64,000 nt of DNA from Rhodoluna sp. KAS3. GTDB lineage: Bacteria > Actinomycetota > Actinomycetes > Actinomycetales > Microbacteriaceae. Position numbers and translations under genes: made by a program. The notes under the pieces were generated by a model. The model searched no databases and had not been told where the DNA came from. It saw only the letters and a list, made by a program, of their open reading frames with translations. The stretch spans positions 186,001 to 250,000 of the forward strand of contig NZ_AP026910.1 of assembly GCF_026000575.1 (NCBI RefSeq), in the 5' to 3' direction. Positions 1 through 64,000 of the stretch are shown here, piece after piece. The first letter of the stretch is position 1, and every line of letters begins with the position of its first letter.

Positions 1-672
1 GTCATCAAGGCTGGCGTTGACATGTTCGTGATTCGCGGAACCACTGTCTCAGCCGAGCATGTTTCAAAGACCCAAGAGGCTCTAAACCTCAAGGAGTTCA
101 TCTACAAGCTTGATGTTCCGGTAATCGTTGGCGGTGCCGCTACCTACACCTCAGCACTGCACCTAATGCGCACCGGTGCCGCTGGTGTTCTTGTTGGCTT
201 TGGCGGTGGCGCAGCATCTACCACTCGCCGTGTGCTTGGTATTCATGCACCGATGGCTACAGCCGTGGCCGATGTCGCTGGCGCTCGCCGTGACTACATG
301 GATGAGTCTGGCGGCCGCTACGTGCACGTGATTGCTGACGGTGGCTTGGGCACAGCCGGAGACATCGTGAAGGCAATCGCAGTTGGCGCCGACGCCGTAA
401 TGCTGGGCTCAGTTTTGGCCCGAGCAGAAGAAGCACCGGGTCAGGGTTGGCACTGGGGTCAAGAGGCCTTCAACCAAGAGCTTCCGCGTGGTCACAAGGT
501 TGAGGTCGGCACCGCCGGCACCCTAGAGCAGATTCTGGTTGGACCATCGTCTAAGGCCGATGGCTCAACAAACCTAATGGGCGCGCTTCGTCGTTCAATG
601 GCAACTACCGGATACTCCGACGTCAAGGAGTTCCAGCGCGTTGACGTTGTAGTGGCTCCGTACCACGCCTAA
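1..672 (+). CDS. guaB3: GuaB3-type IMP dehydrogenase family protein, C-terminal part
   Basis: The reading frame is open from base 1, so the N-terminus lies outside the window; 223 codons remain. The visible part is the C-terminal half of an IMPDH/GMP reductase-type TIM barrel, with glycine-rich phosphate-binding segments (VIVGGAATYTSA, VIADGGLGTAGDIVKAIAVGADAVMLGS). The tail (GTAGTLEQILVGPSS, then GALRRSMATTGYSDVKEFQ) resembles the actinobacterial GuaB3 branch more than classical GuaB. GuaB enzymes oxidise IMP to XMP, the step before GMP synthetase, and guaA lies three genes downstream. The exact reaction of GuaB3 paralogues is less certain than that of GuaB. No CBS domain is visible, but that part could be upstream of the window. 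Confidence 0.85.
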   Translation, partial: VIKAGVDMFVIRGTTVSAEHVSKTQEALNLKEFIYKLDVPVIVGGAATYTSALHLMRTGAAGVLVGFGGGAASTTRRVLGIHAPMATAVADVAGARRDYMDESGGRYVHVIADGGLGTAGDIVKAIAVGADAVMLGSVLARAEEAPGQGWHWGQEAFNQELPRGHKVEVGTAGTLEQILVGPSSKADGSTNLMGALRRSMATTGYSDVKEFQRVDVVVAPYHA

Positions 673-677
673 AAGCC

Positions 678-1397
678 ATGCCAAAAAGGGCGCCAAACTT
701 CTTTACTGTCGCTAGACAGCCAAAGTGGATTGGCGCTCTTTTGCTCTCTCTTGGCGTTGCCGCGATTTTTGCGCTGCTTGGTCAGTGGCAACTTGATCGA
801 ACCTTCACCAAAGATATTCCGGCTGTTACCGCTCAAAACCTTGATTCGGTTTCCGTCACGATCGATACCCAAAACGTTTACATAGTGGCCAACCGTTTAC
901 ACAAGGGTGAACTCGGTTACTGGCTGGTGGCAAATTCCACCGATGAAGCCGGGCGCAGCCAAACTTTGGCTTTGGGTTGGTCGGCCAACTTGGATGAACT
1001 GAAGGCCGAGCGTCAGGCAATCAAGACCTCGATGGTCGCCCAGCAGTTGGTCACATTCGAAGGCGTACTAATTCCGACCGAAGCCCCGCAGCGTCAAACC
1101 AGAGAAGAGAGCTACATCTTCGATTCGCTCTCGCTGGCTCAATTGGTGAACTTCTACTCGCCTGATGAACCAATTGAATCGAACCCACAAATTTTGGCTT
1201 TCACCGGTCACAGCCAGGCTTCGGCTTGGCCGCCACTTCAGGCCATCGAGGTTACCTACGATCAGGGTCAGCAGATTAACTGGTTGAGCGCTTTTTACTT
1301 TCTAGAGTGGATCGTCTTCGCCGGTTTTGCCGTGTTCCTTTGGTGGCGTTTGGTTCGAGACGAACAAATCCGCCTTGGCAGTGAACCGGTAAACTAG
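678..1397 (+). CDS. SURF1 family cytochrome c oxidase assembly protein
   Basis: This 239-residue protein has the SURF1 layout: an N-terminal membrane helix at about residues 17-36, followed at once by the family hallmark GQWQLDRT, an extracytoplasmic domain of about 150 residues, and a second membrane helix near residues 205-227 before a short basic tail. SURF1 proteins help assemble haem-copper cytochrome c oxidase in the membrane, so an aerobic aa3-type respiratory chain is expected elsewhere in the genome. The gene starts 5 bases after guaB3 ends, and the DUF3817 gene follows after 4 bases, so the three are probably co-transcribed. Family assignment is firm; the assembly role is inferred from the family. 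Confidence 0.85.
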   Translation: MPKRAPNFFTVARQPKWIGALLLSLGVAAIFALLGQWQLDRTFTKDIPAVTAQNLDSVSVTIDTQNVYIVANRLHKGELGYWLVANSTDEAGRSQTLALGWSANLDELKAERQAIKTSMVAQQLVTFEGVLIPTEAPQRQTREESYIFDSLSLAQLVNFYSPDEPIESNPQILAFTGHSQASAWPPLQAIEVTYDQGQQINWLSAFYFLEWIVFAGFAVFLWWRLVRDEQIRLGSEPVN

Positions 1398-1401
1398 ACC
1401 A

Positions 1402-1845
1402 ATGACCTCCCCAAACGCTGCCCAAGTGCCAACTATTAAGTCGGCCCTAAAGTTCTTCAAGGTCACCTCCTACATCACCGGTATCTTCTTGATTTTGATC
1501 ATGCTCCTGTGGGCAATTCGTTTGATTTGGAGCGCAGATGTTTGGATCGGTGGACCAGACGGCCTAATTGCGCTGGCTCAATTTTCAGTAGACCCATCGA
1601 CCGGCGAAAAAGTTGGTTTGCCAGGTCCACAAATTCCAAATGACTTCACAACTGTTTCGCTGATCATTCACGGATGGCTCTACGTGGCCTACCTGTTCGG
1701 CGACTTCAGGCTCTGGACTCTGCTCCGTTGGAGCTTCTTGCGTTTCTTGGTAATTGCTCTTGGTGGAGTAATTCCTTTCCTCTCATTCTTCACCGAGCGC
1801 TACTACTCCAAGGTGGCCGAAGCTGATCTAAAGAAGGTGGCCTAA
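1402..1845 (+). CDS. DUF3817 domain membrane protein
   Basis: A 147-residue integral membrane protein with about three hydrophobic helices (around residues 22-44, 85-100 and 111-130). The pattern of a first helix ([21 protein letters not shown]), then [12 protein letters not shown] and a C-terminal helix ending in FFTERYY is typical of DUF3817, a family common in Actinobacteria next to guaA and SURF1 genes. No biochemical role is established. Its stop codon overlaps the guaA start (TAATG), which implies translational coupling. Confidence 0.8.
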
Positions 1846-3407
1846 TGACCGCTAACCGCCCAGTTCTAGTCGTTGACTTCGGCGCGCAGTACGCACAGCT
1901 AATTGCTCGTCGCGTGCGCGAAGCATCGGTGTATTCAGAAATTGTGCACCACAACGTGACCGCTGCTGAGGTAGCGGCAAAAAACCCGCTTGCCATCATT
2001 CTTTCGGGCGGCCCATCATCGGTCTACGAAGATGGCTCGCCAAAGCTTGACCCTGCAATCCTTGAATTGGGCGTGCCTGTGCTTGGCATTTGCTACGGTT
2101 TTCAGACTCTGGCCAACACGCTGGGCGGCACCGTTGAACCTACCGGTATTCGCGAATACGGCGCCACCGAACTGACCGTCAAGGCAGGTGGTCAGATTCT
2201 TGATGGCCAGCCAGAGTCACAGATTTGCTGGATGAGCCACGGCGACCAGGTAACCAAGGCGCCCGAGGGCTTTGAGGTTTTGGCTTCGACCGACATCACC
2301 CCGGTCGCTGCCTTTGCTAACCACGAGAAGAAGATCTACGGCGTGCAGTGGCACCCTGAGGTCAAGCACTCTCAGTTTGGCCAGGACGTACTGGTTAACT
2401 TCTTGCACAACGCTGCCGGAATTCCAGCTGACTGGAACTCGGGCAACGTTATTGCCGAGCAGGTTGAGAAGATCCGTGCTCAGGTCGGCGACGCCCGCGT
2501 AATTTGTGGTCTTTCAGGTGGTGTTGACTCAGCTGTTGCCGCTGCGTTGGTTCACAAGGCTGTTGGTGACCAGCTGGTTTGCGTATTCGTAAACCACGGT
2601 CTTTTGCGTCAGGATGAAGCCGAGCAGGTAGAGCGCGACTACGTAGCCGCCACCGGTATCCGCTTGGTCACCGTAAATGTTGAAGACAAGTTCCTAAACG
2701 CTCTTGCAGGTGTCAGCGACCCTGAAACTAAGCGCAAGATTATTGGTCGCGAATTTATCCGCACCTTCGAAGAAGCTCAGGCTGCTCTTTACGAAGAGTC
2801 AAAGGCAGATAACCGCCCGATCAAGTTCTTGGTTCAGGGCACCCTTTACCCAGATGTTGTTGAATCTGGTGGCGGTGCAACCGCTGGAATCAAGAGCCAC
2901 CACAACGTTGGTGGATTGCCTGACGACATTGAGTTTGAACTGGTCGAGCCACTTCGTACCCTTTTCAAGGATGAAGTGCGTGCCATCGGTGCCGAACTTG
3001 GCCTTCCGGCTGAGATTGTTCAGCGTCAACCGTTCCCAGGCCCAGGCCTCGGAATCCGTATTGTCGGCGAGATCACCAAAGAGCGTCTCGACCTGCTTCG
3101 CAAAGCGGACGCGATTGTGCGTGCCGAGCTAACCGCTGCTGGTCTTGACGCTGAAATCTGGCAGTGCCCGGTTGTGCTGCTTGCTGATGTTCGCTCAGTT
3201 GGCGTGCAGGGAGATGGCCGCACCTACGGTCACCCAATTGTTTTGCGTCCGGTTTCTTCTGAAGATGCCATGACCGCTGACTGGACTCGCGTGCCTTACG
3301 ACGTGCTGGCCAAAATCTCAAACCGCATCACAAATGAGGTAGACGGCGTCAACCGAGTGGTTCTTGACGTAACCTCAAAGCCACCAGGCACCATCGAATG
3401 GGAATAG
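1845..3407 (+). CDS. guaA: GMP synthase (glutamine-hydrolysing)
   Basis: This enzyme converts XMP to GMP using ATP and glutamine. At 520 residues it has the standard length. The N-terminal class-I glutaminase domain (about residues 5-195) shows LGICYGFQ with the nucleophilic Cys and the YGVQWHPEV histidine/glutamate segment. The ATP-pyrophosphatase domain follows with its P-loop-like [14 protein letters not shown] motif, and the C-terminal dimerisation domain contains [12 protein letters not shown] and ends in the family-typical KPPGTIEWE. It overlaps the upstream DUF3817 stop codon by one base. With guaB3 upstream, two successive guanine nucleotide steps are clustered. Confidence 0.98.
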
Positions 3408-3414
3408 TCCTTAA

Positions 3415-4287
3415 ATGAAGGTTTTTGGTCACCGCGGTGCCTGCGGTTATCGTCCAGAAAACACCCTCGAATCTTTTGAGTTGGCGTTTCAACAGGGCGC
3501 AGTAGCCATTGAGTGTGACCTGGTGCCAACCAAAGACCATCGTTTGATTATTCGTCACGAGAACGAACTTTCGCACACCACTGACATTCAGAGTCACCCT
3601 CAGTTTGCCGATCGGTTCAAGGAAGTTCTGATGTATGGCCACTGGCCAGTCGAGGGCTGGTTCAGCGAAGATTTCACTTTGGCTGAGATAAAACAACTTC
3701 GAGCCATCGAGCGGATTCCTGACGAAAGGCCGGGCAGCGCCAAATTTGATGGCCAGTTTGGCATTCCGACTATCGAAGAGCTGCTAGCCGCTGATTTCAT
3801 CGATGGCAAGAGCTTGATTATCGAAGTCAAGCATGGAGCGCACTTTGCGCAACTTGGTTTCGACATGGTTGGCGACCTAAAGTCAGCAATCGATTCCAGC
3901 GACTATAAATCTCGTGGTGTCGAGCTGGTCTTTGAAAGCTTCAACCTTGAGGTCACCGTGGAACTCAAGCAAAGAATCGCCGGCGAGCATAAATATGTTT
4001 TCTTGGTTGACAGCTGGGGCATGCCCACCGAGGTTTCCATCGATGAATTTTTGGACGATGTAGCCAGCAAAGTTGACGGCATTAGCTTTAACTTTGACCT
4101 GCTGACACCTGCGCTCGTGAAGGCTGCCCGCGAACGAAACTTGCTAATTTACACCTGGACTGCCCAGGTTGAAAAAGCAGAAAATAGCGTTGAGGAGTAC
4201 CTCATGCAATTTGTAGATATGAACGTTGACGGTGTCTTTACCGACCAGCCTGACTTGTTGGCCGAACTTGTCGCTGGCCTAGCCTAA
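3415..4287 (+). CDS. Glycerophosphodiester phosphodiesterase
   Basis: A 290-residue GDPD-family TIM barrel that would hydrolyse glycerophosphodiesters to glycerol-3-phosphate and an alcohol. The catalytic and metal-binding motifs are all present: HRGACGYRPENT at the N-terminus, then AIECDLVPTKD, the RHENELSHTT segment, IIEVKH in the middle, YTWT near residue 243 and the terminal DGVFTDQPDLL. There is no signal peptide, so it is probably cytoplasmic (UgpQ-like) and acts on imported or recycled lipid head groups. It starts 7 bases after guaA; the substrate cannot be told from sequence. Confidence 0.92.
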   Translation: MKVFGHRGACGYRPENTLESFELAFQQGAVAIECDLVPTKDHRLIIRHENELSHTTDIQSHPQFADRFKEVLMYGHWPVEGWFSEDFTLAEIKQLRAIERIPDERPGSAKFDGQFGIPTIEELLAADFIDGKSLIIEVKHGAHFAQLGFDMVGDLKSAIDSSDYKSRGVELVFESFNLEVTVELKQRIAGEHKYVFLVDSWGMPTEVSIDEFLDDVASKVDGISFNFDLLTPALVKAARERNLLIYTWTAQVEKAENSVEEYLMQFVDMNVDGVFTDQPDLLAELVAGLA

Positions 4288-4299
4288 ACTTGCGTAGTT

Positions 4300-6606
4300 A
4301 TGTCTGAGCTTGATCTTTTTTCTAATGCCTTTGGGGCAAGTGAGCGCCTCGTTGAGGGCCTAAACCCGCAGCAGCGCGCTGCCGTCGAATACCGCGGACC
4401 CGCGCTGCTTATTGTTGCCGGTGCTGGTTCGGGCAAGACTCGAGTACTGACTCACCGCATTGCGCACCTGCTTGCCAACCGCGAGGCATGGCCGTCACAA
4501 ATCTTGGCAATTACCTTTACCAACAAGGCTGCGGCAGAGATGCGCGAGCGCGTCAAAGACCTGCTGGGTGAGGCAGCCGACGGCATGTGGCTCAAGACTT
4601 TCCACTCTGCCTGCGTTTTGATTCTGCGCCGCGAGGCCGAACGCCTGGGTCACGATTCAAACTTCACTATTTACGACTCAGGTGACAGCCGCGCAATTCT
4701 TAAGCGCCTGATCAAAGACACCGCAGCTGACATCCACAAGCTGACTCCGGCCGGCGTGGCATCCGTGATTTCCAACGCCAAAAATGAGCTTGCCGACGCC
4801 GAGTCATTTGCGCGCAACGCAGACATGAATGACCCAGTGGCCCGGGTAATTTCTGAAATCTTCACCCGTTACCAGGCTGAGCTTCGGCGCAATAATGCCT
4901 TTGACTTCGATGACCTGATCGGTGAGACGGTTCACCTATTCCGTGCGTTCCCAGATGTTCTGGCTCGCTACCAAGAGAAGTTCAAGCACATCTTGGTTGA
5001 TGAGTACCAAGACACCAACCACGCGCAGTACGCACTGATTCGTGAGTTGGCGGCCAAGGCTTCACTAACCGTGGTGGGTGACTCCGACCAGTCAATTTAT
5101 GCCTTCCGTGGTGCCGACATCCGCAACATCACCGAATTCGAAAAAGACTTTCCGGGTGCCAAAACCATCCTCCTTGAGCAAAACTATCGCTCAACCCAAA
5201 ACATCCTTTCGGCAGCGAACGCGGTAATTTCAAACAACTTTGACCGCCCTGCCAAAAACCTGTGGACTGCCTCTGGTGACGGCGAGAAGATCGTCGGTTA
5301 CACCGGCTATTCGGCGCACGACGAGGCCCAGTTCATCGCCGATGAAATCAACAAACTGCACCGTGAGGGCATGAACTACCGCGACATCGCAGTCATGTAC
5401 CGCACCAACTCGCAGACTCGAGCACTTGAAGACATTTTTGTTCGTTCTGCACTCCCGTATCGCGTTGTCGGTGGCACCAAGTTCTACGAGCGTCAAGAAA
5501 TTAAAGACGCAATGGCCTACCTTGTGGCCATCAGCAATAACCGCGATGACCTAGCTACCCGCCGAATTTTGAACGTGCCAAAGCGCGGTATTGGTGACGC
5601 CAGCGAAACCCAGATTGCCAACTTCGCGGCTCGCAACGAGCTGTCGGTGCGCCAGGTTTTGGGTCATGTAAACGAGCTGGGTTTTGGCCCAAAAATCACC
5701 ACCGCCATCACCCAATTGTCTGACCTACTAAATGAGCTTGAAGCGGGCATTGAGTCAACACCGGTTGACGTTATTTTGCGTTCGGTTCTTGAGCGCACCG
5801 GCTACATCGATGCCCTGCGTGCCAGCCGCGACCCACAGGATGAAGCTCGAGTTGAGAACCTCGAGGAACTTGTTTCGGTGACTCGAGAGTTCCAGCGCAA
5901 TAACCCAGAAGGCCGACTTCCTGATTTCTTGAACGAGGTTGCACTGGTCGCTGCCGCTGATGAGATCGATGACGAGTCGGGAACCGTCTCACTCATGACT
6001 TTGCACACGGCAAAGGGTCTTGAGTATGACGCCGTGTTCTTGACCGGTATCGAAGAGGGGCTCCTGCCTCACCGCATGTCATTCTTGACTCCGGGTGGAA
6101 TGGCTGAAGAACGCCGCCTCTTTTACGTGGGCATCACCCGAGCCCGCAAAAAACTTCACATCAGTTTGGCAATGATGCGCACCACCTTTGGCGATTCTGA
6201 AGCATCAACTCCAAGCCGCTATTTGCAAGAAATTCCAGATTCTCTAATTGACTGGCGTGAGTCAGGTGCAGGTTCGGGCCGCGGCCTACCTAGCGGCCGC
6301 TACCGCAACTCGATTGCCGATGATCAGGGTTACGGCTCTTCATCGGGCGGCTCTTCTGGTGGGTATGGCGGCACGCCATCGACCAAACCCAAGACTGAGT
6401 GGAAGGGCGCCATCAGCTCGGTCCGCAACAACGAGGGGCTGCAACTTACAGCGGGCGAGTTTGTAATGCACGCCGACTTTGGCAAGGGCAAGGTTATTGC
6501 CACCGCCGGGGAGGGCGCGCGTCAAACCGCTGAGATTCACTTCGGCAGCATCGGTGTAAAGCGCTTGTTGGTAAAGGTTGCACCAATCGAAAAACTAGAG
6601 GCTTAG
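4300..6606 (+). CDS. pcrA: UvrD/PcrA-type ATP-dependent DNA helicase
   Basis: A superfamily 1A helicase of 768 residues that unwinds DNA 3' to 5' in repair and replication restart. Visible motifs in order: Q motif LNPQQRAAVEY, Walker A VAGAGSGKTR, motif Ia ITFTNKAAAEM, Walker B LVDEYQDTN, motif III VVGDSDQSIYAFRGA, motif IV LEQNYRS, motif V TLHTAKGLEYDAVF, and motif VI FYVGITRARKKL. The C-terminal tail after about residue 650 is a low-complexity Ser/Gly linker (SSSGGSSGGYGG) followed by the roughly 60-residue PcrA tail (HADFGKGKVIA), which in PcrA proteins contacts RNA polymerase. It is followed by the sucCD operon after an 81-base gap. Confidence 0.95.
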   Translation: MSELDLFSNAFGASERLVEGLNPQQRAAVEYRGPALLIVAGAGSGKTRVLTHRIAHLLANREAWPSQILAITFTNKAAAEMRERVKDLLGEAADGMWLKTFHSACVLILRREAERLGHDSNFTIYDSGDSRAILKRLIKDTAADIHKLTPAGVASVISNAKNELADAESFARNADMNDPVARVISEIFTRYQAELRRNNAFDFDDLIGETVHLFRAFPDVLARYQEKFKHILVDEYQDTNHAQYALIRELAAKASLTVVGDSDQSIYAFRGADIRNITEFEKDFPGAKTILLEQNYRSTQNILSAANAVISNNFDRPAKNLWTASGDGEKIVGYTGYSAHDEAQFIADEINKLHREGMNYRDIAVMYRTNSQTRALEDIFVRSALPYRVVGGTKFYERQEIKDAMAYLVAISNNRDDLATRRILNVPKRGIGDASETQIANFAARNELSVRQVLGHVNELGFGPKITTAITQLSDLLNELEAGIESTPVDVILRSVLERTGYIDALRASRDPQDEARVENLEELVSVTREFQRNNPEGRLPDFLNEVALVAAADEIDDESGTVSLMTLHTAKGLEYDAVFLTGIEEGLLPHRMSFLTPGGMAEERRLFYVGITRARKKLHISLAMMRTTFGDSEASTPSRYLQEIPDSLIDWRESGAGSGRGLPSGRYRNSIADDQGYGSSSGGSSGGYGGTPSTKPKTEWKGAISSVRNNEGLQLTAGEFVMHADFGKGKVIATAGEGARQTAEIHFGSIGVKRLLVKVAPIEKLEA

Positions 6607-6631
6607 CCGGCCGTTTCGGGCAGAACTGGCG

Positions 6632-6664
6632 TGGGCAACAGCGCTAAACTTAGAGGGTTGCCCA
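6632..6664. promoter_or_regulatory. 8-bp inverted repeat in the pcrA-sucC gap
   Basis: TGGGCAAC at 6632-6639 is exactly mirrored by GTTGCCCA at 6657-6664 with a 17-base spacer. The spacer contains TAAACT (6645-6650), which could serve as a -10 element. The site lies just upstream of sucC. It could be an operator for the sucCD promoter or a weak hairpin ending the pcrA transcript; there is no T-run after it, which argues against an intrinsic terminator. Confidence 0.35.
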
Positions 6665-6687
6665 ACAAATTCTGAACGGAAATCACA

Positions 6688-7845
6688 GTGGATTTATTCG
6701 AGTACCAGGCTCGCGACATGTTCGAGGCCTATGGCGTTCCAGTTCTGCAGGGAATCACTGCAGACACCCCTGAAGAAGTAGAGGCAGCTGCTGCCAAGAT
6801 CGGCGGCGTTGTAGTCGTCAAGGCCCAGGTTAAAGCCGGTGGCCGCGGTAAGGCTGGCGGCGTCAAGGTGGCTAAGTCACCTGAAGAGGCAAAAGAGCTT
6901 TCTAAGAACATCTTTGGTCTGAACATCAAAGACCACATCGTCAAGCGCGTGATGGTTGCCCAGGGTGCAGCTATCGCCCAGGAGTTCTACTTCTCGGTTC
7001 TGCTTGACCGATCAAACCGCACCTTCCTTTCGCTATGCAGCGTTGAGGGTGGCATGGAGATCGAGCAGCTTGCTGAAGAGCGCCCAGAGGCACTGGCCAA
7101 GGTGCCGGTTGACGCAACCAAGGGTATTGACCTTGAGACTGCACTGAGCATTGCCAAGCAGGGTGGCTTTGATGACGAGCTTGCTGCCAAGGTTGCGCCG
7201 GTGTTCGTAAAGCTTTACGAAGTGTTCGTAAAAGAAGACACCACCTTGGTTGAGGTTAACCCTCTAGTTCTTACCGAAGACGGCCAGATCATTGCCCTTG
7301 ATGGCAAGGTATCTCTAGACGACAACGCCGAGTTCCGTCACGAGCGTGAGTCAATGGAACGCGATGAACTTGACCCGCTTGAGGCCAAGGCAAAGGCTAT
7401 GGACCTCAACTACGTGAAGCTTGACGGCGAGGTTGGAATCATCGGAAACGGTGCCGGTCTAGTAATGTCAACCCTCGACGTTGTTGCCTACGCAGGTGAG
7501 CGTCACGGCGGAGTGAAGCCAGCAAACTTCTTGGACATTGGTGGAGGTGCCTCTGCTGAGGTTATGGCTGCCGGCCTAGACGTTATCTTGAACGACCCAC
7601 AGGTCAAGAGCGTATTCGTAAACGTATTCGGTGGAATTACCGCCTGTGACGCAGTTGCCAACGGAATCGTCGGTGCGCTGAAGACCCTTGGTGACAAGGC
7701 AACCAAGCCACTGGTTGTTCGCCTAGATGGCAACAACGTTCTTGAGGGCCGCTACATTCTTGAGCAGGCTGCCCACCCACTCGTAACCGTTGTAGACACC
7801 ATGGATGAGGCTGCCGACAAGGCCGCTGAGTTCGCGAACCGCTAA
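6688..7845 (+). CDS. sucC: Succinyl-CoA synthetase, beta subunit (ADP-forming)
   Basis: The beta subunit of succinate-CoA ligase, 385 residues. The start is GTG, giving the characteristic N-terminus (V)[19 protein letters not shown]. The ATP-grasp domain occupies the first 240 residues ([18 protein letters not shown] nucleotide loop; [12 protein letters not shown] metal/nucleotide site). The C-terminal ligase CoA domain carries [19 protein letters not shown] and the [17 protein letters not shown] segment. With SucD it makes ATP from succinyl-CoA in the TCA cycle. sucD begins 19 bases downstream. Confidence 0.97.
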
Positions 7846-7864
7846 GCCGCAGAAGGAATACAAA

Positions 7865-8752
7865 ATGGCTATTTTTCTAGATGAGAACTCGCGAATCATC
7901 GTTCAGGGTATGACCGGCTCAGAGGGCATGAAGCACACCCGCCGCATGCTGCTTGGCGGTTCAAACATCGTTGGTGGCGTGAACCCACGCAAGGCTGGCG
8001 AGGTTGTTGACGTTGAGGGCAAGCAGTTGCCTGTTTTCGGTACCGTTGCAGATGCAATGGCAGCTACCGGTGCAAACGTCACCGTAATTTTTGTTCCACC
8101 TGCCTTTGCTAAGGCTGCGATGATCGAGGCTATCGACGCCGAGATTCCGCTAGCTGTCGCAATCACCGAGGGCATTCCAGTTCACGACTCAGCTGAGGCT
8201 TGGGCATACAACGTGAACAAGGGCAAGAAGACCCGCCTAATCGGCCCAAACTGCCCTGGCATCATCTCTCCAGGAAAATCTAACGCTGGAATCACCCCGT
8301 CAGACATCACTGGCGCAGGCCCTATCGGTTTGGTTTCAAAGTCAGGAACCCTGACCTACCAGATGATGTTCGAGCTTCGTGACATCGGTATGTCAACTGC
8401 AATCGGTATCGGTGGAGACCCAGTTATTGGCACCACCCACATCGATGCACTTGAGGCATTCCAGGCTGACCCAGAGACCAAGGCCATCGTGCTTATCGGT
8501 GAAATTGGTGGTGACTCTGAAGAGAAGGCTGCTGCTTACATCAAGGAGCACGTAACCAAGCCGGTAGTGGCTTACGTTGCTGGCTTTACGGCTCCAGAGG
8601 GCAAGACCATGGGCCACGCTGGTGCGATTGTTTCTGGTTCTGCAGGTACTGCGCAGGCTAAGAAAGAGGCATTCGAGGCAGCTGGCGTAAAGGTTGGCAA
8701 GACCCCAAGCGAGACCGCAGCGCTTATGCGTGAGGTTTACGCAAGCCTCTAA
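7865..8752 (+). CDS. sucD: Succinyl-CoA synthetase, alpha subunit
   Basis: The 295-residue alpha subunit, which binds CoA and carries the phosphohistidine. The ATG at 7865 is chosen because it follows a GAAGGA ribosome site and gives the conserved start [21 protein letters not shown]; the frame extends further upstream only by overlapping sucC. Visible features are the CoA-binding Rossmann motif ([16 protein letters not shown]), [11 protein letters not shown], the KSGTLTYQ segment, and the catalytic histidine loop [19 protein letters not shown] near residues 245-263. It forms an operon with sucC. Confidence 0.97.
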
Positions 8753-8779
8753 ACGAGAGACTCTGGGGGATCCCTCGTA

Positions 8780-10048
8780 GTGAATCGCAAGCTCACATTT
8801 TTAATTGCTGCTCTTGAGGCAGCAATCGTCGCGGCTATCGGAGTCGGCATTACGCTGGCTCCGCTAACCGTGGTGTGGCTTTTCGAAAACGACCCGAGCA
8901 TCGACTGGTTGGTCCCGTACCGTACCGCCGCCGACATTTGGTTGATGGCTCACGGAACCCGTTTGATGGTTTCTGAAGGTGCGCTTGGCTCGGTGGCAGT
9001 GCCCGAGTTTGTAATTTCGATGTTGCCGCTGGGCATGACCTTTGTGGTCGGTTACATGGCATTTAAGTTGGGGCGCCGCCTTACCTCGGCCTCAGAGCTT
9101 TGGCCCGGATGGATTGCAGCAACAGCCTCATACGGCGGAATCTCATTTCTGCTCAGCACCACTGCGCACAATGACGCCATCTACCCGGTTACTTGGCAGG
9201 GCACATTTTTTCCGCCTGCGTTCTTGTTTTTCTTCGTTCTAATTGGCTCGCTGTTCGGCAAGCGCGAGGCAATCGGTGACGCAATGGGTATTCCAGAGCC
9301 GACCGAACGCATTTGGGTGCGGGCCTACCTTTTGCGACAGTTCAACTCAATGCACTGGGCAATTCGCGCCATGCTCAGCCCAGCATTTCGAGCGGGCACC
9401 GGCGTAGTCGCCATCACCCTCGGGGTTTCATCGGTGCTGATTGCAGTTTTGATTGCACTCAACTGGATCCAGTTCACCCGCCTTTACGAAGGCCTGCACG
9501 TGAGTATTTTGGGTGGAATCATCCTCACCCTGGGGCAGATTGCGATTTTGCCAAACGTGATTGTTTACGGTTCAAGCTGGCTAACCGGCGTTGGTTTTGC
9601 CATTGGCGAGGGTTCGATGATTAGCCCACTCGGCACTGTGGTTGGTCCACTACCTGCCCTGCCGATAACCGCAGCACTCCCGATCGGGCAGGCAGAATTT
9701 GGCCTGATTGCAGTTTTGGTTCCAATGTTGGCTGCGTTCATCACAACGCTGCTCATCCGTCGCCACGCTGCCGACATTCGTTTTGAGTTTGCGTCGGCTT
9801 GGTCAGCTGCCATTTCACTGGGTTTGGCTATCGGTGTGATTGCCGCCGTTGAACTTGGAATTTTGGCAGCACTTGCTTCGGGCAGTGTTGGCCCAGGAAG
9901 ACTAGAAACCGTCGGAATCAATCCGTGGATGCTGATGGTCGTGGTGTTTATCGAAGTCACCTCGGTGGCCATCCTGGCTGCATTTTTCAGTGCCCGCCCA
10001 GATAAGCCTGATCACCCGCTACTGAGCCGTAAGCACAAGGTAAACTAG
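8780..10048 (+). CDS. DUF6350 family polytopic membrane protein
   Basis: A 422-residue protein starting with GTG and carrying about nine to ten hydrophobic helices across its length, with no soluble domain. Its position between sucCD and purN-purH and its sequence style match DUF6350, a conserved actinobacterial membrane family found in exactly this context. No transport motif or catalytic residue is evident and the function is unknown. The stop codon lies 4 bases before purN, suggesting co-transcription with the purine genes. Confidence 0.75.
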   Translation: MNRKLTFLIAALEAAIVAAIGVGITLAPLTVVWLFENDPSIDWLVPYRTAADIWLMAHGTRLMVSEGALGSVAVPEFVISMLPLGMTFVVGYMAFKLGRRLTSASELWPGWIAATASYGGISFLLSTTAHNDAIYPVTWQGTFFPPAFLFFFVLIGSLFGKREAIGDAMGIPEPTERIWVRAYLLRQFNSMHWAIRAMLSPAFRAGTGVVAITLGVSSVLIAVLIALNWIQFTRLYEGLHVSILGGIILTLGQIAILPNVIVYGSSWLTGVGFAIGEGSMISPLGTVVGPLPALPITAALPIGQAEFGLIAVLVPMLAAFITTLLIRRHAADIRFEFASAWSAAISLGLAIGVIAAVELGILAALASGSVGPGRLETVGINPWMLMVVVFIEVTSVAILAAFFSARPDKPDHPLLSRKHKVN

Positions 10049-10052
10049 CCTA

Positions 10053-10643
10053 ATGCTGTCTGTCGTGGTGCTTATTTCAGGGTCTGGTTCCAACCTATTG
10101 GCTCTGCTCCAAGCAGCCGATAACCCGCTCTACGGTGCCAAGATTATGGCCGTTGGCTCTGATAACCCTGCCGATGGCCTGGCTCACGCCGAGCAGTTTG
10201 GTGTTCCAACTTTTGTAGTTTCACCACAGGCTTTTGAAAGCCGCGAAGCCTGGGCAGACATGCTCCTGGCAAACATCAACCACTTCAAGCCAGACCTAGT
10301 TGTTTTGGCTGGCTTTATGAGAATCCTGCCTTCAAACTTTGTGGCAGCCCTCTCACCAAACTTGATCAATACCCACCCTTCACTGTTGCCATTGTTCCCG
10401 GGCGGCCATGCCGTTCGCGATGCACTTGAGGCGGGGGTAACCACCACGGGGGTAACCATCCACATCGTTGACGAAGGCGTCGACACCGGCCCTCACATCG
10501 CGCAGCGCGAGGTTGAGGTTGTCACCGACGATACCGAGTACGACTTGCACGAGCGCATCAAAAAAGTTGAGCGTGAGCTGCTGGTAGCTACCGTCAAGGA
10601 CATTGCCGAACAAAAGATTCAGCTTTCGTCAATCACCAAATAA
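10053..10643 (+). CDS. purN: Phosphoribosylglycinamide formyltransferase
   Basis: This enzyme transfers a formyl group from 10-formyl-THF to GAR, the third step of purine synthesis. At 196 residues it has the usual length. The N-terminal substrate loop VLISGSGSNLLALLQA is present, then LAGFMRILP, the catalytic Asn-His pair in INTHPSLLPLFPGGHAV, and the THIVDEGVDTGPHI-type loop holding the catalytic Asp (TIHIVDEGVDTGPHIAQ). purH follows after 15 bases. FolD and GlyA, encoded 6-8 kb away, supply the one-carbon units. Confidence 0.97.
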   Translation: MLSVVVLISGSGSNLLALLQAADNPLYGAKIMAVGSDNPADGLAHAEQFGVPTFVVSPQAFESREAWADMLLANINHFKPDLVVLAGFMRILPSNFVAALSPNLINTHPSLLPLFPGGHAVRDALEAGVTTTGVTIHIVDEGVDTGPHIAQREVEVVTDDTEYDLHERIKKVERELLVATVKDIAEQKIQLSSITK

Positions 10644-10658
10644 CTGGAAGGCACCACA

Positions 10659-12311
10659 TTGGCCGCACACAACGACCACAAGCCAGCCGATTACCGTCAC
10701 CGCGACCGCGTTGCTATTAGACGCGCACTGCTTTCGGTATCAGACAAAACTGGCATCATCGACCTCGCAACCAAACTTGCCGAGGCCGGCGTAGACATTA
10801 TTTCTACCGGTGGAACCTACGCAGCAATTTCAGCAGCGGGCATCCCGGTTACTGAGGTTTCAGAGATCACCGGCTTTCCGGAGACTCTTGACGGTCGAGT
10901 AAAGACTTTGCACCCAACCATTCACGCCGGCTTGCTTGCTGACATGCGTTTGATTGCCCACGAGGGTCAGCTAGACGCTCTGAATGTTTTGCCATTCGAG
11001 TTGGTTGTGGTCAACCTTTATCCGTTTGTACAGACCGTTCAGTCTGGTGCCAAGGGTGACGCAGTTGTCGAGCAGATTGACATCGGTGGCCCGGCCATGG
11101 TTCGCGCTTCGGCTAAAAACCACGCCAACGTGGCCATCGTGGTTGACCCGGCAAAGTACGGCGACATCATCGAAGCTATTGAACAGGGTGGCACAACACT
11201 GGCCCAGCGTCGTGAGCTTGCCTTTGCCGCGTTCTCTCACACTGCTCGTTATGACGCTGCTGTGTCAGCGTGGTTTGCTGCCGAGCTTGAGGGCGACTGG
11301 AAGAAGGCTGCCGGTCAGGACGAAGTTACCGAAAACGCCAACCCAGGATTTGAGAAGACCATCCAGATCGAGGCTCAGTTGGGCAACGTTCTGCGCTACG
11401 GCGAAAACTCACACCAGGCCGCTGCGATTTACCGCACCACCGGTGAGGGTGCCGTTGCTGGCATTGCCCAGGCCCGCCAATTTGGTGGCAAAGAGATGTC
11501 TTACAACAATTACGTTGATGCAGACGCAGCTCTTCGTGCGGCTTATGACTTTACCGAGCCAGCAGTGGCAATCATCAAGCACGCCAACCCTTGCGGTATT
11601 GCCATCGGTGATGCCAACTCGGCAGACCCAATTGCTGATGCCCACGCCAAGGCTCACATGTGTGACTCAGTTTCAGCTTTCGGTGGCGTCATTGCGTCTA
11701 ACCGCGTAGTTACCGTGACCATGGCCAAGCAGGTCGCTAGCATCTTCACCGAGGTGATTATTGCACCTGGATACGAGCTTGAGGCCCTGCAGATTTTGCT
11801 GGAAAAGAAGAACCTTCGTGTTCTTGAGTTGCCTGCCAACTACTCTCGCGAGGCTCTCGAGTTCCGTCAGATTTCTGGTGGCGTTTTGGTTCAGCAGCCT
11901 GATGAGTTCAGCCACTTCAACTCACAGGGCTGGAAGTTGGTTACCGGCAAGAAGGCTGACGCCGAGACTATGGCCGAGCTTGAGTTTGCTTGGCGTGCCT
12001 GCCGTTCAGTTAAGTCAAACGGCATCTTGCTTTCACGCGAGGGGGCATCGGTCGGTGTTGGAATGGGTCAGGTTAACCGCGTTGACTCTTGCAAGCTTGC
12101 AGTAGAGCGTGCAGCATCCCGCGCCAAGGGTTCTGTTGCTGCTTCAGACGCGTTTTTCCCGTTTGCCGACGGCCTTCAAATTCTCTTGGATGCTGGTGTG
12201 AGAGCGGTAGTGCAGCCTGGTGGTTCGGTTCGCGATGCTGAGGTAATTGCCGCGGCTGAGGCTGCCGGTGTCACCATGTATTTCACTGGCGAGCGACACT
12301 TCTTCCACTAG
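10659..12311 (+). CDS. purH: Bifunctional AICAR formyltransferase / IMP cyclohydrolase
   Basis: The last two steps of IMP synthesis. The chosen start is TTG at 10659, behind CTGGAAGGCACC. The N-terminal IMP cyclohydrolase (MGS-like) domain shows [21 protein letters not shown] and GRVKTLHP; the larger AICAR transformylase domain includes [32 protein letters not shown] and the C-terminal [11 protein letters not shown]. At 550 residues it is slightly long for the family because of an N-terminal extension of about 20 residues. It ends the purN-purH unit and is followed by a strong bidirectional terminator. Confidence 0.97.
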
Positions 12312-12355
12312 AAGAAACGCCCCTGCATCTGGTTAGCCAGCCGAAGAATTGCCAA

Positions 12356-12396
12356 AGAAAAAGGGCCCACGGAAGCAGATCCGCGGGCCCTTTTTC
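12356..12396. terminator. Bidirectional intrinsic terminator between purH and carbonic anhydrase
   Basis: A-rich bases lead into AAGGGCCCACGG, an 8-base loop, CCGCGGGCCC and a T-run. The GC-rich stem flanked by A- and T-tracts can stop transcription from both sides and sits between two convergent genes. Confidence 0.85.
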
Positions 12397-12404
12397 TGAC
12401 CTGG

Positions 12405-12896
12405 TTAGAGGGTTACCTCGTTCAGCAAGCCAGTGGCAACATCAAAGATGAAGCCGCGAACCTGATCGGTGTGGGGAATGAATGGGCTGGCCTTGATGCG
12501 GCGAATCGAGCGCTGCACGTCAACCTCAAGGCTGTCGAATGCCTCGGCTGCCCACTCTGGTTTGATGCCGGTCTCTTGTGCGATGGACTCTTTGAAGCCG
12601 TCATCGGTGAAGGTAAGCATTCCGCAGTCGGTGTGGTGAATCAGAATAATTTCCTTGGTCCCCAATAGGCGCTGGCTGATTGCCAGTGAGCGAATCTCGT
12701 CATCGGTAACCACACCACCCGCGTTGCGGATCACGTGTGATTCACCATCTTGAATTCCAAGAATGCTGTAAACGTCAAGTCGAGCATCCATGCACGCAAG
12801 CACTGCAATCTGCTTTGATGGCGGCAACGGAAGCGGGCCGTTGAAGGTTTTGGCATATTCACGGTTGTTGGCAAGATACTGATCTGTAACTGACAT
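12405..12896 (-). CDS. Beta-class carbonic anhydrase
   Basis: A 163-residue zinc enzyme that interconverts CO2 and bicarbonate. The zinc and catalytic residues are visible as CMDARLD (first Cys and the Asp-Arg dyad), then HTDCGM (His and second Cys), with GGVVTDDEIRSLAIS between them. Its short length and the HVIRNAGG segment fit the compact actinobacterial beta-CA group. It is a single gene, convergent with purH; the upstream 180 bases are shared with the divergent DUF4282 gene. It could supply bicarbonate to PurK and acyl-CoA carboxylase, both encoded in this window. Confidence 0.92.
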   Translation of the reverse strand: MSVTDQYLANNREYAKTFNGPLPLPPSKQIAVLACMDARLDVYSILGIQDGESHVIRNAGGVVTDDEIRSLAISQRLLGTKEIILIHHTDCGMLTFTDDGFKESIAQETGIKPEWAAEAFDSLEVDVQRSIRRIKASPFIPHTDQVRGFIFDVATGLLNEVTL

Positions 12897-13024
12897 TCAA
12901 ATGCTCCTTTTTGGGGGTCTGGTGGTCAAGCAAATTTAGAAAAACATCAATCTGCTTGTCATCAAAATTCCGTCACAGAATGCGACTTTTCATTACGAAA
13001 AATTTCCAGCCGGGAATAAGAAAG

Positions 13025-13063
13025 TAAATTTGAGTCGTGACTGGAAGTTGCGACTCAAATTTA
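13025..13063. promoter_or_regulatory. Perfect 13-bp inverted repeat upstream of the DUF4282 gene
   Basis: TAAATTTGAGTCG at 13025-13037 is exactly mirrored by CGACTCAAATTTA at 13051-13063, with a 13-base spacer. It ends 15 bases before the GTG start at 13079 and just before its GAGGGGG ribosome site. It could be a dimeric repressor operator or, if transcribed, a stem-loop in the 5' leader that affects translation. There is no T-run after it, so it is not a standard terminator. Confidence 0.6.
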
Positions 13064-13078
13064 ACTGAGGGGGAAGTC

Positions 13079-13657
13079 GTGGAAAAGGTTGGATTCTTAA
13101 GAAGTCTGTTTGATATAAATTTCAAATCTTTTATTACTCGCCGGGTTGCTAAATTTTTGTACGCGATGCAAATCGTGCTGCTGTTGCTTTCCTTGCTCGT
13201 TGGAATGGTGGCTGCTATTTGGTATGCCTCGATCCAGAGCGATCCTCTTTACTTGGCGATTGGAATTGTTGGTCTACCACTGCTCACGCTGTTGCTGATG
13301 ATAGGAATGAGGTTGCTTTACGAGGCGAGTATTGCGCTCGTTGCAATTGCAGAGAACACGTATCATCTTCGATTTCACAATTCTCGAGTTGGCGAGGGCT
13401 TTCCAAGCGGGCAGCCCGGGCACCTCGACGAAGACACATTCTCCCGGAGTGTCGCAGTATCTAAGAGCAGAGAACTAACAATCGATGAGCTCGAGCTTCT
13501 CAAGCTGGACTATGAGGAAAACCCGGCAGATTTTGCGCTTTCTGTCCTGGATAAGTCGGACCTGGAAGCCTGGCGAAAAGCTGGGCGCCCAACACTGAAG
13601 CCTTGGATTTCCTCAGGCATGCCTGATTTCACCCGTTGGTTGAGGGGCCTGAGCTAA
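13079..13657 (+). CDS. DUF4282 domain membrane protein
   Basis: The GTG at 13079 is preferred over the upstream GTG at 13037, because a GAGGGGG ribosome site precedes it and 13037 lies inside the inverted repeat. The 192-residue protein opens with FLRSLFDINFKSFITRRVAKFLY, then two membrane helices and IAENTYHLRFHN, the DUF4282 pattern. Unlike short DUF4282 proteins it has a soluble C-terminal part of about 80 residues (TIDELELLKLDYEENPADFALSVL, then LEAWRKAGRPTLKPWI) that I do not recognise. The region looks more AT-rich than its neighbours. The surface protein gene follows after 4 bases, so the two may work together; the function is unknown. Confidence 0.7.
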   Translation: MEKVGFLRSLFDINFKSFITRRVAKFLYAMQIVLLLLSLLVGMVAAIWYASIQSDPLYLAIGIVGLPLLTLLLMIGMRLLYEASIALVAIAENTYHLRFHNSRVGEGFPSGQPGHLDEDTFSRSVAVSKSRELTIDELELLKLDYEENPADFALSVLDKSDLEAWRKAGRPTLKPWISSGMPDFTRWLRGLS

Positions 13658-13661
13658 ATCT

Positions 13662-15917
13662 GTGGATAACTCCGGCAGGAAGAGTCGTCGGAGTTTTACA
13701 TTTCTGGGCATGCACAGAAAACAAATTAGAAGATGGCCGAAATTTCTTTCAATGGCCAGCGTTCTTGCTGTGCTGTTTGGGGGATTATTTGTTCAATCGG
13801 TCCAGGCAGTATCCAGCAATCCAACACCGGTTTGTGTTGGATCCACCTGCACGGTTACGTTCGAATACTCCGGTGACTACTACCTCTGGAGTCCACCGAC
13901 CGGAGCCAAAAACATTACCTTCGATTTAGCCGGTGGCCAGGGTGGTCGCTCGGGTGGCCAGGGTGGACGTGTAACTGGTTCTCTGGTTAATTCTCCAACC
14001 GCGCTCTACATCTATGTTGGTGGTGCCGGAGCTCAGGGCTCGGCAGCGGCCGGTGGATTCAACGGCGGTGGTGCAGCAGGTTCTGGTCGCGGAGACGAAG
14101 GTTCTGGTGGCGGTGCCACTGACATTCGCACTTCAACTTCTTTGACTGACCGAGTGGCTATTGCTGCCGGTGGCGGAGGCTCGGGTGGATTCTCGGGAGG
14201 CATTGGTGGATCAGGTGGAGGCTTGACCGGATCAGCTGGCACCAGTGGCCAGGGTCAAGGAGGCGCGGGCGGTACCCAATCTTCCGGAGGTGCCGGGGGA
14301 TACCCAAACGGCGGCACCTGGGGGCTTAGTGGCACATCGGGCATCGGTGGTTCTGGAGGAGCAAGTGCGGTTTCTGGTGGCGGCGGAGGTGGCGGCGGTT
14401 ACTTCGGCGGCGGTGGCGGAGGTGCCGACGTAGACACTTGCTGCTCAAATGCCGGTGGTGGTGGCGGTGGATCCTCCTTTGCTAACAGCACGCTGACTTC
14501 ATCGGTGGTGCACACGGCTGGCTATCGTGCCGGCGCCGGTATTGCCACCATCAGCTATTCAATGCCACCAAAAGTGCTTGCATTTACGGTTGCAAAGGTG
14601 ATCACCAACGCCACCAATCTGGATTTTGGTATCACCTTCTCTGAATCGGTTACTGGCCTGACTGCGAGTGACTTTGTAGGCTCCGGCACAGCGGTTTGCC
14701 AGTCAATAGGTGTTGCGGGCAGTGGCGCCAGCTACACCATCACCGCTAGCAACTGTTCGGTCGGTACCTATCGGCTAACGCTCACAGCACTCAGTGTTAC
14801 GGGAACCCAAGCCGGCCCCACAGCCGAATCGATCAGCCCCGAAGTAGTCATTGAGCGAACACCGGCAGTGGCTGAATTCACGGTACCGAACACTCCGACC
14901 AACTCTGCCGATTTGCTCTACAACCTTGCTTTCTCAGAGGCGGTGACCGATGTCACGGCTGCTGACTTTGCGGTTGGTGGCGAAGGCTGCCAGGTTTCCT
15001 CGGTGGTCGGTTCGGCAGCTTCCTACTCGGTAAGAATTTCCGGTTGCACCGACGGCCAAACCGCCACGCTCAAGTTGATCGAGTCGAGTGCTATAGATGC
15101 TGCCGGCAACCTAAGCCCAGCATTAGCTTTGACGGCTACGGCTGTGGTTATCGACCGAACAGCTCCAATCGCTCAGTTGACTAGCGTCAGCACCAAGACC
15201 TACGAGAATCCGGTATTTGTTCTCAACACCGATTCACCGGTCGTCGGCCTAGGGATTGAGGATTTTGAAGTTATCGCCGGTGAAGGTTGCAGTTTGACCC
15301 TGGCTGAGGTGACGGCGGGAGAGACCTTCGAGCTCACGACCAGCGATTGTCAATTGGGGCAGGTGCAGGTTCGGCTTTTGTCAGGTTCGTACACCGATGC
15401 ACTCGGCAACCTCGGCCCAGCCCAAGCTGTGGAATCCCCGGTCGTTGAGTTTGCCGCGGTGCCGGTTGTAGTTCCAACACCAACTCCGACACCAAACATC
15501 AATGAGCCAGAGGTTGATTCTGAAGTGCTGATTACAGGTGGTGGCGGGTCGGGTTCAGACACCGACCCGGATGCAAATTCAGGTTCGGGCACCGGCCCAG
15601 AAGGCCAAGGTTCCTCGGCTCGTGAGGAGCTCGAACCAACAACCGCACAATGGCTGCAAGAGCTAGAGGTTGCGGAGTCGAATAACCAGGCAGCCTCTGG
15701 CGAGCCAGTTCAACCGAGCAATTCCGAAGTTACAGACAATCAGGCCACGGCACAGTTAGTAGATGACCGATCTGCTCAGGTTCCGATGGTGCTCGAGAAC
15801 GCACAGGGCGTTCTCTGGATGATTATCGGTGGGCTAACAGCTGGCGCAACGATGATTTTGGTGGTCAGGGGAGCACGCCAAATGCACCGGCGCAGATTGG
15901 TGAGGTTGTTTAGCTGA
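13662..15917 (+). CDS. Secreted glycine-rich, Ig-like repeat surface protein with C-terminal anchor helix
   Basis: The frame allows a GTG start at 13662; the ATG at 13710 gives a more typical signal peptide (MHRKQIRRWPKFL, then a hydrophobic core ending QSVQA). Numbering from 13662, residues 90-290 are a very Gly-rich domain (GGGGGGGGYFGGGGGGAD), like the glycine-rich domain of ALK-type receptors and bacterial surface proteins. Three Ig-like repeats of about 90 residues follow (residues 303-595), each with two Cys about 20-25 residues apart, probably disulfides. A Pro/Thr and acidic Ser/Gly linker leads to a membrane helix at about 716-736 and a basic tail. No LPXTG motif is seen. Likely cell-surface displayed; the ligand is unknown. 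It converges on purU with an 8-base overlap. Confidence 0.75.
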   Translation: MDNSGRKSRRSFTFLGMHRKQIRRWPKFLSMASVLAVLFGGLFVQSVQAVSSNPTPVCVGSTCTVTFEYSGDYYLWSPPTGAKNITFDLAGGQGGRSGGQGGRVTGSLVNSPTALYIYVGGAGAQGSAAAGGFNGGGAAGSGRGDEGSGGGATDIRTSTSLTDRVAIAAGGGGSGGFSGGIGGSGGGLTGSAGTSGQGQGGAGGTQSSGGAGGYPNGGTWGLSGTSGIGGSGGASAVSGGGGGGGGYFGGGGGGADVDTCCSNAGGGGGGSSFANSTLTSSVVHTAGYRAGAGIATISYSMPPKVLAFTVAKVITNATNLDFGITFSESVTGLTASDFVGSGTAVCQSIGVAGSGASYTITASNCSVGTYRLTLTALSVTGTQAGPTAESISPEVVIERTPAVAEFTVPNTPTNSADLLYNLAFSEAVTDVTAADFAVGGEGCQVSSVVGSAASYSVRISGCTDGQTATLKLIESSAIDAAGNLSPALALTATAVVIDRTAPIAQLTSVSTKTYENPVFVLNTDSPVVGLGIEDFEVIAGEGCSLTLAEVTAGETFELTTSDCQLGQVQVRLLSGSYTDALGNLGPAQAVESPVVEFAAVPVVVPTPTPTPNINEPEVDSEVLITGGGGSGSDTDPDANSGSGTGPEGQGSSAREELEPTTAQWLQELEVAESNNQAASGEPVQPSNSEVTDNQATAQLVDDRSAQVPMVLENAQGVLWMIIGGLTAGATMILVVRGARQMHRRRLVRLFS

Positions 15918-16770
15918 AGATGATGGTGCGGTCGCCGTCTTGCAAAACGCGGCGCTCGGCAAACCATCTCACTGCTTGGGTGAGGGTCTTTGACTCGACA
16001 TCTTGGCCAATTGAGACCAGGCGTTTCTTTGAGTCTGAGTGCTCTACTCGAACCACGTTCTGTTCGATAATCGGGCCCTCATCCAAGTCAGCAGTTACAA
16101 AGTGAGCGGTAGCACCGATCAGCTTTACACCGCGAGCATGGGCCTGCGCGTAAGGGTTTGCGCCCTTGAATCCCGGCAAGAATGAGTGGTGAATGTTGAT
16201 GATGCGGCCTTCAAATTCGGCGCAGAATTCTGGAGACAGCACCTGCATGTAGCGAGCGAGAACAATGAGTTCTACACCGGCAGATTTGATGAAATCGCGC
16301 AGCATTTGCTCAAAGGCACCCTTATCTGCGTCAGATGAAATTGGGTGGTGCTCAAACGGGATTCCGTAAAAATCAGCCATTTCTTTTAGCTCCGGGTGGT
16401 TACCGAAAACAGCTGGAATTTCAACCGGGAGCTGGCCGCCGCGCTGACGGAAAAGCAGGTCATTTAGGCAGTGGGCGCTCTTAGAGACCAGAATCAGGGT
16501 CTTCATTTTGCGACCGACTTCTTCAAGTTCCCAGGTCATGCCATAGCGCTCGGCTACCGGGGCAATCTGGTTTTCAAAGTGTTCGCGAGGAACAGCAGAC
16601 TCAATCTGGAGGCGCATAAAAAAGCGGCCGGTGTCGTCAGATGCAAACTGAGATGACTCGGTGATGTTGCCATTCGCAGCAACGATCGCACCACTGATGG
16701 CGTGCACAATTCCAGGCTTGTCTTCGCAAACGAGAGTGAGTACCCAGTGGGTGGTGTTGGCTGCAGTCAT
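15910..16770 (-). CDS. purU: Formyltetrahydrofolate deformylase
   Basis: PurU hydrolyses 10-formyl-THF to formate and THF, balancing one-carbon pools. The 286-residue protein has an N-terminal ACT regulatory domain (about 8-85; LTLVCEDKPGIVHAISGAI) and a C-terminal formyltransferase fold. The active-site segment is NIHHSFLPGFKGANPY, which carries the His after Asn, and the Asp lies in TADLDEGPIIEQNV. The HHSFLPGF signature separates PurU from PurN (THPSLLP). It sits close to glyA-folD but on the opposite strand. Confidence 0.96.
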   Translation of the reverse strand: MTAANTTHWVLTLVCEDKPGIVHAISGAIVAANGNITESSQFASDDTGRFFMRLQIESAVPREHFENQIAPVAERYGMTWELEEVGRKMKTLILVSKSAHCLNDLLFRQRGGQLPVEIPAVFGNHPELKEMADFYGIPFEHHPISSDADKGAFEQMLRDFIKSAGVELIVLARYMQVLSPEFCAEFEGRIINIHHSFLPGFKGANPYAQAHARGVKLIGATAHFVTADLDEGPIIEQNVVRVEHSDSKKRLVSIGQDVESKTLTQAVRWFAERRVLQDGDRTIIFS

Positions 16771-16808
16771 AGGCTCAAGTTTAACCGGCGGGGCTGGCTA
16801 AACCCGCT

Positions 16809-16934
16809 TTAGTCAAGAGGGGTTTTATCGCGGCGATAACTGCGCGCGACTGAGATTCCAATCCAGATGGCTAGCCCCAAACCAGCAATCATCATGGATG
16901 CACCGATGATGACCGGAACTGGTACGTCTGACAT
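16809..16934 (-). CDS. Small single-helix membrane protein, 41 residues
   Basis: A short frame reads MSDVPVPVIIGASMM, then IAGLGLAIWIGISVA as a hydrophobic helix, then the basic tail RSYRRDKTPLD before TAA. The ATG at 16934 is preceded by AAGGGGGATCC, a strong ribosome site at good spacing. It lies in the purU-glyA gap, pointing away from glyA. The topology (helix, then Arg/Lys cluster) suggests the C-terminus is cytoplasmic. I do not recognise a family. The ribosome site and clean topology are the only evidence that it is translated. Confidence 0.55.
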   Translation of the reverse strand: MSDVPVPVIIGASMMIAGLGLAIWIGISVARSYRRDKTPLD

Positions 16935-17091
16935 GGATCCCCCTTAGAGCTATGAGGTCAGTCTAATCAGGGGGTAAGGCAATCTTCGGGAGGGTGAGCG
17001 GTTAACCGTACTAAGTCCTGCTCGGCCAGTCAGAGACTGGTAAAACTGGTAGAATTTTGGCATCGCAACCAAACTTTTTAGGAGCCAATCC

Positions 17092-18372
17092 GTGTCTGCT
17101 CTTCCTTCAACTTTCACCTCTCCACTAAGCGAAACCGATCCAGAAATCGCAGCTGTTCTTGCTGCTGAATTGGACCGTCAGCGTCACACCCTAGAGATGA
17201 TCGCGTCTGAAAACTTTGTTTCACGCGGTGTTCTTGAGGCTCAGGGCTCTGTTCTTACCAACAAGTACGCCGAGGGTTACCCTGGCAAGCGTTACTACGG
17301 TGGTTGCGAAGCCGTTGACGTTGCTGAAAACCTAGCTCGCGACCGTGCGAAGGCCCTATTCGGTGCAGAGCACGCCAACGTTCAGCCACACTCTGGTGCT
17401 TCGGCTAACGCAGCAGTATTGATGGCTTTGGCAAACCCTGGTGACCGCATCCTCGGTCTTGAGTTGGCACACGGTGGCCACCTAACCCACGGTATGCGTT
17501 TGAACTTCTCGGGCAAGATGTACGAGGCTCACGCTTACGAGCTAAACGCTGAGACTCACCTGATCGACATGGACATCGTTCGCGCCCGCGCACACGAGGT
17601 CAAGCCTGCGGTAATTATCGCCGGTTGGTCTGCTTACTCACGTCACCTTGACTTCGCCGAGTTCCGCAAGATTGCTGACGAGGTTGGCGCAAAGCTTTGG
17701 GTCGACATGGCTCACTTTGCCGGTCTAGTGGCTGCCGGTCTGCACCCAAGCCCAGTGCCTTACGCAGATGTTGTTTCAACCACCGTTCACAAGACCTTGG
17801 CTGGTCCTCGCTCAGGCTTGATCCTGTGCAAGGCAGAGTACGCCAAGAAGATCGACTCAGCTGTGTTCCCAGGTCAGCAGGGTGGCCCATTGATGCACGT
17901 TGTTGCTGCCAAGGCGGTTGCGTTCAAGGCTGCCATGACCGATGAGTTCAAGGACCGCCAGAAGCGCACTATCGAGGGTGCTGCGATTATTGCTAACCGC
18001 TTGATGCAGAGCGACGTAACTTCAAACGGTGTTCAGGTTCTAACCGGCGGAACTCAGGTTCACCTAGTTTTGGTTGACCTTCGCAACGCTCCAATCAACG
18101 GCCAAGAGACCGAAGACCTACTGCACGAGGTTGGCATCACTGTGAACCGCAACTCGGTTCCAAACGACCCACGTCCACCAATGGTCACCTCTGGTGTTCG
18201 CATCGGTACTCCGGCGCTAGCTACTCGTGGCTTTGGTGCAGAGCAGTTCACCGAGGTTGCCGAGATCATCGCTGGCGTTTTGGTTCCAAACCCAGACATC
18301 GCAGCACTTCGTGCCCGAACCCGCAAGCTAACCGAGGCATTCCCGCTATACAGCGGCCTTGAGAACTGGTAA
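17092..18372 (+). CDS. glyA: Serine hydroxymethyltransferase
   Basis: A PLP enzyme that converts serine and THF to glycine and 5,10-methylene-THF, the main one-carbon entry point. 426 residues from a GTG start behind TTTTTAGGAGCC. Conserved segments include [32 protein letters not shown] (shown here by its landmarks [14 protein letters not shown]), the PLP-lysine motif [16 protein letters not shown] and the [10 protein letters not shown] region. A possible -10 box TAGAAT sits at 17050-17055, with no clear -35. folD follows in the same direction, giving a folate one-carbon pair. Confidence 0.97.
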
Positions 18373-18390
18373 TCGGGGCTGGATTCGGGC

Positions 18391-19269
18391 ATGACTGCAA
18401 TCAAACTTGACGGTCTAGCAACAGCAAAGGCCATCAAGGCTGAACTTGCAGAGCGAGTAATTGAGCTAAAGAAAAAGGGCGTTACCCCTGGTTTGGGTAC
18501 GCTCTTGGTCGGCGACGACCCAGGCTCACACTCTTACGTTGCTGGCAAGCACCGTGACTGCGCTGAAGTTGGTATCCACTCCATCCGAGTTGACCTGCCA
18601 GCCACAGCCAGTGCGGCCGATGTCCGCGCGGCCATCCGTGATCTTAATGACGCGAATGATGTCACCGGATACATTGTTCAGTTGCCCTTGCCATTTGGTC
18701 TAGACACCAACGAAATGTTGGAGTTGATTGACCCGTCTAAAGATGCTGATGGTTTGCACCCAACCAACCTGGGCCGCCTGGTTCTTGGAGTATCGGGTGA
18801 ACTAACCTCACCTCTGCCATGCACGCCGGCCGGAATCGTTGAACTGCTATCTCGCTACGATGTGCCAACTCGCGGTGCCGAAGTTGCCGTTATTGGCCGC
18901 GGTGTCACAGTTGGTCGACCACTTGGTCTGCTGATGACGCGCAAGGGCATTGACTCGACCGTCACGCTGTTGCACTCTGCAAGCCGCGACCTAGAGCAGG
19001 CCGTCAAGCGCGCTGACATTGTGGTTGCAGCATTGGGCGTTGCTCACTTTGTTCAGCCAGAGTGGATCAAGCCGGGTGCAGCCGTGATGGATGTTGGCAT
19101 TACCCGCGTTGAAGCCACCGGCCCAGATGACAAAGCGCGTTTGGTTGGCGACGTTGACCCTCGTGTTGCCGAAGTTGCCGGATTTATGTCGCCAAACCCT
19201 GGCGGCGTTGGTCCAATGACTCGGGCGATGCTGGTCAAAAACGTCGTTGACGCAGCCAGCCGCTTCTAA
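18391..19269 (+). CDS. folD: Methylenetetrahydrofolate dehydrogenase / cyclohydrolase
   Basis: FolD turns 5,10-methylene-THF into 10-formyl-THF, the substrate of PurN and PurH. 292 residues. The substrate domain shows [15 protein letters not shown] with the catalytic Lys, and [18 protein letters not shown]. Then [11 protein letters not shown] and the Rossmann part [16 protein letters not shown] (NADP site), ending with [13 protein letters not shown]. It starts 18 bases after glyA and converges with the ABC exporter gene, sharing 4 bases at the 3' ends. Confidence 0.97.
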
Positions 19270-21113
19270 ACCAGCAACTGTTGCTTAGCTAGCTTTTTGT
19301 AGAGCGGTGTCGAGGCAACCAGCTCACTGTGGGTTCCAATTCCGACAACCTTGCCGTGGTCCAAAACAATAATCTGATCGCTGTCGACCACCGTTGACAG
19401 ACGGTGAGCAATCACAATTAGCGTGCGGTTTTTTGCCACAGCATCGATGGCATCGCGCATGCGCTGTTCGTTCAATCCATCCAGCGCTGAAGTTGATTCA
19501 TCAAGCAACAGAATTGGCGGGGCTGACAACAGGGCACGGGCAATTGCCAAACGCTGACGCTCACCACCTGAAAGCATCACTCCGCTCTCGCCGACCTCAG
19601 CGTCGAGACCCTTGGCGTCACGCTCTAGAACCTCGGTTAGGTTTACTTCTTCAAGAACCTGCGTCAACTGTTCATCGGTTGCATCTGGCGCACCGATGGT
19701 GAGGTTGGCGCGAATCGAACCAGCCAAAACCGGAGCATCCTGCTCTACATAACCAATCTGTGCTCGAAGCGCTGCTCGGCTAATGGTGGTAACCGCTTGA
19801 CCATCCATCAAAATCATGCCGGCGGTTGGTTCGTAAAAACGCTCGATCAACGAGAAGATAGTTGACTTGCCTGAACCCGATGGGCCCACCAGAGCAATTC
19901 GCGAACCGCGCTGAATCTTGAAGCTCACATCGTGCAGCACCTGACGATTTTCAGGAATCTCGGTGTCTTGGGTGGCGTGCACGCTCTCGCCATTTGCAGC
20001 CTGACCAACATAACCAAATGACACATTTTCAAATTCGATGGCGGTGTCGTTGACGGCCACAACCTTGGCTGCGTTTTTGGTTTCAAGGTCAGACTCTTCG
20101 ACCGGAACCTGCAGAATTTCTTCGATGCGGGCCAGCGCACCCAAGCCAGACTGCACCGATGTGTAGGCGGCAAAAGCCTGGCCGAGCGGGCGAATCATCT
20201 GGAACATCAACAGGATAAAAGTAATCAGGCTGGCCACCGAAGTACTGCCGGTAGCAACTCTGAATCCGCCAACACCCAGCACCACAATAAAAGCACCGTT
20301 CATGGCCAGGCCGGCTATCGGGGTAATCATGGCGTTGATTTTTGCAATCTTTACGCCCTGAACAAAAGCCTCTTTGGCATCAGAGGCAATTAGATTGCTC
20401 TCTCGAACCTCAGCGCGCGCCGCACGAATGGTTCTAACCGCACTCAGTGCACGCTCTACCGCTGCTGCCATGTCACCAACCCGCTGCTGAGCCTTGGTGG
20501 TTGCCGAACGCACCTGGCGGGCGGTGACCGAGATTGCTGCAATCGCGAAGACCACCATTATTAGGGTTAGGCCAAGCAGTACCGGGTCAATAATTGCCAT
20601 TGCAACCAGTGAGCCGACAAAAATCAAGATGCCACCGACGGCATCGATGAGCCCCTGGGTAAGAACCGCGCGCAACAGGGTGGTGTCAGATCCAACGCGA
20701 GAGACTAGGTCGCCGGTTCGGCGAAGGTCGTACTCAAAAATTGGCAGGCGCAAAAGTCGGTGCGCCAGCTTTTGCCGCGCCGAAAGCACAACGCCCTCGC
20801 CGGCTTTTGCCAGTACGTAGTACATCAGGCCGCCGAGCACCGCACTGCCCAAAATCACTGCCACCAGGATGGCAACCAGCGGACCGAGGTCATCGCCGTT
20901 TTGAACCGCGGTGATTACCTGACCGACAACCAAAGGCTGAGCCAGGCTGATGGCTGCACCAACCACAGAGAGGGCAGTAGCCAACCAGAGTGCTGGCTTG
21001 TGCTCTAGTAGGTATGGCACCAGCTGTGAAAACTTGGCTTTTGGCCCGTTCTTGTCATGCTCGTTGTAGCTGGCGGATCCGCGGTTGCCTGGTCGGCCTC
21101 TAAACATGCTCAT
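19266..21113 (-). CDS. ABC exporter, fused permease and ATPase (MdlB/MsbA type)
   Basis: A 615-residue half-transporter that would act as a homodimer. Residues about 30-320 form a six-helix ABC exporter domain; an ATPase domain follows with Walker [10 protein letters not shown], the signature [16 protein letters not shown], Walker [13 protein letters not shown] and the switch His in [10 protein letters not shown]. The ABCB-like arrangement suggests export of a lipid, peptide or drug; the substrate is not predictable. A methyltransferase gene starts upstream on the same strand and ends only 6 bases away, so the two may share a transcript. Confidence 0.92.
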
Positions 21114-21119
21114 TCTGAA

Positions 21120-21983
21120 TCAAACCGTTTCTATTAACTGTGGATTCCCCATGATTGCCTCGTTCAACAGGTAGTTGATTTCTGGCAGTGACAAAGCTGG
21201 GGTGTATGCGGTGTGCTGGTGAAATTTGGCAAAGTTTGCGCTCTGCAGGGCGGCTAAAGCGTCGGCGTGATTCAACTTCAAAAACATGCGGGTGCTGTTT
21301 GGTGCGCGCTCAAAATCGGTGTGCACTTTTCCGCAACCAAACCCAAATATGGTCAGTGCAATGTCAGCGTCTTCGGCGCTAACCTTGCTGATAAATCCGT
21401 TATCGACCACCGAGTACTTTGGCCGCAATTCTGGCTTGCGCTGCCAGATCTGAAAGCAGGTTGCTAGGCTGTTGCGCTGAGAGATTTTGGTTCCGGTCTC
21501 ATCCTCATAATCAACATGAATGTCGTGGTCGGCAATCAGATGGAATCTGCGGTCCAGTCGGTTAATCACCGACCACTTTCTCCATGATCGCGGCACGATA
21601 AAACAGATGTAATCGCTGTGATCTGCTGCCTTGTTGAAAAAGGGGATGGAAAGCGAATTGTTTCGGCCAAACGGTGGGTTTGAAATTGTCACCGCGTTTG
21701 AACTCAAAATGGTTGCGCTAAGAAAATCAGCTTTTGTGACGCCGGGGTGCTTTGGCTCAATGTCAAAGGACTCAAACTTCTCAGCACCGATGGCTTTTGC
21801 CGCTCGAATAAACGAACCGGTGCCACCGGCAGGTTCGAGAATTGTTCGCGAGCTAAGGCCGGGAACGGTTTTTTCTACCTCACGGATTAGATCCAGCGCA
21901 AGGTAGGTTGGGGTGTAGTACTGCTCTTTGCCAGTGACGCGGGTGTTTCCCGGTTTTGCTGGCTTTTCAAGAGTTGCAGACAC
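21120..21983 (-). CDS. Orphan N6-adenine-type DNA methyltransferase-like protein
   Basis: A 287-residue SAM-dependent methyltransferase. It opens with GKEQYYTPTYLALDLI, the motif X style of gamma-type DNA adenine methylases, followed by the SAM loop TILEPAGGTGSFIRAAKAIG and the catalytic motif IV ISNPPFGRNN. NPPF marks amino-methylation of adenine or cytosine in DNA, or of protein or RNA in some branches. The C-terminal half has no recognised target-recognition domain. No restriction endonuclease gene is adjacent, so it would be a solitary methylase. It is transcribed divergently from the ABC-2 exporter across about 80 bases and is followed closely by the fused ABC exporter gene. Confidence 0.72.
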   Translation of the reverse strand: MSATLEKPAKPGNTRVTGKEQYYTPTYLALDLIREVEKTVPGLSSRTILEPAGGTGSFIRAAKAIGAEKFESFDIEPKHPGVTKADFLSATILSSNAVTISNPPFGRNNSLSIPFFNKAADHSDYICFIVPRSWRKWSVINRLDRRFHLIADHDIHVDYEDETGTKISQRNSLATCFQIWQRKPELRPKYSVVDNGFISKVSAEDADIALTIFGFGCGKVHTDFERAPNSTRMFLKLNHADALAALQSANFAKFHQHTAYTPALSLPEINYLLNEAIMGNPQLIETV

Positions 21984-22064
21984 GGTTCAAGGGTACCAGT
22001 GCTAATCTGGAGGGCTGCCCAGAATCTGGGCCCCAGCGACGCTGGAACAAACTGAGGAAGTATT

Positions 22065-22994
22065 TTGGCAGACGAAATTTTGATCAAAGCGGTTGGCCTG
22101 ACCAAGAGCTATGGCGACTTCATCGCAGTCGATGGAATTGACATTGAAGTCAAGCGCGGCGAGGCGTTTGGTCTGCTTGGGCCAAACGGTGCCGGTAAAT
22201 CTACAACCATGAGGATGATCTCGACCACATCGCAGCGCACCTCAGGTGAGCTAACGATTTTGGGCAAGGACCCGGCTAAAAAGGGCCCGGAAATCCGTGC
22301 TCACCTTGGAGTTGTGCCGCAGCAAGACAACCTTGATCGCGAACTCAGCGTTTATGAAAACCTCATGACCTATGGCCGATTCTTTGGCCTGCCGCGCAAG
22401 TACCTGAAGAGCAAAGTCCTTGAACTTTTGGATTTTGCGCAGCTAGCCGACAAGGCCAAGAACAAGACTGACGAACTCTCGGGTGGCATGAAGCGCCGAC
22501 TGACCATTGCCCGCGGATTGGTGAACAGTCCAGAGATCTTCTTGCTAGATGAGCCAACCACCGGGCTAGACCCTCAGGCCCGTCACATTCTCTGGGACCG
22601 CCTGTTCCGCCTAAAAGAGCAGGGTGTCACGCTGGTAATTACCACCCACTACATGGATGAAGCCGAGCAGCTGTGTGATCGGCTAATCGTGATGGACAAA
22701 GGCAAAATCATGGCCGAGGGAAGCCCGGCTGACCTCATCAAGCGCTACGCAACCAAAGAGGTGCTTGAGGTTCGCTTTGGTTCTGACAAAAACGCGATTG
22801 CTGCCGAGACCATAAGCAAGCTGGGTCGCCGTATGGAGGTGCTACCTGATCGAGTCTTGGTCTACTCAGACAACGGCGAGCACGACCTGCAGCAAATTAT
22901 TGAGCTGGGCCTTGAACCAATCACCTCGCTGGTTCGACGCAGTTCACTCGAGGATGTCTTCTTGCGTCTAACCGGCCGAACGCTGATTGATTAA
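22065..22994 (+). CDS. ABC-2 exporter ATPase (DrrA/NodI-like)
   Basis: 309 residues from a TTG start behind GAGGAAG. A single ATPase domain carries Walker A LLGPNGAGKSTTMRM, signature ELSGGMKRRLTIARGL, Walker B IFLLDEPTTGLDP and the switch ITTHYMDEAEQLC. The C-terminal 80 residues form the accessory domain typical of DrrA/NodI proteins, ending SSLEDVFLRLTGRTL. With the two permeases that follow it forms an exporter; drug, polysaccharide or lipid substrates are all possible. Confidence 0.93.
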   Translation: MADEILIKAVGLTKSYGDFIAVDGIDIEVKRGEAFGLLGPNGAGKSTTMRMISTTSQRTSGELTILGKDPAKKGPEIRAHLGVVPQQDNLDRELSVYENLMTYGRFFGLPRKYLKSKVLELLDFAQLADKAKNKTDELSGGMKRRLTIARGLVNSPEIFLLDEPTTGLDPQARHILWDRLFRLKEQGVTLVITTHYMDEAEQLCDRLIVMDKGKIMAEGSPADLIKRYATKEVLEVRFGSDKNAIAAETISKLGRRMEVLPDRVLVYSDNGEHDLQQIIELGLEPITSLVRRSSLEDVFLRLTGRTLID

Positions 22995-22996
22995 TC

Positions 22997-23806
22997 ATGA
23001 GTGTGGTTGATGTAAAAAAGGCTCGCCGTTGGGCCTGGTGGCAGGTGACCGAATACCGCCTTGTTGAGGTCAGTAAGTGGTGGGTGTCCGTTGTGCTCTT
23101 CGGTATCGGCACACCGGTTCTTTACTTGTTCTCTATCGGTCTTGGAGTCGGCGCTTTGGTGCAGGCAAACACTGGGGGAGCGGGTGTCGATGGCGTGCCA
23201 TACCTAACCTTCTTGGCACCAGCACTGCTGGCTACGGCAGCTATTCAGGGCGCTCAAGATGAATCCACTTTTCCGGTTATCAATGGATTTGTTTGGGGCA
23301 AGGGGTTCTTTGCCATCAACTCAACCCCGATTACCGGCACCGATATCGCCAATGGGGTCATGGGTCTTGCGGTTATCCGCACGTTTATAACCACCGGCAT
23401 TTACGCGATGATTTTGGTGCTCTTCAACGCCACAACGTTTGATCGAATTATTCCTATGTACCTTGTGGCCTGTGTTGCGGCGCTTTGTTATGCGGCCGTC
23501 ATGATGGCGGCGAGCGGATTCGTAAAGATCGATGGGCACTTTGTCGAGATCATCCAGCGACTAATCATCATGCCGATGTTCATGTTCTCGGGCACCTTTT
23601 TCCCGCTGGAGAGCATGCCAATTTACCTTCAGGTTTTCGGCTGGGTATCTCCGCTCTGGCATGCCACTGACCTAAGTAGGGCTATCAGTTATGGTCATGA
23701 AATTCCAGGATGGTTGGTCCTGGTGCACGTGCTGTATCTCTTGGCGCTAGCTGTCATAGGAATGCTACTTTCTTACCGCCAATTCAATAAGAGGTTGGAA
23801 CAGTGA
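22997..23806 (+). CDS. ABC-2 type permease (first)
   Basis: A 269-residue membrane protein with about six helices and the ABC-2 permease hallmark MFMFSGTFFPLESMPIYLQ near residue 190-210. The NodJ/DrrB style is seen in FLAPALLATAAIQGAQDESTFPV. It begins 2 bases after the ATPase gene and overlaps the second permease by 4 bases, so all three proteins are translated in step. Confidence 0.9.
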   Translation: MSVVDVKKARRWAWWQVTEYRLVEVSKWWVSVVLFGIGTPVLYLFSIGLGVGALVQANTGGAGVDGVPYLTFLAPALLATAAIQGAQDESTFPVINGFVWGKGFFAINSTPITGTDIANGVMGLAVIRTFITTGIYAMILVLFNATTFDRIIPMYLVACVAALCYAAVMMAASGFVKIDGHFVEIIQRLIIMPMFMFSGTFFPLESMPIYLQVFGWVSPLWHATDLSRAISYGHEIPGWLVLVHVLYLLALAVIGMLLSYRQFNKRLEQ

Positions 23807-24648
23807 GCCTAGTCAACACTGCCGTTACCGGTGCAATTGCCATCGCCGAGCGCAGGTCTAAGCGGTTTGGTTCAAATATCTACGCAGGACGCAGCCACGT
23901 AATTATGGAGCGTGGTTTTACCGCTTTGCGCCGAACCAATTGGTTTAGCTTTGCCTCCGGATTCCTTGAGCCAGTATTCTTTTTGCTCTCCTTCGGGTTT
24001 GGTGTCGGGCAGTTGGTCGGTGGCATCACCGATGGCTCTGGCAATTCAATTCCTTACGCTGCCTACATTGCTCCGGCTCTGCTGGCCACCTCGGCTATGA
24101 ATGGCGCAATCTATGACTCGACCTGGAATGTGTATTTCAAGATGCACTTTGCACACCTTTACGAGACCATTTTGTCTACGTCACTTGGTGTCTTAGACGT
24201 TGCACTCGGTGAGATCAGTTGGGCGCTTTGGCGAGGTGCGCTGTATGCATCTGCCTTCTTGGCAATTATGTGGCCGGCTGGTCTAATCACAACCCCGTGG
24301 GCGATTCTTGCAATTTTTGGTGCGGTGTTCATAGCCTTTGGGTTTGCCTCTTTTGGCATGGCTATCACCTCGTATCTGAAGTCCTTTCAACAGATGCAGT
24401 GGATCAACTTTTTCCTTATGCCAATGTTCCTGTTTTCGGGCACCTTTTTTCCGCTAACCACCTACCCAGATTGGTTGCAGCTGGTTGTTAAGGCCCTGCC
24501 GCTCTGGCACGGAATTGAGCTGGAGAGAGCCCTGATGCTTGGTAATTTCAGCGTCGATCTTCTAGGGCACATTGCCTACTTTGTGGTGATGATTATCATC
24601 GGTTTGGTGTTTACCACCAAGCGCTTAAACAAGGTTTTCTTGAGCTAG
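23803..24648 (+). CDS. ABC-2 type permease (second)
   Basis: 281 residues, about six helices, paralogous to the preceding permease: it shares APALLATSAMNGAIYDSTWNV and the MFLFSGTFFPLTTYPDWLQ segment. The pair probably forms a heterodimeric pore driven by the upstream ATPase. A GTG start overlaps the previous stop. The operon ends at a strong bidirectional terminator. Confidence 0.9.
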   Translation: MSLVNTAVTGAIAIAERRSKRFGSNIYAGRSHVIMERGFTALRRTNWFSFASGFLEPVFFLLSFGFGVGQLVGGITDGSGNSIPYAAYIAPALLATSAMNGAIYDSTWNVYFKMHFAHLYETILSTSLGVLDVALGEISWALWRGALYASAFLAIMWPAGLITTPWAILAIFGAVFIAFGFASFGMAITSYLKSFQQMQWINFFLMPMFLFSGTFFPLTTYPDWLQLVVKALPLWHGIELERALMLGNFSVDLLGHIAYFVVMIIIGLVFTTKRLNKVFLS

Positions 24649-24655
24649 TCAGAGC

Positions 24656-24696
24656 AATAAAAAAGGACCTCGGCCAATGCCGGGGTCCTTTTTTAG
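24656..24696. terminator. Bidirectional intrinsic terminator
   Basis: AATAAAAAAGGACC followed by a small loop and GGGTCCTTTTTTAG. It lies between the ABC-2 exporter operon (+) and the riboflavin operon (-), which converge here, and can serve both. Confidence 0.88.
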
Positions 24697-24706
24697 TTTG
24701 AAGTTT

Positions 24707-25075
24707 TTACGCGGTTACGCCCACCACAACAGCAACTGCCAGGTTGATCACGGTTAGTAGACCAATTGTCGGAACAACCCACTTTGGAGCTGAATCCTTC
24801 TTGGCAAAGGTGTAGGCAATAAAGAAGATTCCGGTGATGCCCAGTCCCTTAATTGACAGCACTAGGTTGTTTACCTCTTCACCGTTGGCATAGACCAAAC
24901 CGGTCATGATCAAGCCGGTTAGCAGCGCCAACCATGAACCGTGCAGAATGCCCGCGTTCACCGGTGCGCCGGTCTTGAAGCGCTTGGTCTCGTTCAGCAC
25001 ACCGGCCATGATTGCGGCAAAGCCAAGTAGGTGAAGCACCAAGGTGATGCGAATGATTAGTTCTAAAGTTTCCAT
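24707..25075 (-). CDS. Small four-helix membrane protein at the end of the riboflavin operon
   Basis: 122 residues with four predicted helices (about 6-28, 42-61, 72-89 and 97-119) and few charged residues. No known domain is recognised. It starts 3 bases after ribH on the same strand, and no terminator or promoter is visible between them, so it should be transcribed with the rib genes and share control by the FMN riboswitch. That context makes a flavin-related membrane role possible, but nothing in the sequence proves it. The rib operon terminator follows. Confidence 0.7.
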   Translation of the reverse strand: METLELIIRITLVLHLLGFAAIMAGVLNETKRFKTGAPVNAGILHGSWLALLTGLIMTGLVYANGEEVNNLVLSIKGLGITGIFFIAYTFAKKDSAPKWVVPTIGLLTVINLAVAVVVGVTA

Positions 25076-25078
25076 ATT

Positions 25079-25534
25079 TTAGAGTCTAGCCATCAGCACA
25101 GCGGCTTCAACCGCTTCGGCACCCTTGTCTTCTTTCGAGTTTGGTAGACCGGCACGGTCAAGCGCCTGCTGCTCATTGTCGACAGTTAGCAAACCAAAGC
25201 CAATTGGCACACCGCTGTCGAGCTGGACTCGGGTCAAGCCATCGGTTGCCGAGCTGCAGACGTAATCGAAGTGAGGGGTGTCACCCTGAATTACAACGCC
25301 CAGGGCAATAACTGCATCCGCACCAGCATCGATGGCTTTTTGAGCACCTAGAGGCAACTCAAAAGCGCCAGGTACTCGCCAAATTTCATAGGTGTCGTTG
25401 CCGGCAGCCTTTAGCGCACGCTCAGCACCGGCCAGAAGGCCGCCTGTGATTTCGGTGTGCCAGCTGGTTACGACAATCGCAATCTGCAAACCTGACGCAT
25501 CGATAGTTAGTTTTGGGGCTCCCGCTCCACTCAT
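25079..25534 (-). CDS. ribH: 6,7-dimethyl-8-ribityllumazine synthase
   Basis: This enzyme condenses the pyrimidine intermediate with dihydroxybutanone phosphate; it usually forms a 60-mer shell. 151 residues. Landmarks are the WHTEI segment near residue 25, VPGAFELPLGAQKAI, the catalytic-loop GVVIQGDTPHFDYVC (His inside GDTPHFD), and GLLTVDNEQQALDRAG. It overlaps the ribBA stop by 4 bases. Confidence 0.97.
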   Translation of the reverse strand: MSGAGAPKLTIDASGLQIAIVVTSWHTEITGGLLAGAERALKAAGNDTYEIWRVPGAFELPLGAQKAIDAGADAVIALGVVIQGDTPHFDYVCSSATDGLTRVQLDSGVPIGFGLLTVDNEQQALDRAGLPNSKEDKGAEAVEAAVLMARL

Positions 25535-26766
25535 GCTTTTACCTCCGGAATTAGGTGACCCATGCGGGCACGTTTGGTTTCTAAATACTGTTCGTTCTGA
25601 GTTGCTTGGCCAACGATAACCGGCACATAAGAGTTCACCGGAATCCCGGCCTCTTCAAGGTAGCCACTCTTGGCTGGGTTGTTGGTCATCAATCGCACGC
25701 TGGTTACACCCAGGTCGCGCAAAATCGCTACGGCAGCGCCGTACTCGCGGTTTTCGCTCGGTAGACCCAGGGCCAGGTTGGCATCAACGGTGTCGAGGCC
25801 GGTGTCCTGAAGCGCATACGCCTTTAACTTGTTCAACAGACCAATGCCTCGACCCTCCTGACCGCGCAGGTAGATCACAATTCCACCGGCTGGGTCGTGC
25901 GCAATTTCATCGAGTGCAAAATCAAGCTGCGGTCCACATTCACACTTGAGTGAGCCGAAAGCCTCACCGGTAATGCACTCGCTGTGCATGCGTACCAAAA
26001 CATCGTCACCGGTTGGGTTGCCGGCGATGATGGCAACATGGTCGGCAGTGGTCTTGATGTCGTAGTAACCGCGCACCTTGAATTCACCGTGAGTGGTCGG
26101 AAGCTTGGCTTCGGCTTCTAGGCGAATACGGTTGTTTGGGCGTTCAGCGTTGAATTCAAGAAGGTCTTTACGGTACTCGACCAGCTGATTAACTGTGATT
26201 ACCTCAAGGCCCTCGCGCTCGCCAATCTCAAGTAGTTTGTCGAAGCGGGTCATGCTGCCGTCAGTCTCGACCATTTCAGCAATTAAGCCAACCGGGTTCA
26301 GTCCAGCAAGCTTCAAAAGGTCAACGGTGGCCTCAGTGTGGCCTGGGCGTGCCAATACACCTTCGTGGTGGGCGCGCAGCGGAATCACATGCCCCGGACG
26401 AATCAAATCGCTCGGCACGGCATCAACCGAACCCAATACCCGGAGAGTTTTGGCGCGGTCAGCGGCACTGATTCCGGTGGTTACGCCCTCGGCTGCGTCC
26501 ACAGAAATCGTGTACTGGGTGCGGTGGCGGTCCTGGTTGGTCGTGGTCATGAGCGGCAATTCCAAGCGGTTGGCAATCTGCTCGGTCATCGGTGCGCATA
26601 GGTAGCCAGAGGTGTGGTTCACAAACCAGGCAACCCACTCGGCAGTGGCAAACTCAGCAGCCATAACGGCGTCGCCTTCGTTTTCACGGTTCTCGTCATC
26701 GGCGACCAAAATCGGCTTTCCGGCGCGCAGGGCGTCCAGTGCAGCTTCGATGGTTGAAATAGCCAT
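25531..26766 (-). CDS. ribBA: Bifunctional DHBP synthase / GTP cyclohydrolase II
   Basis: 411 residues with two domains. The N-terminal RibB domain (1-200) makes 3,4-dihydroxy-2-butanone 4-phosphate and shows DDENRENEGDAVMAAE, DRHRTQYTISVDA and RPGHTEATVDL. The C-terminal RibA domain hydrolyses GTP and has the zinc site CITGEAFGSLKCECGPQL, then YLRGQEGRGIGL and the NNPAKSGYLEEAGI segment. The pattern of residues is complete in both halves, so both activities are expected. It shares one base with ribE upstream and overlaps ribH downstream. Confidence 0.97.
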   Translation of the reverse strand: MAISTIEAALDALRAGKPILVADDENRENEGDAVMAAEFATAEWVAWFVNHTSGYLCAPMTEQIANRLELPLMTTTNQDRHRTQYTISVDAAEGVTTGISAADRAKTLRVLGSVDAVPSDLIRPGHVIPLRAHHEGVLARPGHTEATVDLLKLAGLNPVGLIAEMVETDGSMTRFDKLLEIGEREGLEVITVNQLVEYRKDLLEFNAERPNNRIRLEAEAKLPTTHGEFKVRGYYDIKTTADHVAIIAGNPTGDDVLVRMHSECITGEAFGSLKCECGPQLDFALDEIAHDPAGGIVIYLRGQEGRGIGLLNKLKAYALQDTGLDTVDANLALGLPSENREYGAAVAILRDLGVTSVRLMTNNPAKSGYLEEAGIPVNSYVPVIVGQATQNEQYLETKRARMGHLIPEVKA

Positions 26767-27362
26767 TAGATGTTCCTCGCTTCAAGAAGGCGTTCGATGT
26801 GTTTAGCCATTACATCGGCCTCGACGTTTACTTTGTCGCCTGGTTTTTTACTTCCCAGGGTGGTTAGTGCCAGGGTCTCCGGAATCAGACTTAGGCCGAT
26901 CCAGTCATTGCCAACCTCATTTACGGTTAGCGAAACTCCATCGATGGTGATTGAGCCCTTGAGTACCACGTACTTCATCAACTGCTCTGGAATCGAAACC
27001 CGCACCCACTCCCAGTTCTCAGAAGGTTGCCGCGAGATGATTTCGCCAACGCCATCTACGTGCCCCTGAACCACGTGGCCACCAAATCTGGTTGCGGCGG
27101 TCATGGCACGCTCAAGGTTGACCGGGTCGCCCACCTTGATTCCGTGAAGGCTGGTTAGGCGCAGGGTCTCTTGCATAACGTCTGCGGTGAAGGTTTCCGA
27201 GTCAAATTCCACTGCGGTCAGGCAGGTGCCGCTAACTGCGATGGAGTCTCCGCGCTTGACGTCTGACACTACAGTCGGGCCCTCGATGGTAAGTCGCAGG
27301 GCATCCTCAAGAACCTCGATGGATCGAACTTTTCCAAGCTCTTCAACAATTCCGGTAAACAT
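26766..27362 (-). CDS. ribE: Riboflavin synthase, alpha subunit
   Basis: Catalyses dismutation of two lumazine molecules to riboflavin. The 198-residue protein has the duplicated lumazine-binding barrel: MFTGIVEELGKV at the start, then GDSIAVSGTCLTAVEF in the first half and GSITIDGVSLTVNEV in the second, with GGHVVQGHVDGVGEI between. It overlaps ribD and ribBA by one base on each side, so translation is coupled. Confidence 0.97.
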   Translation of the reverse strand: MFTGIVEELGKVRSIEVLEDALRLTIEGPTVVSDVKRGDSIAVSGTCLTAVEFDSETFTADVMQETLRLTSLHGIKVGDPVNLERAMTAATRFGGHVVQGHVDGVGEIISRQPSENWEWVRVSIPEQLMKYVVLKGSITIDGVSLTVNEVGNDWIGLSLIPETLALTTLGSKKPGDKVNVEADVMAKHIERLLEARNI

Positions 27363-28387
27363 TAGTTCCCCTTCGGTACAGATCGAATCAAGAGGTCTTG
27401 ACCAAGCGGTTTGACCTCAACAAATGAAAGTTCTTTGGCTTCAGCCATGGTGCCCACGGCGATTTCAGAAACTGATGTTCTTGGTCCGCCAATAAGCATT
27501 GGGGCCAGGTAGGTGATGAACTCATCGACCAGGTTCAGCTTGATAAAGGCACTGGCCACTTTTGGCCCACCCTCAACCATTAGGTGCTTTGCGCCTCGAG
27601 CCTTGAGCTCAGCCAAGATGCCATGAATCGAGTGGGTGCGGTACTGCACAGTCGGGGCATCATCGTTGAAGATTCGGTAGTCGGTGCCCAAGTCGGTCTC
27701 GCCAAGAACCACACGCAGTGGCTGGTGCTCATAAAGTGAGCCATCAGGCTTGCGAGCAGTTAGTTCTGGATTGTCTTTGATGACGGTCGAGGTGCCCACC
27801 AAAATTGCATCAAGCTCAGAACGGCGGCGGTGAGCATCGATGCGTGATTCCGAGCCGCTAATCCATTTGCTGGTGCCGTCGGCAGCTGCGCTTCGGCCGT
27901 CAAGGCTGCTGGCCCACTTTAGAGTCACGTATGGGCGGCCCAGTTTTGCTGAGGTTAGCCAGACCCGGTTTTGGTCGTCAGCCTGGTTTTTCAGCACCCC
28001 GGCAATAACCTCAATGCCCGCGTTCTTCAAAGTCTCGGCGCCTCCACCAGAGGCATCGCCTGGGTCGCTCGATGCGTAAATTACACGGGCAATTCCCGCT
28101 TCAATCAGAGCCTGGGCACATGGGCCGGTTACACCGGTGTGGTTGCATGGCTCAAGGGTTACCACTGCGGTGAGCCCAGCGGCAGATTGCCCGTTTTGAA
28201 TCAGATTTTTGAGAGCTGCAACTTCAGCGTGGTCTGTCCCAGACCCCTGGTGCCAACCCTCAGCCACAATTTCGCCGGTGGCATTCAAGATCACGGCACC
28301 TACCTGCGGGTTTACGCCAAAGGCTGGTCCGAGTAGCGCAAGTTCAAGCGCGCGAGTCATCGCTGCTTCGTAATTTGCGTTGGTCAT
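27362..28387 (-). CDS. ribD: Bifunctional pyrimidine deaminase / reductase of riboflavin synthesis
   Basis: 341 residues. The N-terminal zinc deaminase domain shows the HAEV motif in GTDHAEVAALKNL and the PCNHTG-type zinc loop in LEPCNHTGVTGPCAQALI. The C-terminal reductase domain has VTLKWASSLDGRSAAADG and the NADPH region HLMVEGGPKVASAFI. It is the first gene of the operon; the 5' leader of about 230 bases holds an FMN riboswitch, so the whole operon should be repressed when FMN is plentiful. Confidence 0.96.
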   Translation of the reverse strand: MTNANYEAAMTRALELALLGPAFGVNPQVGAVILNATGEIVAEGWHQGSGTDHAEVAALKNLIQNGQSAAGLTAVVTLEPCNHTGVTGPCAQALIEAGIARVIYASSDPGDASGGGAETLKNAGIEVIAGVLKNQADDQNRVWLTSAKLGRPYVTLKWASSLDGRSAAADGTSKWISGSESRIDAHRRRSELDAILVGTSTVIKDNPELTARKPDGSLYEHQPLRVVLGETDLGTDYRIFNDDAPTVQYRTHSIHGILAELKARGAKHLMVEGGPKVASAFIKLNLVDEFITYLAPMLIGGPRTSVSEIAVGTMAEAKELSFVEVKPLGQDLLIRSVPKGN

Positions 28388-28472
28388 CCGCTGTTTCCGT
28401 TCTGAGTGAACGTACTGCGGGGTAGGAAAAGTAGGCCGAGGCCTGTGCCGAAAAACGGCGCGACCTAAGCCT

Positions 28473-28592
28473 GTTCTTCTCCCATCCGGACTTTAACCGT
28501 CGGCATCTGAATTTCACAGATTCAACCGACCACCGAAGTGGGCGGGTCGCGGGCTGTAACCGCCGGCTCAGATTTTCACTGACCCCGAAGAA
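28473..28592 (-). ncRNA. FMN riboswitch (RFN element)
   Basis: On the minus strand the segment begins CTTCGGGGTCAGTGAAAATC, continues through GAGCCGGCGGTTACAGCCCG and CGACCC, then GGTCGGTTGAATCTGTGAA, and ends in CCGGATGGGAGAAG. These are the conserved blocks of the RFN aptamer in the right order. It lies about 85-205 bases upstream of ribD. Between aptamer and ribD, GCCGTTTTTCGGC and complementary arms around it could form the expression platform. No long T-run follows, so control of translation is more likely than termination. Confidence 0.95.
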
Positions 28593-28611
28593 CGTGTGTT
28601 GCTAAATAAGG

Positions 28612-29616
28612 CTAACGCCCTGCAGGAATAAACCCAATTCGGTCATAAACAATTCCCAAGGTCTTCTCAGCAAGTTCATTTGCCTTGGCTGCACCCTGTG
28701 CCAAAAGGCGGTCCAGTTCGGCAGGGTCTGTCAAAAGCTCATTTGCCCGAGTGCGAATAGGTTCTACCGCGCCCAAGACCACCTCGGCTACTTCGCCCTT
28801 CAGGTCTCCGTAACCCTTGCCATCAAAGTGGGCAACGAGAGAATCGATGCTCTGGCCTGAAATTGCAGAGTGAATTCCCAACAGGTTCGAAACACCTGGT
28901 TTGGTTTCGCGATCAAAGCGCACGACGCCATCGTTGTCAGTAACTGCGCTCTTGATCTTCTTCAGAATCACGTTCGACTCATCCATGATGTTGACTAGGC
29001 CCTTTGGGTCACCAGACTTCGACATCTTGGCCTCAGGGTTTTGCAAGTCGTAAATCTTTGCAGTCTCTTTGAGAATTACCGCTTCTGGAATCACAAAGGT
29101 CTCGCCGAATCTTGAGTTGAATCGGTTAGCCAGGTCACGGGTTAGTTCTAGGTGCTGTCGCTGGTCCTCGCCAACTGGCACTGCCTTTGGCTGATACAGC
29201 AGGATGTCGGCTGCCTGTAGGACCGGATAGGTAAACAGGCCCACCGATGCTGAATCGGCACCGTTCTTTTGTGACTTGTCTTTGAACTGAGTCATTCGGC
29301 CGGCCTCGCCAAAACCGGTAAGCGTCATGAGTACCCAGGCCAACTGAGCGTGGGCCGGAACATGTGACTGAACAAACAGCGCCGACTTATTTTCATCGAT
29401 GCCTGCGGCTAGGTACTGTGCCGCTGTGACACGAGTGTTCTGGCGCAACTGGGCAGGGTCCTGCGGAACCGTGATGGCGTGCAGGTCAACCACGCAGTAG
29501 AAAGCGTTGTAGTCATCCTGCATCTTGGTCCAGTTGACCAAAGCACCCAGATAATTTCCGAGGTGAAGAGATCCAGCCGATGGCTGCATTCCAGAGAGCA
29601 GGTTTGGTTTAGTCAT
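28612..29616 (-). CDS. trpS: Tryptophanyl-tRNA synthetase
   Basis: A class I aminoacyl-tRNA synthetase of 334 residues that charges tRNA-Trp. The HIGH-type motif appears as [12 protein letters not shown], and the KMSKS loop is exact ([13 protein letters not shown]). [18 protein letters not shown] is the conserved dimer and ATP region of TrpRS. It lies downstream of the exonuclease gene on the same strand, separated by 42 bases. Confidence 0.97.
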
Positions 29617-29658
29617 AGGGACAAGTTTAGACGAGCGCCCAGAGCGCTTAGGGAGAGG

Positions 29659-30474
29659 CTAAATGGCGTAGTCAACAACCACAGGGGAGTGGTCGGTCCA
29701 GCGAGTGTCATACGAAGCGGCTCGGTGCACTAGGTAGTTGCTGGCACCCGCAGCTAGGGCTGGGGTTGCTAGGTGGTAGTCAATTCTCCAGCCGGCATCA
29801 GTGTCGAACGCCTGTCCTCGGTATGACCACCAGGTGTATGGGCCAGCCACATCTGGGTGAGCGGCACGGCCAACATCAACCCAGCCCTGCTCGCCCATCA
29901 TGGTGTCAAAATAGGCACGCTCCGCCGGCAAAAAGCCTGCGTTTTTGAGGTTGCCTTTCCAGTTCTTGATGTCCAGCTCGGTGTGCCCAACATTTAGGTC
30001 GCCAACCACAACAGCCTTGGCGCCCGAGGTAATTAGGTCATTCATTCGGCTGGTCATGGCCTCAAGAAACTTGTACTTTTCAACTTGCTTTGGGGTGTCA
30101 ACCTCGCCCGAGTGCACGTAGGTGCTGATCACGGTAATCGGGGTGCCATCGATGTCAAAGTCCGCCTCAAGCCAACGGCCGGCTGAATCAAAGTCATCTG
30201 GGCCCAACTCGGTGCGGTGGGCAATCGGTGCAATTTTGCTCACAATGGCAACGCCGGCGCGGCCCTTTGCGCTGGCCGCGTCGTGCAAAAAGTGCCAGCT
30301 GCCGTTTGCCGGTGGGTTGGCTTCAAATAGCTCGACCAGGTCTTTGGTCTCGGCGCGCACCTCTTGAAGTGCAATTACATCGATGTCTTGGTTGGCAGCC
30401 AACCAGTCGGCCATGCCTTTCTTGAAGGCAGCGCGAACACCGTTGACGTTTACCGTCGCAACTTTCAGTGACAC
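29659..30474 (-). CDS. xth: Exodeoxyribonuclease III / AP endonuclease
   Basis: A 271-residue EEP-superfamily nuclease for base-excision repair. Starts with GTG. Motifs: VATVNVNGVRAA at the N-terminus, IALQEVRAE with the metal-binding Glu, STYVHSGE, VVGDLNVGHTELD with the catalytic Asp-Asn pair, and the terminal RIDYHLA plus WTDHSPVVVDY, which carries the catalytic His. It lies 3 bases from the sdhB stop, so it is probably transcribed from the succinate dehydrogenase promoter. Confidence 0.95.
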   Translation of the reverse strand: MSLKVATVNVNGVRAAFKKGMADWLAANQDIDVIALQEVRAETKDLVELFEANPPANGSWHFLHDAASAKGRAGVAIVSKIAPIAHRTELGPDDFDSAGRWLEADFDIDGTPITVISTYVHSGEVDTPKQVEKYKFLEAMTSRMNDLITSGAKAVVVGDLNVGHTELDIKNWKGNLKNAGFLPAERAYFDTMMGEQGWVDVGRAAHPDVAGPYTWWSYRGQAFDTDAGWRIDYHLATPALAAGASNYLVHRAASYDTRWTDHSPVVVDYAI

Positions 30475-30477
30475 AGG

Positions 30478-31236
30478 TTACGGCTTGCCGCGAAGAATGG
30501 CCTGCTTGACCTCAGCGATAGCCTTGGTCACCTCGATGCCGCGAGGGCAAGCCTCGGTGCAGTTGAAGGTGGTGCGGCAGCGCCAGACGCCCTCTTTGTC
30601 GTTCAAGATGTCGATGCGGACATCGGCAGCCTCGTCACGAGAGTCAAAGATAAAGCGGTGTGCGTTCACAATCGCAGCTGGACCAAAGTACTGACCATCG
30701 GTCCAGAAGACTGGGCAAGATGTGGTGCAGGCCGCGCAAAGAATGCACTTGGTGGTGTCCTCAAACTTTGAGTGCTCGGCTGCGCTCTGTAGGCGCTCCT
30801 TTTCAGGGTTGTCGCTGGCAATCAAGAATGGCTTGATGTCGCGGTATGCCTGGTAGAACGGGTTCATGTCTACAACTAGGTCTTTTTCGACCTCTAGACC
30901 CTTGATTGGCTCAACGTAAATTGGCTGAGTGATGTCAAGGTCCTTGATCAGCGTCTTGCAGGCAAGGCGGTTACGGCCGTTGATGCGCATTGCATCAGAA
31001 CCACAAACACCGTGGGCGCATGAGCGGCGGAAGGTTAGCGAACCATCCATCTCCCACTTGATCTTGTGCAGGGCGTCAAGCACGCGGTCGGTGCCGTGAA
31101 CCTGAACGTCAAAGTCCTGCCAGCGCGCTTCTTGACCATCTTCAGGGTTGTAGCGGCGAACAAATAGGGTTACCTGAAAAGACGGAACAGCGCCCATCTC
31201 TTCGAAAGCGGTTGGGGTGTTAGCTGCCTCAGTCAT
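30478..31236 (-). CDS. sdhB: Succinate dehydrogenase iron-sulfur subunit
   Basis: The electron-transfer subunit that links SdhA to the quinone site. 252 residues. The N-terminal ferredoxin domain shows FRRSCAHGVCGSDAMRINGRNRLAC (2Fe-2S ligands; quoted by its Cys landmarks). The C-terminal domain has CILCAACTTSCPV and CTEACPRGIEV for the 4Fe-4S and 3Fe-4S clusters. It shares one base with the sdhA stop. Confidence 0.96.
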   Translation of the reverse strand: MTEAANTPTAFEEMGAVPSFQVTLFVRRYNPEDGQEARWQDFDVQVHGTDRVLDALHKIKWEMDGSLTFRRSCAHGVCGSDAMRINGRNRLACKTLIKDLDITQPIYVEPIKGLEVEKDLVVDMNPFYQAYRDIKPFLIASDNPEKERLQSAAEHSKFEDTTKCILCAACTTSCPVFWTDGQYFGPAAIVNAHRFIFDSRDEAADVRIDILNDKEGVWRCRTTFNCTEACPRGIEVTKAIAEVKQAILRGKP

Positions 31237-33017
31237 TAGTACTTACGCTCCATTGGCTGGTAGTTAGTAATCGTGACTGGTTTCCAGTCGATCTTGATGT
31301 TGTCGCCCGGCTTTTTAGCTGGCTTGTCGGTCAAGTAGGCCATTGAGTGAACCATGAACTTCTTGTCGTCACGAGTCTCGTAGTCTTCACGGAAGTGACC
31401 GCCGCGGCTTTCACGACGTTCACGTGAGGTGAATGCCAAAACCTCAGCAAGGTCAAGCAAGAATCCAAGTTCAATAGCTTCAAGCAGGTCGGTGTTAAAG
31501 CGCTGACCCTTGTCTTGAACTGCGATGTTCTCGTAGCGCACGCGAAGCTCGGCGATCTTGTCGAGTGCCTCGTTTAGAGACTCCTCGGTGCGATACACCT
31601 GAGCGTTCTTGTCCATGGTGTCCTGCAGCTCCTTGCGAAGTACAGCTACCTTTTCGGTGCCCTTTGAGTTGCGAACCTTCTCGATCATCGAGATGACCTC
31701 GTCGGCAGCGTTGGCAGGAACATCGACGTGCTTTGCAGTCTTGGCGTATTCAACCGCTGCGATACCGGCGCGCTTACCGAAGACGTTGATGTCAAGGAGC
31801 GAGTTGGTGCCGAGGCGGTTTGCGCCGTGAACTGATACACAGGCGCATTCACCAGCCGCGTAAAGGCCTGGCACAACGGTCTTGTTGTCGCGAAGAACCT
31901 CTGCCTGCACGTTGGTCGGGATTCCACCCATTGCGTAGTGAGCAGTTGGGAACACTGGAACCGGCTCGGTGTAAGGCTCAACACCCAAGTAGGTGCGGGC
32001 AAACTCGGTGATGTCCGGCAGTTTCTCATCGATGACTGCAGGTGGCAGGTGAGTTAGGTCAAGTAGAACGTAATCTTTGTTTGGTCCAGCACCGCGACCC
32101 TCACGAACCTCGTTGGCCATTGCGCGAGCAACCATGTCTCGCGGAGCAAGGTCCTTGATGGTCGGTGCATAGCGCTCCATAAAGCGCTCGCCAGATGAGT
32201 TGCGAAGGATTCCACCCTCACCTCGGGCTGCTTCAGAAAGCAAGATGCCCAGTCCGGCAAGGCCGGTCGGGTGGAACTGGTAGAACTCCATGTCCTCAAG
32301 CGGAAGACCCTTGCGGTAGATGATGCCAACGCCATCACCGGTCAGGGTGTGCGCGTTTGAAGTGGTCTTGAAGATCTTGCCAAAGCCACCGGTTGCAAAG
32401 ATGATGCTCTTGCCCTGGAATACGTGAATCTCGCCGGTGGCAAGTTCGTAAGCCACAACAGCCGATGGGCGCTCTTCGCCGTCAACCTTGTTCATGACTA
32501 GGTCCAGAACATAGAACTCGTTGTAGAACTCAATGCCCAGCTTGACGCAGTTCTGGTAGAGGGTCTGAAGAATCATGTGACCGGTGCGGTCGGCTGCGTA
32601 GCATGAGCGGCGGACCGGAGCCTTGCCGTGGTCACGGGTGTGGCCACCGAAGCGGCGCTGGTCAATCTTGCCGTCTGGAGTGCGGTTGAAAGGTAGACCC
32701 ATGTTCTCTAGGTCGATAACTGCCTGAACTGACTCTTTAGCAAGAATCTCAGCAGCGTCCTGGTCAACCAGGTAGTCGCCACCCTTGACGGTGTCAAAGG
32801 TGTGCCATTCCCAACTGTCCTCTTCAACGTTAGCTAGGGCTGCGGCCATTCCGCCCTGAGCTGCACCAGTGTGCGAGCGGGTAGGAAACAGCTTGGAGAT
32901 AACCGCGGTCTTGGCGTGTGGCCCAGCCTCGATGGCTGCACGCATGCCAGCGCCACCGGCGCCAACAATCACAACGTCGTACTGGTAGTGGTGAACCTTT
33001 GGAGTTGCGCTAGACAA
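31236..33017 (-). CDS. sdhA: Succinate dehydrogenase flavoprotein subunit
   Basis: The 593-residue catalytic subunit that oxidises succinate to fumarate with covalent FAD. The dinucleotide fold is [18 protein letters not shown]. The FAD-linking His lies in [16 protein letters not shown]. Other landmarks are FHPTG, the catalytic RGEGGILRN-style loop, [13 protein letters not shown] and the [13 protein letters not shown] segment. It belongs to the sdhC-D-A-B operon; the rib operon nearby makes its cofactor. Confidence 0.97.
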
Positions 33018-33036
33018 TTTATAGATTCCTTTGGGG

Positions 33037-33477
33037 CTACTTTGCCGAACAGAAAGATGGAAGAAGCTCTGCAGCGGCGCCTGCAGGGCATGGGTCGAAG
33101 GTGAAGACCACCAGAGTGCCCAGAACTACAAGAACTGCACAAACTGCCCATAGAGAGGTAACCAAAACCTTGCGAGTTGATTCCTTCGAGGTGTAGTCGT
33201 TCACAATCGTGCGCATACCGTTGGTGCCGTGAATCATGGCTAGCCAAAGCATGGCTAGGTCCCAAACCTTCCAGAATGGGTCTGACCACTTGCCGCCTAC
33301 GAAAGCAAAGTCAATGGCCTTGATGCCTTCACCTAAAAAGAGGTTGGTGAATAGGTGGCCAAAAATCAGGATGACCAACAGCACACCAGAGGCACGCATG
33401 TAGAGCCAGCCGTACTTCTCGAGGTTGGCTTGGTTGCGGTTACGAGGAGCGCGTGGTTGCTCGATTACTACAGACAT
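33037..33477 (-). CDS. sdhD: Succinate dehydrogenase membrane anchor subunit
   Basis: The start at 33477 is chosen because AAGGAGTAGCGAA precedes it; the frame runs further upstream into sdhC without support. The 146-residue protein has three helices (about 35-54, 75-92 and 104-125). The conserved haem/quinone region includes [18 protein letters not shown], which carries the His ligand. It is located between sdhC and sdhA. Confidence 0.9.
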
Positions 33478-33488
33478 TTCGCTACTCC

Positions 33489-33863
33489 TTAACCGAATAC
33501 GTGAGATAGGTGACGAGGGGCAAAGCCGATGAAGGTCAGAGCAGCTAGGGCAACAACCACCCAAAACATGACGTTCTGGTACTTGACGCCCTTGCGCCAG
33601 AAGTCAATCAAGATGACTCGAAGGCCATTGAGAGCGTGGAACAGGATGGCGGCTACCAGGCCAAGTTCTGCGACACCGATTAGTGGAGTCTTGTAGGTGG
33701 CGATAACCGCATTGTAAGCCTCTGGGCTCAATCGCACGAGCGCGGTGTCAAGAATGTGAACGAGCAAGAAAAAGAAAATTGCAACTCCGGTGATGCGGTG
33801 CAGCACCCAAGACCACATTCCAACTTTTCCCCGATACAAAGTACCTGCTGGCATTGACGGCAC
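33489..33863 (-). CDS. sdhC: Succinate dehydrogenase cytochrome b556 subunit
   Basis: The GTG at 33863 is preceded by CCAGGAGGATTTTC, a near-perfect ribosome site, and gives the family start (V)PSMPAGTLYRGKVGMWSWVLHR. The rest is a three-helix membrane protein of 124 residues with the SdhC signature HRITGVAIFFFLLVHILDTAL (shown by HRITG and LVHILD) and the haem-region HALNGLRVILIDF. It is the promoter-proximal gene of the sdh operon, divergent from the manC gene with about 110 bases between them. Confidence 0.92.
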   Translation of the reverse strand: MPSMPAGTLYRGKVGMWSWVLHRITGVAIFFFLLVHILDTALVRLSPEAYNAVIATYKTPLIGVAELGLVAAILFHALNGLRVILIDFWRKGVKYQNVMFWVVVALAALTFIGFAPRHLSHVFG

Positions 33864-33975
33864 GAAAATCCTCCTGGATTGGCGTTTTTCTGAAAAGAAA
33901 ATTCGGTTTAAGTCTACGCCCATTGACAGCCTGCCCTCGCCGATTAACGCCCAGTCGGCTAGGGTTTTGATTGTT

Positions 33976-35094
33976 ATGGGCATTCAGCGAGATCCAATTG
34001 ATCGATTCTTCAGCATCATTCCTGCCGGCGGCATCGGAAGTCGGCTTTGGCCGCTCTCACGTGCCTCGGCCCCTAAGTTTCTCCACGACCTAACCGGCTC
34101 TGGTCAAACTCTCCTTCAGGACACCTGGGATCGACTAACTCCGATTGCCGGCCGCGACCGCATCTTGGTGGTAACCGGCAAGGTGCACAAGTCTGCGGTT
34201 CTAGAGCAAATCGAAGATTTGTCTACCGAGAACCTGGTCCTCGAGCTTTCACCTAAAGACTCAACGGCAGCCATTGCGCTCGCGGCAGCGATTTTGATGA
34301 AGCGCGAGCCAGACGTAATTATTGGATCTTTCGCTGCCGACCACGTGATCAACGAAGACGAGCTTTTTCGAGCCACCGTTCGCGAGGCAGTTGAGGTTGC
34401 CGCTACTGGCAAGATTGTGACCATCGGCATCGAACCAACCGAGCCATCGGTGGGTTTTGGATACATCAAGTCCGGTGAATCATTGAACCTAGCGTCGGCA
34501 CCGAATGCTCGAAACGTAGTCAAGTTTGTTGAGAAGCCAAACATTGCCAAGGCTCGCAAATATGTAGAGTCTGGCGAGTACCTGTGGAACGCCGGCATGT
34601 TTATTGCCCCGGCATCGGTGTTGCTCGAGCAGCTCCAAAAATCAGAATCAGAACTTCACGCTGCCATCCTGGCTATGGCGGATGCCTGGGACACCGATGA
34701 CCGCAAGGCATCGCTAGAGAAAATTTGGCCGAAGCTCAAGAAGGTTGCCATCGATTATTCGGTTGCCGAGCCTGCAGCTGCAGCCGGCTTGGTTGCCGTA
34801 GTTCCGGCAACCTTTACCTGGCACGATGTCGGCGACTTTGCCGCCATTGCCGAACTGCAGTCTCAGGGTCGCCGCGGCAACCTTGCGGTATTGGGCAACG
34901 CCAAGGTCCTAGCTGATTCATCCAGCGGCATCCTGGTCAGTGACACCGATCGTCTGATTGCACTAATCGGTGTTGAAGACATCATTGTGGTTGACACACC
35001 CGACGCGCTTTTGGTTACCACCAAGGAGCACGCTCAGCGAGTCAAGAGTTTGGTTGACGCACTCAAGGCAACCGGGCACTCAGACGTTCTTTAG
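33976..35094 (+). CDS. manC: Mannose-1-phosphate guanylyltransferase
   Basis: Makes GDP-mannose from mannose-1-phosphate and GTP for cell-wall glycans. The ATG at 33976 is preferred: the frame extends upstream into sdhC but the conserved region begins here. 372 residues. The nucleotidyltransferase signature is IIPAGGIGSRLWPLSR, followed by PKFL, the FAADHVI segment, FVEKPN and WNAGMFI. The C-terminal region ends with a short left-handed helix part (VLADSSSGILVSDTDRLIAL). The phosphomannomutase-like gene at 43.9-45.6 kb could supply its substrate. Confidence 0.9.
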   Translation: MGIQRDPIDRFFSIIPAGGIGSRLWPLSRASAPKFLHDLTGSGQTLLQDTWDRLTPIAGRDRILVVTGKVHKSAVLEQIEDLSTENLVLELSPKDSTAAIALAAAILMKREPDVIIGSFAADHVINEDELFRATVREAVEVAATGKIVTIGIEPTEPSVGFGYIKSGESLNLASAPNARNVVKFVEKPNIAKARKYVESGEYLWNAGMFIAPASVLLEQLQKSESELHAAILAMADAWDTDDRKASLEKIWPKLKKVAIDYSVAEPAAAAGLVAVVPATFTWHDVGDFAAIAELQSQGRRGNLAVLGNAKVLADSSSGILVSDTDRLIALIGVEDIIVVDTPDALLVTTKEHAQRVKSLVDALKATGHSDVL

Positions 35095-35131
35095 TCCCGC
35101 TCGGGCTGCTGAAATATTCGGCTAACCGAAG

Positions 35132-35173
35132 AGTGATTGTTTCAAAATAGTTAAGTTTTCTAAACGAATCACT
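35132..35173. promoter_or_regulatory. Imperfect inverted repeat upstream of the nucleoside transporter operon
   Basis: AGTGATTGTTT and AAACGAATCACT mirror one another with a single unpaired base, separated by about 19 bases. A second short dyad, TGCCCTCCGAAGGGCA, lies at 35186-35201. Both are in the 166-base gap before the BMP lipoprotein gene. They could be an operator plus a leader hairpin, or the remains of the manC terminator. Ribosome site GGGAGGAATTCAA precedes the lipoprotein ATG. Confidence 0.4.
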
Positions 35174-35260
35174 TTGGCGTATCAATGCCCTCCGAAGGGC
35201 AATTAGGCTAGCAACGACGGCTCATGAAAGCCATGTGCCGATATTCCGGGAGGAATTCAA

Positions 35261-36340
35261 ATGAACAACAACATTCTTAAGGGTCTGGCGCTGGCTTCTG
35301 TTTCAGCACTAACCCTTGCTGGTTGCGCCGCTGCCCCTGCAGAGCCATCAGCAGAACCAGTTGACTTCAAGGCTTGCATGGTCTCAGACCAGGGTGGTTT
35401 TGACGACGGTTCATTCAACGAAGAGGCATACAACGGCCTAAAGAAGGCAATTGCTGTTCTTGGCGTTCAGTCAGCTGAGGCCCAGTCAGCCTCAGACGCA
35501 GACTTCCAGCCGAACGTTGACGCCATGGTTGCCGAAGGTTGCGACTTGGTTGTAAATGTCGGTTTTGCACTAGGCGCGGCTACTGACAAGGCATCTGCAG
35601 CAAACCCAGACGTGAACTTCGCACTTGTTGACGAAAAGCTAGTTAACGCTGACTTTAGCTACCGACCAGTCGACAACGTTAAGCCACTTTTGTTTGACAC
35701 TGCAGAGGCTGCATTCCTGGCAGGTTACGTTGCAGCTGCAACCACTCAGACCGGCAAGGTAGCTACCTTCGGTGGCGCTAACTACCCATCTGTAACCATC
35801 TTCATGGATGGCTTCAAGCAGGGTGTTGCATACTACAACGAGGCAAAGGGTACCTCAGTTGAGGTTCTTGGAGCCGAGGGTGACGACCGTTCAAAGTGGA
35901 CCATGACCGGTGACTTCCAAGACGTTGCCAAGGGCAAGACAGTTTCTGCCAACTTCATCAAGCAGGGTGCAGATATCATCCTTCCTGTTGCAGGTCCAGT
36001 AGGTCTTGGTGCAGGTCAGGCAGCCCTTGATGCTGAAGGCGTTTACGTTATCGGTGTTGACACCGACTGGTACACAAACCCTAAGTTCGACGAGTTCAAG
36101 TCACTGATCTTGACCTCAATCCAGAAGAACATGAGCGTTGCAATCTTTGAGACCATCGAAGAGGCCCTAAACGGCAACTTCGCCGGCGGCGAGGCTCTTT
36201 ACGTTGGAACTCTAGAGAACGACGGTGTGGGCATTGCTCCAGAGCACGATGCTGCATGGTCTGCTGGTCTAGCTGATGAAGTTGCTGCTCTTGAGGCTGC
36301 AATCATCGCTGGCGATGTAGAAGTGACCTCTGAGTACTAA
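35261..36340 (+). CDS. BMP family nucleoside-binding lipoprotein
   Basis: The substrate-binding protein of an ABC importer. 359 residues with a lipoprotein signal: MNNNILKGLALASVSALT, lipobox LAGC and Cys21, then a Pro/Glu/Ala linker. The mature fold shows the BMP/PnrA pattern, with FKACMVSDQGGFDDGSFNEEAYNGL at the N-terminus (landmarks DQGGFDDGSFN), VNVGFALGAAT and GVDTDWY. Ligands in this family are purine or pyrimidine nucleosides. A terminator hairpin follows before the ATPase gene, so this gene may be transcribed in excess over the rest of the operon, as is usual for binding proteins. Confidence 0.92.
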   Translation: MNNNILKGLALASVSALTLAGCAAAPAEPSAEPVDFKACMVSDQGGFDDGSFNEEAYNGLKKAIAVLGVQSAEAQSASDADFQPNVDAMVAEGCDLVVNVGFALGAATDKASAANPDVNFALVDEKLVNADFSYRPVDNVKPLLFDTAEAAFLAGYVAAATTQTGKVATFGGANYPSVTIFMDGFKQGVAYYNEAKGTSVEVLGAEGDDRSKWTMTGDFQDVAKGKTVSANFIKQGADIILPVAGPVGLGAGQAALDAEGVYVIGVDTDWYTNPKFDEFKSLILTSIQKNMSVAIFETIEEALNGNFAGGEALYVGTLENDGVGIAPEHDAAWSAGLADEVAALEAAIIAGDVEVTSEY

Positions 36341-36360
36341 ATCGAAGTAAAAATCTAACG

Positions 36361-36399
36361 AAAGTTGGGGGTCGAGTATTCGGCCCCCAACTTTTTTAG
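36361..36399 (+). terminator. Intrinsic terminator or attenuating hairpin after the BMP gene
   Basis: AAAGTTGGGGGTCG, a short loop, and CGGCCCCCAACTTTTTTAGT. A 10-bp GC-rich stem with a T-run on its 3' side. It probably limits read-through into the ATPase and permease genes. Confidence 0.88.
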
Positions 36400-36472
36400 T
36401 CGGTCAGTTGGTTCAAATTGCCCAATTAGACTGAAAATCTGACGTGGATAACACGAAGAACTGAAACGGGAA

Positions 36473-37978
36473 ATGGCAATGAAGCTGGAACTCCGAGGCA
36501 TTACCAAACGCTTTGGCACCATGACTGCTAATGACAATGTGAACCTGGTCGCTGAACCAGGCCAAATTCACTGTCTACTTGGCGAAAACGGTGCTGGCAA
36601 ATCAACCCTGATGAACGTCCTTTACGGTTTGTATCAAGCCGATGGCGGAGACATCTTGATCGACGACAAGGTCGTTAAATTTTCTGGTCCGGGTGACGCG
36701 ATGGCAGCCGGCATTGGAATGGTGCACCAGCACTTCATGCTGATCCCAGTCTTTACCGTCGCCGAAAATGTGATTCTCGGTCACGAGCCAACTAAGTTTG
36801 GTGGCTTGCTAGACCTCGAGGCAGCGCGCAAGCAGGTGCGCGAAATTTCAGAACGCTTTGGTTTTGAAGTAGACCCAGATGCCATCGTTGGCGATCTTCC
36901 GGTCGGTGTTCAGCAGCGTGTAGAAATCATCAAGGCCCTGATGGGCGACGCTCAGGTTTTGGTTTTTGATGAGCCAACAGCGGTGCTCACCCCTCAAGAG
37001 ACCGATGAGTTGATGGCCATCATGAAGCAGCTGCGTGCCGAAGGCAAGGCAATTGTTTTCATCACTCACAAACTTCGTGAGGTAAAAGAAGTAGCCGACA
37101 AAATCACTGTGATTCGTCTTGGCAAGGTTGTCGGTGAGGCCGACCCAAAGGCCTCGGCCAACGAGTTGGCCTCGATGATGGTTGGTCGTGCCGTTGACCT
37201 CGATGTCGATAAGGGTGAACCAAAGCTTGGCAAGACCACCTTCAAAATCACCGGACTTTCGACCTGGAATCATGCTGGAACCAAGGTTCTTGATGACGTC
37301 AACCTAGAAATCCGCGAGGGTGAAATCTTGGTAATCGCCGGAGTTCAGGGCAACGGCCAGACTGAACTAACCGAGGCAATCATCGGTATGCACGGCCGCA
37401 CCACAGGATCGATTGAGCTCGATGGTAACCAGCTGATTGGCAAAAACGTCAAGCAGGTTCTCGACCTAGGTGTTGGTTTTGTTCCTGAGGACCGTACTGA
37501 AGACGGCCTCGTCGCCGACTTTACGATTGCCGAAAACCTGATGCTTGACCGCAGCGATCGCAAGCCATTTGCCAAGGGCATTAGCCTTCAGCTCAACTTC
37601 CTGAAGCAGTTCGCCGAAGAAAAGCTGAAGCAGTTCGACATTCGCGCGCAGAGCATCAATTCAAAGGCGTCAGAACTTTCGGGTGGAAACCAGCAGAAGG
37701 TGGTCTTGGCCCGCGAACTCGCCCGTGAGCTTCGTTTGCTTGTGGCCTCGCAGCCTACTCGTGGTTTGGACGTAGGTTCGATCGAGTTTGTTCACGAGCA
37801 AATCGTGGCAACTCGCGACAGCGGAATTCCGGTGCTGATTGTGGCAACCGAGCTCGATGAGGCAACTCAGCTGGGCGACCGCATCGCAGTTATGTACCGC
37901 GGCAAGGTGGTGGGCGTTGTGCCAGCCACAACTCCGCGTTCAGTTTTGGGTCAGATGATGGCAGGTATCAGCGCATGA
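36473..37978 (+). CDS. Nucleoside ABC transporter ATPase (two ATPase domains)
   Basis: 501 residues containing two fused ATPase domains. The first has Walker A GENGAGKSTLMNV, a degenerate signature (LPVGVQQRVEIIKAL) and Walker B VLVFDEPTAVLTP. The second has the weaker GVQGNGQTELTEAI in place of a P-loop Lys-Ser, a proper signature (LSGGNQQKVVLAREL) and Walker B-like LLVASQPTRGLDVG. This asymmetric pattern is the rule in RbsA/YufO-type importers. It overlaps the following permease gene by 4 bases. Confidence 0.93.
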   Translation: MAMKLELRGITKRFGTMTANDNVNLVAEPGQIHCLLGENGAGKSTLMNVLYGLYQADGGDILIDDKVVKFSGPGDAMAAGIGMVHQHFMLIPVFTVAENVILGHEPTKFGGLLDLEAARKQVREISERFGFEVDPDAIVGDLPVGVQQRVEIIKALMGDAQVLVFDEPTAVLTPQETDELMAIMKQLRAEGKAIVFITHKLREVKEVADKITVIRLGKVVGEADPKASANELASMMVGRAVDLDVDKGEPKLGKTTFKITGLSTWNHAGTKVLDDVNLEIREGEILVIAGVQGNGQTELTEAIIGMHGRTTGSIELDGNQLIGKNVKQVLDLGVGFVPEDRTEDGLVADFTIAENLMLDRSDRKPFAKGISLQLNFLKQFAEEKLKQFDIRAQSINSKASELSGGNQQKVVLARELARELRLLVASQPTRGLDVGSIEFVHEQIVATRDSGIPVLIVATELDEATQLGDRIAVMYRGKVVGVVPATTPRSVLGQMMAGISA

Positions 37979-39150
37979 ACAAAGTTGTGAAGCAAATCTT
38001 CAACCCAAGTGCACTGGTAACTGTGCTGGCGGTCTTGGCATCGTTCCTTATCGGTGGCCTTTTGATTGCATTTGCCAACGAGGACGTCCAGGCGACCTCT
38101 GGCTACCTGTTTGCCCGACCAACCGACTTCTTGTCGGCAGTGTGGAACGCGGTGTTCGGTGCCTATGACGCGCTGTTCCGCGGATCAATTTTCAACTACA
38201 AGGCCATGGACAGCGTGGGCATGATTAAGCCGCTGACCGAGACCCTTACCTACGCAACACCGATTACCCTGGCCGGCTTGGGCATGGCAGTGGCATTTAG
38301 ATCAGGCCTATTCAACATCGGTGGAACCGGCCAGATTATCTTTGGTGCGATGGGTGCTGCTTGGGTTGGTTTTAGCCTCGAGTTGCCAGCCATCATTCAC
38401 CTTCCAGTTGCCGTTATCGCCGGTATTTTGGCCTCAGCGCTGTTCGGTGGTTTTGTTGGTTTCTTGAAGGCTGCCACCGGTGCCAATGAGGTCATTGTGA
38501 CCATCATGATGAACTACATCGCCAGCCTTTTGCTTTTCTGGATTCTCACCACTCCGCTGTTTCAGGCGCCAAACGCAACCAACCCAATTTCTCCAGAAAT
38601 CGCGGCCTCGGCCAAGTACTGGAGATTCATGGGAGACGATTACCGCATCAACGCGGCGTTCTTTGTCATGCTAGCCATGGTTGCAACCGTTTGGTGGTTG
38701 CTAAACCGCTCTTCAATTGGTTTCCAGTTCCGTGCTTTGGGTCACAACCCGAATGCGGCCAAAACTGCCGGTATCAACATCGGTGTCACCTACGTATTGG
38801 TCATGGCGGTCTCGGGTGCGCTGGCCGGTTTGGCCGGAACCGCCCAGGTATTGGGTGCTGAGAAGTACCTAACCCCAAGCGTGGCAGCCAGCTTTGGTTT
38901 TGACGCCATTACCGTTGCGCTGCTTGGCCGATCAAAGCCTCTGGGTGTGTTGGCTGCCGGCGTTCTGTTTGGTGCGCTTCGTGCCGGTGCGGTAATCATG
39001 CAGGCAAACCAAAAGGTACCAATTGACATCGTGCTTATCGTGCAGTCGCTGGTGGTTCTCTTTATTGCAGCGCCGCCACTGGTGCGGTTTATGTTCCGTG
39101 TACCTGACCTAGCCAAAAAGCAGGCAGAAAAGAAGCAGGTGGCTGCATAA
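37975..39150 (+). CDS. Nucleoside ABC transporter permease (first)
   Basis: 391 residues with about ten hydrophobic helices. The BPD_transp_2 family pattern is seen in GLGMAVAFRSGLFNIGGTGQII (landmarks FRSGLFNIG) and the cytoplasmic coupling loop FQFRALGHNPNAAKTAGI. It pairs with the next gene, as in YufP/YufQ systems. Its stop overlaps the next start by one base. Confidence 0.92.
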   Translation: MNKVVKQIFNPSALVTVLAVLASFLIGGLLIAFANEDVQATSGYLFARPTDFLSAVWNAVFGAYDALFRGSIFNYKAMDSVGMIKPLTETLTYATPITLAGLGMAVAFRSGLFNIGGTGQIIFGAMGAAWVGFSLELPAIIHLPVAVIAGILASALFGGFVGFLKAATGANEVIVTIMMNYIASLLLFWILTTPLFQAPNATNPISPEIAASAKYWRFMGDDYRINAAFFVMLAMVATVWWLLNRSSIGFQFRALGHNPNAAKTAGINIGVTYVLVMAVSGALAGLAGTAQVLGAEKYLTPSVAASFGFDAITVALLGRSKPLGVLAAGVLFGALRAGAVIMQANQKVPIDIVLIVQSLVVLFIAAPPLVRFMFRVPDLAKKQAEKKQVAA

Positions 39151-40376
39151 TGAAGCGCTCAATAAAGACACCGATTGCTTTCTCGCTCTTTGTTGTTCTC
39201 AGCCTGTGGCTGGCGGCAACAGCTCCGGCCGGCACAACGCTATTCAGTTTCAATGCCGGCAATGAACTCTTTGAGGTTCCAGACTTCGAAATTCCGGTGG
39301 CCGGTGCTGGGTGGCTAATTTTTAGCCTGCTCGGTTTGGCTACTGCTGCTTCGTGGTTCTTGGCACTCAAGCGCAAAAAGACCCCGCTGTGGGTCACCGG
39401 CCTATTTGCCTTCGCTTTCGTTCAGCAGCTGCTGGTGCTGATTTTCGTCGGTGAAATGTTCCCGGTCACCACTACTCTTCAGGGTTCGTTGGCACTAGCT
39501 GTTCCGCTTATTTTCGGTTCACTTGCCGGTGTGCTTTCTGAGCGCGTTGGTGTCATCAACATCGCAATTGAAGGCCAGCTTTTGGCAGGTGCTTTTGCCT
39601 CGGCCATGGTCACTTCGATCACCCACAGCCTCACCGCGGGCCTCATCGCAGCTGCGATTGCTGGTTCGCTGATTGCCGGAATCCTGGCCGTCTTTGCCAT
39701 CAAGTACGTGGTTGACCAAATCATCGTTGGTGTGGTCGTGAACGTCTTGGTAATTGGTTTGACCAGCTTCTTGTACTCAACGGTCATGACTCGCGACCTA
39801 GTGGCCCTAAACCAGCCTGAGCGTTTCGACCAGATCGACATCCCGCTGCTGTCCCAGATTCCAATTCTTGGACCGCTGCTGTTCTCACAGACCCTGATCG
39901 TGTACCTCATGTACATTGCCGTTGCTGTGGTTTACGTGGCGCTGTTCAAGACCCGCTGGGGTCTGCGCGTTCGTGCGGTTGGCGAGTACCCGAAGGCTGC
40001 CGACACCGTTGGTATCAAGGTTTACCGCACTCGCTACATGAGCGTGATGCTCGGTGGTGCACTGGCAGGTATCGGTGGCGCGTTCTTCACCCTCGGTGCC
40101 GTTGGCTCGTTCAGTAAAGAGATGACTGCGGGTGCCGGTTACATTGCCTTGGCCGCGCTGATCTTTGGTCGCTGGAACCCGATCTATGCAACCCTGGCCG
40201 CCTTGATGTTTGGTTTTGCGCAAAACCTCCAGTCGGTGCTCAGCATCATCGGTTCAGACGTACCTAGCCAGTTCTTGCTGATGCTGCCTTACGCGTTGAC
40301 CGTAGTTGCAGTGGCAGGTTTGGTCGGCAAGGTCACCGGCCCGGCTGCAACCGGCAAAGCCTACATAAAGAGTTAG
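39150..40376 (+). CDS. Nucleoside ABC transporter permease (second)
   Basis: 408 residues, about ten helices, same family as the preceding permease: LSERVGVINIAIEGQLL and LRVRAVGEYPKAADTVGI are the equivalent motifs. The two proteins should form a heterodimeric channel for nucleosides delivered by the BMP lipoprotein. The cytidine deaminase gene follows after 8 bases. Confidence 0.92.
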   Translation: MKRSIKTPIAFSLFVVLSLWLAATAPAGTTLFSFNAGNELFEVPDFEIPVAGAGWLIFSLLGLATAASWFLALKRKKTPLWVTGLFAFAFVQQLLVLIFVGEMFPVTTTLQGSLALAVPLIFGSLAGVLSERVGVINIAIEGQLLAGAFASAMVTSITHSLTAGLIAAAIAGSLIAGILAVFAIKYVVDQIIVGVVVNVLVIGLTSFLYSTVMTRDLVALNQPERFDQIDIPLLSQIPILGPLLFSQTLIVYLMYIAVAVVYVALFKTRWGLRVRAVGEYPKAADTVGIKVYRTRYMSVMLGGALAGIGGAFFTLGAVGSFSKEMTAGAGYIALAALIFGRWNPIYATLAALMFGFAQNLQSVLSIIGSDVPSQFLLMLPYALTVVAVAGLVGKVTGPAATGKAYIKS

Positions 40377-40384
40377 GTCTTCTT

Positions 40385-40798
40385 TTGTCTGAAATTAACT
40401 GGGATGCCCTCCGGGCTGCCGCCAACTCGGCAATGCAAAAGGCCTATGTTCCTTACTCAAAGTTTCCGGTTGGTGCTGCGGCGCTAACCGAAGACGGGCG
40501 AGTGGTTTCTGGGTGCAACGTTGAGAACGCTTCATACGGATTAACTCTTTGCGCAGAGTGTTCTTTAGTGAGCGCGTTGGCAATGGGCGCTGCCGATGGT
40601 GCCGGACCGGCCAAGCTGGTGGCATTCACCTGTGTCGACGGCCACGGAAACATCCTGATGCCTTGCGGTCGTTGCCGCCAACTGCTTTTTGAGCACTCAG
40701 CCAAGGGCATGATTCTTGAAACCGTATCTGGTTTCAAAACCATCGACGAGGTCATCCCAGATGCATTTGGGCCTCGCGATCTTGAAGAAAGAGCATAA
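40385..40798 (+). CDS. cdd: Cytidine deaminase
   Basis: A homotetrameric-type zinc enzyme of 137 residues that deaminates cytidine or deoxycytidine. TTG start. The zinc site has CNVENASYGLTLCAECS (the Cys-Ala-Glu catalytic triad) and PCGRCRQLL. The N-terminal YVPYSKFPVGAAAL is also conserved. Its position straight after a nucleoside importer implies that imported cytidine is the substrate. Confidence 0.96.
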   Translation: MSEINWDALRAAANSAMQKAYVPYSKFPVGAAALTEDGRVVSGCNVENASYGLTLCAECSLVSALAMGAADGAGPAKLVAFTCVDGHGNILMPCGRCRQLLFEHSAKGMILETVSGFKTIDEVIPDAFGPRDLEERA

Positions 40799-42078
40799 TG
40801 TCTGAATTTTCAGCGCCAGAACTAATCGTTGCCAAGCGCGATAAGGGTGAGCTCTCTACCGAGCAGATCAACTGGCTGATTGCCAATTACACCACCGGAG
40901 TTGTGGCCGACGAGCAGATGTCGGCTATGGCCATGGCAATTTTGCTCAACGGTATGAATCGCCGCGAAATCAAGGACCTCACCCTGGCAATGATTGCCTC
41001 GGGCGAGCGATTGAACTACGCAGACCTCAAGGTGCCAACCTCAGACAAACACTCGACCGGCGGTGTTGGCGACAAAATCACCCTGCCGCTAGCCCCCTTG
41101 GTCGCGGTTTTTGGCGTGGCTGTTCCTCAGCTTTCCGGTCGCGGTTTGGGTCACACCGGTGGAACCCTGGACAAATTGGAGTCCATTCCTGGTTGGCGCG
41201 CGCAAATCTCCAACGAAGAATTTAACCGTCAGCTGGCCGAAGTTGGCGCCGTAATCTGTGCTGCGGGTTCGGGTCTGGCCCCTGCTGACCGCAAGCTCTA
41301 CTCGCTTCGCGATGTGACCGGAACAGTCGAGGCAATTCCGCTGATTGCATCGTCAATCATGTCTAAAAAGATTGCCGAGGGCACCGGTTCGCTAGTTCTA
41401 GATGTCAAAGTCGGTTCGGGTGCCTTCATGAAAGACATCGACCGTGCTCGCGAGCTGGCCACAGTGATGGTTCAGTTGGGTCAGGATGCTGGAGTCAACA
41501 CCTCGGCGCTACTCACTGACATGTCAACCCCATTGGGATTGGAAATCGGAAATGCTCTTGAGGTCAAGGAATCGCTAGAGGTTCTTGCCGGTGGCGGTCC
41601 GGCCGATGTAGTCGAAATCACTGTTGAGTTGGCTCGTGAAATGTTGCGTCTGGCCGGCAAGCCAGACATCGATGTTGAAGCTGCTCTCAAGGATGGCCGC
41701 GCCATGGACAAGTGGCGCCAGATGATCTCTGCCCAAGGCGGCGACCCAGATGCGGCGTTGCCAGAGGCAAAAGAACACCACGTGATTACCGCACCAGAAT
41801 CTGGTTATCTCAGCCAGCTCGATGCACTGCAGGTTGGCACTGCCTCTTGGCGCCTCGGCGCTGGGCGCGCCCGCAAAGAAGACGCAGTGCAGTTTGGTGC
41901 CGGTATCACGCTGCACGCCCAGCAGGGCCAGCGCGTTGAGGCCGGTGCACCGCTCATGACTCTCCACACCGATGAACCTGAACGCTTTGAACGAGCACTC
42001 GATGCACTCAGCGGGTCGTTTAAGATTGAGGCTTCTGCTGCACCACGCAAAATTGTGCTTGAAAAAATCAACGGCTAA
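40798..42078 (+). CDS. deoA: Thymidine/pyrimidine-nucleoside phosphorylase
   Basis: Phosphorolyses thymidine (and probably uridine in this family) to base and sugar-1-phosphate. 426 residues. The phosphate/substrate motif DKHSTGGVGDKITLPLAP is complete, with SGRGLGHTGGTLDKLESIPG, KKIAEGTGSLVLDVKVGSGAFM and the C-terminal alpha/beta domain. It overlaps the cdd stop. The freed sugar phosphate could enter through the mutase at 43.9-45.6 kb. Confidence 0.95.
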   Translation: MSEFSAPELIVAKRDKGELSTEQINWLIANYTTGVVADEQMSAMAMAILLNGMNRREIKDLTLAMIASGERLNYADLKVPTSDKHSTGGVGDKITLPLAPLVAVFGVAVPQLSGRGLGHTGGTLDKLESIPGWRAQISNEEFNRQLAEVGAVICAAGSGLAPADRKLYSLRDVTGTVEAIPLIASSIMSKKIAEGTGSLVLDVKVGSGAFMKDIDRARELATVMVQLGQDAGVNTSALLTDMSTPLGLEIGNALEVKESLEVLAGGGPADVVEITVELAREMLRLAGKPDIDVEAALKDGRAMDKWRQMISAQGGDPDAALPEAKEHHVITAPESGYLSQLDALQVGTASWRLGAGRARKEDAVQFGAGITLHAQQGQRVEAGAPLMTLHTDEPERFERALDALSGSFKIEASAAPRKIVLEKING

Positions 42079-42099
42079 CGCCAAGAAAGAGAATAAAAA

Positions 42100-43212
42100 A
42101 TGGCGAAATTCGACATTCAGTCACTGCCGAAGATTTCACTTCACGATCACCTAGATGGCGGCCTGCGCCCGCAGAGCATCATCGAAATGGCTGCAGAGAT
42201 CGGCCTAGAACTGCCGGCAAACACAGCCGAAGAACTGCGTACGTGGTTCGAGAAGTCAGCTGACTCGGGCTCACTGGTTGAGTACCTAAAGACTTTTGAC
42301 ATCACCACCGCGGTCATGCAGACCCGCGAGCACCTAACCCGTGTTGCCCGTGAGTTTGTAATTGACCTAGCTAACGATGGCGTCATTTACGGTGAGGTTC
42401 GTTGGGCACCTGAGCAGCACCTGACCCGCGGTTTGACCCTGGATGAAGCTGTTGAGGCAGTGCAGGATGGTCTTGAAGAGGGTGCCGCGATCATTGAGAA
42501 GCAGGGTGGCTACATTCGTACCGGGCAGCTGATTACTGCCATGCGCCACGCAGATCGTGCGCTTGAAATCGCCGAGCTTGCTGTTCGTCACCGCGATGGC
42601 GGAGTCGTTGGTTTCGACATCGCCGGAGCCGAAAAGGGCTTCTTGCCAAGCCAGCACAAGGCTGCCTTCGACTACCTAGCTGGCGAGCTGTTCCCAGTTA
42701 CCGTTCACGCCGGTGAGGCAGACGGTGTCGAGAGTATCCGTGATGCAATCGTCAGCGGCCGCGCACTGCGCTTGGGCCACGGCGTGCGCTTGATTGAAGA
42801 CATCATGTTCAGTCGCACTGAAGATGACACCGATGTTGTTGAGCTTGGCCCAGTTGCCGAGTGGGTAAACGACCGCGGCATTGCGCTAGAAATCTGCCCT
42901 TCATCCAACCTGCAGACCGGTGCCATCAGCATGCTGGGCGACAAAATGAGCGACCACCCGTTTGACGTGTTCTATGACCTTGGTTTTGCCGTGACCGTGA
43001 GCACCGATAACCGCCTCATGAGTGGCACCACACTGACTCGCGAGCTTGAACTTTTGGTCGACACCTTCGGTTACGGAATTGAAGACCTAGAGGTATTCAT
43101 GACCACTGCGGCAGAGCACTCATTCCAACCAATCCACGACCGTGAAGAGCTAATCGAGGTTATCCAAGAGGCTTACGCGGCAGCAGCTGGCGCTAAACAT
43201 GCGGTTTCCTAA
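42100..43212 (+). CDS. add: Adenosine deaminase
   Basis: Converts adenosine to inosine. 370 residues of a metal-dependent amidohydrolase barrel. The metal ligands lie in SLHDHLDGGLRP, TVHAGEADG (catalytic Glu nearby), LGHGVRL and STDNRLMSGT. Inosine made here is the substrate for the purine nucleoside phosphorylase encoded 2.4 kb downstream. The last 14 bases overlap the PTS IIA gene, so the two are translationally coupled. Confidence 0.96.
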   Translation: MAKFDIQSLPKISLHDHLDGGLRPQSIIEMAAEIGLELPANTAEELRTWFEKSADSGSLVEYLKTFDITTAVMQTREHLTRVAREFVIDLANDGVIYGEVRWAPEQHLTRGLTLDEAVEAVQDGLEEGAAIIEKQGGYIRTGQLITAMRHADRALEIAELAVRHRDGGVVGFDIAGAEKGFLPSQHKAAFDYLAGELFPVTVHAGEADGVESIRDAIVSGRALRLGHGVRLIEDIMFSRTEDDTDVVELGPVAEWVNDRGIALEICPSSNLQTGAISMLGDKMSDHPFDVFYDLGFAVTVSTDNRLMSGTTLTRELELLVDTFGYGIEDLEVFMTTAAEHSFQPIHDREELIEVIQEAYAAAAGAKHAVS

Positions 43213-43645
43213 CTTGGCAGCAGCCTTCGGTGAGCATGCTGTTCAGGTTGGGGCCATCGCGTTGGATCGAGACCACGCAATCACGCTGGCTGGCGACTTG
43301 CTGGTAGCCAGCGGTCGGGTGACACCTCAGTACACGCTTGAAATGGTTGAGGTGGTTGAAACCCACGGCCCCTACATCGTCATTGCCCCGGGCATTGCGC
43401 TCGCCCACTCCAAGCCTTCAGACGCCGTGATCGAAACCGGGTTGAGCCTGGTTGTGCTTGCCGAACCAATTCCATTTGGAAATTCCGCCAATGATCCGGT
43501 GCGGTTGGTGATTGGGCTTTGTGCGGTTGACCACGACGGACACCTGGATGTAATGCAAGAGCTCGCAATCGCGCTCTCAGATGCCGAGTATGTGAATTCT
43601 CTGTTAAATGCGGTGAATGCCGAACATCTCCGTAGTTTGTTTTAG
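43199..43645 (+). CDS. PTS IIA component (mannitol/ascorbate type)
   Basis: A 148-residue EIIA of the PTS_EIIA_2 fold. The phosphorylation His lies in IAPGIALAHSKPSDAV. The family normally accepts phosphate from HPr and passes it to IIB. The start at 43199 lies inside the adenosine deaminase gene (14-base overlap). No membrane IIC gene is seen in the window, so the transported sugar is unknown. Confidence 0.85.
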   Translation: MRFPNLAAAFGEHAVQVGAIALDRDHAITLAGDLLVASGRVTPQYTLEMVEVVETHGPYIVIAPGIALAHSKPSDAVIETGLSLVVLAEPIPFGNSANDPVRLVIGLCAVDHDGHLDVMQELAIALSDAEYVNSLLNAVNAEHLRSLF

Positions 43646-43667
43646 CCCCGTCTGCGACAATTGAGGC

Positions 43668-43937
43668 ATGAAGATTATTGCGGTTTGTGGAATGGGTATC
43701 GGCACTTCAGTTCTGCTGAAGATGAACGCCGAGAAGGTTCTGCGCACCATCGGTGTTGAGGCCACGGTTGAGGCCACCGATGTAAAAACCGCGCGCGAAT
43801 CTCGCGATGCTCAAATTATTTTGACTACCGCAGACTTGGCTGAATCGCTCAAGGGTTTACCATCAGAGGTCATCACAATCGATCACTTCTTTGACCTTGA
43901 AGAAATCACGACCAAGTTGTCAGACTCGCTCCTCTAG
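43668..43937 (+). CDS. PTS IIB component (lactose/ascorbate type)
   Basis: 89 residues forming the small Rossmann-like EIIB. The phospho-Cys loop is VCGMGIGTSVLLKMNAEKVL (Cys6). It follows the IIA gene after 22 bases and its TAG stop is nested in a CTAG palindrome that also supplies the stop of the converging mutase gene. With IIA it should form the cytoplasmic phosphorelay; the IIC partner is missing here. Confidence 0.85.
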   Translation: MKIIAVCGMGIGTSVLLKMNAEKVLRTIGVEATVEATDVKTARESRDAQIILTTADLAESLKGLPSEVITIDHFFDLEEITTKLSDSLL

Positions 43938-45570
43938 TTGAGCAGAGCTTTCATCGCAGTATTCAACGAGGCAAGTGCGGTTTGCGCGGCGTCCTTGGTT
44001 GAACCCGTCGCTTGAAGGTAGCACTTTAGTTTTGGTTCGGTGCCCGATGGGCGCACGATCACTCTGCGGGCCGTCAGCAAGATCAAATCGCAGACCGTCG
44101 GTTGGTCCCAAATCTGGCGAGCCAATTTTCAAGTCGGTGAATGTGGCCGAAACACCATCGATGTTTTTTGGTGGGTCGTTGCGCAGTTTGCTCATCAGGT
44201 TGGCAATCACCGAAAGGTCTTCAACACGGATTGAAATCTGCCCGGTTGCAAAGTGGCCGTAGAGCTCACCCATTTCATCGAGGCGATCTGAAATGGTGCG
44301 GCCCTCTTGGCAAGATCGGCGTGCAATCGCCGCAACCATGAGCGCAGCCGAGATTCCGTCTTTGTCAGGGGTGCTGGTTGGGTCGATGCAGTAACCAGAG
44401 CCTCCTCGAAACCAAAGATTAGGTTCGGCACTTTTGAGATCCACTTGAAGCCGGTCAGTGTTTCGCGGTAACCCAGGTTGAACTTTTCAGCAACCTTAGC
44501 GAGGGCGCTGCTGGACACAATCGAGCAGGCCAGGTTGCCTGAAATTCCGGACTCGACGGCACGCTTGGCTACTTCGTGACCAAGCAACAGACCCAGTTCA
44601 TCGCCAGTTAGTCTGCGCCAGCCTTCGACTGCGTTGGCATCCGGAATTCCAATTGCCAGTCGGTCAGCATCTGGGTCATTAGCCAAATCAGGTCAGCATC
44701 AACACTGCGCGCTAGGGCAAAACTCAGATCCATCGCGCCCGGTTCTTCTGGGTTCGGAAACGCCAACGGTAGGAAACAATCCATCGGGTAGCAGCTGAGC
44801 TTCGACCGTTGCAGGCGGGCCAGGCCAGCCTTGGCAAATAGCTTCTCAACTACGTGCCAACCCACTCCGTGCATGGCGGTGTAAACAATCTTCACGTCAT
44901 CGCCGTTGGCAATCGGTCCGGTTAGGGTGCTGGTTCTGTCGATGTACAGTCGCGAATCTCATCACCGATGATTCGGTAGTTGCTTGATTTCGAATCTCGT
45001 CAAAAGTTTGCCCAGCGGCCACGGCGTGAATCTTGGCACTGATTTCTTTGTCGGCCGGCGAGGTTATCTGCGACCCACCGTTGGCGCCGCCAAGGTAAAC
45101 CTTGTATCCGTTGTCTCTGGGTGGATTGTGAGACGCAGTGACCATAATCGCGGCCGATGTCCCGAGGTGCTTGCCGGCAAATGCCAAAACCGGGGTGGGT
45201 ACGACAGAGTCAAAGAGGCTGGTCTCAATGCCAGCCGCGGCAAAAATCTCGGCTGAATCGCGAGCAAAAATGTCGCTATTGATTCGGCCGTCAAAACCAA
45301 TTACCACCGATGCACCCTGCGGAAACTGCTCCAGTACGTAGTCGCGAATACCTGCTGCGGCCTGGGCTACCAAAACTCGGTTCATTCGTTAGGTCCGGCG
45401 CCAAGTTCGCCGCGTAGGCCGGCAGTGCCGAACTCTAGGCGAGATCCCATTCGGGCCTGCAGTGCATCGATGTTGCCTGCCTGAATCAGCTCAATCAGCT
45501 CGGCGCGAGTCTCAGCATCAGGGTCCTGGTCGGCCCAAGCCTGAGCCGCCGCAATCAGTTGCTCAGTCAT
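43934..45570 (-). pseudogene. Phosphoglucomutase/phosphomannomutase, frameshifted
   Basis: Read across the frames it is a full alpha-D-phosphohexomutase of about 545 residues. N-terminus MTEQLIAAAQAWADQDP; catalytic phosphoserine loop TASHNPPRDNGYKVYLGG; metal loop NDPDADRLAIGIPDA; sugar loop GFEEALGYC after repair; C-terminal phosphate loop RVIVRPSGTEPKLKCYL. The frame is lost at least seven times. Examples in coding sense: AACGAATG where AACCGAATG restores frame (near 45388), TGTACATC for TGTTACATC, CAAGC for CAAAGC, an ATTTGG for ATTTTGG, and CTGGTTAC for CTGGGTTAC. All core motifs survive, so the gene is probably intact in the organism and the indels are sequence errors. Confidence 0.85.
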
Positions 45571-45572
45571 GA

Positions 45573-46392
45573 CTAGAGCTTGGCAATAATCTCGGCAAGG
45601 AGGGCGCTGATGCGAACCTCGGCGTCCTTGCCAGCCTGCAAAACTTCAGCGTGGCTTAGCGGTTCCTTTTGGATTCCGGCAGCCAGGTTGGTGATGAGTG
45701 AGAGGCCAAGAATTTCCATGCCGGCTTCGCGAGCGGCAATTGCCTCGAGCGTGGTTGACATGCCCACGATGTGACCACCGATCGCCTTGGCCATTTGGAC
45801 TTCGGCTGGGGTCTCATAGTGAGGTCCGCGGAACTGGCAGTAAACACCTTCGTCGAGCGTGGCGTCTACGGTGCGCGCCAAATCTCTAAGTCGCTTTGAG
45901 TAAAGGTCAGTCAGGTCAACAAACTTTGCGCCCTCTAGTGGGCTGGTGGCAGTGAGGTTGATGTGGTCGCTGATCAGAACCGGGGTTCCAGGCTTCCAGG
46001 TTCTTTGATGCCTCCGGCGCCGTTGGTCAAAATCATGGTCTTGACCTCCGGTGGCAGCCGCTGTGCGGGTACCGTGGGCAACGCGGCGCACACCGTGGCC
46101 TTCGTAGTAGTGGGTGCGAGCACCAAGAACCAGCGCGTGCTTTCCGCTCGGCAGTTTGATTGAACGCAACGTGGCCACGTGGCCCTGCACGGCTGGTGCC
46201 GAGAACCCGATACCTGGGTGGCGTCAATTGTGGCTACGGTCTCACCGATTAGGTCTGCGGCCTTGGCCCAGCCTGAGCCGAGGGTAAGTGCAATGTCATG
46301 CAGGCAACTCCGGTGAGCTGAGCAATGGTCTCGGCTGCCTGGGCAGCAATGTCAAATGGATTCGTCGCTGAATCATCTAGTGGGTTGTTCAT
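45573..46392 (-). pseudogene. Purine nucleoside phosphorylase, frameshifted
   Basis: A trimeric PNP that would split inosine or guanosine to base and ribose-1-phosphate. The start MNNPLDDSATNPFDIAAQAA is at 46392. Across frames it contains LTLGSGWA, the catalytic-region GARTHYYEGHGVRRVAHG, DHINLTATSPLEG and the QFRGPHYETPAEVQMAKAIG segment. Frame breaks: one base is missing in GCCTGCATGAC, GGTTCTCG stands for GGTTTCTCG, an extra G lies in ACCGGAGGTCAAG, and AAAGAACC stands for AAAGAAACC; the last two cancel. Follows the mutase gene on the same strand by 2 bases. Confidence 0.85.
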
Positions 46393-46422
46393 CCTTCGAG
46401 TTTACGGTGGCAGAATTGAAGG

Positions 46423-47839
46423 GTGAGTACTGTCGAAAAAAAGAAACACCATATTGTCATCATCGGTGGAGGGCCTGGCGGCTACGAAGCGGCCTTAGCC
46501 GGTGCAACTCGGCGCAGAGGTAACTCTGATTGAGCGCAATGGTGTTGGTGGGAGCAGCAGTTTCTTACTGACGTTGTGCCTTCCAAAACCCTCATCGCCA
46601 CTGCCGAAGCAGCGCAGCGTGTGGCTCACGCCACCACCCTGGGGGTTAAGTTTTCTTTTGCCGGTCAGGTAATCAAGCCAAAGCTCGAGATTGACCTTGC
46701 CATCGTCAACCAGCGCCTACTAGACCTTGCCGAAAACCAGTCCTCGGACATGCTCGAGACCCTGCTTCAGGCCGGGGTCCGTGTGATCCGCGGGTCTGCG
46801 CGCCTCGACGGAAACCACCACGTGATTGTTGACGCCATCGAGGACAACAAGCCGGAGCGTCTTGAGGCTAAGACCATCATTGTTGCCGTTGGCGCCCACC
46901 CAAGGCAGTTGCCAGATGCCAAGCCAGACGGCGACCGAATTTTTACCTGGACTCAGCTTTACAACCTGACCAAACTGCCAGAGCACATGATTGTGGTCGG
47001 TTCAGGTGTAACCGGTGCCGAGTTTGCCTCTGCCTACAACGCTCTAGGTTCTGAGGTCACTTGATTTCAAGCCGCGATAAAGTTTTGCCTGGCAAAGATG
47101 ATGACGCCGCCGACCTACTAGAGCACGTCTTCCGCCGCAACGGCATCAACATTTTCAACAACACCCGTGCCGACAAAGTCGTGAACACCGGCAGCGGGGT
47201 AGAGGTCACCCTTGCTGACGGCAAGGTAATCAAGGGCAGCCACTGCTTGATGGCTGTTGGTTCGATTCCAAACACTCAGGGGCTGGGTCTCGAAGAAGCT
47301 GGAGTCGCTTTGACCCCATCGGGTCACGTTGAAGTGAACAAGGTAGCCCGCACCTCACGTGCCAACGTTTATGCGGTCGGTGACTGCACCACTTTCTTGC
47401 CGCTAGCTTCGGTCAGCGCCATGCAGGGTCGAACCGCGGTGTTCCACACCATGGGTGACGTGTCTGCCCCAACCGAGCTGCGAAATGTGGCGTCAAACGT
47501 ATTTACCGCTCCTGAGATTGCCTCAGTTGGCTGGAGCGAGCAGGAGCTTCGCGAGGGCAAGGTATCTGGTTTCGTCGAGAAGATTCAACTCAACTCAACC
47601 CGCGGGCCAAGATGCAGGGTATCGAGGACGGCTTTATTAAGCTGATCTGTTCGACCGGTGGAACCGTTATCGGCGGCGTGGTAATTGCGCCTCGAGCATC
47701 AGACCTTATCTATTCAATTGCGGTTGCAATCGAGAACCGTTTGACCGTAGATGAACTGGCACGAACCTTTACCGTGTATCCATCGTTGTCTGGTTCAATC
47801 AGCGATGCCGCTCGTGCACTGCACATGCCAAACGTCTAG
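46423..47839 (+). pseudogene. LpdA-like NAD(P)H quinone dehydrogenase / flavoprotein, frameshifted
   Basis: A flavoprotein disulfide-reductase family member of about 470 residues from GTG 46423 (STVEKKKHHIVIIGGGPGGYEAA). The usual redox Cys pair is absent: after repair the segment reads GVGGAAVLTDVVPSKTLIAT, as in mycobacterial LpdA, a quinone reductase and not a lipoamide dehydrogenase. NAD site VVGSGVTGAEFASAY, FAD site NVYAVGDCT and the dimerisation domain (RLTVDELARTFTVYPSLSGS) are present. Frame breaks include GGTGCAACTCGG, GGGAGCAGCAGTTTC, GTCACTTGAT for GTCACCTTGAT, and TCAACCCG for TCAAACCCG. It diverges from the PNP gene. Confidence 0.85.
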
Positions 47840-47862
47840 GCCAAAAATTTAGCTAAGCAAAA

Positions 47863-47896
47863 GAGGGGCCCCGCAAGCGCGGGACCCCTCCTTTGG
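47863..47896. terminator. Intrinsic terminator between LpdA-like and carboxylase alpha genes
   Basis: GAGGGGCCCCGC, loop AAGC, then GCGGGACCCCTC with flanking A and T bases. It lies between two converging genes and can act on either strand. Confidence 0.8.
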
Positions 47897-47905
47897 TTTA
47901 AGTGC

Positions 47906-49710
47906 TTAGTCTTCAAACTCCAGCAGCACGGTTCCGGCCGGAACAGTCGTGCCAACCACAGCAGAGATTGACTTGATGACGCCGGTTTTGTGCGCGTTCA
48001 TCGGCTGTTCCATCTTCATGGCTTCAAGCACGACAACTAGGTCACCCTCGGTAACTGTGTCTCCAACAGCAACCGCAATCTTGACCACGGTCGACTGCAT
48101 CGGAGCCTTGAGCGCGTTGCCCGAAGCGACACCGCTACCAGCACTGGCTGACCCGTGGCTCTTGCGCTTTGGGGCAGCTCCGGCAATTGCCGGTCCAGCA
48201 ACTCCGGCACGGCAGCTAGCAGGCGCTTCGGCAGTGAAACCTCGATGCGCCTTGCCGTCAACCTCAACCACAACGTTGTTGCGTTCTGCAATTTCACCGG
48301 TAGGTTCGGCAACGCCAGTCCCAAGCAGGAATGTCGTTCACCCACTCGGTCTCGATCCAACGGGTGTAGATGCCAAATTTGTTTGCCTGCTCGTCACCGA
48401 TAAAGGCTGGGTCGTTCACAAATCTTGCGGTGGAACGGAAGCACGGTCGGAAGACCAGACAACTTCCATCTCAGCAAGTGCTCGGCGTGAGCGAGCAAGG
48501 GCCTCTTTGCGAGTTGCGCCGGTCACGATTAGCTTTGCCACCATCGAGTCGAACGAACCTGAGATCTCGTCACCGGCTCCAACACCGGTGTCAACGCGCA
48601 CGCCAGGGCCTGAAGGCGCCTTGAATACGTGCACTGGGCCAGGTGCCGGCATAAAGTTGCGGCCGGCGTCTTCACCGTTGATGCGGAATTCGAATGAGTG
48701 GCCCTTGACCACTGGGTCGGCGTAGTCAAGCACGCCACCCTCGGCTAGGCGGAACTGCTCGCGCACTAGGTCAAGGCCGGTAACTTCTTCAGAAAACCGG
48801 GTGCTCAACCTGAAGGCGGTGTTGACCTCGAGGAATGAGATTGTGCCGTCCTGAGCGACCAAGAACTCACAGGTACCGGCGCCCTGGTAGCCAACCTCTT
48901 TTAAGATTGCCTTTGATGATTCGTAAAGGCGGCGGTTCTGCTCTTCGGTCAAGAACGGGGCCGGTGCCTCTTCGACAAGTTTCTGGTGGCGGCGCTGCAG
49001 TGAGCAGTCGCGGGTAGAGACCACAACAACATTTCCGTAGGCGTCAGCCAAGCACTGGGTTTCCACGTGGCGTGGCTTCTCAAGGTACTTCTCAACAAAG
49101 CACTCGCCGCGACCAAGGCTGCAATTGCCTCACGGGTTGCCGACTCAAATAGTTCAGCGACTTCCTCGGTCTTATAGGCAACCTTGATTCCGCGGCCACC
49201 GCCACCGATGCCGCTTTGATGGCCAACCGGTAGGCCGTGCTGGGCAACAAACTCAAGAACTTCTCGGCGCCCGATACTGGGTCAAGGTTCCGGGTGCCAG
49301 CGGGGCGCCAGCTTTTTCAGCCACGTGGCGGCTGGAAACCTTGTCGCCGAGTTGCTCAATCGCACGAGGTGATGGGCCAATCCAAATAATCCCAGCATCG
49401 ATAACGGCCTGCGCAAACGCCGCATTCTCGGCAAGGATCCGTAACCAGGGTGACACCGCATCGGCACCCGACTTCTTGGCAATAGCCAGAATCTTCTCGA
49501 TCACCAGGTAGGTCTCAGGGCCAGTGGTGCCGTGCAGGCATAAGCCTCGTCGGCCAGCTTTACGTGCATTGCATCGCGGTCATTGGTCCTGCATAAACAG
49601 CCACCGACAAAATGCCGGCATCCTTAGCCGCACGCGCAATGCGCACCAGCAATCTCGCCGCGGTTAGCAATCAGGACCTTGGTGATTTTCTTCTGAGTAG
49701 ATGAAGTCAT
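47906..49710 (-). pseudogene. Acyl-CoA carboxylase alpha subunit (biotin carboxylase + biotin carrier), frameshifted
   Basis: An actinobacterial AccA3-type subunit of about 600 residues. N-terminus MTSSTQKKITKVLIANRGEI (49710); biotin carboxylase segments [42 protein letters not shown]-grasp part [19 protein letters not shown] and [21 protein letters not shown]-terminal biotin carrier domain with the biotinyl Lys in [10 protein letters not shown]. Frame breaks include GAGATTGCTGGTGCG (extra base), TATGCCTGCAC for TATGCCCTGCAC, and GTGTCACCCTGGTTACGGATCC, where one inserted and one deleted base turn HPGYGFL into SPWLRIL. Its partners, beta and epsilon subunits, are intact at 54.7-56.6 kb and BirA at 56.7 kb. 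Confidence 0.88.
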
Positions 49711-49778
49711 AATCCCCCAAGCCTATTGGCAAAAATGCCCAAATTATTGGCAGTGAGATCACAAAAAAATCACAAAAA

Positions 49779-50419
49779 CTACTGTGACAACTGCCAGAGG
49801 CTGGTGTATTCGATTCCCAGGCTCAAGACCAGCTCGCGCAGTGTCGGGCAGTGATAGACCGATGACGGTGTGTGCATCGCCCTCGATTGACTTCAAAAAG
49901 GCCCCACCGAGACCATCGATGGTGAATGCGCCGGCAACCTTTAGTGGCTCGCCGGTGGCCACGTATGCGTCAATTTCACGATCTGAAATGTCGGCAAAAT
50001 GCACGATGGATTTTGAGACTTTTCCGGTTGCCGGGGGCAGCACACCCGGGCGTGGGTCACGATTGTCGATCACCAGTGGCCCGAGTACAGAACTCCGGAA
50101 CGCCCCCGCATGGCCATCCAACGTGCTCGCGCTACTTCTGGCTCGTGCGGTTACCGAGTGCTCGCCGTCAAATTCCAGGGATGAATCACAACCGATAATC
50201 ACGGCATTGCGGGCATCCGGGTGGTCAATGACAGCCTCAGCTTTTGCTTTAGCCAGAATGTGCACCATGTCGGCGGTGTTCTGAATCAACCCCATCGAGC
50301 TGCACGATCGGCGACCAGGTCTTCATCGACGCCCGGGGCAATCGTGGTTGGTTCAATACCGCCGATCTAAGCAGGCTGAGTCGGGCAGGAGAGGTAGATG
50401 CAAGAACTAAACGAGTCAC
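49779..50419 (-). pseudogene. maf: Maf-like nucleotide pyrophosphatase, frameshifted
   Basis: A Maf/Ham1-fold nucleoside triphosphate pyrophosphatase. The N-terminus VTRLVLASTSPARLSLLRSA is unmistakable (GTG 50419; GTG 50437 is an alternative). The catalytic Asp region appears as VIIGCDSSLEFDGE. Frame is lost in TCGGCGGTATTG (a G missing), GGTAACCGCACG for GGTAAACCGCACG (the KPHEPEVAR segment), CACTGGTGATC for CACTGGGTGATC, and near CTGCCCGACACTG, after which the true end reads LRELVLSLGIEYTSLWQLSQ. It may hydrolyse modified or canonical NTPs; in Actinobacteria it commonly lies beside the carboxylase genes. Confidence 0.85.
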
Positions 50420-50444
50420 ACCGATACTCTGGCACACTTATAGG

Positions 50445-51685
50445 GTGAGTAAAACTACAAACTGGGTCGGCCAAGAATCTTGAACTAACCATTGAAAAGG
50501 TTGCCCACGGCGGCATCTTTGTTGCCCGTCACGATGGGCGAGTGGTTTTTGTATCGCACGTTCTGCCTGGCGAAGAAGGTAAAGGCTGTGGTCTACGAAG
50601 ACCGCGGTGGCTCATTTTGCCGCGCCGAACCGACTGAAATTTTGGTTGCCTCACCAGACCGCGTAACCCACTTTTGGAAGCAGGCCGGACCTGGCGGTGC
50701 CGGTGGTGCCGAATTTGGTCACATCAAGTTGGCTCGTCAGCGTGAGTTGAAAGCTGACGTTATTGAAGAAGCCCTCCAGCGTATGGCTGGCATCGAATTG
50801 CGCCCGGTGGTTGAGGCGGCGCCTGGCGACGATGAGGCAAACGGCCTCGGATACCGCACCCGCGTGCAGCTTCACGTAGACGAAGCAGGCACAGTTGGCC
50901 CTTATCGTGAGCGCAGCCACGAGGTAGTCAAGGTTCGCGATCTGCCATTGGCAGTCGAAGAAATTCGCGAGACCGAAATGCACAACAAGAACTTTCAGGA
51001 TGTCCGAAAGATTGAAGTTTCGGCATCTAGCACCGGCCAGGTCCAGTGGAGAATCGACAACAAGGTCAAGGGCGACGAACGCCTAGTTGAGCGTGCAGCT
51101 GGCCGCACCTTCCGCATTAGCGGTGGCGGTTTCTGGCAGGTCCACAAGAAGGCAGCCGACCTTTTGGCATCCTGCGTGAACGACATGGTTCAGGCCGTTG
51201 GAATTGATAAAGAAGCTGACAACCTTGATCTTTACGGCGGTGTTGGATTGTTCACCAGCGCACTTGCTGGTCGTGTGGGCAAGGACTTGCGAATGACTTC
51301 AGTTGAGTCATTCCGTCAGGCCACCGATGACGCAACACTGAACCTCTCTGACCTGCCTAAGGTCAAAGCGGTCTGTGCTCCGGTTGAGCGCTTCTTGAAC
51401 GAGAAGGTGGGCAACCTGGACAAGGGCGGAAAAACCGCCAGCCCGCGTAACTCAACCATCGTGCTTGACCCACCACGCGCCGGTGCCGGTGCCAAGGTGG
51501 TTGATCAGTTGATGAAGATTGCACCAAAGCACATTGTTTACGTAGCCTGCGATCCAATCGCGCTGGCCAGAGACCTCAAGCAGTTCCTTGCCGGTGACTA
51601 CCAGCTAAAGGAATTGCGAGCTTTTGATCTGTTCCCACACACCCACCACGTTGAGTGTGTTGCCAGCCTGGTGAGAAAGAGCTAA
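50445..51685 (+). pseudogene. TrmA/RumA-family RNA (uracil-5-)methyltransferase, frameshifted at the N-terminus
   Basis: A TRAM-domain plus SAM methyltransferase of about 410 residues. The TRAM part reads LELTIEKVAHGGIFVARHDG and VVFVSHVLPGEE before the frame breaks at about 50578, where GAAGAAGGTAAAGG carries an extra G. Another frame break occurs near 50460, just after the GTG start. From 50580 on the frame is clean: QVHKKAADLL, the SAM region LYGGVGLFTSALAG, then VLDPPRAGAG and YVACDPIALARDL with the catalytic Cys (VACDP). No [4Fe-4S] cysteine cluster is seen. It probably methylates a uridine in 23S rRNA or tRNA. It marks the right end of the indel-rich tract. Confidence 0.82.
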
Positions 51686-51687
51686 AC

Positions 51688-52362
51688 ATGCAAGACGCGA
51701 GCCTAGCCGCCACCAACCGCGAAATCTGCGTTGGCATCGTTGATGACCACGATGCCATTCGGTTTGCTTTCCGCGGAGTTTGTGAGGAGTACGGGCTTCA
51801 GTTTTGCGGTGCCTCAGACACAGTTGCCGGCCTATTGGCTCTCAATTCAGAACACACCTGCGATGTGGTGGTGCTCGACCTCTCGCTAGCCGATGGTTCA
51901 ATCATCACCGACAACGTCAAGGCCATTCTTCAGGCTGGTAGCCAGGTGCTGATTTTTAGCATCGCCGATAAGCGCGCCCAGGTAGCCTCTGCTCTCAAGG
52001 CGGGCGCTGCGGCCCTGGTCCGTAAGTCACAGTCCATGGATGATCTGGTGAAGGCGATTCGCCTAGTTGCCCTCGGGGTTGTGGTTAACAACACTGAGAC
52101 TTCTGCGGTGATTGATGCTGACGTAGTTTTCAAGGAGCAGGCCAACCTTTCGCCGCGCGAACGCGAAGTTCTGACGCTCTACGCATCGGGGTTTGCATTG
52201 AAGCAGGCGGCAGCCGAGATGAACATTGCGCAGAGCACTGCCAAAGAATTGATCGACCGAGTGCGTGCAAAGTATTCATCCGCGGGTAGACCAACTTCGA
52301 CCAAAACCGACCTGCTGCTACGTGCCATTGAAGACGGAATTCTTGAAGAGGGGCCGCAGTAA
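51688..52362 (+). CDS. LuxR/NarL-family response regulator
   Basis: 224 residues from the ATG at 51688, two bases after the methyltransferase stop. The receiver domain shows GIVDDHDAIRFAF, the phospho-acceptor Asp64 in VVVLDLSLADG, and Lys in ALVRKSQS. The C-terminal LuxR-type helix-turn-helix is ANLSPREREVLTLYASGFAL, with EMNIAQSTAKELIDRVRAKY as its recognition part. Its kinase is the next gene, 2 bases away. Targets are not evident. Confidence 0.92.
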   Translation: MQDASLAATNREICVGIVDDHDAIRFAFRGVCEEYGLQFCGASDTVAGLLALNSEHTCDVVVLDLSLADGSIITDNVKAILQAGSQVLIFSIADKRAQVASALKAGAAALVRKSQSMDDLVKAIRLVALGVVVNNTETSAVIDADVVFKEQANLSPREREVLTLYASGFALKQAAAEMNIAQSTAKELIDRVRAKYSSAGRPTSTKTDLLLRAIEDGILEEGPQ

Positions 52363-52364
52363 CC

Positions 52365-53555
52365 ATGTACATTTTTCGTAGCCGACCAACCAAGAGCTTT
52401 GCGGTCAACCGAATCGTCAAACTTATTGCCCGCGTGCTTTCAATCGGCTTGGTTATCTCTAGTGCCGAAATTTATCTGTACGGATTTGCTCAGCTGCCAC
52501 TGCTGAATGCCCCGCTAGCTACCGCATTCTTGTTTTTGCACATTGCCTCACTGGCCTGGATTATTTACGGTGCCTGGTTCACTGAGCGCCCTGCCTATTC
52601 GCAGCGAGGGTACACCATTGTCTCGGTGCTGCTGGTTTTTACCTGGCAATTTCAGGTTCCAGACCCAAGTATTTTGCCCGATGGTTATCACCCGTGGGTT
52701 TGGTGGGTAATTGGCACTGCCGGTATTGCCGCAGCGGTTTCACTGCCTTTGGTTTGGGGTCTCACCTACCTAATCGGTATTCCGGTGGTTTGGTTCTTTG
52801 TTCAGATTTCGCCAGCCGGCGGCAGCGCTGAGGCGTTCGGTGCTTTCAAAGACAGCATGTACACCGCTCTATTTAGCTCGTCCTTTTCGCTGCTCCTCCT
52901 GCTGCTAATTGACCAAGCTGAGAAAACCGATGAAGCCGCGCAGGCCGCTGCCGAGGCAGAGGCCGAGCGTGCCCGCATCGACGCCATCGAGCAGGAACGC
53001 TCGCGCGTGGACTCATTGGTTCACGACAAAGTTTTGACTACGCTCTTGGTCACGGCCAAAGCAAACGATCCGCAGCGAATCTCAGAGGCCAAGGCGCTCG
53101 CCGATGCAGCTATCAAAGCGCTCGAAGATGATGCCTTCACCATTGACTCAACCAAGAGCGACATCACGTCATTTAGTCTTTTCGGTGCATTCCTTGAGAC
53201 GGTCAAAACCGACTACCCAGATGTCACGATTCGTGAGACCGGGGCAAGCGACTTACAGATTCCAAATCGAGTCGCCGCTGCGCTGAGCGAGGCCACAATC
53301 CAGGCCATCACAAACTCTAAGCAGCACGCTGGCCCCGGTGCCGAGTGTGTGGTTCGCATGAAGGGTGGCGCCAACGGCATCAAGATCGTGATCAAAGATG
53401 ACGGTAAAGGCTTCCGGCCTTCGCGCGTTCCGAAAAACCGTTTGGGTTTGAGGCTTTCGATCATCAATCGTGTTGAGTCGGTTGGTGGAACAGTCAAGAT
53501 TGACTCGGCTCCTGGCCGCGGTTCGGCAATTATTTTGGAATGGAACAACGCATGA
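52365..53555 (+). CDS. Membrane sensor histidine kinase
   Basis: 396 residues. The N-terminal half holds five to six membrane helices without a clear extracellular sensor loop. A coiled coil (about 185-215, Ala/Glu-rich) leads to the phospho-acceptor region SLVHDKVLTTLLV with His220. The ATPase domain has an N box ATIQAITNSKQHAGPG and the G boxes DDGKGFRPSRVPKNRLGL and APGRGSAIILEW. This arrangement matches NarL-system kinases. Its ATGA overlap with the next gene means all three proteins are probably made together, suggesting a signalling unit that includes a membrane partner. Confidence 0.88.
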   Translation: MYIFRSRPTKSFAVNRIVKLIARVLSIGLVISSAEIYLYGFAQLPLLNAPLATAFLFLHIASLAWIIYGAWFTERPAYSQRGYTIVSVLLVFTWQFQVPDPSILPDGYHPWVWWVIGTAGIAAAVSLPLVWGLTYLIGIPVVWFFVQISPAGGSAEAFGAFKDSMYTALFSSSFSLLLLLLIDQAEKTDEAAQAAAEAEAERARIDAIEQERSRVDSLVHDKVLTTLLVTAKANDPQRISEAKALADAAIKALEDDAFTIDSTKSDITSFSLFGAFLETVKTDYPDVTIRETGASDLQIPNRVAAALSEATIQAITNSKQHAGPGAECVVRMKGGANGIKIVIKDDGKGFRPSRVPKNRLGLRLSIINRVESVGGTVKIDSAPGRGSAIILEWNNA

Positions 53556-54517
53556 TTCCGGTACCTAGATGGGCAGTCTCTGTTGTTGCCATGATGTTTT
53601 GCGTCTATCCGTCAATCCTGGCGCTGGTCGGCTACGGCGAGTCATCGACTCCGATTTAGTTGATCATTTCGGTGGCGCTGTATTTGGCCGGCGTAATTCC
53701 TACTCTGACCATGTTTGAACTTCTCAAGCTTCCTCGTTGGCTGGCTGCATTCAACCTAGGTATAGCTGTGATTATCCCCGCCCTGCTTTTGCCAGGCATC
53801 GATCCTTCGCAGGTTGGTGACTATTCAACCTGGTTCGTGGGCGCAATTGCCAGCCTTTCAGCGGCCACCGCCTTTAGAGATCGAATCACTTTTGCCCTGC
53901 TCATGGTGATTGTGGTGTCGGCTCAGGTAATCATCTGGGGTGGCGCTGGCGCCATCATGGGTACCGGTGTGGTGGGCGCTGTGATTTTCTTTGTCGTTGG
54001 TGCTCTGATGTCAAAGGGTATTCGCGGAACACAATCAGCCGCCGAGGAGTATCGAGCCAAGTTGCGTAAGACACTGGCGAACACGGCGTTCGTAACGGCA
54101 TCACGTGAAGAACACAAGCGTCGCATTGCCGAAGCCCTGGTTCAATCGGTTCCGCAGCTTCGTGAGATTGCTCAGACCCCGGGTGAATTTGCCCCAGATC
54201 TAAAGCAGCGTTCTGAGCTGCTAGAGGCTGCTCTTCGCGATGAAATCCGTGGTCGAGGCCTAATCAACCCAGCCATTAAGCAGGCCGTTCTGGGCGCCCG
54301 TGGCCGCGGCATCGAGGTAATTCTGCTCGATGAGGGTGGGCTCGATGACGCCACCACCACAGAGCGCGATGCAATCCTGCTGGAGGCCGCTAAAGCCATT
54401 GATTCGGTTGAGGCTGGGCGCATCACTCTGCGTGCCCCCCAGGGCGAGCAGTGGCGTGTGACGCTAATGGCAACCCGCTCCGGTGTTACCGCGCCGGACC
54501 TCTGGTTGAAGTTCTAG
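53552..54517 (+). pseudogene. Membrane protein of the two-component operon, split by an in-frame TAG
   Basis: The ATG at 53552 overlaps the kinase stop (ATGA). The frame reads MIPVPRWAVSVVAMMFCVYP, continues to codon 35, meets TAG at 53657-53659, and then stays open in the same frame for 285 codons (TTG 53660 to 54517). The first part is a membrane helix; after the stop come further helices (about five in all) and, from about residue 140 of the long part, a soluble coiled-coil domain with many charged residues. Translation could restart at the TTG, but no ribosome site precedes it. Mutation, sequence error or read-through are the options. I do not recognise the family. Confidence 0.7.
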
Positions 54518-54519
54518 TT

Positions 54520-54553
54520 AAATAAAAACCGGTGGCCCCGAAGGACCACCGAT
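54520..54553 (-). terminator. Minus-strand intrinsic terminator
   Basis: On the minus strand CGGTGG, loop, CCACCG is followed by GTTTTTATTT. It ends at the 3' boundary of the operon on the other strand. It sits about 150 bases beyond the accE terminator, so it would end some separate transcript from the 54.55-54.66 kb segment, or act as a backup. Confidence 0.6.
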
Positions 54554-54582
54554 TCTTTCCCCAATCAGGTATTTGCCTGACC

Positions 54583-54628
54583 CCAAGTGTTTAGTTCGTT
54601 CCCCTGATACGTGAACTAAACCTCTTGG
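54583..54628 (-). other. Strong intergenic dyad, possible structured RNA
   Basis: GTTTAGTTC (54589-54597) mirrors GAACTAAAC (54613-54621) exactly, and flanking CCAAG (54583-54587) pairs with CTTGG (54624-54628), so a 14-bp two-part stem with a 15-base loop forms. A smaller hairpin, TCAGG/CCTGA, is at 54565-54580, and a terminator lies beyond. Three successive hairpins in about 110 bases with no gene suggest a small RNA on the minus strand, although a protein-binding palindrome is equally possible. It matches no RNA family I know. Confidence 0.4.
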
Positions 54629-54664
54629 TTTAAGTATGAATTGTGCCGAGGGCAGCGCGCTACC

Positions 54665-54691
54665 AAAAACTGTCCCCTCTTCGGGGGACTG
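54665..54691 (-). terminator. Intrinsic terminator of the carboxylase beta-epsilon operon
   Basis: On the minus strand AGTCCCC, loop CGAAGA, GGGGACAGTTTTT. It lies about 27 bases after the accE stop and has the usual GC stem plus T-run. Confidence 0.8.
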
Positions 54692-54717
54692 CCGGTAACG
54701 ATTGAATACCGGGAAAT

Positions 54718-54969
54718 TTAGTTCAAGCCGGAACGGTAGGCACCGCGCCACTGGCCTGGCCCCGGAATTACCGGGTGTCTGAGCTGGGCAACGTTACGCG
54801 ACCAACTTGACTTCAGTGGGCGCTCATAGCCGGTAGCGGCTGCCGCTTCTTCTGCATGAAACGCCTCGAGCACGGCGATAACTGTTGCCAGCTCCTCGGC
54901 TTTCGGCGCGCCAGAAACCACCTGCAGGGCCGCCTGCAGGTCGTCTGGTTGCTCTGGTGATTGCGTCAT
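54718..54969 (-). CDS. accE: Acyl-CoA carboxylase epsilon subunit
   Basis: A small (83-residue) accessory subunit of actinobacterial acetyl/propionyl-CoA carboxylase. The central stretch APKAEELATVIAVLEAF is the typical helix and the C-terminal WSRNVAQLRHPVIPGPGQWRGAYRSGLN tail (landmarks HPVIPGPGQWRGAY) is diagnostic. It starts 1 base inside the beta-subunit stop. Epsilon binds and stabilises the beta core. Confidence 0.9.
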   Translation of the reverse strand: MTQSPEQPDDLQAALQVVSGAPKAEELATVIAVLEAFHAEEAAAATGYERPLKSSWSRNVAQLRHPVIPGPGQWRGAYRSGLN

Positions 54970-56588
54970 TAGAGCGGAATGTTTCCGTGCTTCTTTGGCG
55001 GAAGGTTCGAGCGCTTGGTGCGAAGAGCACGTAGCGCCTTGATTACCTGAATGCGGGTGGCGCTTGGCTCGATAATTCCGTCCAGCTCGCCACGCTCGGC
55101 AGCCAAGAATGGGCTGGCTACGTTGTAGGTGTACTCAGCTGCCAACTTTGCGCGAACCGCGGCAACATCCATGCCGGCTTCTTCAGCCTTTTTGATTTGA
55201 TCTCGGAACAAGATGTTGACCGCACCCTGGCCACCCATAACCGCGATTTCAGCGGTTGGCCAAGCCAGGTTGATGTCGGCACCGAGCTGCTTTGAACCCA
55301 TCACGATGTACGCGCCACCGTAGGCCTTGCGGGTGATTACGGTTACCAGAGGAACAGTTGCTTCGGCGTAGGCGTAAAGCAGTTTGGCTCCGCGGCGAAT
55401 AACGCCGGCCCACTCCTGGTCGGTGCCAGGTAGGTAGCCAGGTACGTCTACCAAAGTCAAAATTGGAATCGAGAAGGCATCGCAGAATCGCACAAATCGA
55501 GCGGCCTTTTCGCCGGCTTCAATGTTGAGGGTTCCGGCCATTTGCTGTGGCTGGTTTGCCACGATACCCACGCTGCGGCCGTCTACTCGAGCAAAGCCAA
55601 TCAGAATATTTGGCGCAAATAGTGGCTGCACCTCAAGGAACTCATTGTCATCAACAATGCCTTCGATGACAGTCTTCATGTCATACGGCTGGTTTGGTGA
55701 GTCCGGGATGATGGTGTCCAGCGCACGGTCGTCATCGGTGACTTCAAGTTCACCTTCAGGTGCGTAGACCACAGTCTCAGAGAGGTTGTTCTCAGGCAGG
55801 TAGCTCAATAGCGCACGAGCGTAGTCAATCGCGTCAGTCTCGTCGTCTGCTAGGTAGTGGGCAACACCCGAGCGCTCGTTGTGGGCGCGGGCGCCACCAA
55901 GCTCTTCCATGCCAACGTCTTCACCGGTTACGGTCTTGATTACGTCTGGGCCGGTAACAAACATGTTGGAGGTTTTGTCGACCATGATCACAAAGTCGGT
56001 TAGCGCAGGGGAATAAACCGCGCCTCCGGCAGCAGGGCCCATGATGATGGAAATCTGCGGAATCACACCAGATGCCATGGTGTTGCGCTTGAAAATTTCG
56101 CCGTACTTACCGAGGGCAATAACACCCTCTTGAATACGGGCACCACCTGAATCAAGGATTCCAATCATTGGTACACCGGTCGCGATGGCAAGATCCATAA
56201 TCTTGATGATCTTGTTACCGGCAGCCTCACCGAGCGAGCCACCAAAAATTGTGAAGTCCTGAGAGAACAGTGCAACCTGACGACCGTGGATGGTTCCAAC
56301 ACCGGTAACTACAGCGTCACCGTAAGGGCGGTTCTTATCCATGCCGAATGCGGTTGAGCGGTGACGAACGTATTCGTCTAGTTCAACAAATGATCCCGGG
56401 TCCAGCAGCATCTCAATGCGCTCGCGAGCGGTGTTCTTGCCTTTGGCGTGCTGCTTTGCAATCGCAGTTTCACCGGCAGCCGTTACGGCCTCGTGGTAGC
56501 GCTGACGCAAGTCTTCGAGTTTGCCCTTGGTGGTGGCAATCTCTGGGTTCAACCTGATGGCGCTAGTGAAGGTGTTCTCAAAGGTCAT
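54969..56588 (-). CDS. Acyl-CoA (acetyl/propionyl-CoA) carboxylase beta subunit
   Basis: The carboxyltransferase subunit that moves CO2 from biotin to acyl-CoA. ATG at 56588 ([11 protein letters not shown]); an alternative GTG lies 9 bases upstream. The 539 residues hold two crotonase-like halves with the oxyanion loops [17 protein letters not shown] and [12 protein letters not shown] in the first, and [14 protein letters not shown] plus [16 protein letters not shown] in the second. The partner alpha subunit gene lies 5 kb away. Such complexes supply malonyl- or methylmalonyl-CoA for lipid synthesis. The choice of acyl-CoA cannot be made by eye. Confidence 0.93.
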
Positions 56589-56689
56589 GAAAAACACTCT
56601 ACCGATGTAATTGGGCCATTCCTTTGAAGGTTAGCCACTGCACTTTGGCTATTTGCCTGTCAAAAATCTACAGAGAGTAACCTTAGGGC

Positions 56690-57463
56690 ATGGATTTCGC
56701 AGTAAGTGCCGGTTTGGCTTCAAGTTTTGAGTTTGTTCCTGAGACCGGGTCAACCAACACCGATTTGATTGCCAAATCAGCCCAGCTGAGCGATTTTTCG
56801 GTCAAGGTAGCTGGATTCCAAAATGCAGGACGCGGCCGGTCGGGTCGTCAGTGGTTAGCTCCTGCCGGCAGCTCACTGTTCGTATCAGTGCTTTTGAAGC
56901 CGCAAAACGTGCCGGCCAGCAAGTTCTCTTGGTTACCGCTTTTGGCAGGTTTGGCCATGAATCGAGCTGTTTCTGACCTAATCGCTCCAGCGCGTTCAAG
57001 TTTGAAATGGCCCAATGACGTTTTGGTCGGAGAGCAAAAAATCTCCGGCGTATTGAGTGAGCTAGTGCCCGACCTGAGCGGTGTGGTGATCGGTGCCGGA
57101 TTAAATGTGAGCCAAGAACAGGGTGACCTGCCAATTGAGTCAGCCACTTCACTTAGGTTGCAGGGCGCACACACTTTGGAACACGATCAGGTGCTCGCGC
57201 GCTATCTGGGCCACCTAAAAGATCTTTATCAGCGGTTTGTTGCTAATCAGGGTGATGCCGTTGCTTCAGGTCTACGTTTCTCGGTCATCGATGAATGCGG
57301 CACTATCAATCGGCGCGTGAAGGCAATCATGCCGGGCGACACTGAAGTTTTGGGCGAGGCAGTTGGCATCGACGACAGTGGGCGCCTGATTTTGCTGCGT
57401 GGAGACTCAGGGCAGGTTTTTCCGGTTGCTGCCGGCGATATTGTTCACCTGCGACACAATTAA
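56690..57463 (+). CDS. birA: Biotin-protein ligase
   Basis: Attaches biotin to the Lys of the carboxylase carrier domain. 257 residues without the N-terminal DNA-binding domain of E. coli BirA, so it is a monofunctional group I ligase. The adenylate-binding motif GRGRSGRQWLAPAGSSLFVS is present, with ETGSTNTDL, KWPNDVLV and GVVIGAGLNVSQ. It diverges from the carboxylase beta gene across about 100 bases, so its target and its own gene are placed side by side. Confidence 0.95.
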   Translation: MDFAVSAGLASSFEFVPETGSTNTDLIAKSAQLSDFSVKVAGFQNAGRGRSGRQWLAPAGSSLFVSVLLKPQNVPASKFSWLPLLAGLAMNRAVSDLIAPARSSLKWPNDVLVGEQKISGVLSELVPDLSGVVIGAGLNVSQEQGDLPIESATSLRLQGAHTLEHDQVLARYLGHLKDLYQRFVANQGDAVASGLRFSVIDECGTINRRVKAIMPGDTEVLGEAVGIDDSGRLILLRGDSGQVFPVAAGDIVHLRHN

Positions 57464-57467
57464 CCCG

Positions 57468-57896
57468 ATGAGTTTTTACACCGAACAACGCCTAGCCAAG
57501 TTGCGCCCTCGCGCTTCGCAGATGTTTTTGCCGACCTTGGTTCTTGGTTTGGTTAGCGCAGTCATGTCAGCTTTTGCTGGTCGATTGACCGAGCAGTGGC
57601 AGCAGCTAACCCTGTGGGTGGTTTGCGGTGCAGTGGCATTTTTATTCTGGCTTTTGCCGTTGCTTAGGTACCTGAGCACGTTCATCGAAGTAACCACCAC
57701 TCGCGTCATTGTGCGTTCCGGTCTGATGGGTCAACACCGACAAGAAATCAGCCTGTCCAAAATCCGTGACGTTGAAATCGGCAAAGGTCGTGTGATCAAC
57801 CTCATCCTCGACGGTCAAGAAGTCGTTGAGGTAAAGGGTGTTCCGCGTCACAAAATGGTGGCGTTAGAAATTGACCGCCTTGCTGCGTCAATATAG
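57468..57896 (+). CDS. Bacterial PH-domain membrane protein
   Basis: 142 residues from the ATG at 57468, 4 bases after birA. Two membrane helices (about 23-43 and 49-68) precede a bPH2 (YdbS-like) beta domain: TTRVIVRSGLMGQHRQEISLSKIRDVEIGKG. The longer frame upstream overlaps birA and is not supported. Function unknown; it is a common neighbour of purK in Actinobacteria. Confidence 0.85.
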   Translation: MSFYTEQRLAKLRPRASQMFLPTLVLGLVSAVMSAFAGRLTEQWQQLTLWVVCGAVAFLFWLLPLLRYLSTFIEVTTTRVIVRSGLMGQHRQEISLSKIRDVEIGKGRVINLILDGQEVVEVKGVPRHKMVALEIDRLAASI

Positions 57897-57922
57897 AACT
57901 TCATAAAACGAATGGAAACTAC

Positions 57923-59059
57923 ATGGGTGCTCTGCGCGTAGGTGTAATCGGTGGCGGCCAGCTGGCTCGAATGATGACCCCGCCGGCAATAAATCTTGCG
58001 ATTGACATCAAGGTATTGGCTGAGGCCGAAGGTTCTTCTGCTGCCCTGGCAACCACGATGGTTGGCGACTACACCCAGGTAGAAGTGGTTCGAGAGTTTG
58101 CCAAGAGCGTAGATGTAATTACCTTCGATCACGAGCATGTTCCACTGGCGGTGCTTGAGGCACTTGAGGCTGAGGGCGTGAGTGTTCAGCCACCTAGCAA
58201 AGCTCTGGCCTTTGCCCAAAACAAACTGGCAATGCGTAAGCGCCTGGGCGCTCTAGGGTTGCCAATGCCGGACTGGGCCGAAATTCAGGATGCCGAAACC
58301 CTAGACGCCTTTATCGAAGCGCACGGTGGAGTGGCTATCCTCAAGACCCCAATTGGTGGTTATGACGGCAAGGGTGTTCGCGTAGTTCGCAGTGCCTCAG
58401 ATGCCTCTGATTGGCTGGGCAACCTGGCCCAGTACGGTGGCAGTTTGTTGGCCGAAGAAAAAGTTGATTTTGTTCGTGAGCTAGCTCAATTGAGCGCGCG
58501 TCGACCAAGCGGGCAGTTTGAGCCTTGGCCATTGGTTCAGACCATTCAAGAAAATGGCGTGTGTTCGGTAGTGCTTGCTCCTGCGCCAGCTGTAGACCAA
58601 GCCACACTGGACCGCACCGCTGAAATTGCCAAGAGCGTTGCAGAAGGTCTGGGCGTAACCGGCGTTCTGGCGGTTGAGATGTTCGAAGCACGCGATGGTC
58701 GCATCCTAATTAATGAACTTGCGATGCGTCCGCACAACTCTGGCCACTTCAGTATTGAGGGCTCTGTCACCAGCCAGTTTGAGCAGCACCTTCGTGCAGT
58801 TCTTGATTTACCGCTGGGCTCAGCTGCGCCTCGAGCGGCTCACGCAGTAATGGTCAACCTACTTGGTGTTGACGGCCAAAACGACTTTGTGCAGGCATAC
58901 TCAGGCGCCTTGGCGGCTCACCCAGAAGCCAAGGTTCACACCTACGGCAAGTCTGCTCGCGCAGGTCGCAAGATGGGCCACGTGACCGTGGTTGCTGATT
59001 CGGCAGAGCACGCGCTCGCCGAAGCACAGGGTGCTTCTGCCGTTTTGCTACGGGGATAA
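57923..59059 (+). CDS. purK: N5-carboxyaminoimidazole ribonucleotide synthase
   Basis: Joins bicarbonate and ATP to AIR, using carbamate chemistry, to give N5-CAIR. 378 residues of ATP-grasp fold: [18 protein letters not shown] at the N-terminus, [15 protein letters not shown] for ATP binding, [13 protein letters not shown] and [17 protein letters not shown] near the C-terminus. It works with PurE, which follows after 50 bases. The beta-carbonic anhydrase at 12.4 kb could supply its bicarbonate. Confidence 0.96.
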
Positions 59060-59109
59060 TCCAACACCCTTCGGTAAAATTTATGGGTCACCTCTATCTA
59101 AGGAGCCCC

Positions 59110-59619
59110 ATGTCTCAGACTGCTGCCGAACGCCCAATTGTCGGCGTTGTAATGGGTTCTGACTCTGACTGGTCAGTCATGTCTGATGCTGCGCAGGCCC
59201 TAAAAGATTTCGGAATTCCATACGAGGTTGAGGTTCTTTCAGCTCACCGAACTCCAGAGAAGATGATCGAGTGGGGCAAGGCTGCTGCGGGCCGCGGCAT
59301 CAAGGTAATCATCGCGGGAGCGGGCGGTGCTGCTCACCTGCCAGGCATGTTGGCTTCGGTCACCACTCTGCCGGTTATCGGTGTACCTGTGCCGCTGGCA
59401 AAACTTGACGGCATGGATTCACTTCTTTCGATTGTTCAGATGCCAGCGGGTATTCCGGTAGCAACTGTTTCTATCGGTGGTGCCAAGAATGCTGGAATTT
59501 TGGCAGCAAGAATTTTGGGAGCCTTCGACCCGGAGCTTTCTGCAGCAATGGCCGCTTACAGTGACCTCCTCAAGGCACAGGTCGCCGAAAAGAATGAGAA
59601 GCTGAAATCACAAATTTAG
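59110..59619 (+). CDS. purE: N5-carboxyaminoimidazole ribonucleotide mutase
   Basis: The ATG at 59110 follows AAGGAGCCCC; the upstream extension is not supported. 169 residues form the class I PurE fold. Motifs: [16 protein letters not shown], the conserved [12 protein letters not shown] loop with the catalytic His, [14 protein letters not shown], and [18 protein letters not shown]. It rearranges N5-CAIR to CAIR. Confidence 0.97.
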
Positions 59620-59657
59620 GTCCACGTCTAAGCCAACGCGCTCAGCCACGTGCGGCT

Positions 59658-60986
59658 GTGGGCGGGCCTTTTCGCAACTTTGAGCGGGCTACGCCTGAGC
59701 AAATGCATCGCCGCGCTTGGTTTCTTATTATTTTGAATTTGCTGGTCCCTGGTTCGGCACAGCTGCTTGCCGGTAACCGCCGATTGGCTCGGATTGCCCT
59801 CACTGCAACCTTGAGTTTGTGGGGCCTTGTTCTGCTGATTGTTTTGCTCGGCACGATTAATCGCGACTGGGTTATCTGGATGGCCACCGTTCCATTTCTG
59901 ATGGGCCTGATGTCGGTAATTTTGATTGCCTACGCAGTTGTTTTTGCCGTGGTTTCACTTGATACCCTGCGCTTGATGCGGGTCGGCCGTATGTACAACC
60001 GTGAGCGCTGGATCACCCTGGGCGCGATTGTCCTCACCGGTGTTTTGGGCACCTCTGCCGTTGCCTACGGTGGCAACCTAGCCGGAGTTCAGTCCAACCT
60101 AATTGCCACCATCTTCAACCAAGGCGGGCTAACCCAGGCGGTCGATGGGCGCTACAACATCATGCTGCTCGGTGCCGATGCCGGAGCGGACCGATTCGGT
60201 ATTCGCCCAGACAGCATCTCTGTGGTCAGCATCGATGCCGAGACCGGTCAGACCGTGAACATTGGTATTCCGCGCAACCTGCAGCGAGTTAGTTTTTCTG
60301 AGGGTTCACCGATGCTTGAGGTCTACCCAAACGGTTGGGACTGCGGTGTTGAGTGCCTAATTAATGCCATCTACAAAGATGTTGAAGACAATCACGCCGA
60401 TTTGTACCCGGATGCTGTTGCGCAGGGTTCAACCCCTGGCACTGAGGCCACCCGCGATGCAGTCGAGTATGTAACCGGTCTTGAAATTCAGTCTTACGTG
60501 TTGGTTGACATGGCAGCCTTTGAATCGCTAATTGATGCTCTGGGCGGCATTGACATCAACGTCAAAGAGCGCTTGCCCATCGGTGGTCAAAGTGAAGACC
60601 TATCTGACGTCAAGGGTTGGATCGAGGCTGGCCAGCAGCACATGGATGGCTACACCGCCCTCTGGTATGCCCGGTCGCGTCACACCACATCTGACTACGA
60701 CCGCATGAAGCGCCAGCACGAGGTAGAGAATGCAGTGTTGGCCCAGATTGCACCGGCCACCGTTCTGAGCCGATTCCAGCAAATTGCCTCGGCAGGTAAA
60801 AAGATGATTCGCACCGATATTCCGAGCGGAATGTTGACCGAGTACGTCAACCTAGCAACTTTGGCCAAGGAACAGGGCATCAACTCGATACCGCTGATTC
60901 CGCCAACCATCGATGTAATTCACCCCGATTTCACAGCAATTCATGCCATGGTTGAAGAAGCCACTACACCGGTGCCTAAGGAGTAG
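59658..60986 (+). CDS. LytR-CpsA-Psr family cell wall glycopolymer transferase
   Basis: LCP proteins attach polyprenyl-linked glycopolymers to peptidoglycan on the outer face of the membrane. The 442-residue frame starts with GTG at 59658; ATG 59703 is an alternative. Three N-terminal hydrophobic helices (about 25-45, 54-95, 113-135) precede the LCP domain: NIMLLGADAGADRFGIRPDSISVVSID (landmarks LGADAG, RPDSI), IPRNLQRV with the catalytic Arg, and YARSRHTTSDYDRMKRQHEV. It begins 38 bases after purE. Three membrane segments are more than the usual single one. Confidence 0.9.
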   Translation: MGGPFRNFERATPEQMHRRAWFLIILNLLVPGSAQLLAGNRRLARIALTATLSLWGLVLLIVLLGTINRDWVIWMATVPFLMGLMSVILIAYAVVFAVVSLDTLRLMRVGRMYNRERWITLGAIVLTGVLGTSAVAYGGNLAGVQSNLIATIFNQGGLTQAVDGRYNIMLLGADAGADRFGIRPDSISVVSIDAETGQTVNIGIPRNLQRVSFSEGSPMLEVYPNGWDCGVECLINAIYKDVEDNHADLYPDAVAQGSTPGTEATRDAVEYVTGLEIQSYVLVDMAAFESLIDALGGIDINVKERLPIGGQSEDLSDVKGWIEAGQQHMDGYTALWYARSRHTTSDYDRMKRQHEVENAVLAQIAPATVLSRFQQIASAGKKMIRTDIPSGMLTEYVNLATLAKEQGINSIPLIPPTIDVIHPDFTAIHAMVEEATTPVPKE

Positions 60987-60989
60987 CTG

Positions 60990-61484
60990 ATGAAGAAGGT
61001 TGTTGTCTTGGCAGGTGCCGCCCTAGCAGCGGTATCACTGACTGGCTGCGCCCTGCTTTATCCAAACTGGGGGACTGACCAGGATCCAAGTGATTCGGCC
61101 ACCCCGACAACCTCGGCAACACCGACGGTTACTCACACCGAGACTCCGACTCCATCTGAGTCGCCGAGCAAAGTTTTGGGTAGCGCTGACGTGGTTTTAT
61201 TCGACGCTGGCCTTGACCTCTCGACCAGCCCGGCCAAACTTTACGCGATGGCGGATGTGGCAAATTTTGCCGAAAATGGCGGCCAGTGCATCCTGGTTTT
61301 CACCAGTGGATCAACCACCAAAACCGTTGCTGTGTCAGCCGAGGCAAATGTTCAGCGCACTCAGTGCGCACTGATGGAGTTGCCGGTCACCGGGCTCCCT
61401 AAGGGCAACGCAACCCTTCATGTGAAGTATGAGTCGGCTAACTTTGCCGGTCAGACTGAAAAAGTTTCTGTGGTGGTTCCGTGA
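60990..61484 (+). CDS. Secreted lipoprotein, unknown function
   Basis: 164 residues with a clear lipoprotein signal: MKKVVVLAGAALAAVSLTGC, the lipobox LTGC giving Cys20. A Ser/Thr/Pro-rich linker (about 30-60) follows, then a beta-rich domain with two Cys residues (near 101 and 126). It starts 3 bases after the LCP gene and its TGA overlaps the GTG start of the next gene. No domain is recognised. Context suggests a role at the cell envelope. Confidence 0.8.
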   Translation: MKKVVVLAGAALAAVSLTGCALLYPNWGTDQDPSDSATPTTSATPTVTHTETPTPSESPSKVLGSADVVLFDAGLDLSTSPAKLYAMADVANFAENGGQCILVFTSGSTTKTVAVSAEANVQRTQCALMELPVTGLPKGNATLHVKYESANFAGQTEKVSVVVP

Positions 61485-64000
61485 TAAGCCGGTTCAGGTC
61501 CAAGGCTGCATCGTGGTTTTTGGTGGTCGCGTTTGCGATTGCCGGAGTGGTGCCGATTTTCGTAGATCAGCAATCAGCCGACGCAGCGATTGATGCGTCG
61601 AGGTTCAACCCGGGACTAATCATCAGCGATGCAGCTTTTTATGACGAGAGCAGCATGACGATTGAGCAGATTCAAAACTTTCTTGAACAGCAGGTGCCAT
61701 CTTGTCGCGCTGCAGCCGGTGAACCGGACTGCCTCAAGAATTACCGCACTAACTCTCCGGCTGTGACCGGCGAGACTGGCATTTGTGAGTCCATGCCGGA
61801 CCGCGGAGTCATCCGTGCGTCTGAGCTGATTTACCACGTAGCTCAAGCCTGCGGAATTAGCCCACGTGTGATTTTGGTGATGCTTCAAAAAGAGCAGGGT
61901 CTGGTTCAGAGTGACCGCCCGTATTACAGCTCGAGCAACCCTGAGCGCCGCTATACGTTTGCGCTCGGAATGGACTGCCCTGACACAGCAGATGGTTGTT
62001 CAAAGTCATCAGCCGGCTTCTTCTGGCAGCTGTATAAGGGCATCGGTCAGCTCAACCGCTACGTGACCTATCCAACTCGCTACCCGACTTACCAACCGGG
62101 TACCCGCAAGATTTATCTAAACCCTGACCGCACCTGTGGTCAGATGACCGTGAACATCATCAACAAGGCAACCACCGCGCTGTACACCTACACTCCGTAC
62201 ACCCCGAATGCGGCTGCGTTGGCAAACCTATTTGGCAGCGGTGACAGCTGCAGTGCCTACGGTAACCGTAACTTCTGGCGGTTTTTCCACGTCTGGTTTG
62301 GCGACCCGGTTGCCGGGTCCTTCATGGTTACCGCTGCTGATAGCCCAACTTACTTGATTGTCAATAATCAAAAAATTGAGATTCCAAGCACAGCAATCGC
62401 GACTTCGTATAAGCCTCTCGGCCCGGTCGGAAAAGTGTCGAAAGACTACCTAGATTCGATTCCAACCGGAGCCGGAAAGCTGCCGGTAGTGGTCAAGAAT
62501 TCAGCAGCAACGCCAAACTATTACGTTGTCGACTACGGACAAAAAATCGATTACAGTTGCACGCAAATTGCTGCCCTGGGTTTGAGTTGCGACTCTGCCA
62601 TCCAGCTTGACGCCAACCAGTTGAGTCTGCTGCCGACCGTGCAACCAGACCTACTTCAAGACTTCAAGGGCAACCAATTTGCGCTGGTTGGTAACTCGAA
62701 ATACACAATTTCTGACCCAGTGACCAAAGCAGCTTTTGCTCCAATGCTCAAGCCGATCACGGTTTCGGGAACCTACCTAGAGAAGTTCACCACGGCCGGT
62801 GAATACCAGCCGGTCGTTCGGGCACCTGCATCACCTTGCTACTTTGTGCACGGAGGCAAGCGCTACTCATTCACAAATGATGCCCAGATGGCCGAATTTG
62901 GAATTGACTGCGCTAAAGGTATGTACGTTTCAACAACCGTATCTGGCAAGCTGCCAATAGCGGGTGTTCTGAGTGAGTACGTAACATCTGCGACCGGTGA
63001 AAAATACTTGATTCAGGGCGGCACCAAACGGCAAATCTTCGACACCAAATCATCGGAAACTATCGGCTTGCCTTCTCTTTCTCCGGTAAGTGCGGCTGCA
63101 TTTGCCTGGATGCCAATCGGAAAACCGGTCATTCGCGACAAGATTCTATTTGCTAGCGCCACCACCGGTGAAAAGATTCTGCACCTTGACGGCGTTGCCT
63201 ATACCGTTGCCGATGCCACCGCCGCTGAACTGTCCCTATCGACAGTGTTTGAGGCTTCGAGTCTGAAATTGCCAACTGACGCACTTGCGCCAATTTTGGC
63301 TGATGACCCACTGAATCCGATTGTCAGTGATCCATCTGGGCAGCAGTACATTTTGACTTCTAGGGGAGCCCGCCGAATTGAAACCGGCAAGTCTCTGACC
63401 GAGAACGCCACAAAAGTGTCGGCCAACTTTATCGCTGCGTTTGCACCGAGCGCCGCTTCTCCGATGCCAACCACAGTTTTTGTAAAGTCGAGTGCCTCGA
63501 CCACGGTCTACTTGGTTGAGAGCGGTGTCAAACGTCAGTTGCTCAATACTGCAGACCGGGCCAAATTTGCCACCCTGATGACCAAGACAACCATCGAGCC
63601 GCTCTCGAGTTCGGCCATTGCCCAAATTCCGACAGGCAACCCAGTCATTACTCCTGGAACTTTTGTCACCGACAGCTCAACCAGCAAGACCTACTTGATT
63701 GACACGCTTTCGCGCGCAGTCCTGGTGCCAAACTCGAACCAGGCTGCCTTGCTTGGCCTGCCGACTCCAAAGGCCTACTCGGCTGCCGCACTCAAGGGCT
63801 ACACCAAGGGCGCAGCGCTCAAGAACACTAAGTTGAAATGCGGCACTCAGACTTACCTCTCAATTAGTGGCAGCCTCTACCCAATCAGCGATGCCTTGGC
63901 GGCCGAGTATCCGGGTGGCGCACTATCGCTCAGCGATATTACCTGCGGCAATTTGGTCAAGAACACCAAGTCAGCCGGCGTATTCATCAAGTCGACTGGC
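61481..64000 (+). CDS. Large secreted repeat protein with a muramidase-like N-terminal domain, partial
   Basis: A GTG at 61481 overlaps the lipoprotein stop (GTGA). The frame stays open for 840 codons to the right edge. A signal peptide (VISRFRSKAASWFLVVAFAI core, cleavage after SADA near residue 36) is followed by FNPGLIISDAAFYDESSMT and a lysozyme-like region with the catalytic-type Glu138 in MLQKEQGLVQ. From about residue 285, roughly ten short blades repeat with the pattern aromatic-Leu/Ile, Gly-Lys, Ile (TYLIVNNQKIEI, KYLIQGGTKRQI, VYLVESGVKRQL, TYLIDTLSRAVLV). This looks like a beta-repeat or wall-binding array. Probable role: peptidoglycan remodelling or surface structure; inferred only. 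Confidence 0.75.
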   Translation, partial: MISRFRSKAASWFLVVAFAIAGVVPIFVDQQSADAAIDASRFNPGLIISDAAFYDESSMTIEQIQNFLEQQVPSCRAAAGEPDCLKNYRTNSPAVTGETGICESMPDRGVIRASELIYHVAQACGISPRVILVMLQKEQGLVQSDRPYYSSSNPERRYTFALGMDCPDTADGCSKSSAGFFWQLYKGIGQLNRYVTYPTRYPTYQPGTRKIYLNPDRTCGQMTVNIINKATTALYTYTPYTPNAAALANLFGSGDSCSAYGNRNFWRFFHVWFGDPVAGSFMVTAADSPTYLIVNNQKIEIPSTAIATSYKPLGPVGKVSKDYLDSIPTGAGKLPVVVKNSAATPNYYVVDYGQKIDYSCTQIAALGLSCDSAIQLDANQLSLLPTVQPDLLQDFKGNQFALVGNSKYTISDPVTKAAFAPMLKPITVSGTYLEKFTTAGEYQPVVRAPASPCYFVHGGKRYSFTNDAQMAEFGIDCAKGMYVSTTVSGKLPIAGVLSEYVTSATGEKYLIQGGTKRQIFDTKSSETIGLPSLSPVSAAAFAWMPIGKPVIRDKILFASATTGEKILHLDGVAYTVADATAAELSLSTVFEASSLKLPTDALAPILADDPLNPIVSDPSGQQYILTSRGARRIETGKSLTENATKVSANFIAAFAPSAASPMPTTVFVKSSASTTVYLVESGVKRQLLNTADRAKFATLMTKTTIEPLSSSAIAQIPTGNPVITPGTFVTDSSTSKTYLIDTLSRAVLVPNSNQAALLGLPTPKAYSAAALKGYTKGAALKNTKLKCGTQTYLSISGSLYPISDALAAEYPGGALSLSDITCGNLVKNTKSAGVFIKSTG

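Follow-up and report, generated by a model that had tools for sequence, protein, structure and literature searches.

A probable peptidoglycan hydrolase of an unnamed lysozyme-fold family, followed by fourteen EccB-type repeats, in Rhodoluna sp. KAS3

At the end of a 64,000-nucleotide stretch of DNA from Rhodoluna sp. KAS3, a small-genome actinobacterium (GCF_026000575.1, NZ_AP026910.1, positions 186,001-250,000 of the forward strand; hereafter the window), a gene for a very long protein runs off the edge, which raises the question of what a protein with a lysozyme-like head and a long series of repeats might do. We consider it likely, judging from sequence and structural models, that this protein hydrolyzes the glycan of peptidoglycan as a member of an unnamed family, with its repeat string as a tether and a coupled partner that holds or tunes it. 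Support comes from the predicted fold, residue conservation, the similarity of the repeats to EccB, modular company, and gene coupling; from these we infer the activity, the bond cleaved, wall binding, and the role of the partner.

A preliminary description of the window had counted at least 840 residues in an open frame, and the genome sequence past the window agrees: the reading frame continues to a stop at the window-equivalent position 64765, giving 1094 amino acids. Along the protein lie a signal peptide, a head of about 245 residues, and 14 repeats of about 55 residues each, with a Pro/Thr linker preceding the last three. The features of the locus are as follows.

59658..60986, + strand: glycopolymer transferase of the LCP family, with PF03816 scoring 91.7 bits across residues 184-364 (cut-off 24.6)
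60990..61484, + strand: coupled partner, a lipoprotein by its sequence (lipobox LTGC, Cys20)
61481..64000, + strand: gene for the secreted protein, GTG start; the window carries residues 1-840
61481..61585, + strand: putative signal peptide, residues 1-35 (RFRSK, a hydrophobic stretch, ADA/A), from hydropathy, with the cleavage site placed by eye
61586..62323, + strand: head domain, residues 36-281, predicted lysozyme fold of an unnamed family, from alignment, model, and fold matches
61892..61894, + strand: Glu138 in LQKEQGL, invariant, predicted general acid
61982..61984, + strand: Asp168 in CPDT, invariant in 65/65 sequences, candidate second carboxylate
62321..63973, + strand: EccB-type units 1-10, boundaries drawn by hand (residues 281-334, 335-390, 391-443, 444-498, 499-550, 555-612, 613-664, 665-722, 726-780, and 784-831)
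63977..64000, + strand: start of unit 11 (residues 833-887), the rest lying beyond the window
Beyond the window, + strand: Pro/Thr-rich linker (888-934), then units 12-14 (935-1094)

Hydropathy analysis revealed a single strongly hydrophobic segment: the best 19-residue stretches begin at residues 8-12 (mean at most 2.4), the peak lies inside residues 8-30, and the best value beyond residue 60 is 1.4. We read this segment as a signal peptide, in keeping with the earlier proposal that the protein is secreted.

The head was modeled with high scores (pLDDT 93.9, pTM 0.92). The four top Foldseek matches among 350,542 PDB chains were egg-white and g-type lysozymes and autolysin E, at E-values (0.32-2.0) that are not significant, and unrelated proteins were mixed into the lower rows. 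When the model was aligned with the proteins of this list by VIA-align, LytB (Z 9.1) and autolysin E (Z 7.9) scored highest, followed by cod g-type lysozyme (Z 6.4) and MltC (Z 6.0); by the tool's own guide, models without clear relatives reach Z 7-8, and the Z of about 9 for the head is little above this. Among the matches listed, 38 of 39 were, judged by their names, lysozyme-type or related glycoside hydrolases or phage lysis or tail proteins. The model of a relative gave similar values (Z 9.6 with LytB E585Q and 8.4 with autolysin E). A search of a viral structure library gave no match for the head at E ≤ 0.001; tail lysins and transglycosylases appear in its list at E 0.19 or worse. At the level of fold, the predicted structure and the weak Foldseek matches place in the head the helix of the lysozyme superfamily with a Glu in its C-terminal part. 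A beta-hairpin and Gly or Gln facing the cleft are described for this superfamily (PMC2976769); in the head, Gly179 (64 of 65 sequences) and Gln183 are conserved, and strands are predicted at residues 207-212 and 221-226.

Glu138, close to the C-terminal end of the predicted helix 128-139, is kept in all 57 aligned heads and in all 65 sequences of a larger alignment that includes eight remote homologues. Glu138 and Asp168 are the sole acidic residues invariant in the 65 sequences; Gln183, Tyr235, Tyr237, Thr238, Pro239, Gly261, and Asn262 are among the other invariant positions, and the 57-sequence alignment contains eight invariant Cys. The preliminary description had pointed to the Glu in MLQKEQGL as the mark of a lysozyme-like head and would have been contradicted by a model lacking this fold around Glu138; the predicted fold, with Glu138 near the end of its helix, and the invariance of this residue both speak for that proposal.

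The head nonetheless stands apart from the named families that it most resembles. Like the GH73 enzymes LytB of S. pneumoniae and autolysin E of S. aureus, it has the predicted fold, a Glu near the C-terminus of a helix, and a combination with other modules. Unlike them, it gives no match to PF01832 (GH73) up to E 1, either in the whole protein or in any of the 57 heads, and possesses the eight Cys and the second invariant acid, Asp168; the GH73 motif YATD/YASD (PMC4633669) is absent from its sequence as read by eye. PF01832 was likewise found in none of 60 genomes of the family. The profile-profile search that had been suggested as a check was run against GH73 and SLT and yielded no significant link: hhalign placed Glu138 on the catalytic Glu of GH73 at a non-significant score (probability 0.7%, E 0.076) and found nothing relevant among SLT sequences. 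With g-type lysozymes and lytic transglycosylases (GH23/SLT), the head shares the superfamily helix with its Glu and the conserved Gly and Gln after it, but its Z-scores are lower (at most 6.4) and PF01464 (SLT) matches neither the protein nor the 57 heads.

Searches of Pfam, NCBIfam, PHROG, and PDB sequences returned no meaningful match to the head. Scattered Pfam matches of the heads (13 families, each in at most 3 of 57 members) and PDB profile matches to PP2A of about 28 residues were taken as chance; in the phage and plasmid collections, the head had no match. The family that includes the head is widespread in bacteria, and the head is present in 185 of 199 genomes of the Microbacteriaceae. 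Our genome samples of the order and the phylum include genomes of the Microbacteriaceae, and their counts are lower bounds, as are some others because only part of the first-look candidates was scored in many genomes. Among 60 full-length relatives scanned, the head is joined to the wall-binding modules LGFP (13), SH3_3 (10), LysM (6), and CW_binding_2 (3), and also to Amidase_2 (1) and choline-binding repeats (1).

About ten repeats had been counted in the preliminary description, which holds for whole units inside the window; the full protein has 14. In a leave-one-out test with 500 shuffles per unit, in which units 9-14 were also scored without their duplicate, six of the 14 units beat every shuffle and three were reached by 1-4 shuffles, while units 6, 9, 10, 12, and 13, reached by 48-417 shuffles, could not be told from chance on the KAS3 protein alone. 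A profile built by iteration recovered all 14 units (domain E < 0.01), and the unit profile found only these 14 places in the whole genome (E ≤ 0.001); both results are partly circular because the profiles contain the protein's own units. Independent support comes from the model of a relative, in which strand-strand-strand-helix units repeat, and from the similarity of the units to EccB. The repeats are homologous, and the non-homology that would have spoken against the preliminary description was not observed. Units 9-11 and 12-14 are two copies of one segment, identical at 81 of 158 aligned residues. In the phage collection, no match to the repeats was detected. A PHROG of unknown function matched the repeat region overall (E 4.5e-9), with no single stretch passing. 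Matches of the repeat profile to Toxin A, one of which ranked first (E 3.9e-4), consisted of 13- to 18-residue GKKYYF-like pieces of at most 7.5 bits each and were set aside.

Repeat size, predicted fold, and sequence similarity all point to an EccB-type module. The ten best Foldseek matches of the repeats were all EccB (E 1.1e-6 to 8.9e-5, probability 0.90-1.00). A single unit fits EccB1 (5cyu) with Z 7.8 and an rmsd of 1.4 Å across 55 residues, and the LysIME-EF1 lysin chain with Z 6.4 and 2.2 Å across 56 residues, values to be read with the reservation that a Z below about 13 may reflect only a common arrangement. Compared as a whole with EccB, the string has low TM-scores (0.08-0.15): the agreement lies in the module, not in how the modules are arranged. 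At the sequence level, the unit profile matched EccB1 sequences in the PDB at E 4.1e-4, a match that adds up four weak stretches, and two Microbacteriaceae EccB proteins scored 41.1 and 30.0 bits at about R1, R2, and R4, whereas shuffled versions of five long ORFs, 100 per ORF and 500 in all, reached at most 9.4 bits. PF05108 was matched by seven of 63 single units (best E 0.002) but not by the whole protein up to E 1. A role in ESX type VII secretion was rejected, as PF05108 finds nothing in the KAS3 genome.

EccB repeats R1-R4 comprise about 50-57 residues forming a four-stranded sheet and two helices, and in EccB1 a transmembrane helix precedes a core domain that four such repeats surround (PMC4769845). 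Like EccB of the ESX type VII system (PF05108), the KAS3 protein has repeats about 55 residues long, predicted to fold in the same way and detectably similar in sequence, but it carries 14 of them after an enzyme-like head, in place of four and a core domain. PlyCB, a phage wall-binder, resembles R1 of EccB1 (PMC4769845). Its eight subunits and the four of LysIME-EF1 form rings (PMC4769845, PMC7098653); these wall-binding subunits have a module of similar fold, whereas the KAS3 repeats form a tandem string in one chain. For EccB itself, peptidoglycan binding is put forward in PMC4769845 as a suggestion from structure, without experimental proof.

The gene neighborhood offers a possible partner. 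The head gene and the upstream lipoprotein gene overlap by four bases (GTGA), as the preliminary description had stated, whereas the LCP and lipoprotein genes, which it had also taken to overlap, are three bases apart. The lipoprotein carries a Pro/Thr/Ser-rich stalk and then a weakly Ig-like domain of about 90 residues with two invariant Cys; Big_3_5 matched weakly in five of 27 members (best E 9.6e-5), with the window's member below the cut-off, and the domain had no PDB match. In 46 of 102 loci the partner gene sits directly upstream of the head gene and overlaps or touches it; elsewhere in the loci, no further match was found (E ≤ 0.01). Across the 199 genomes there are at least 53 partner places: 38 directly upstream of a listed head, three not adjoining one, and 12 unmatched because the head place is not listed. 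No partner match was obtained in 148 of the 199 genomes; the partner counts are lower bounds. In 35 of 80 loci an LCP gene lies on the same strand upstream of the head gene, in 45 none was found, and 20 of the 80 show neither the partner nor LCP/purE. Of the three-gene association proposed earlier, the lipoprotein link is thus real, while LCP accompanies a part of the relatives.

Could the head bind glycan rather than cut it? A lysozyme-fold pseudo-enzyme in a wall scaffold or adhesin would suit a head that lacks a family model, has weak Foldseek scores, and carries a Tyr-rich invariant YxYTP motif that could serve binding. Yet such a protein need not keep Glu138 and Asp168, which are invariant in 65 of 65 sequences, remote relatives included. 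Moreover, none of the GH73, SLT, and Rpf models detects a gene in the KAS3 genome; therefore, these three classes do not fill the role. We regard a pseudo-enzyme as unlikely. We give slightly less credence still to an enzyme whose substrate is a secondary wall glycopolymer, put in place by the neighboring LCP protein and then trimmed or released, while the peptidoglycan backbone is left alone. In its favor one can cite the LCP gene in 35 of the 80 loci and, further downstream, genes for a glycosyltransferase (PF13641) and a protein resembling O-antigen ligases (PF04932), but the fold matches are mostly peptidoglycan or chitin enzymes, relatives carry binders of the peptidoglycan type, LysM and SH3 among them, and LCP was not found in the majority of loci.

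The repeats had been described as beta-type blades, and three strands per unit of about 55 residues would suit a beta-propeller. After EccB, the next Foldseek rows (E 1.1e-3 or worse) belong to the BT4673 sensor, tectonin 2, and hemopexin, which are propellers. These matches have probabilities of at most 0.25, well below those of EccB, and the model of the relative has helices in each unit, and a single unit fits EccB1 closely. On that model and the EccB matches we rejected the propeller fold, to which we assign almost no weight; the units are predicted by the relative's model, Foldseek, and VIA-align to be EccB-type alpha/beta modules.

In the preferred reading of a tethered peptidoglycan hydrolase, the head would belong to the lysozyme superfamily and hydrolyze the glycan strands of peptidoglycan, Glu138 serving as the general acid and Asp168 possibly as a second carboxylate. 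Since its closest folds are those of LytB and autolysin E, both GH73 enzymes, endo-N-acetylglucosaminidase specificity is slightly favored. The EccB-type repeats, 14 in number, would form a string that binds the wall, retains the enzyme there, and determines how far it reaches, in the position where related proteins additionally have a LysM end. The membrane-anchored, Ig-like partner, made just before the enzyme from an overlapping frame, probably binds it during or after export and may hold it at the membrane or gate its activity; the conserved overlap makes this partner a candidate regulator.

The first matches listed from the open-access literature include no description of the head, nor of EccB-type repeats within a wall hydrolase. 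The head family is missing from the family libraries searched and therefore is probably annotated as hypothetical, so that a putative wall enzyme, apparently near-universal in a large bacterial family, would have gone unlisted in them. The repeats link this putative hydrolase to EccB; with 14 modules in one soluble chain, the string would allow the suggested peptidoglycan binding of EccB to be tested multivalently. More tentatively, and with more doubt than confidence, we propose that the head defines a new family of glycoside hydrolases and serves as a main wall-cutting glycosidase of the Microbacteriaceae and their neighbors; that it leaves the cell together with its translationally coupled, membrane-tethered Ig-like partner, which switches or holds it; and that the EccB-type string is a dedicated peptidoglycan binder. 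If this were true, EccB of type VII secretion would be a wall-anchored protein by descent.

The open reading frame that begins at 61481 on the forward strand is still open where the window ends, and bases just past the edge close it to give a product of 1094 residues, in a genome that consists of a single contig of 1.34 Mb. Genes in this locus are arranged in the order purK and purE (labels assigned by eye), an LCP family glycopolymer transferase gene, a lipoprotein ("partner") gene, the gene for the 1094-residue protein, named here for its N-terminal head (residues 36-281), and an O-antigen-ligase-like gene on the opposite strand. Coordinates marked L002 refer to the extended locus of the window itself.

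59658-60986, LCP family glycopolymer transferase, upstream of the lipoprotein gene
60990-61484, lipoprotein (partner), between the LCP and head genes
L002:7763-9145, minus strand, O-antigen-ligase-like protein (PF04932), just past the window
L002:13701-15026, DUF5719 protein (PF18986), past the window but within the locus, following a long glycosyltransferase

The PF04932 gene and the head gene lie tail to tail with a 4-base overlap of their ends. An opposite-strand relative of the PF04932 protein is also present in five loci of head homologues (L026, L028, L032, L038 and L066).

The head is common although Pfam and NCBIfam have no model matching it: it was found in 185 of the 199 Microbacteriaceae genomes, in at least 81 of 297 genomes of the order sample, and in at least 14 of 396 genomes of the phylum sample (six from its own family and eight remote). 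A Pfam scan of 57 heads returned only scattered, chance-like matches. The closest named records are those of Rhodoluna and other Microbacteriaceae, the six nearest showing 52-57% identity over the best segments of the head. Eight cysteines and the motif LQKEQG are kept in every row of an alignment of 57 heads. Across 65 sequences, eight of them remote, Glu138 and Asp168 are the sole acidic residues that never change, and Gln183, a YxYTP motif and a GN motif are likewise invariant.

AlphaFold2 modeled the head with a pLDDT of 93.9. Foldseek comparison of this model with the PDB yielded only non-significant E-values; the four top matches were egg-white and g-type lysozymes and autolysin E. VIA-align, which re-scored Foldseek's own list and is not an independent search, ranked LytB first (Z 9.1) and autolysin E next (7.9), a Z of 9 being only slightly above the tool's background. 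Judged by name, calpain is the odd one out among the 39 VIA-align rows listed; the other 38 are glycoside hydrolases, lysozyme-type or related, or else phage lysis and tail proteins. In the model, Glu138 lies near the end of a predicted helix (128-139), and Asp168 may be a second carboxylate, comparable to the general base that the Auto enzyme is reported to have (PMC4633669).

We placed the limits of 14 repeat units by hand. In leave-one-out profiles built from the window protein alone, six units beat all 500 shuffles and three beat nearly all, while five of the 14 were not separable from them. A model of the 755-residue relative from L026 (pLDDT 90.7, pTM 0.63) contains nine units by our count, mostly strand-strand-strand-helix-(strand)-helix. 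Its ten top Foldseek matches were all EccB, a type VII secretion protein (E 1.1e-6 to 8.9e-5), followed by the BT4673 sensor domain (E 1.1e-3). TM-scores of the whole string to EccB were low; the agreement therefore concerns the module, not the arrangement. A single unit superposed on EccB1 at 1.4 A over 55 residues, and another on the LysIME-EF1 lysin at 2.2 A over 56 residues. Searched against PDB sequences, the unit profile detected EccB1 at E 4.1e-4 as the sum of four weak stretches, just below a Toxin A match built on short pieces. PF05108 matched seven of 63 single units (best E 0.002). A pair of Microbacteriaceae EccB proteins scored 41.1 and 30.0 bits against the unit profile, compared with at most 9.4 bits for 500 shuffles and at most 5.0 for other real ORFs. 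EccB1 repeats are described as a four-stranded sheet with two helices that resembles the wall-binding phage subunit PlyCB, and wall binding by them is, in that paper's account of the repeats, without experimental proof (PMC4769845). In this genome the EccB model had no match, and the unit profile found repeats only in the window protein.

Modules in 60 full-length members, counted among the matches listed (25 of 28 families, a few looking spurious), were LGFP (13), SH3_3 (10), LysM (6), FG-GAP (4), CW_binding_2 (3) and CBM_4_9 (3), with Amidase_2, choline-binding repeats and SLH once each; the window's own member gave no module match. In the full-length relatives from L023, L024, L026 and L028, similar repeats lead through a Pro/Thr linker or short gap to LysM ends, whereas the window protein carries, after the linker, a second copy of units 9-11 in place of LysM. 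In the remote homologues L114-L116 the head is C-terminal, preceded by a stretch that looks coiled-coil-like by eye. This arrangement recalls PcsB/EnvC-type hydrolases, which are governed by FtsEX.

An iterated profile of the lipoprotein end domain detected the partner at 46 of the 102 loci; three of the 46 are copies of the window's own, and near relatives were otherwise left in. Among the 46 are Rhodoluna-like, Subtercola, Frigoribacterium, Cellulomonas and Actinotalea loci. In all of them the partner ORF immediately precedes the head. By letters and frame, with start codons judged by eye, its stop can overlap the head start (ATGA, GTGA, TTGA, TAATG, TAGTG); in L012 the two touch without overlap. 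Of the 80 loci L023-L102, the partner occurs in 30 and an LCP gene in 35, five loci having the two together; 20 show no partner and no LCP/purE. The 199 family genomes contain at least 53 partner places, spread over at least 51 genomes. Of these places, 38 sit immediately upstream of a listed head, 12 belong to genomes for which the position of the head is unlisted, and three are not beside any listed head; two of the three come from one genome that has more unlisted heads. Members have a lipobox or an apparent transmembrane stretch, a Pro/Thr/Ser stalk, and a weakly Ig-like domain with two invariant cysteines. The partner is conserved and apparently translationally coupled to the head gene, and is a membrane-tethered companion with anchor, chaperone and switch as candidate roles.

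On balance, the most likely reading of the window protein is a putative hydrolase of wall glycans from an unnamed family with a lysozyme fold; its EccB-type string would serve for binding, and the tethered partner is coupled to it. Our model search for wall glycosidases covered the GH73, SLT and Rpf classes. The GH73 model (PF01832) matched 39 of 149 genomes of the phylum sample and the SLT model 30 of 60 family genomes (28 above cut-off). GH73 was unmatched in this genome and in all 60 family genomes examined, as were SLT and Rpf in this genome; the head could therefore stand in for the missing wall glycosidases of these classes.
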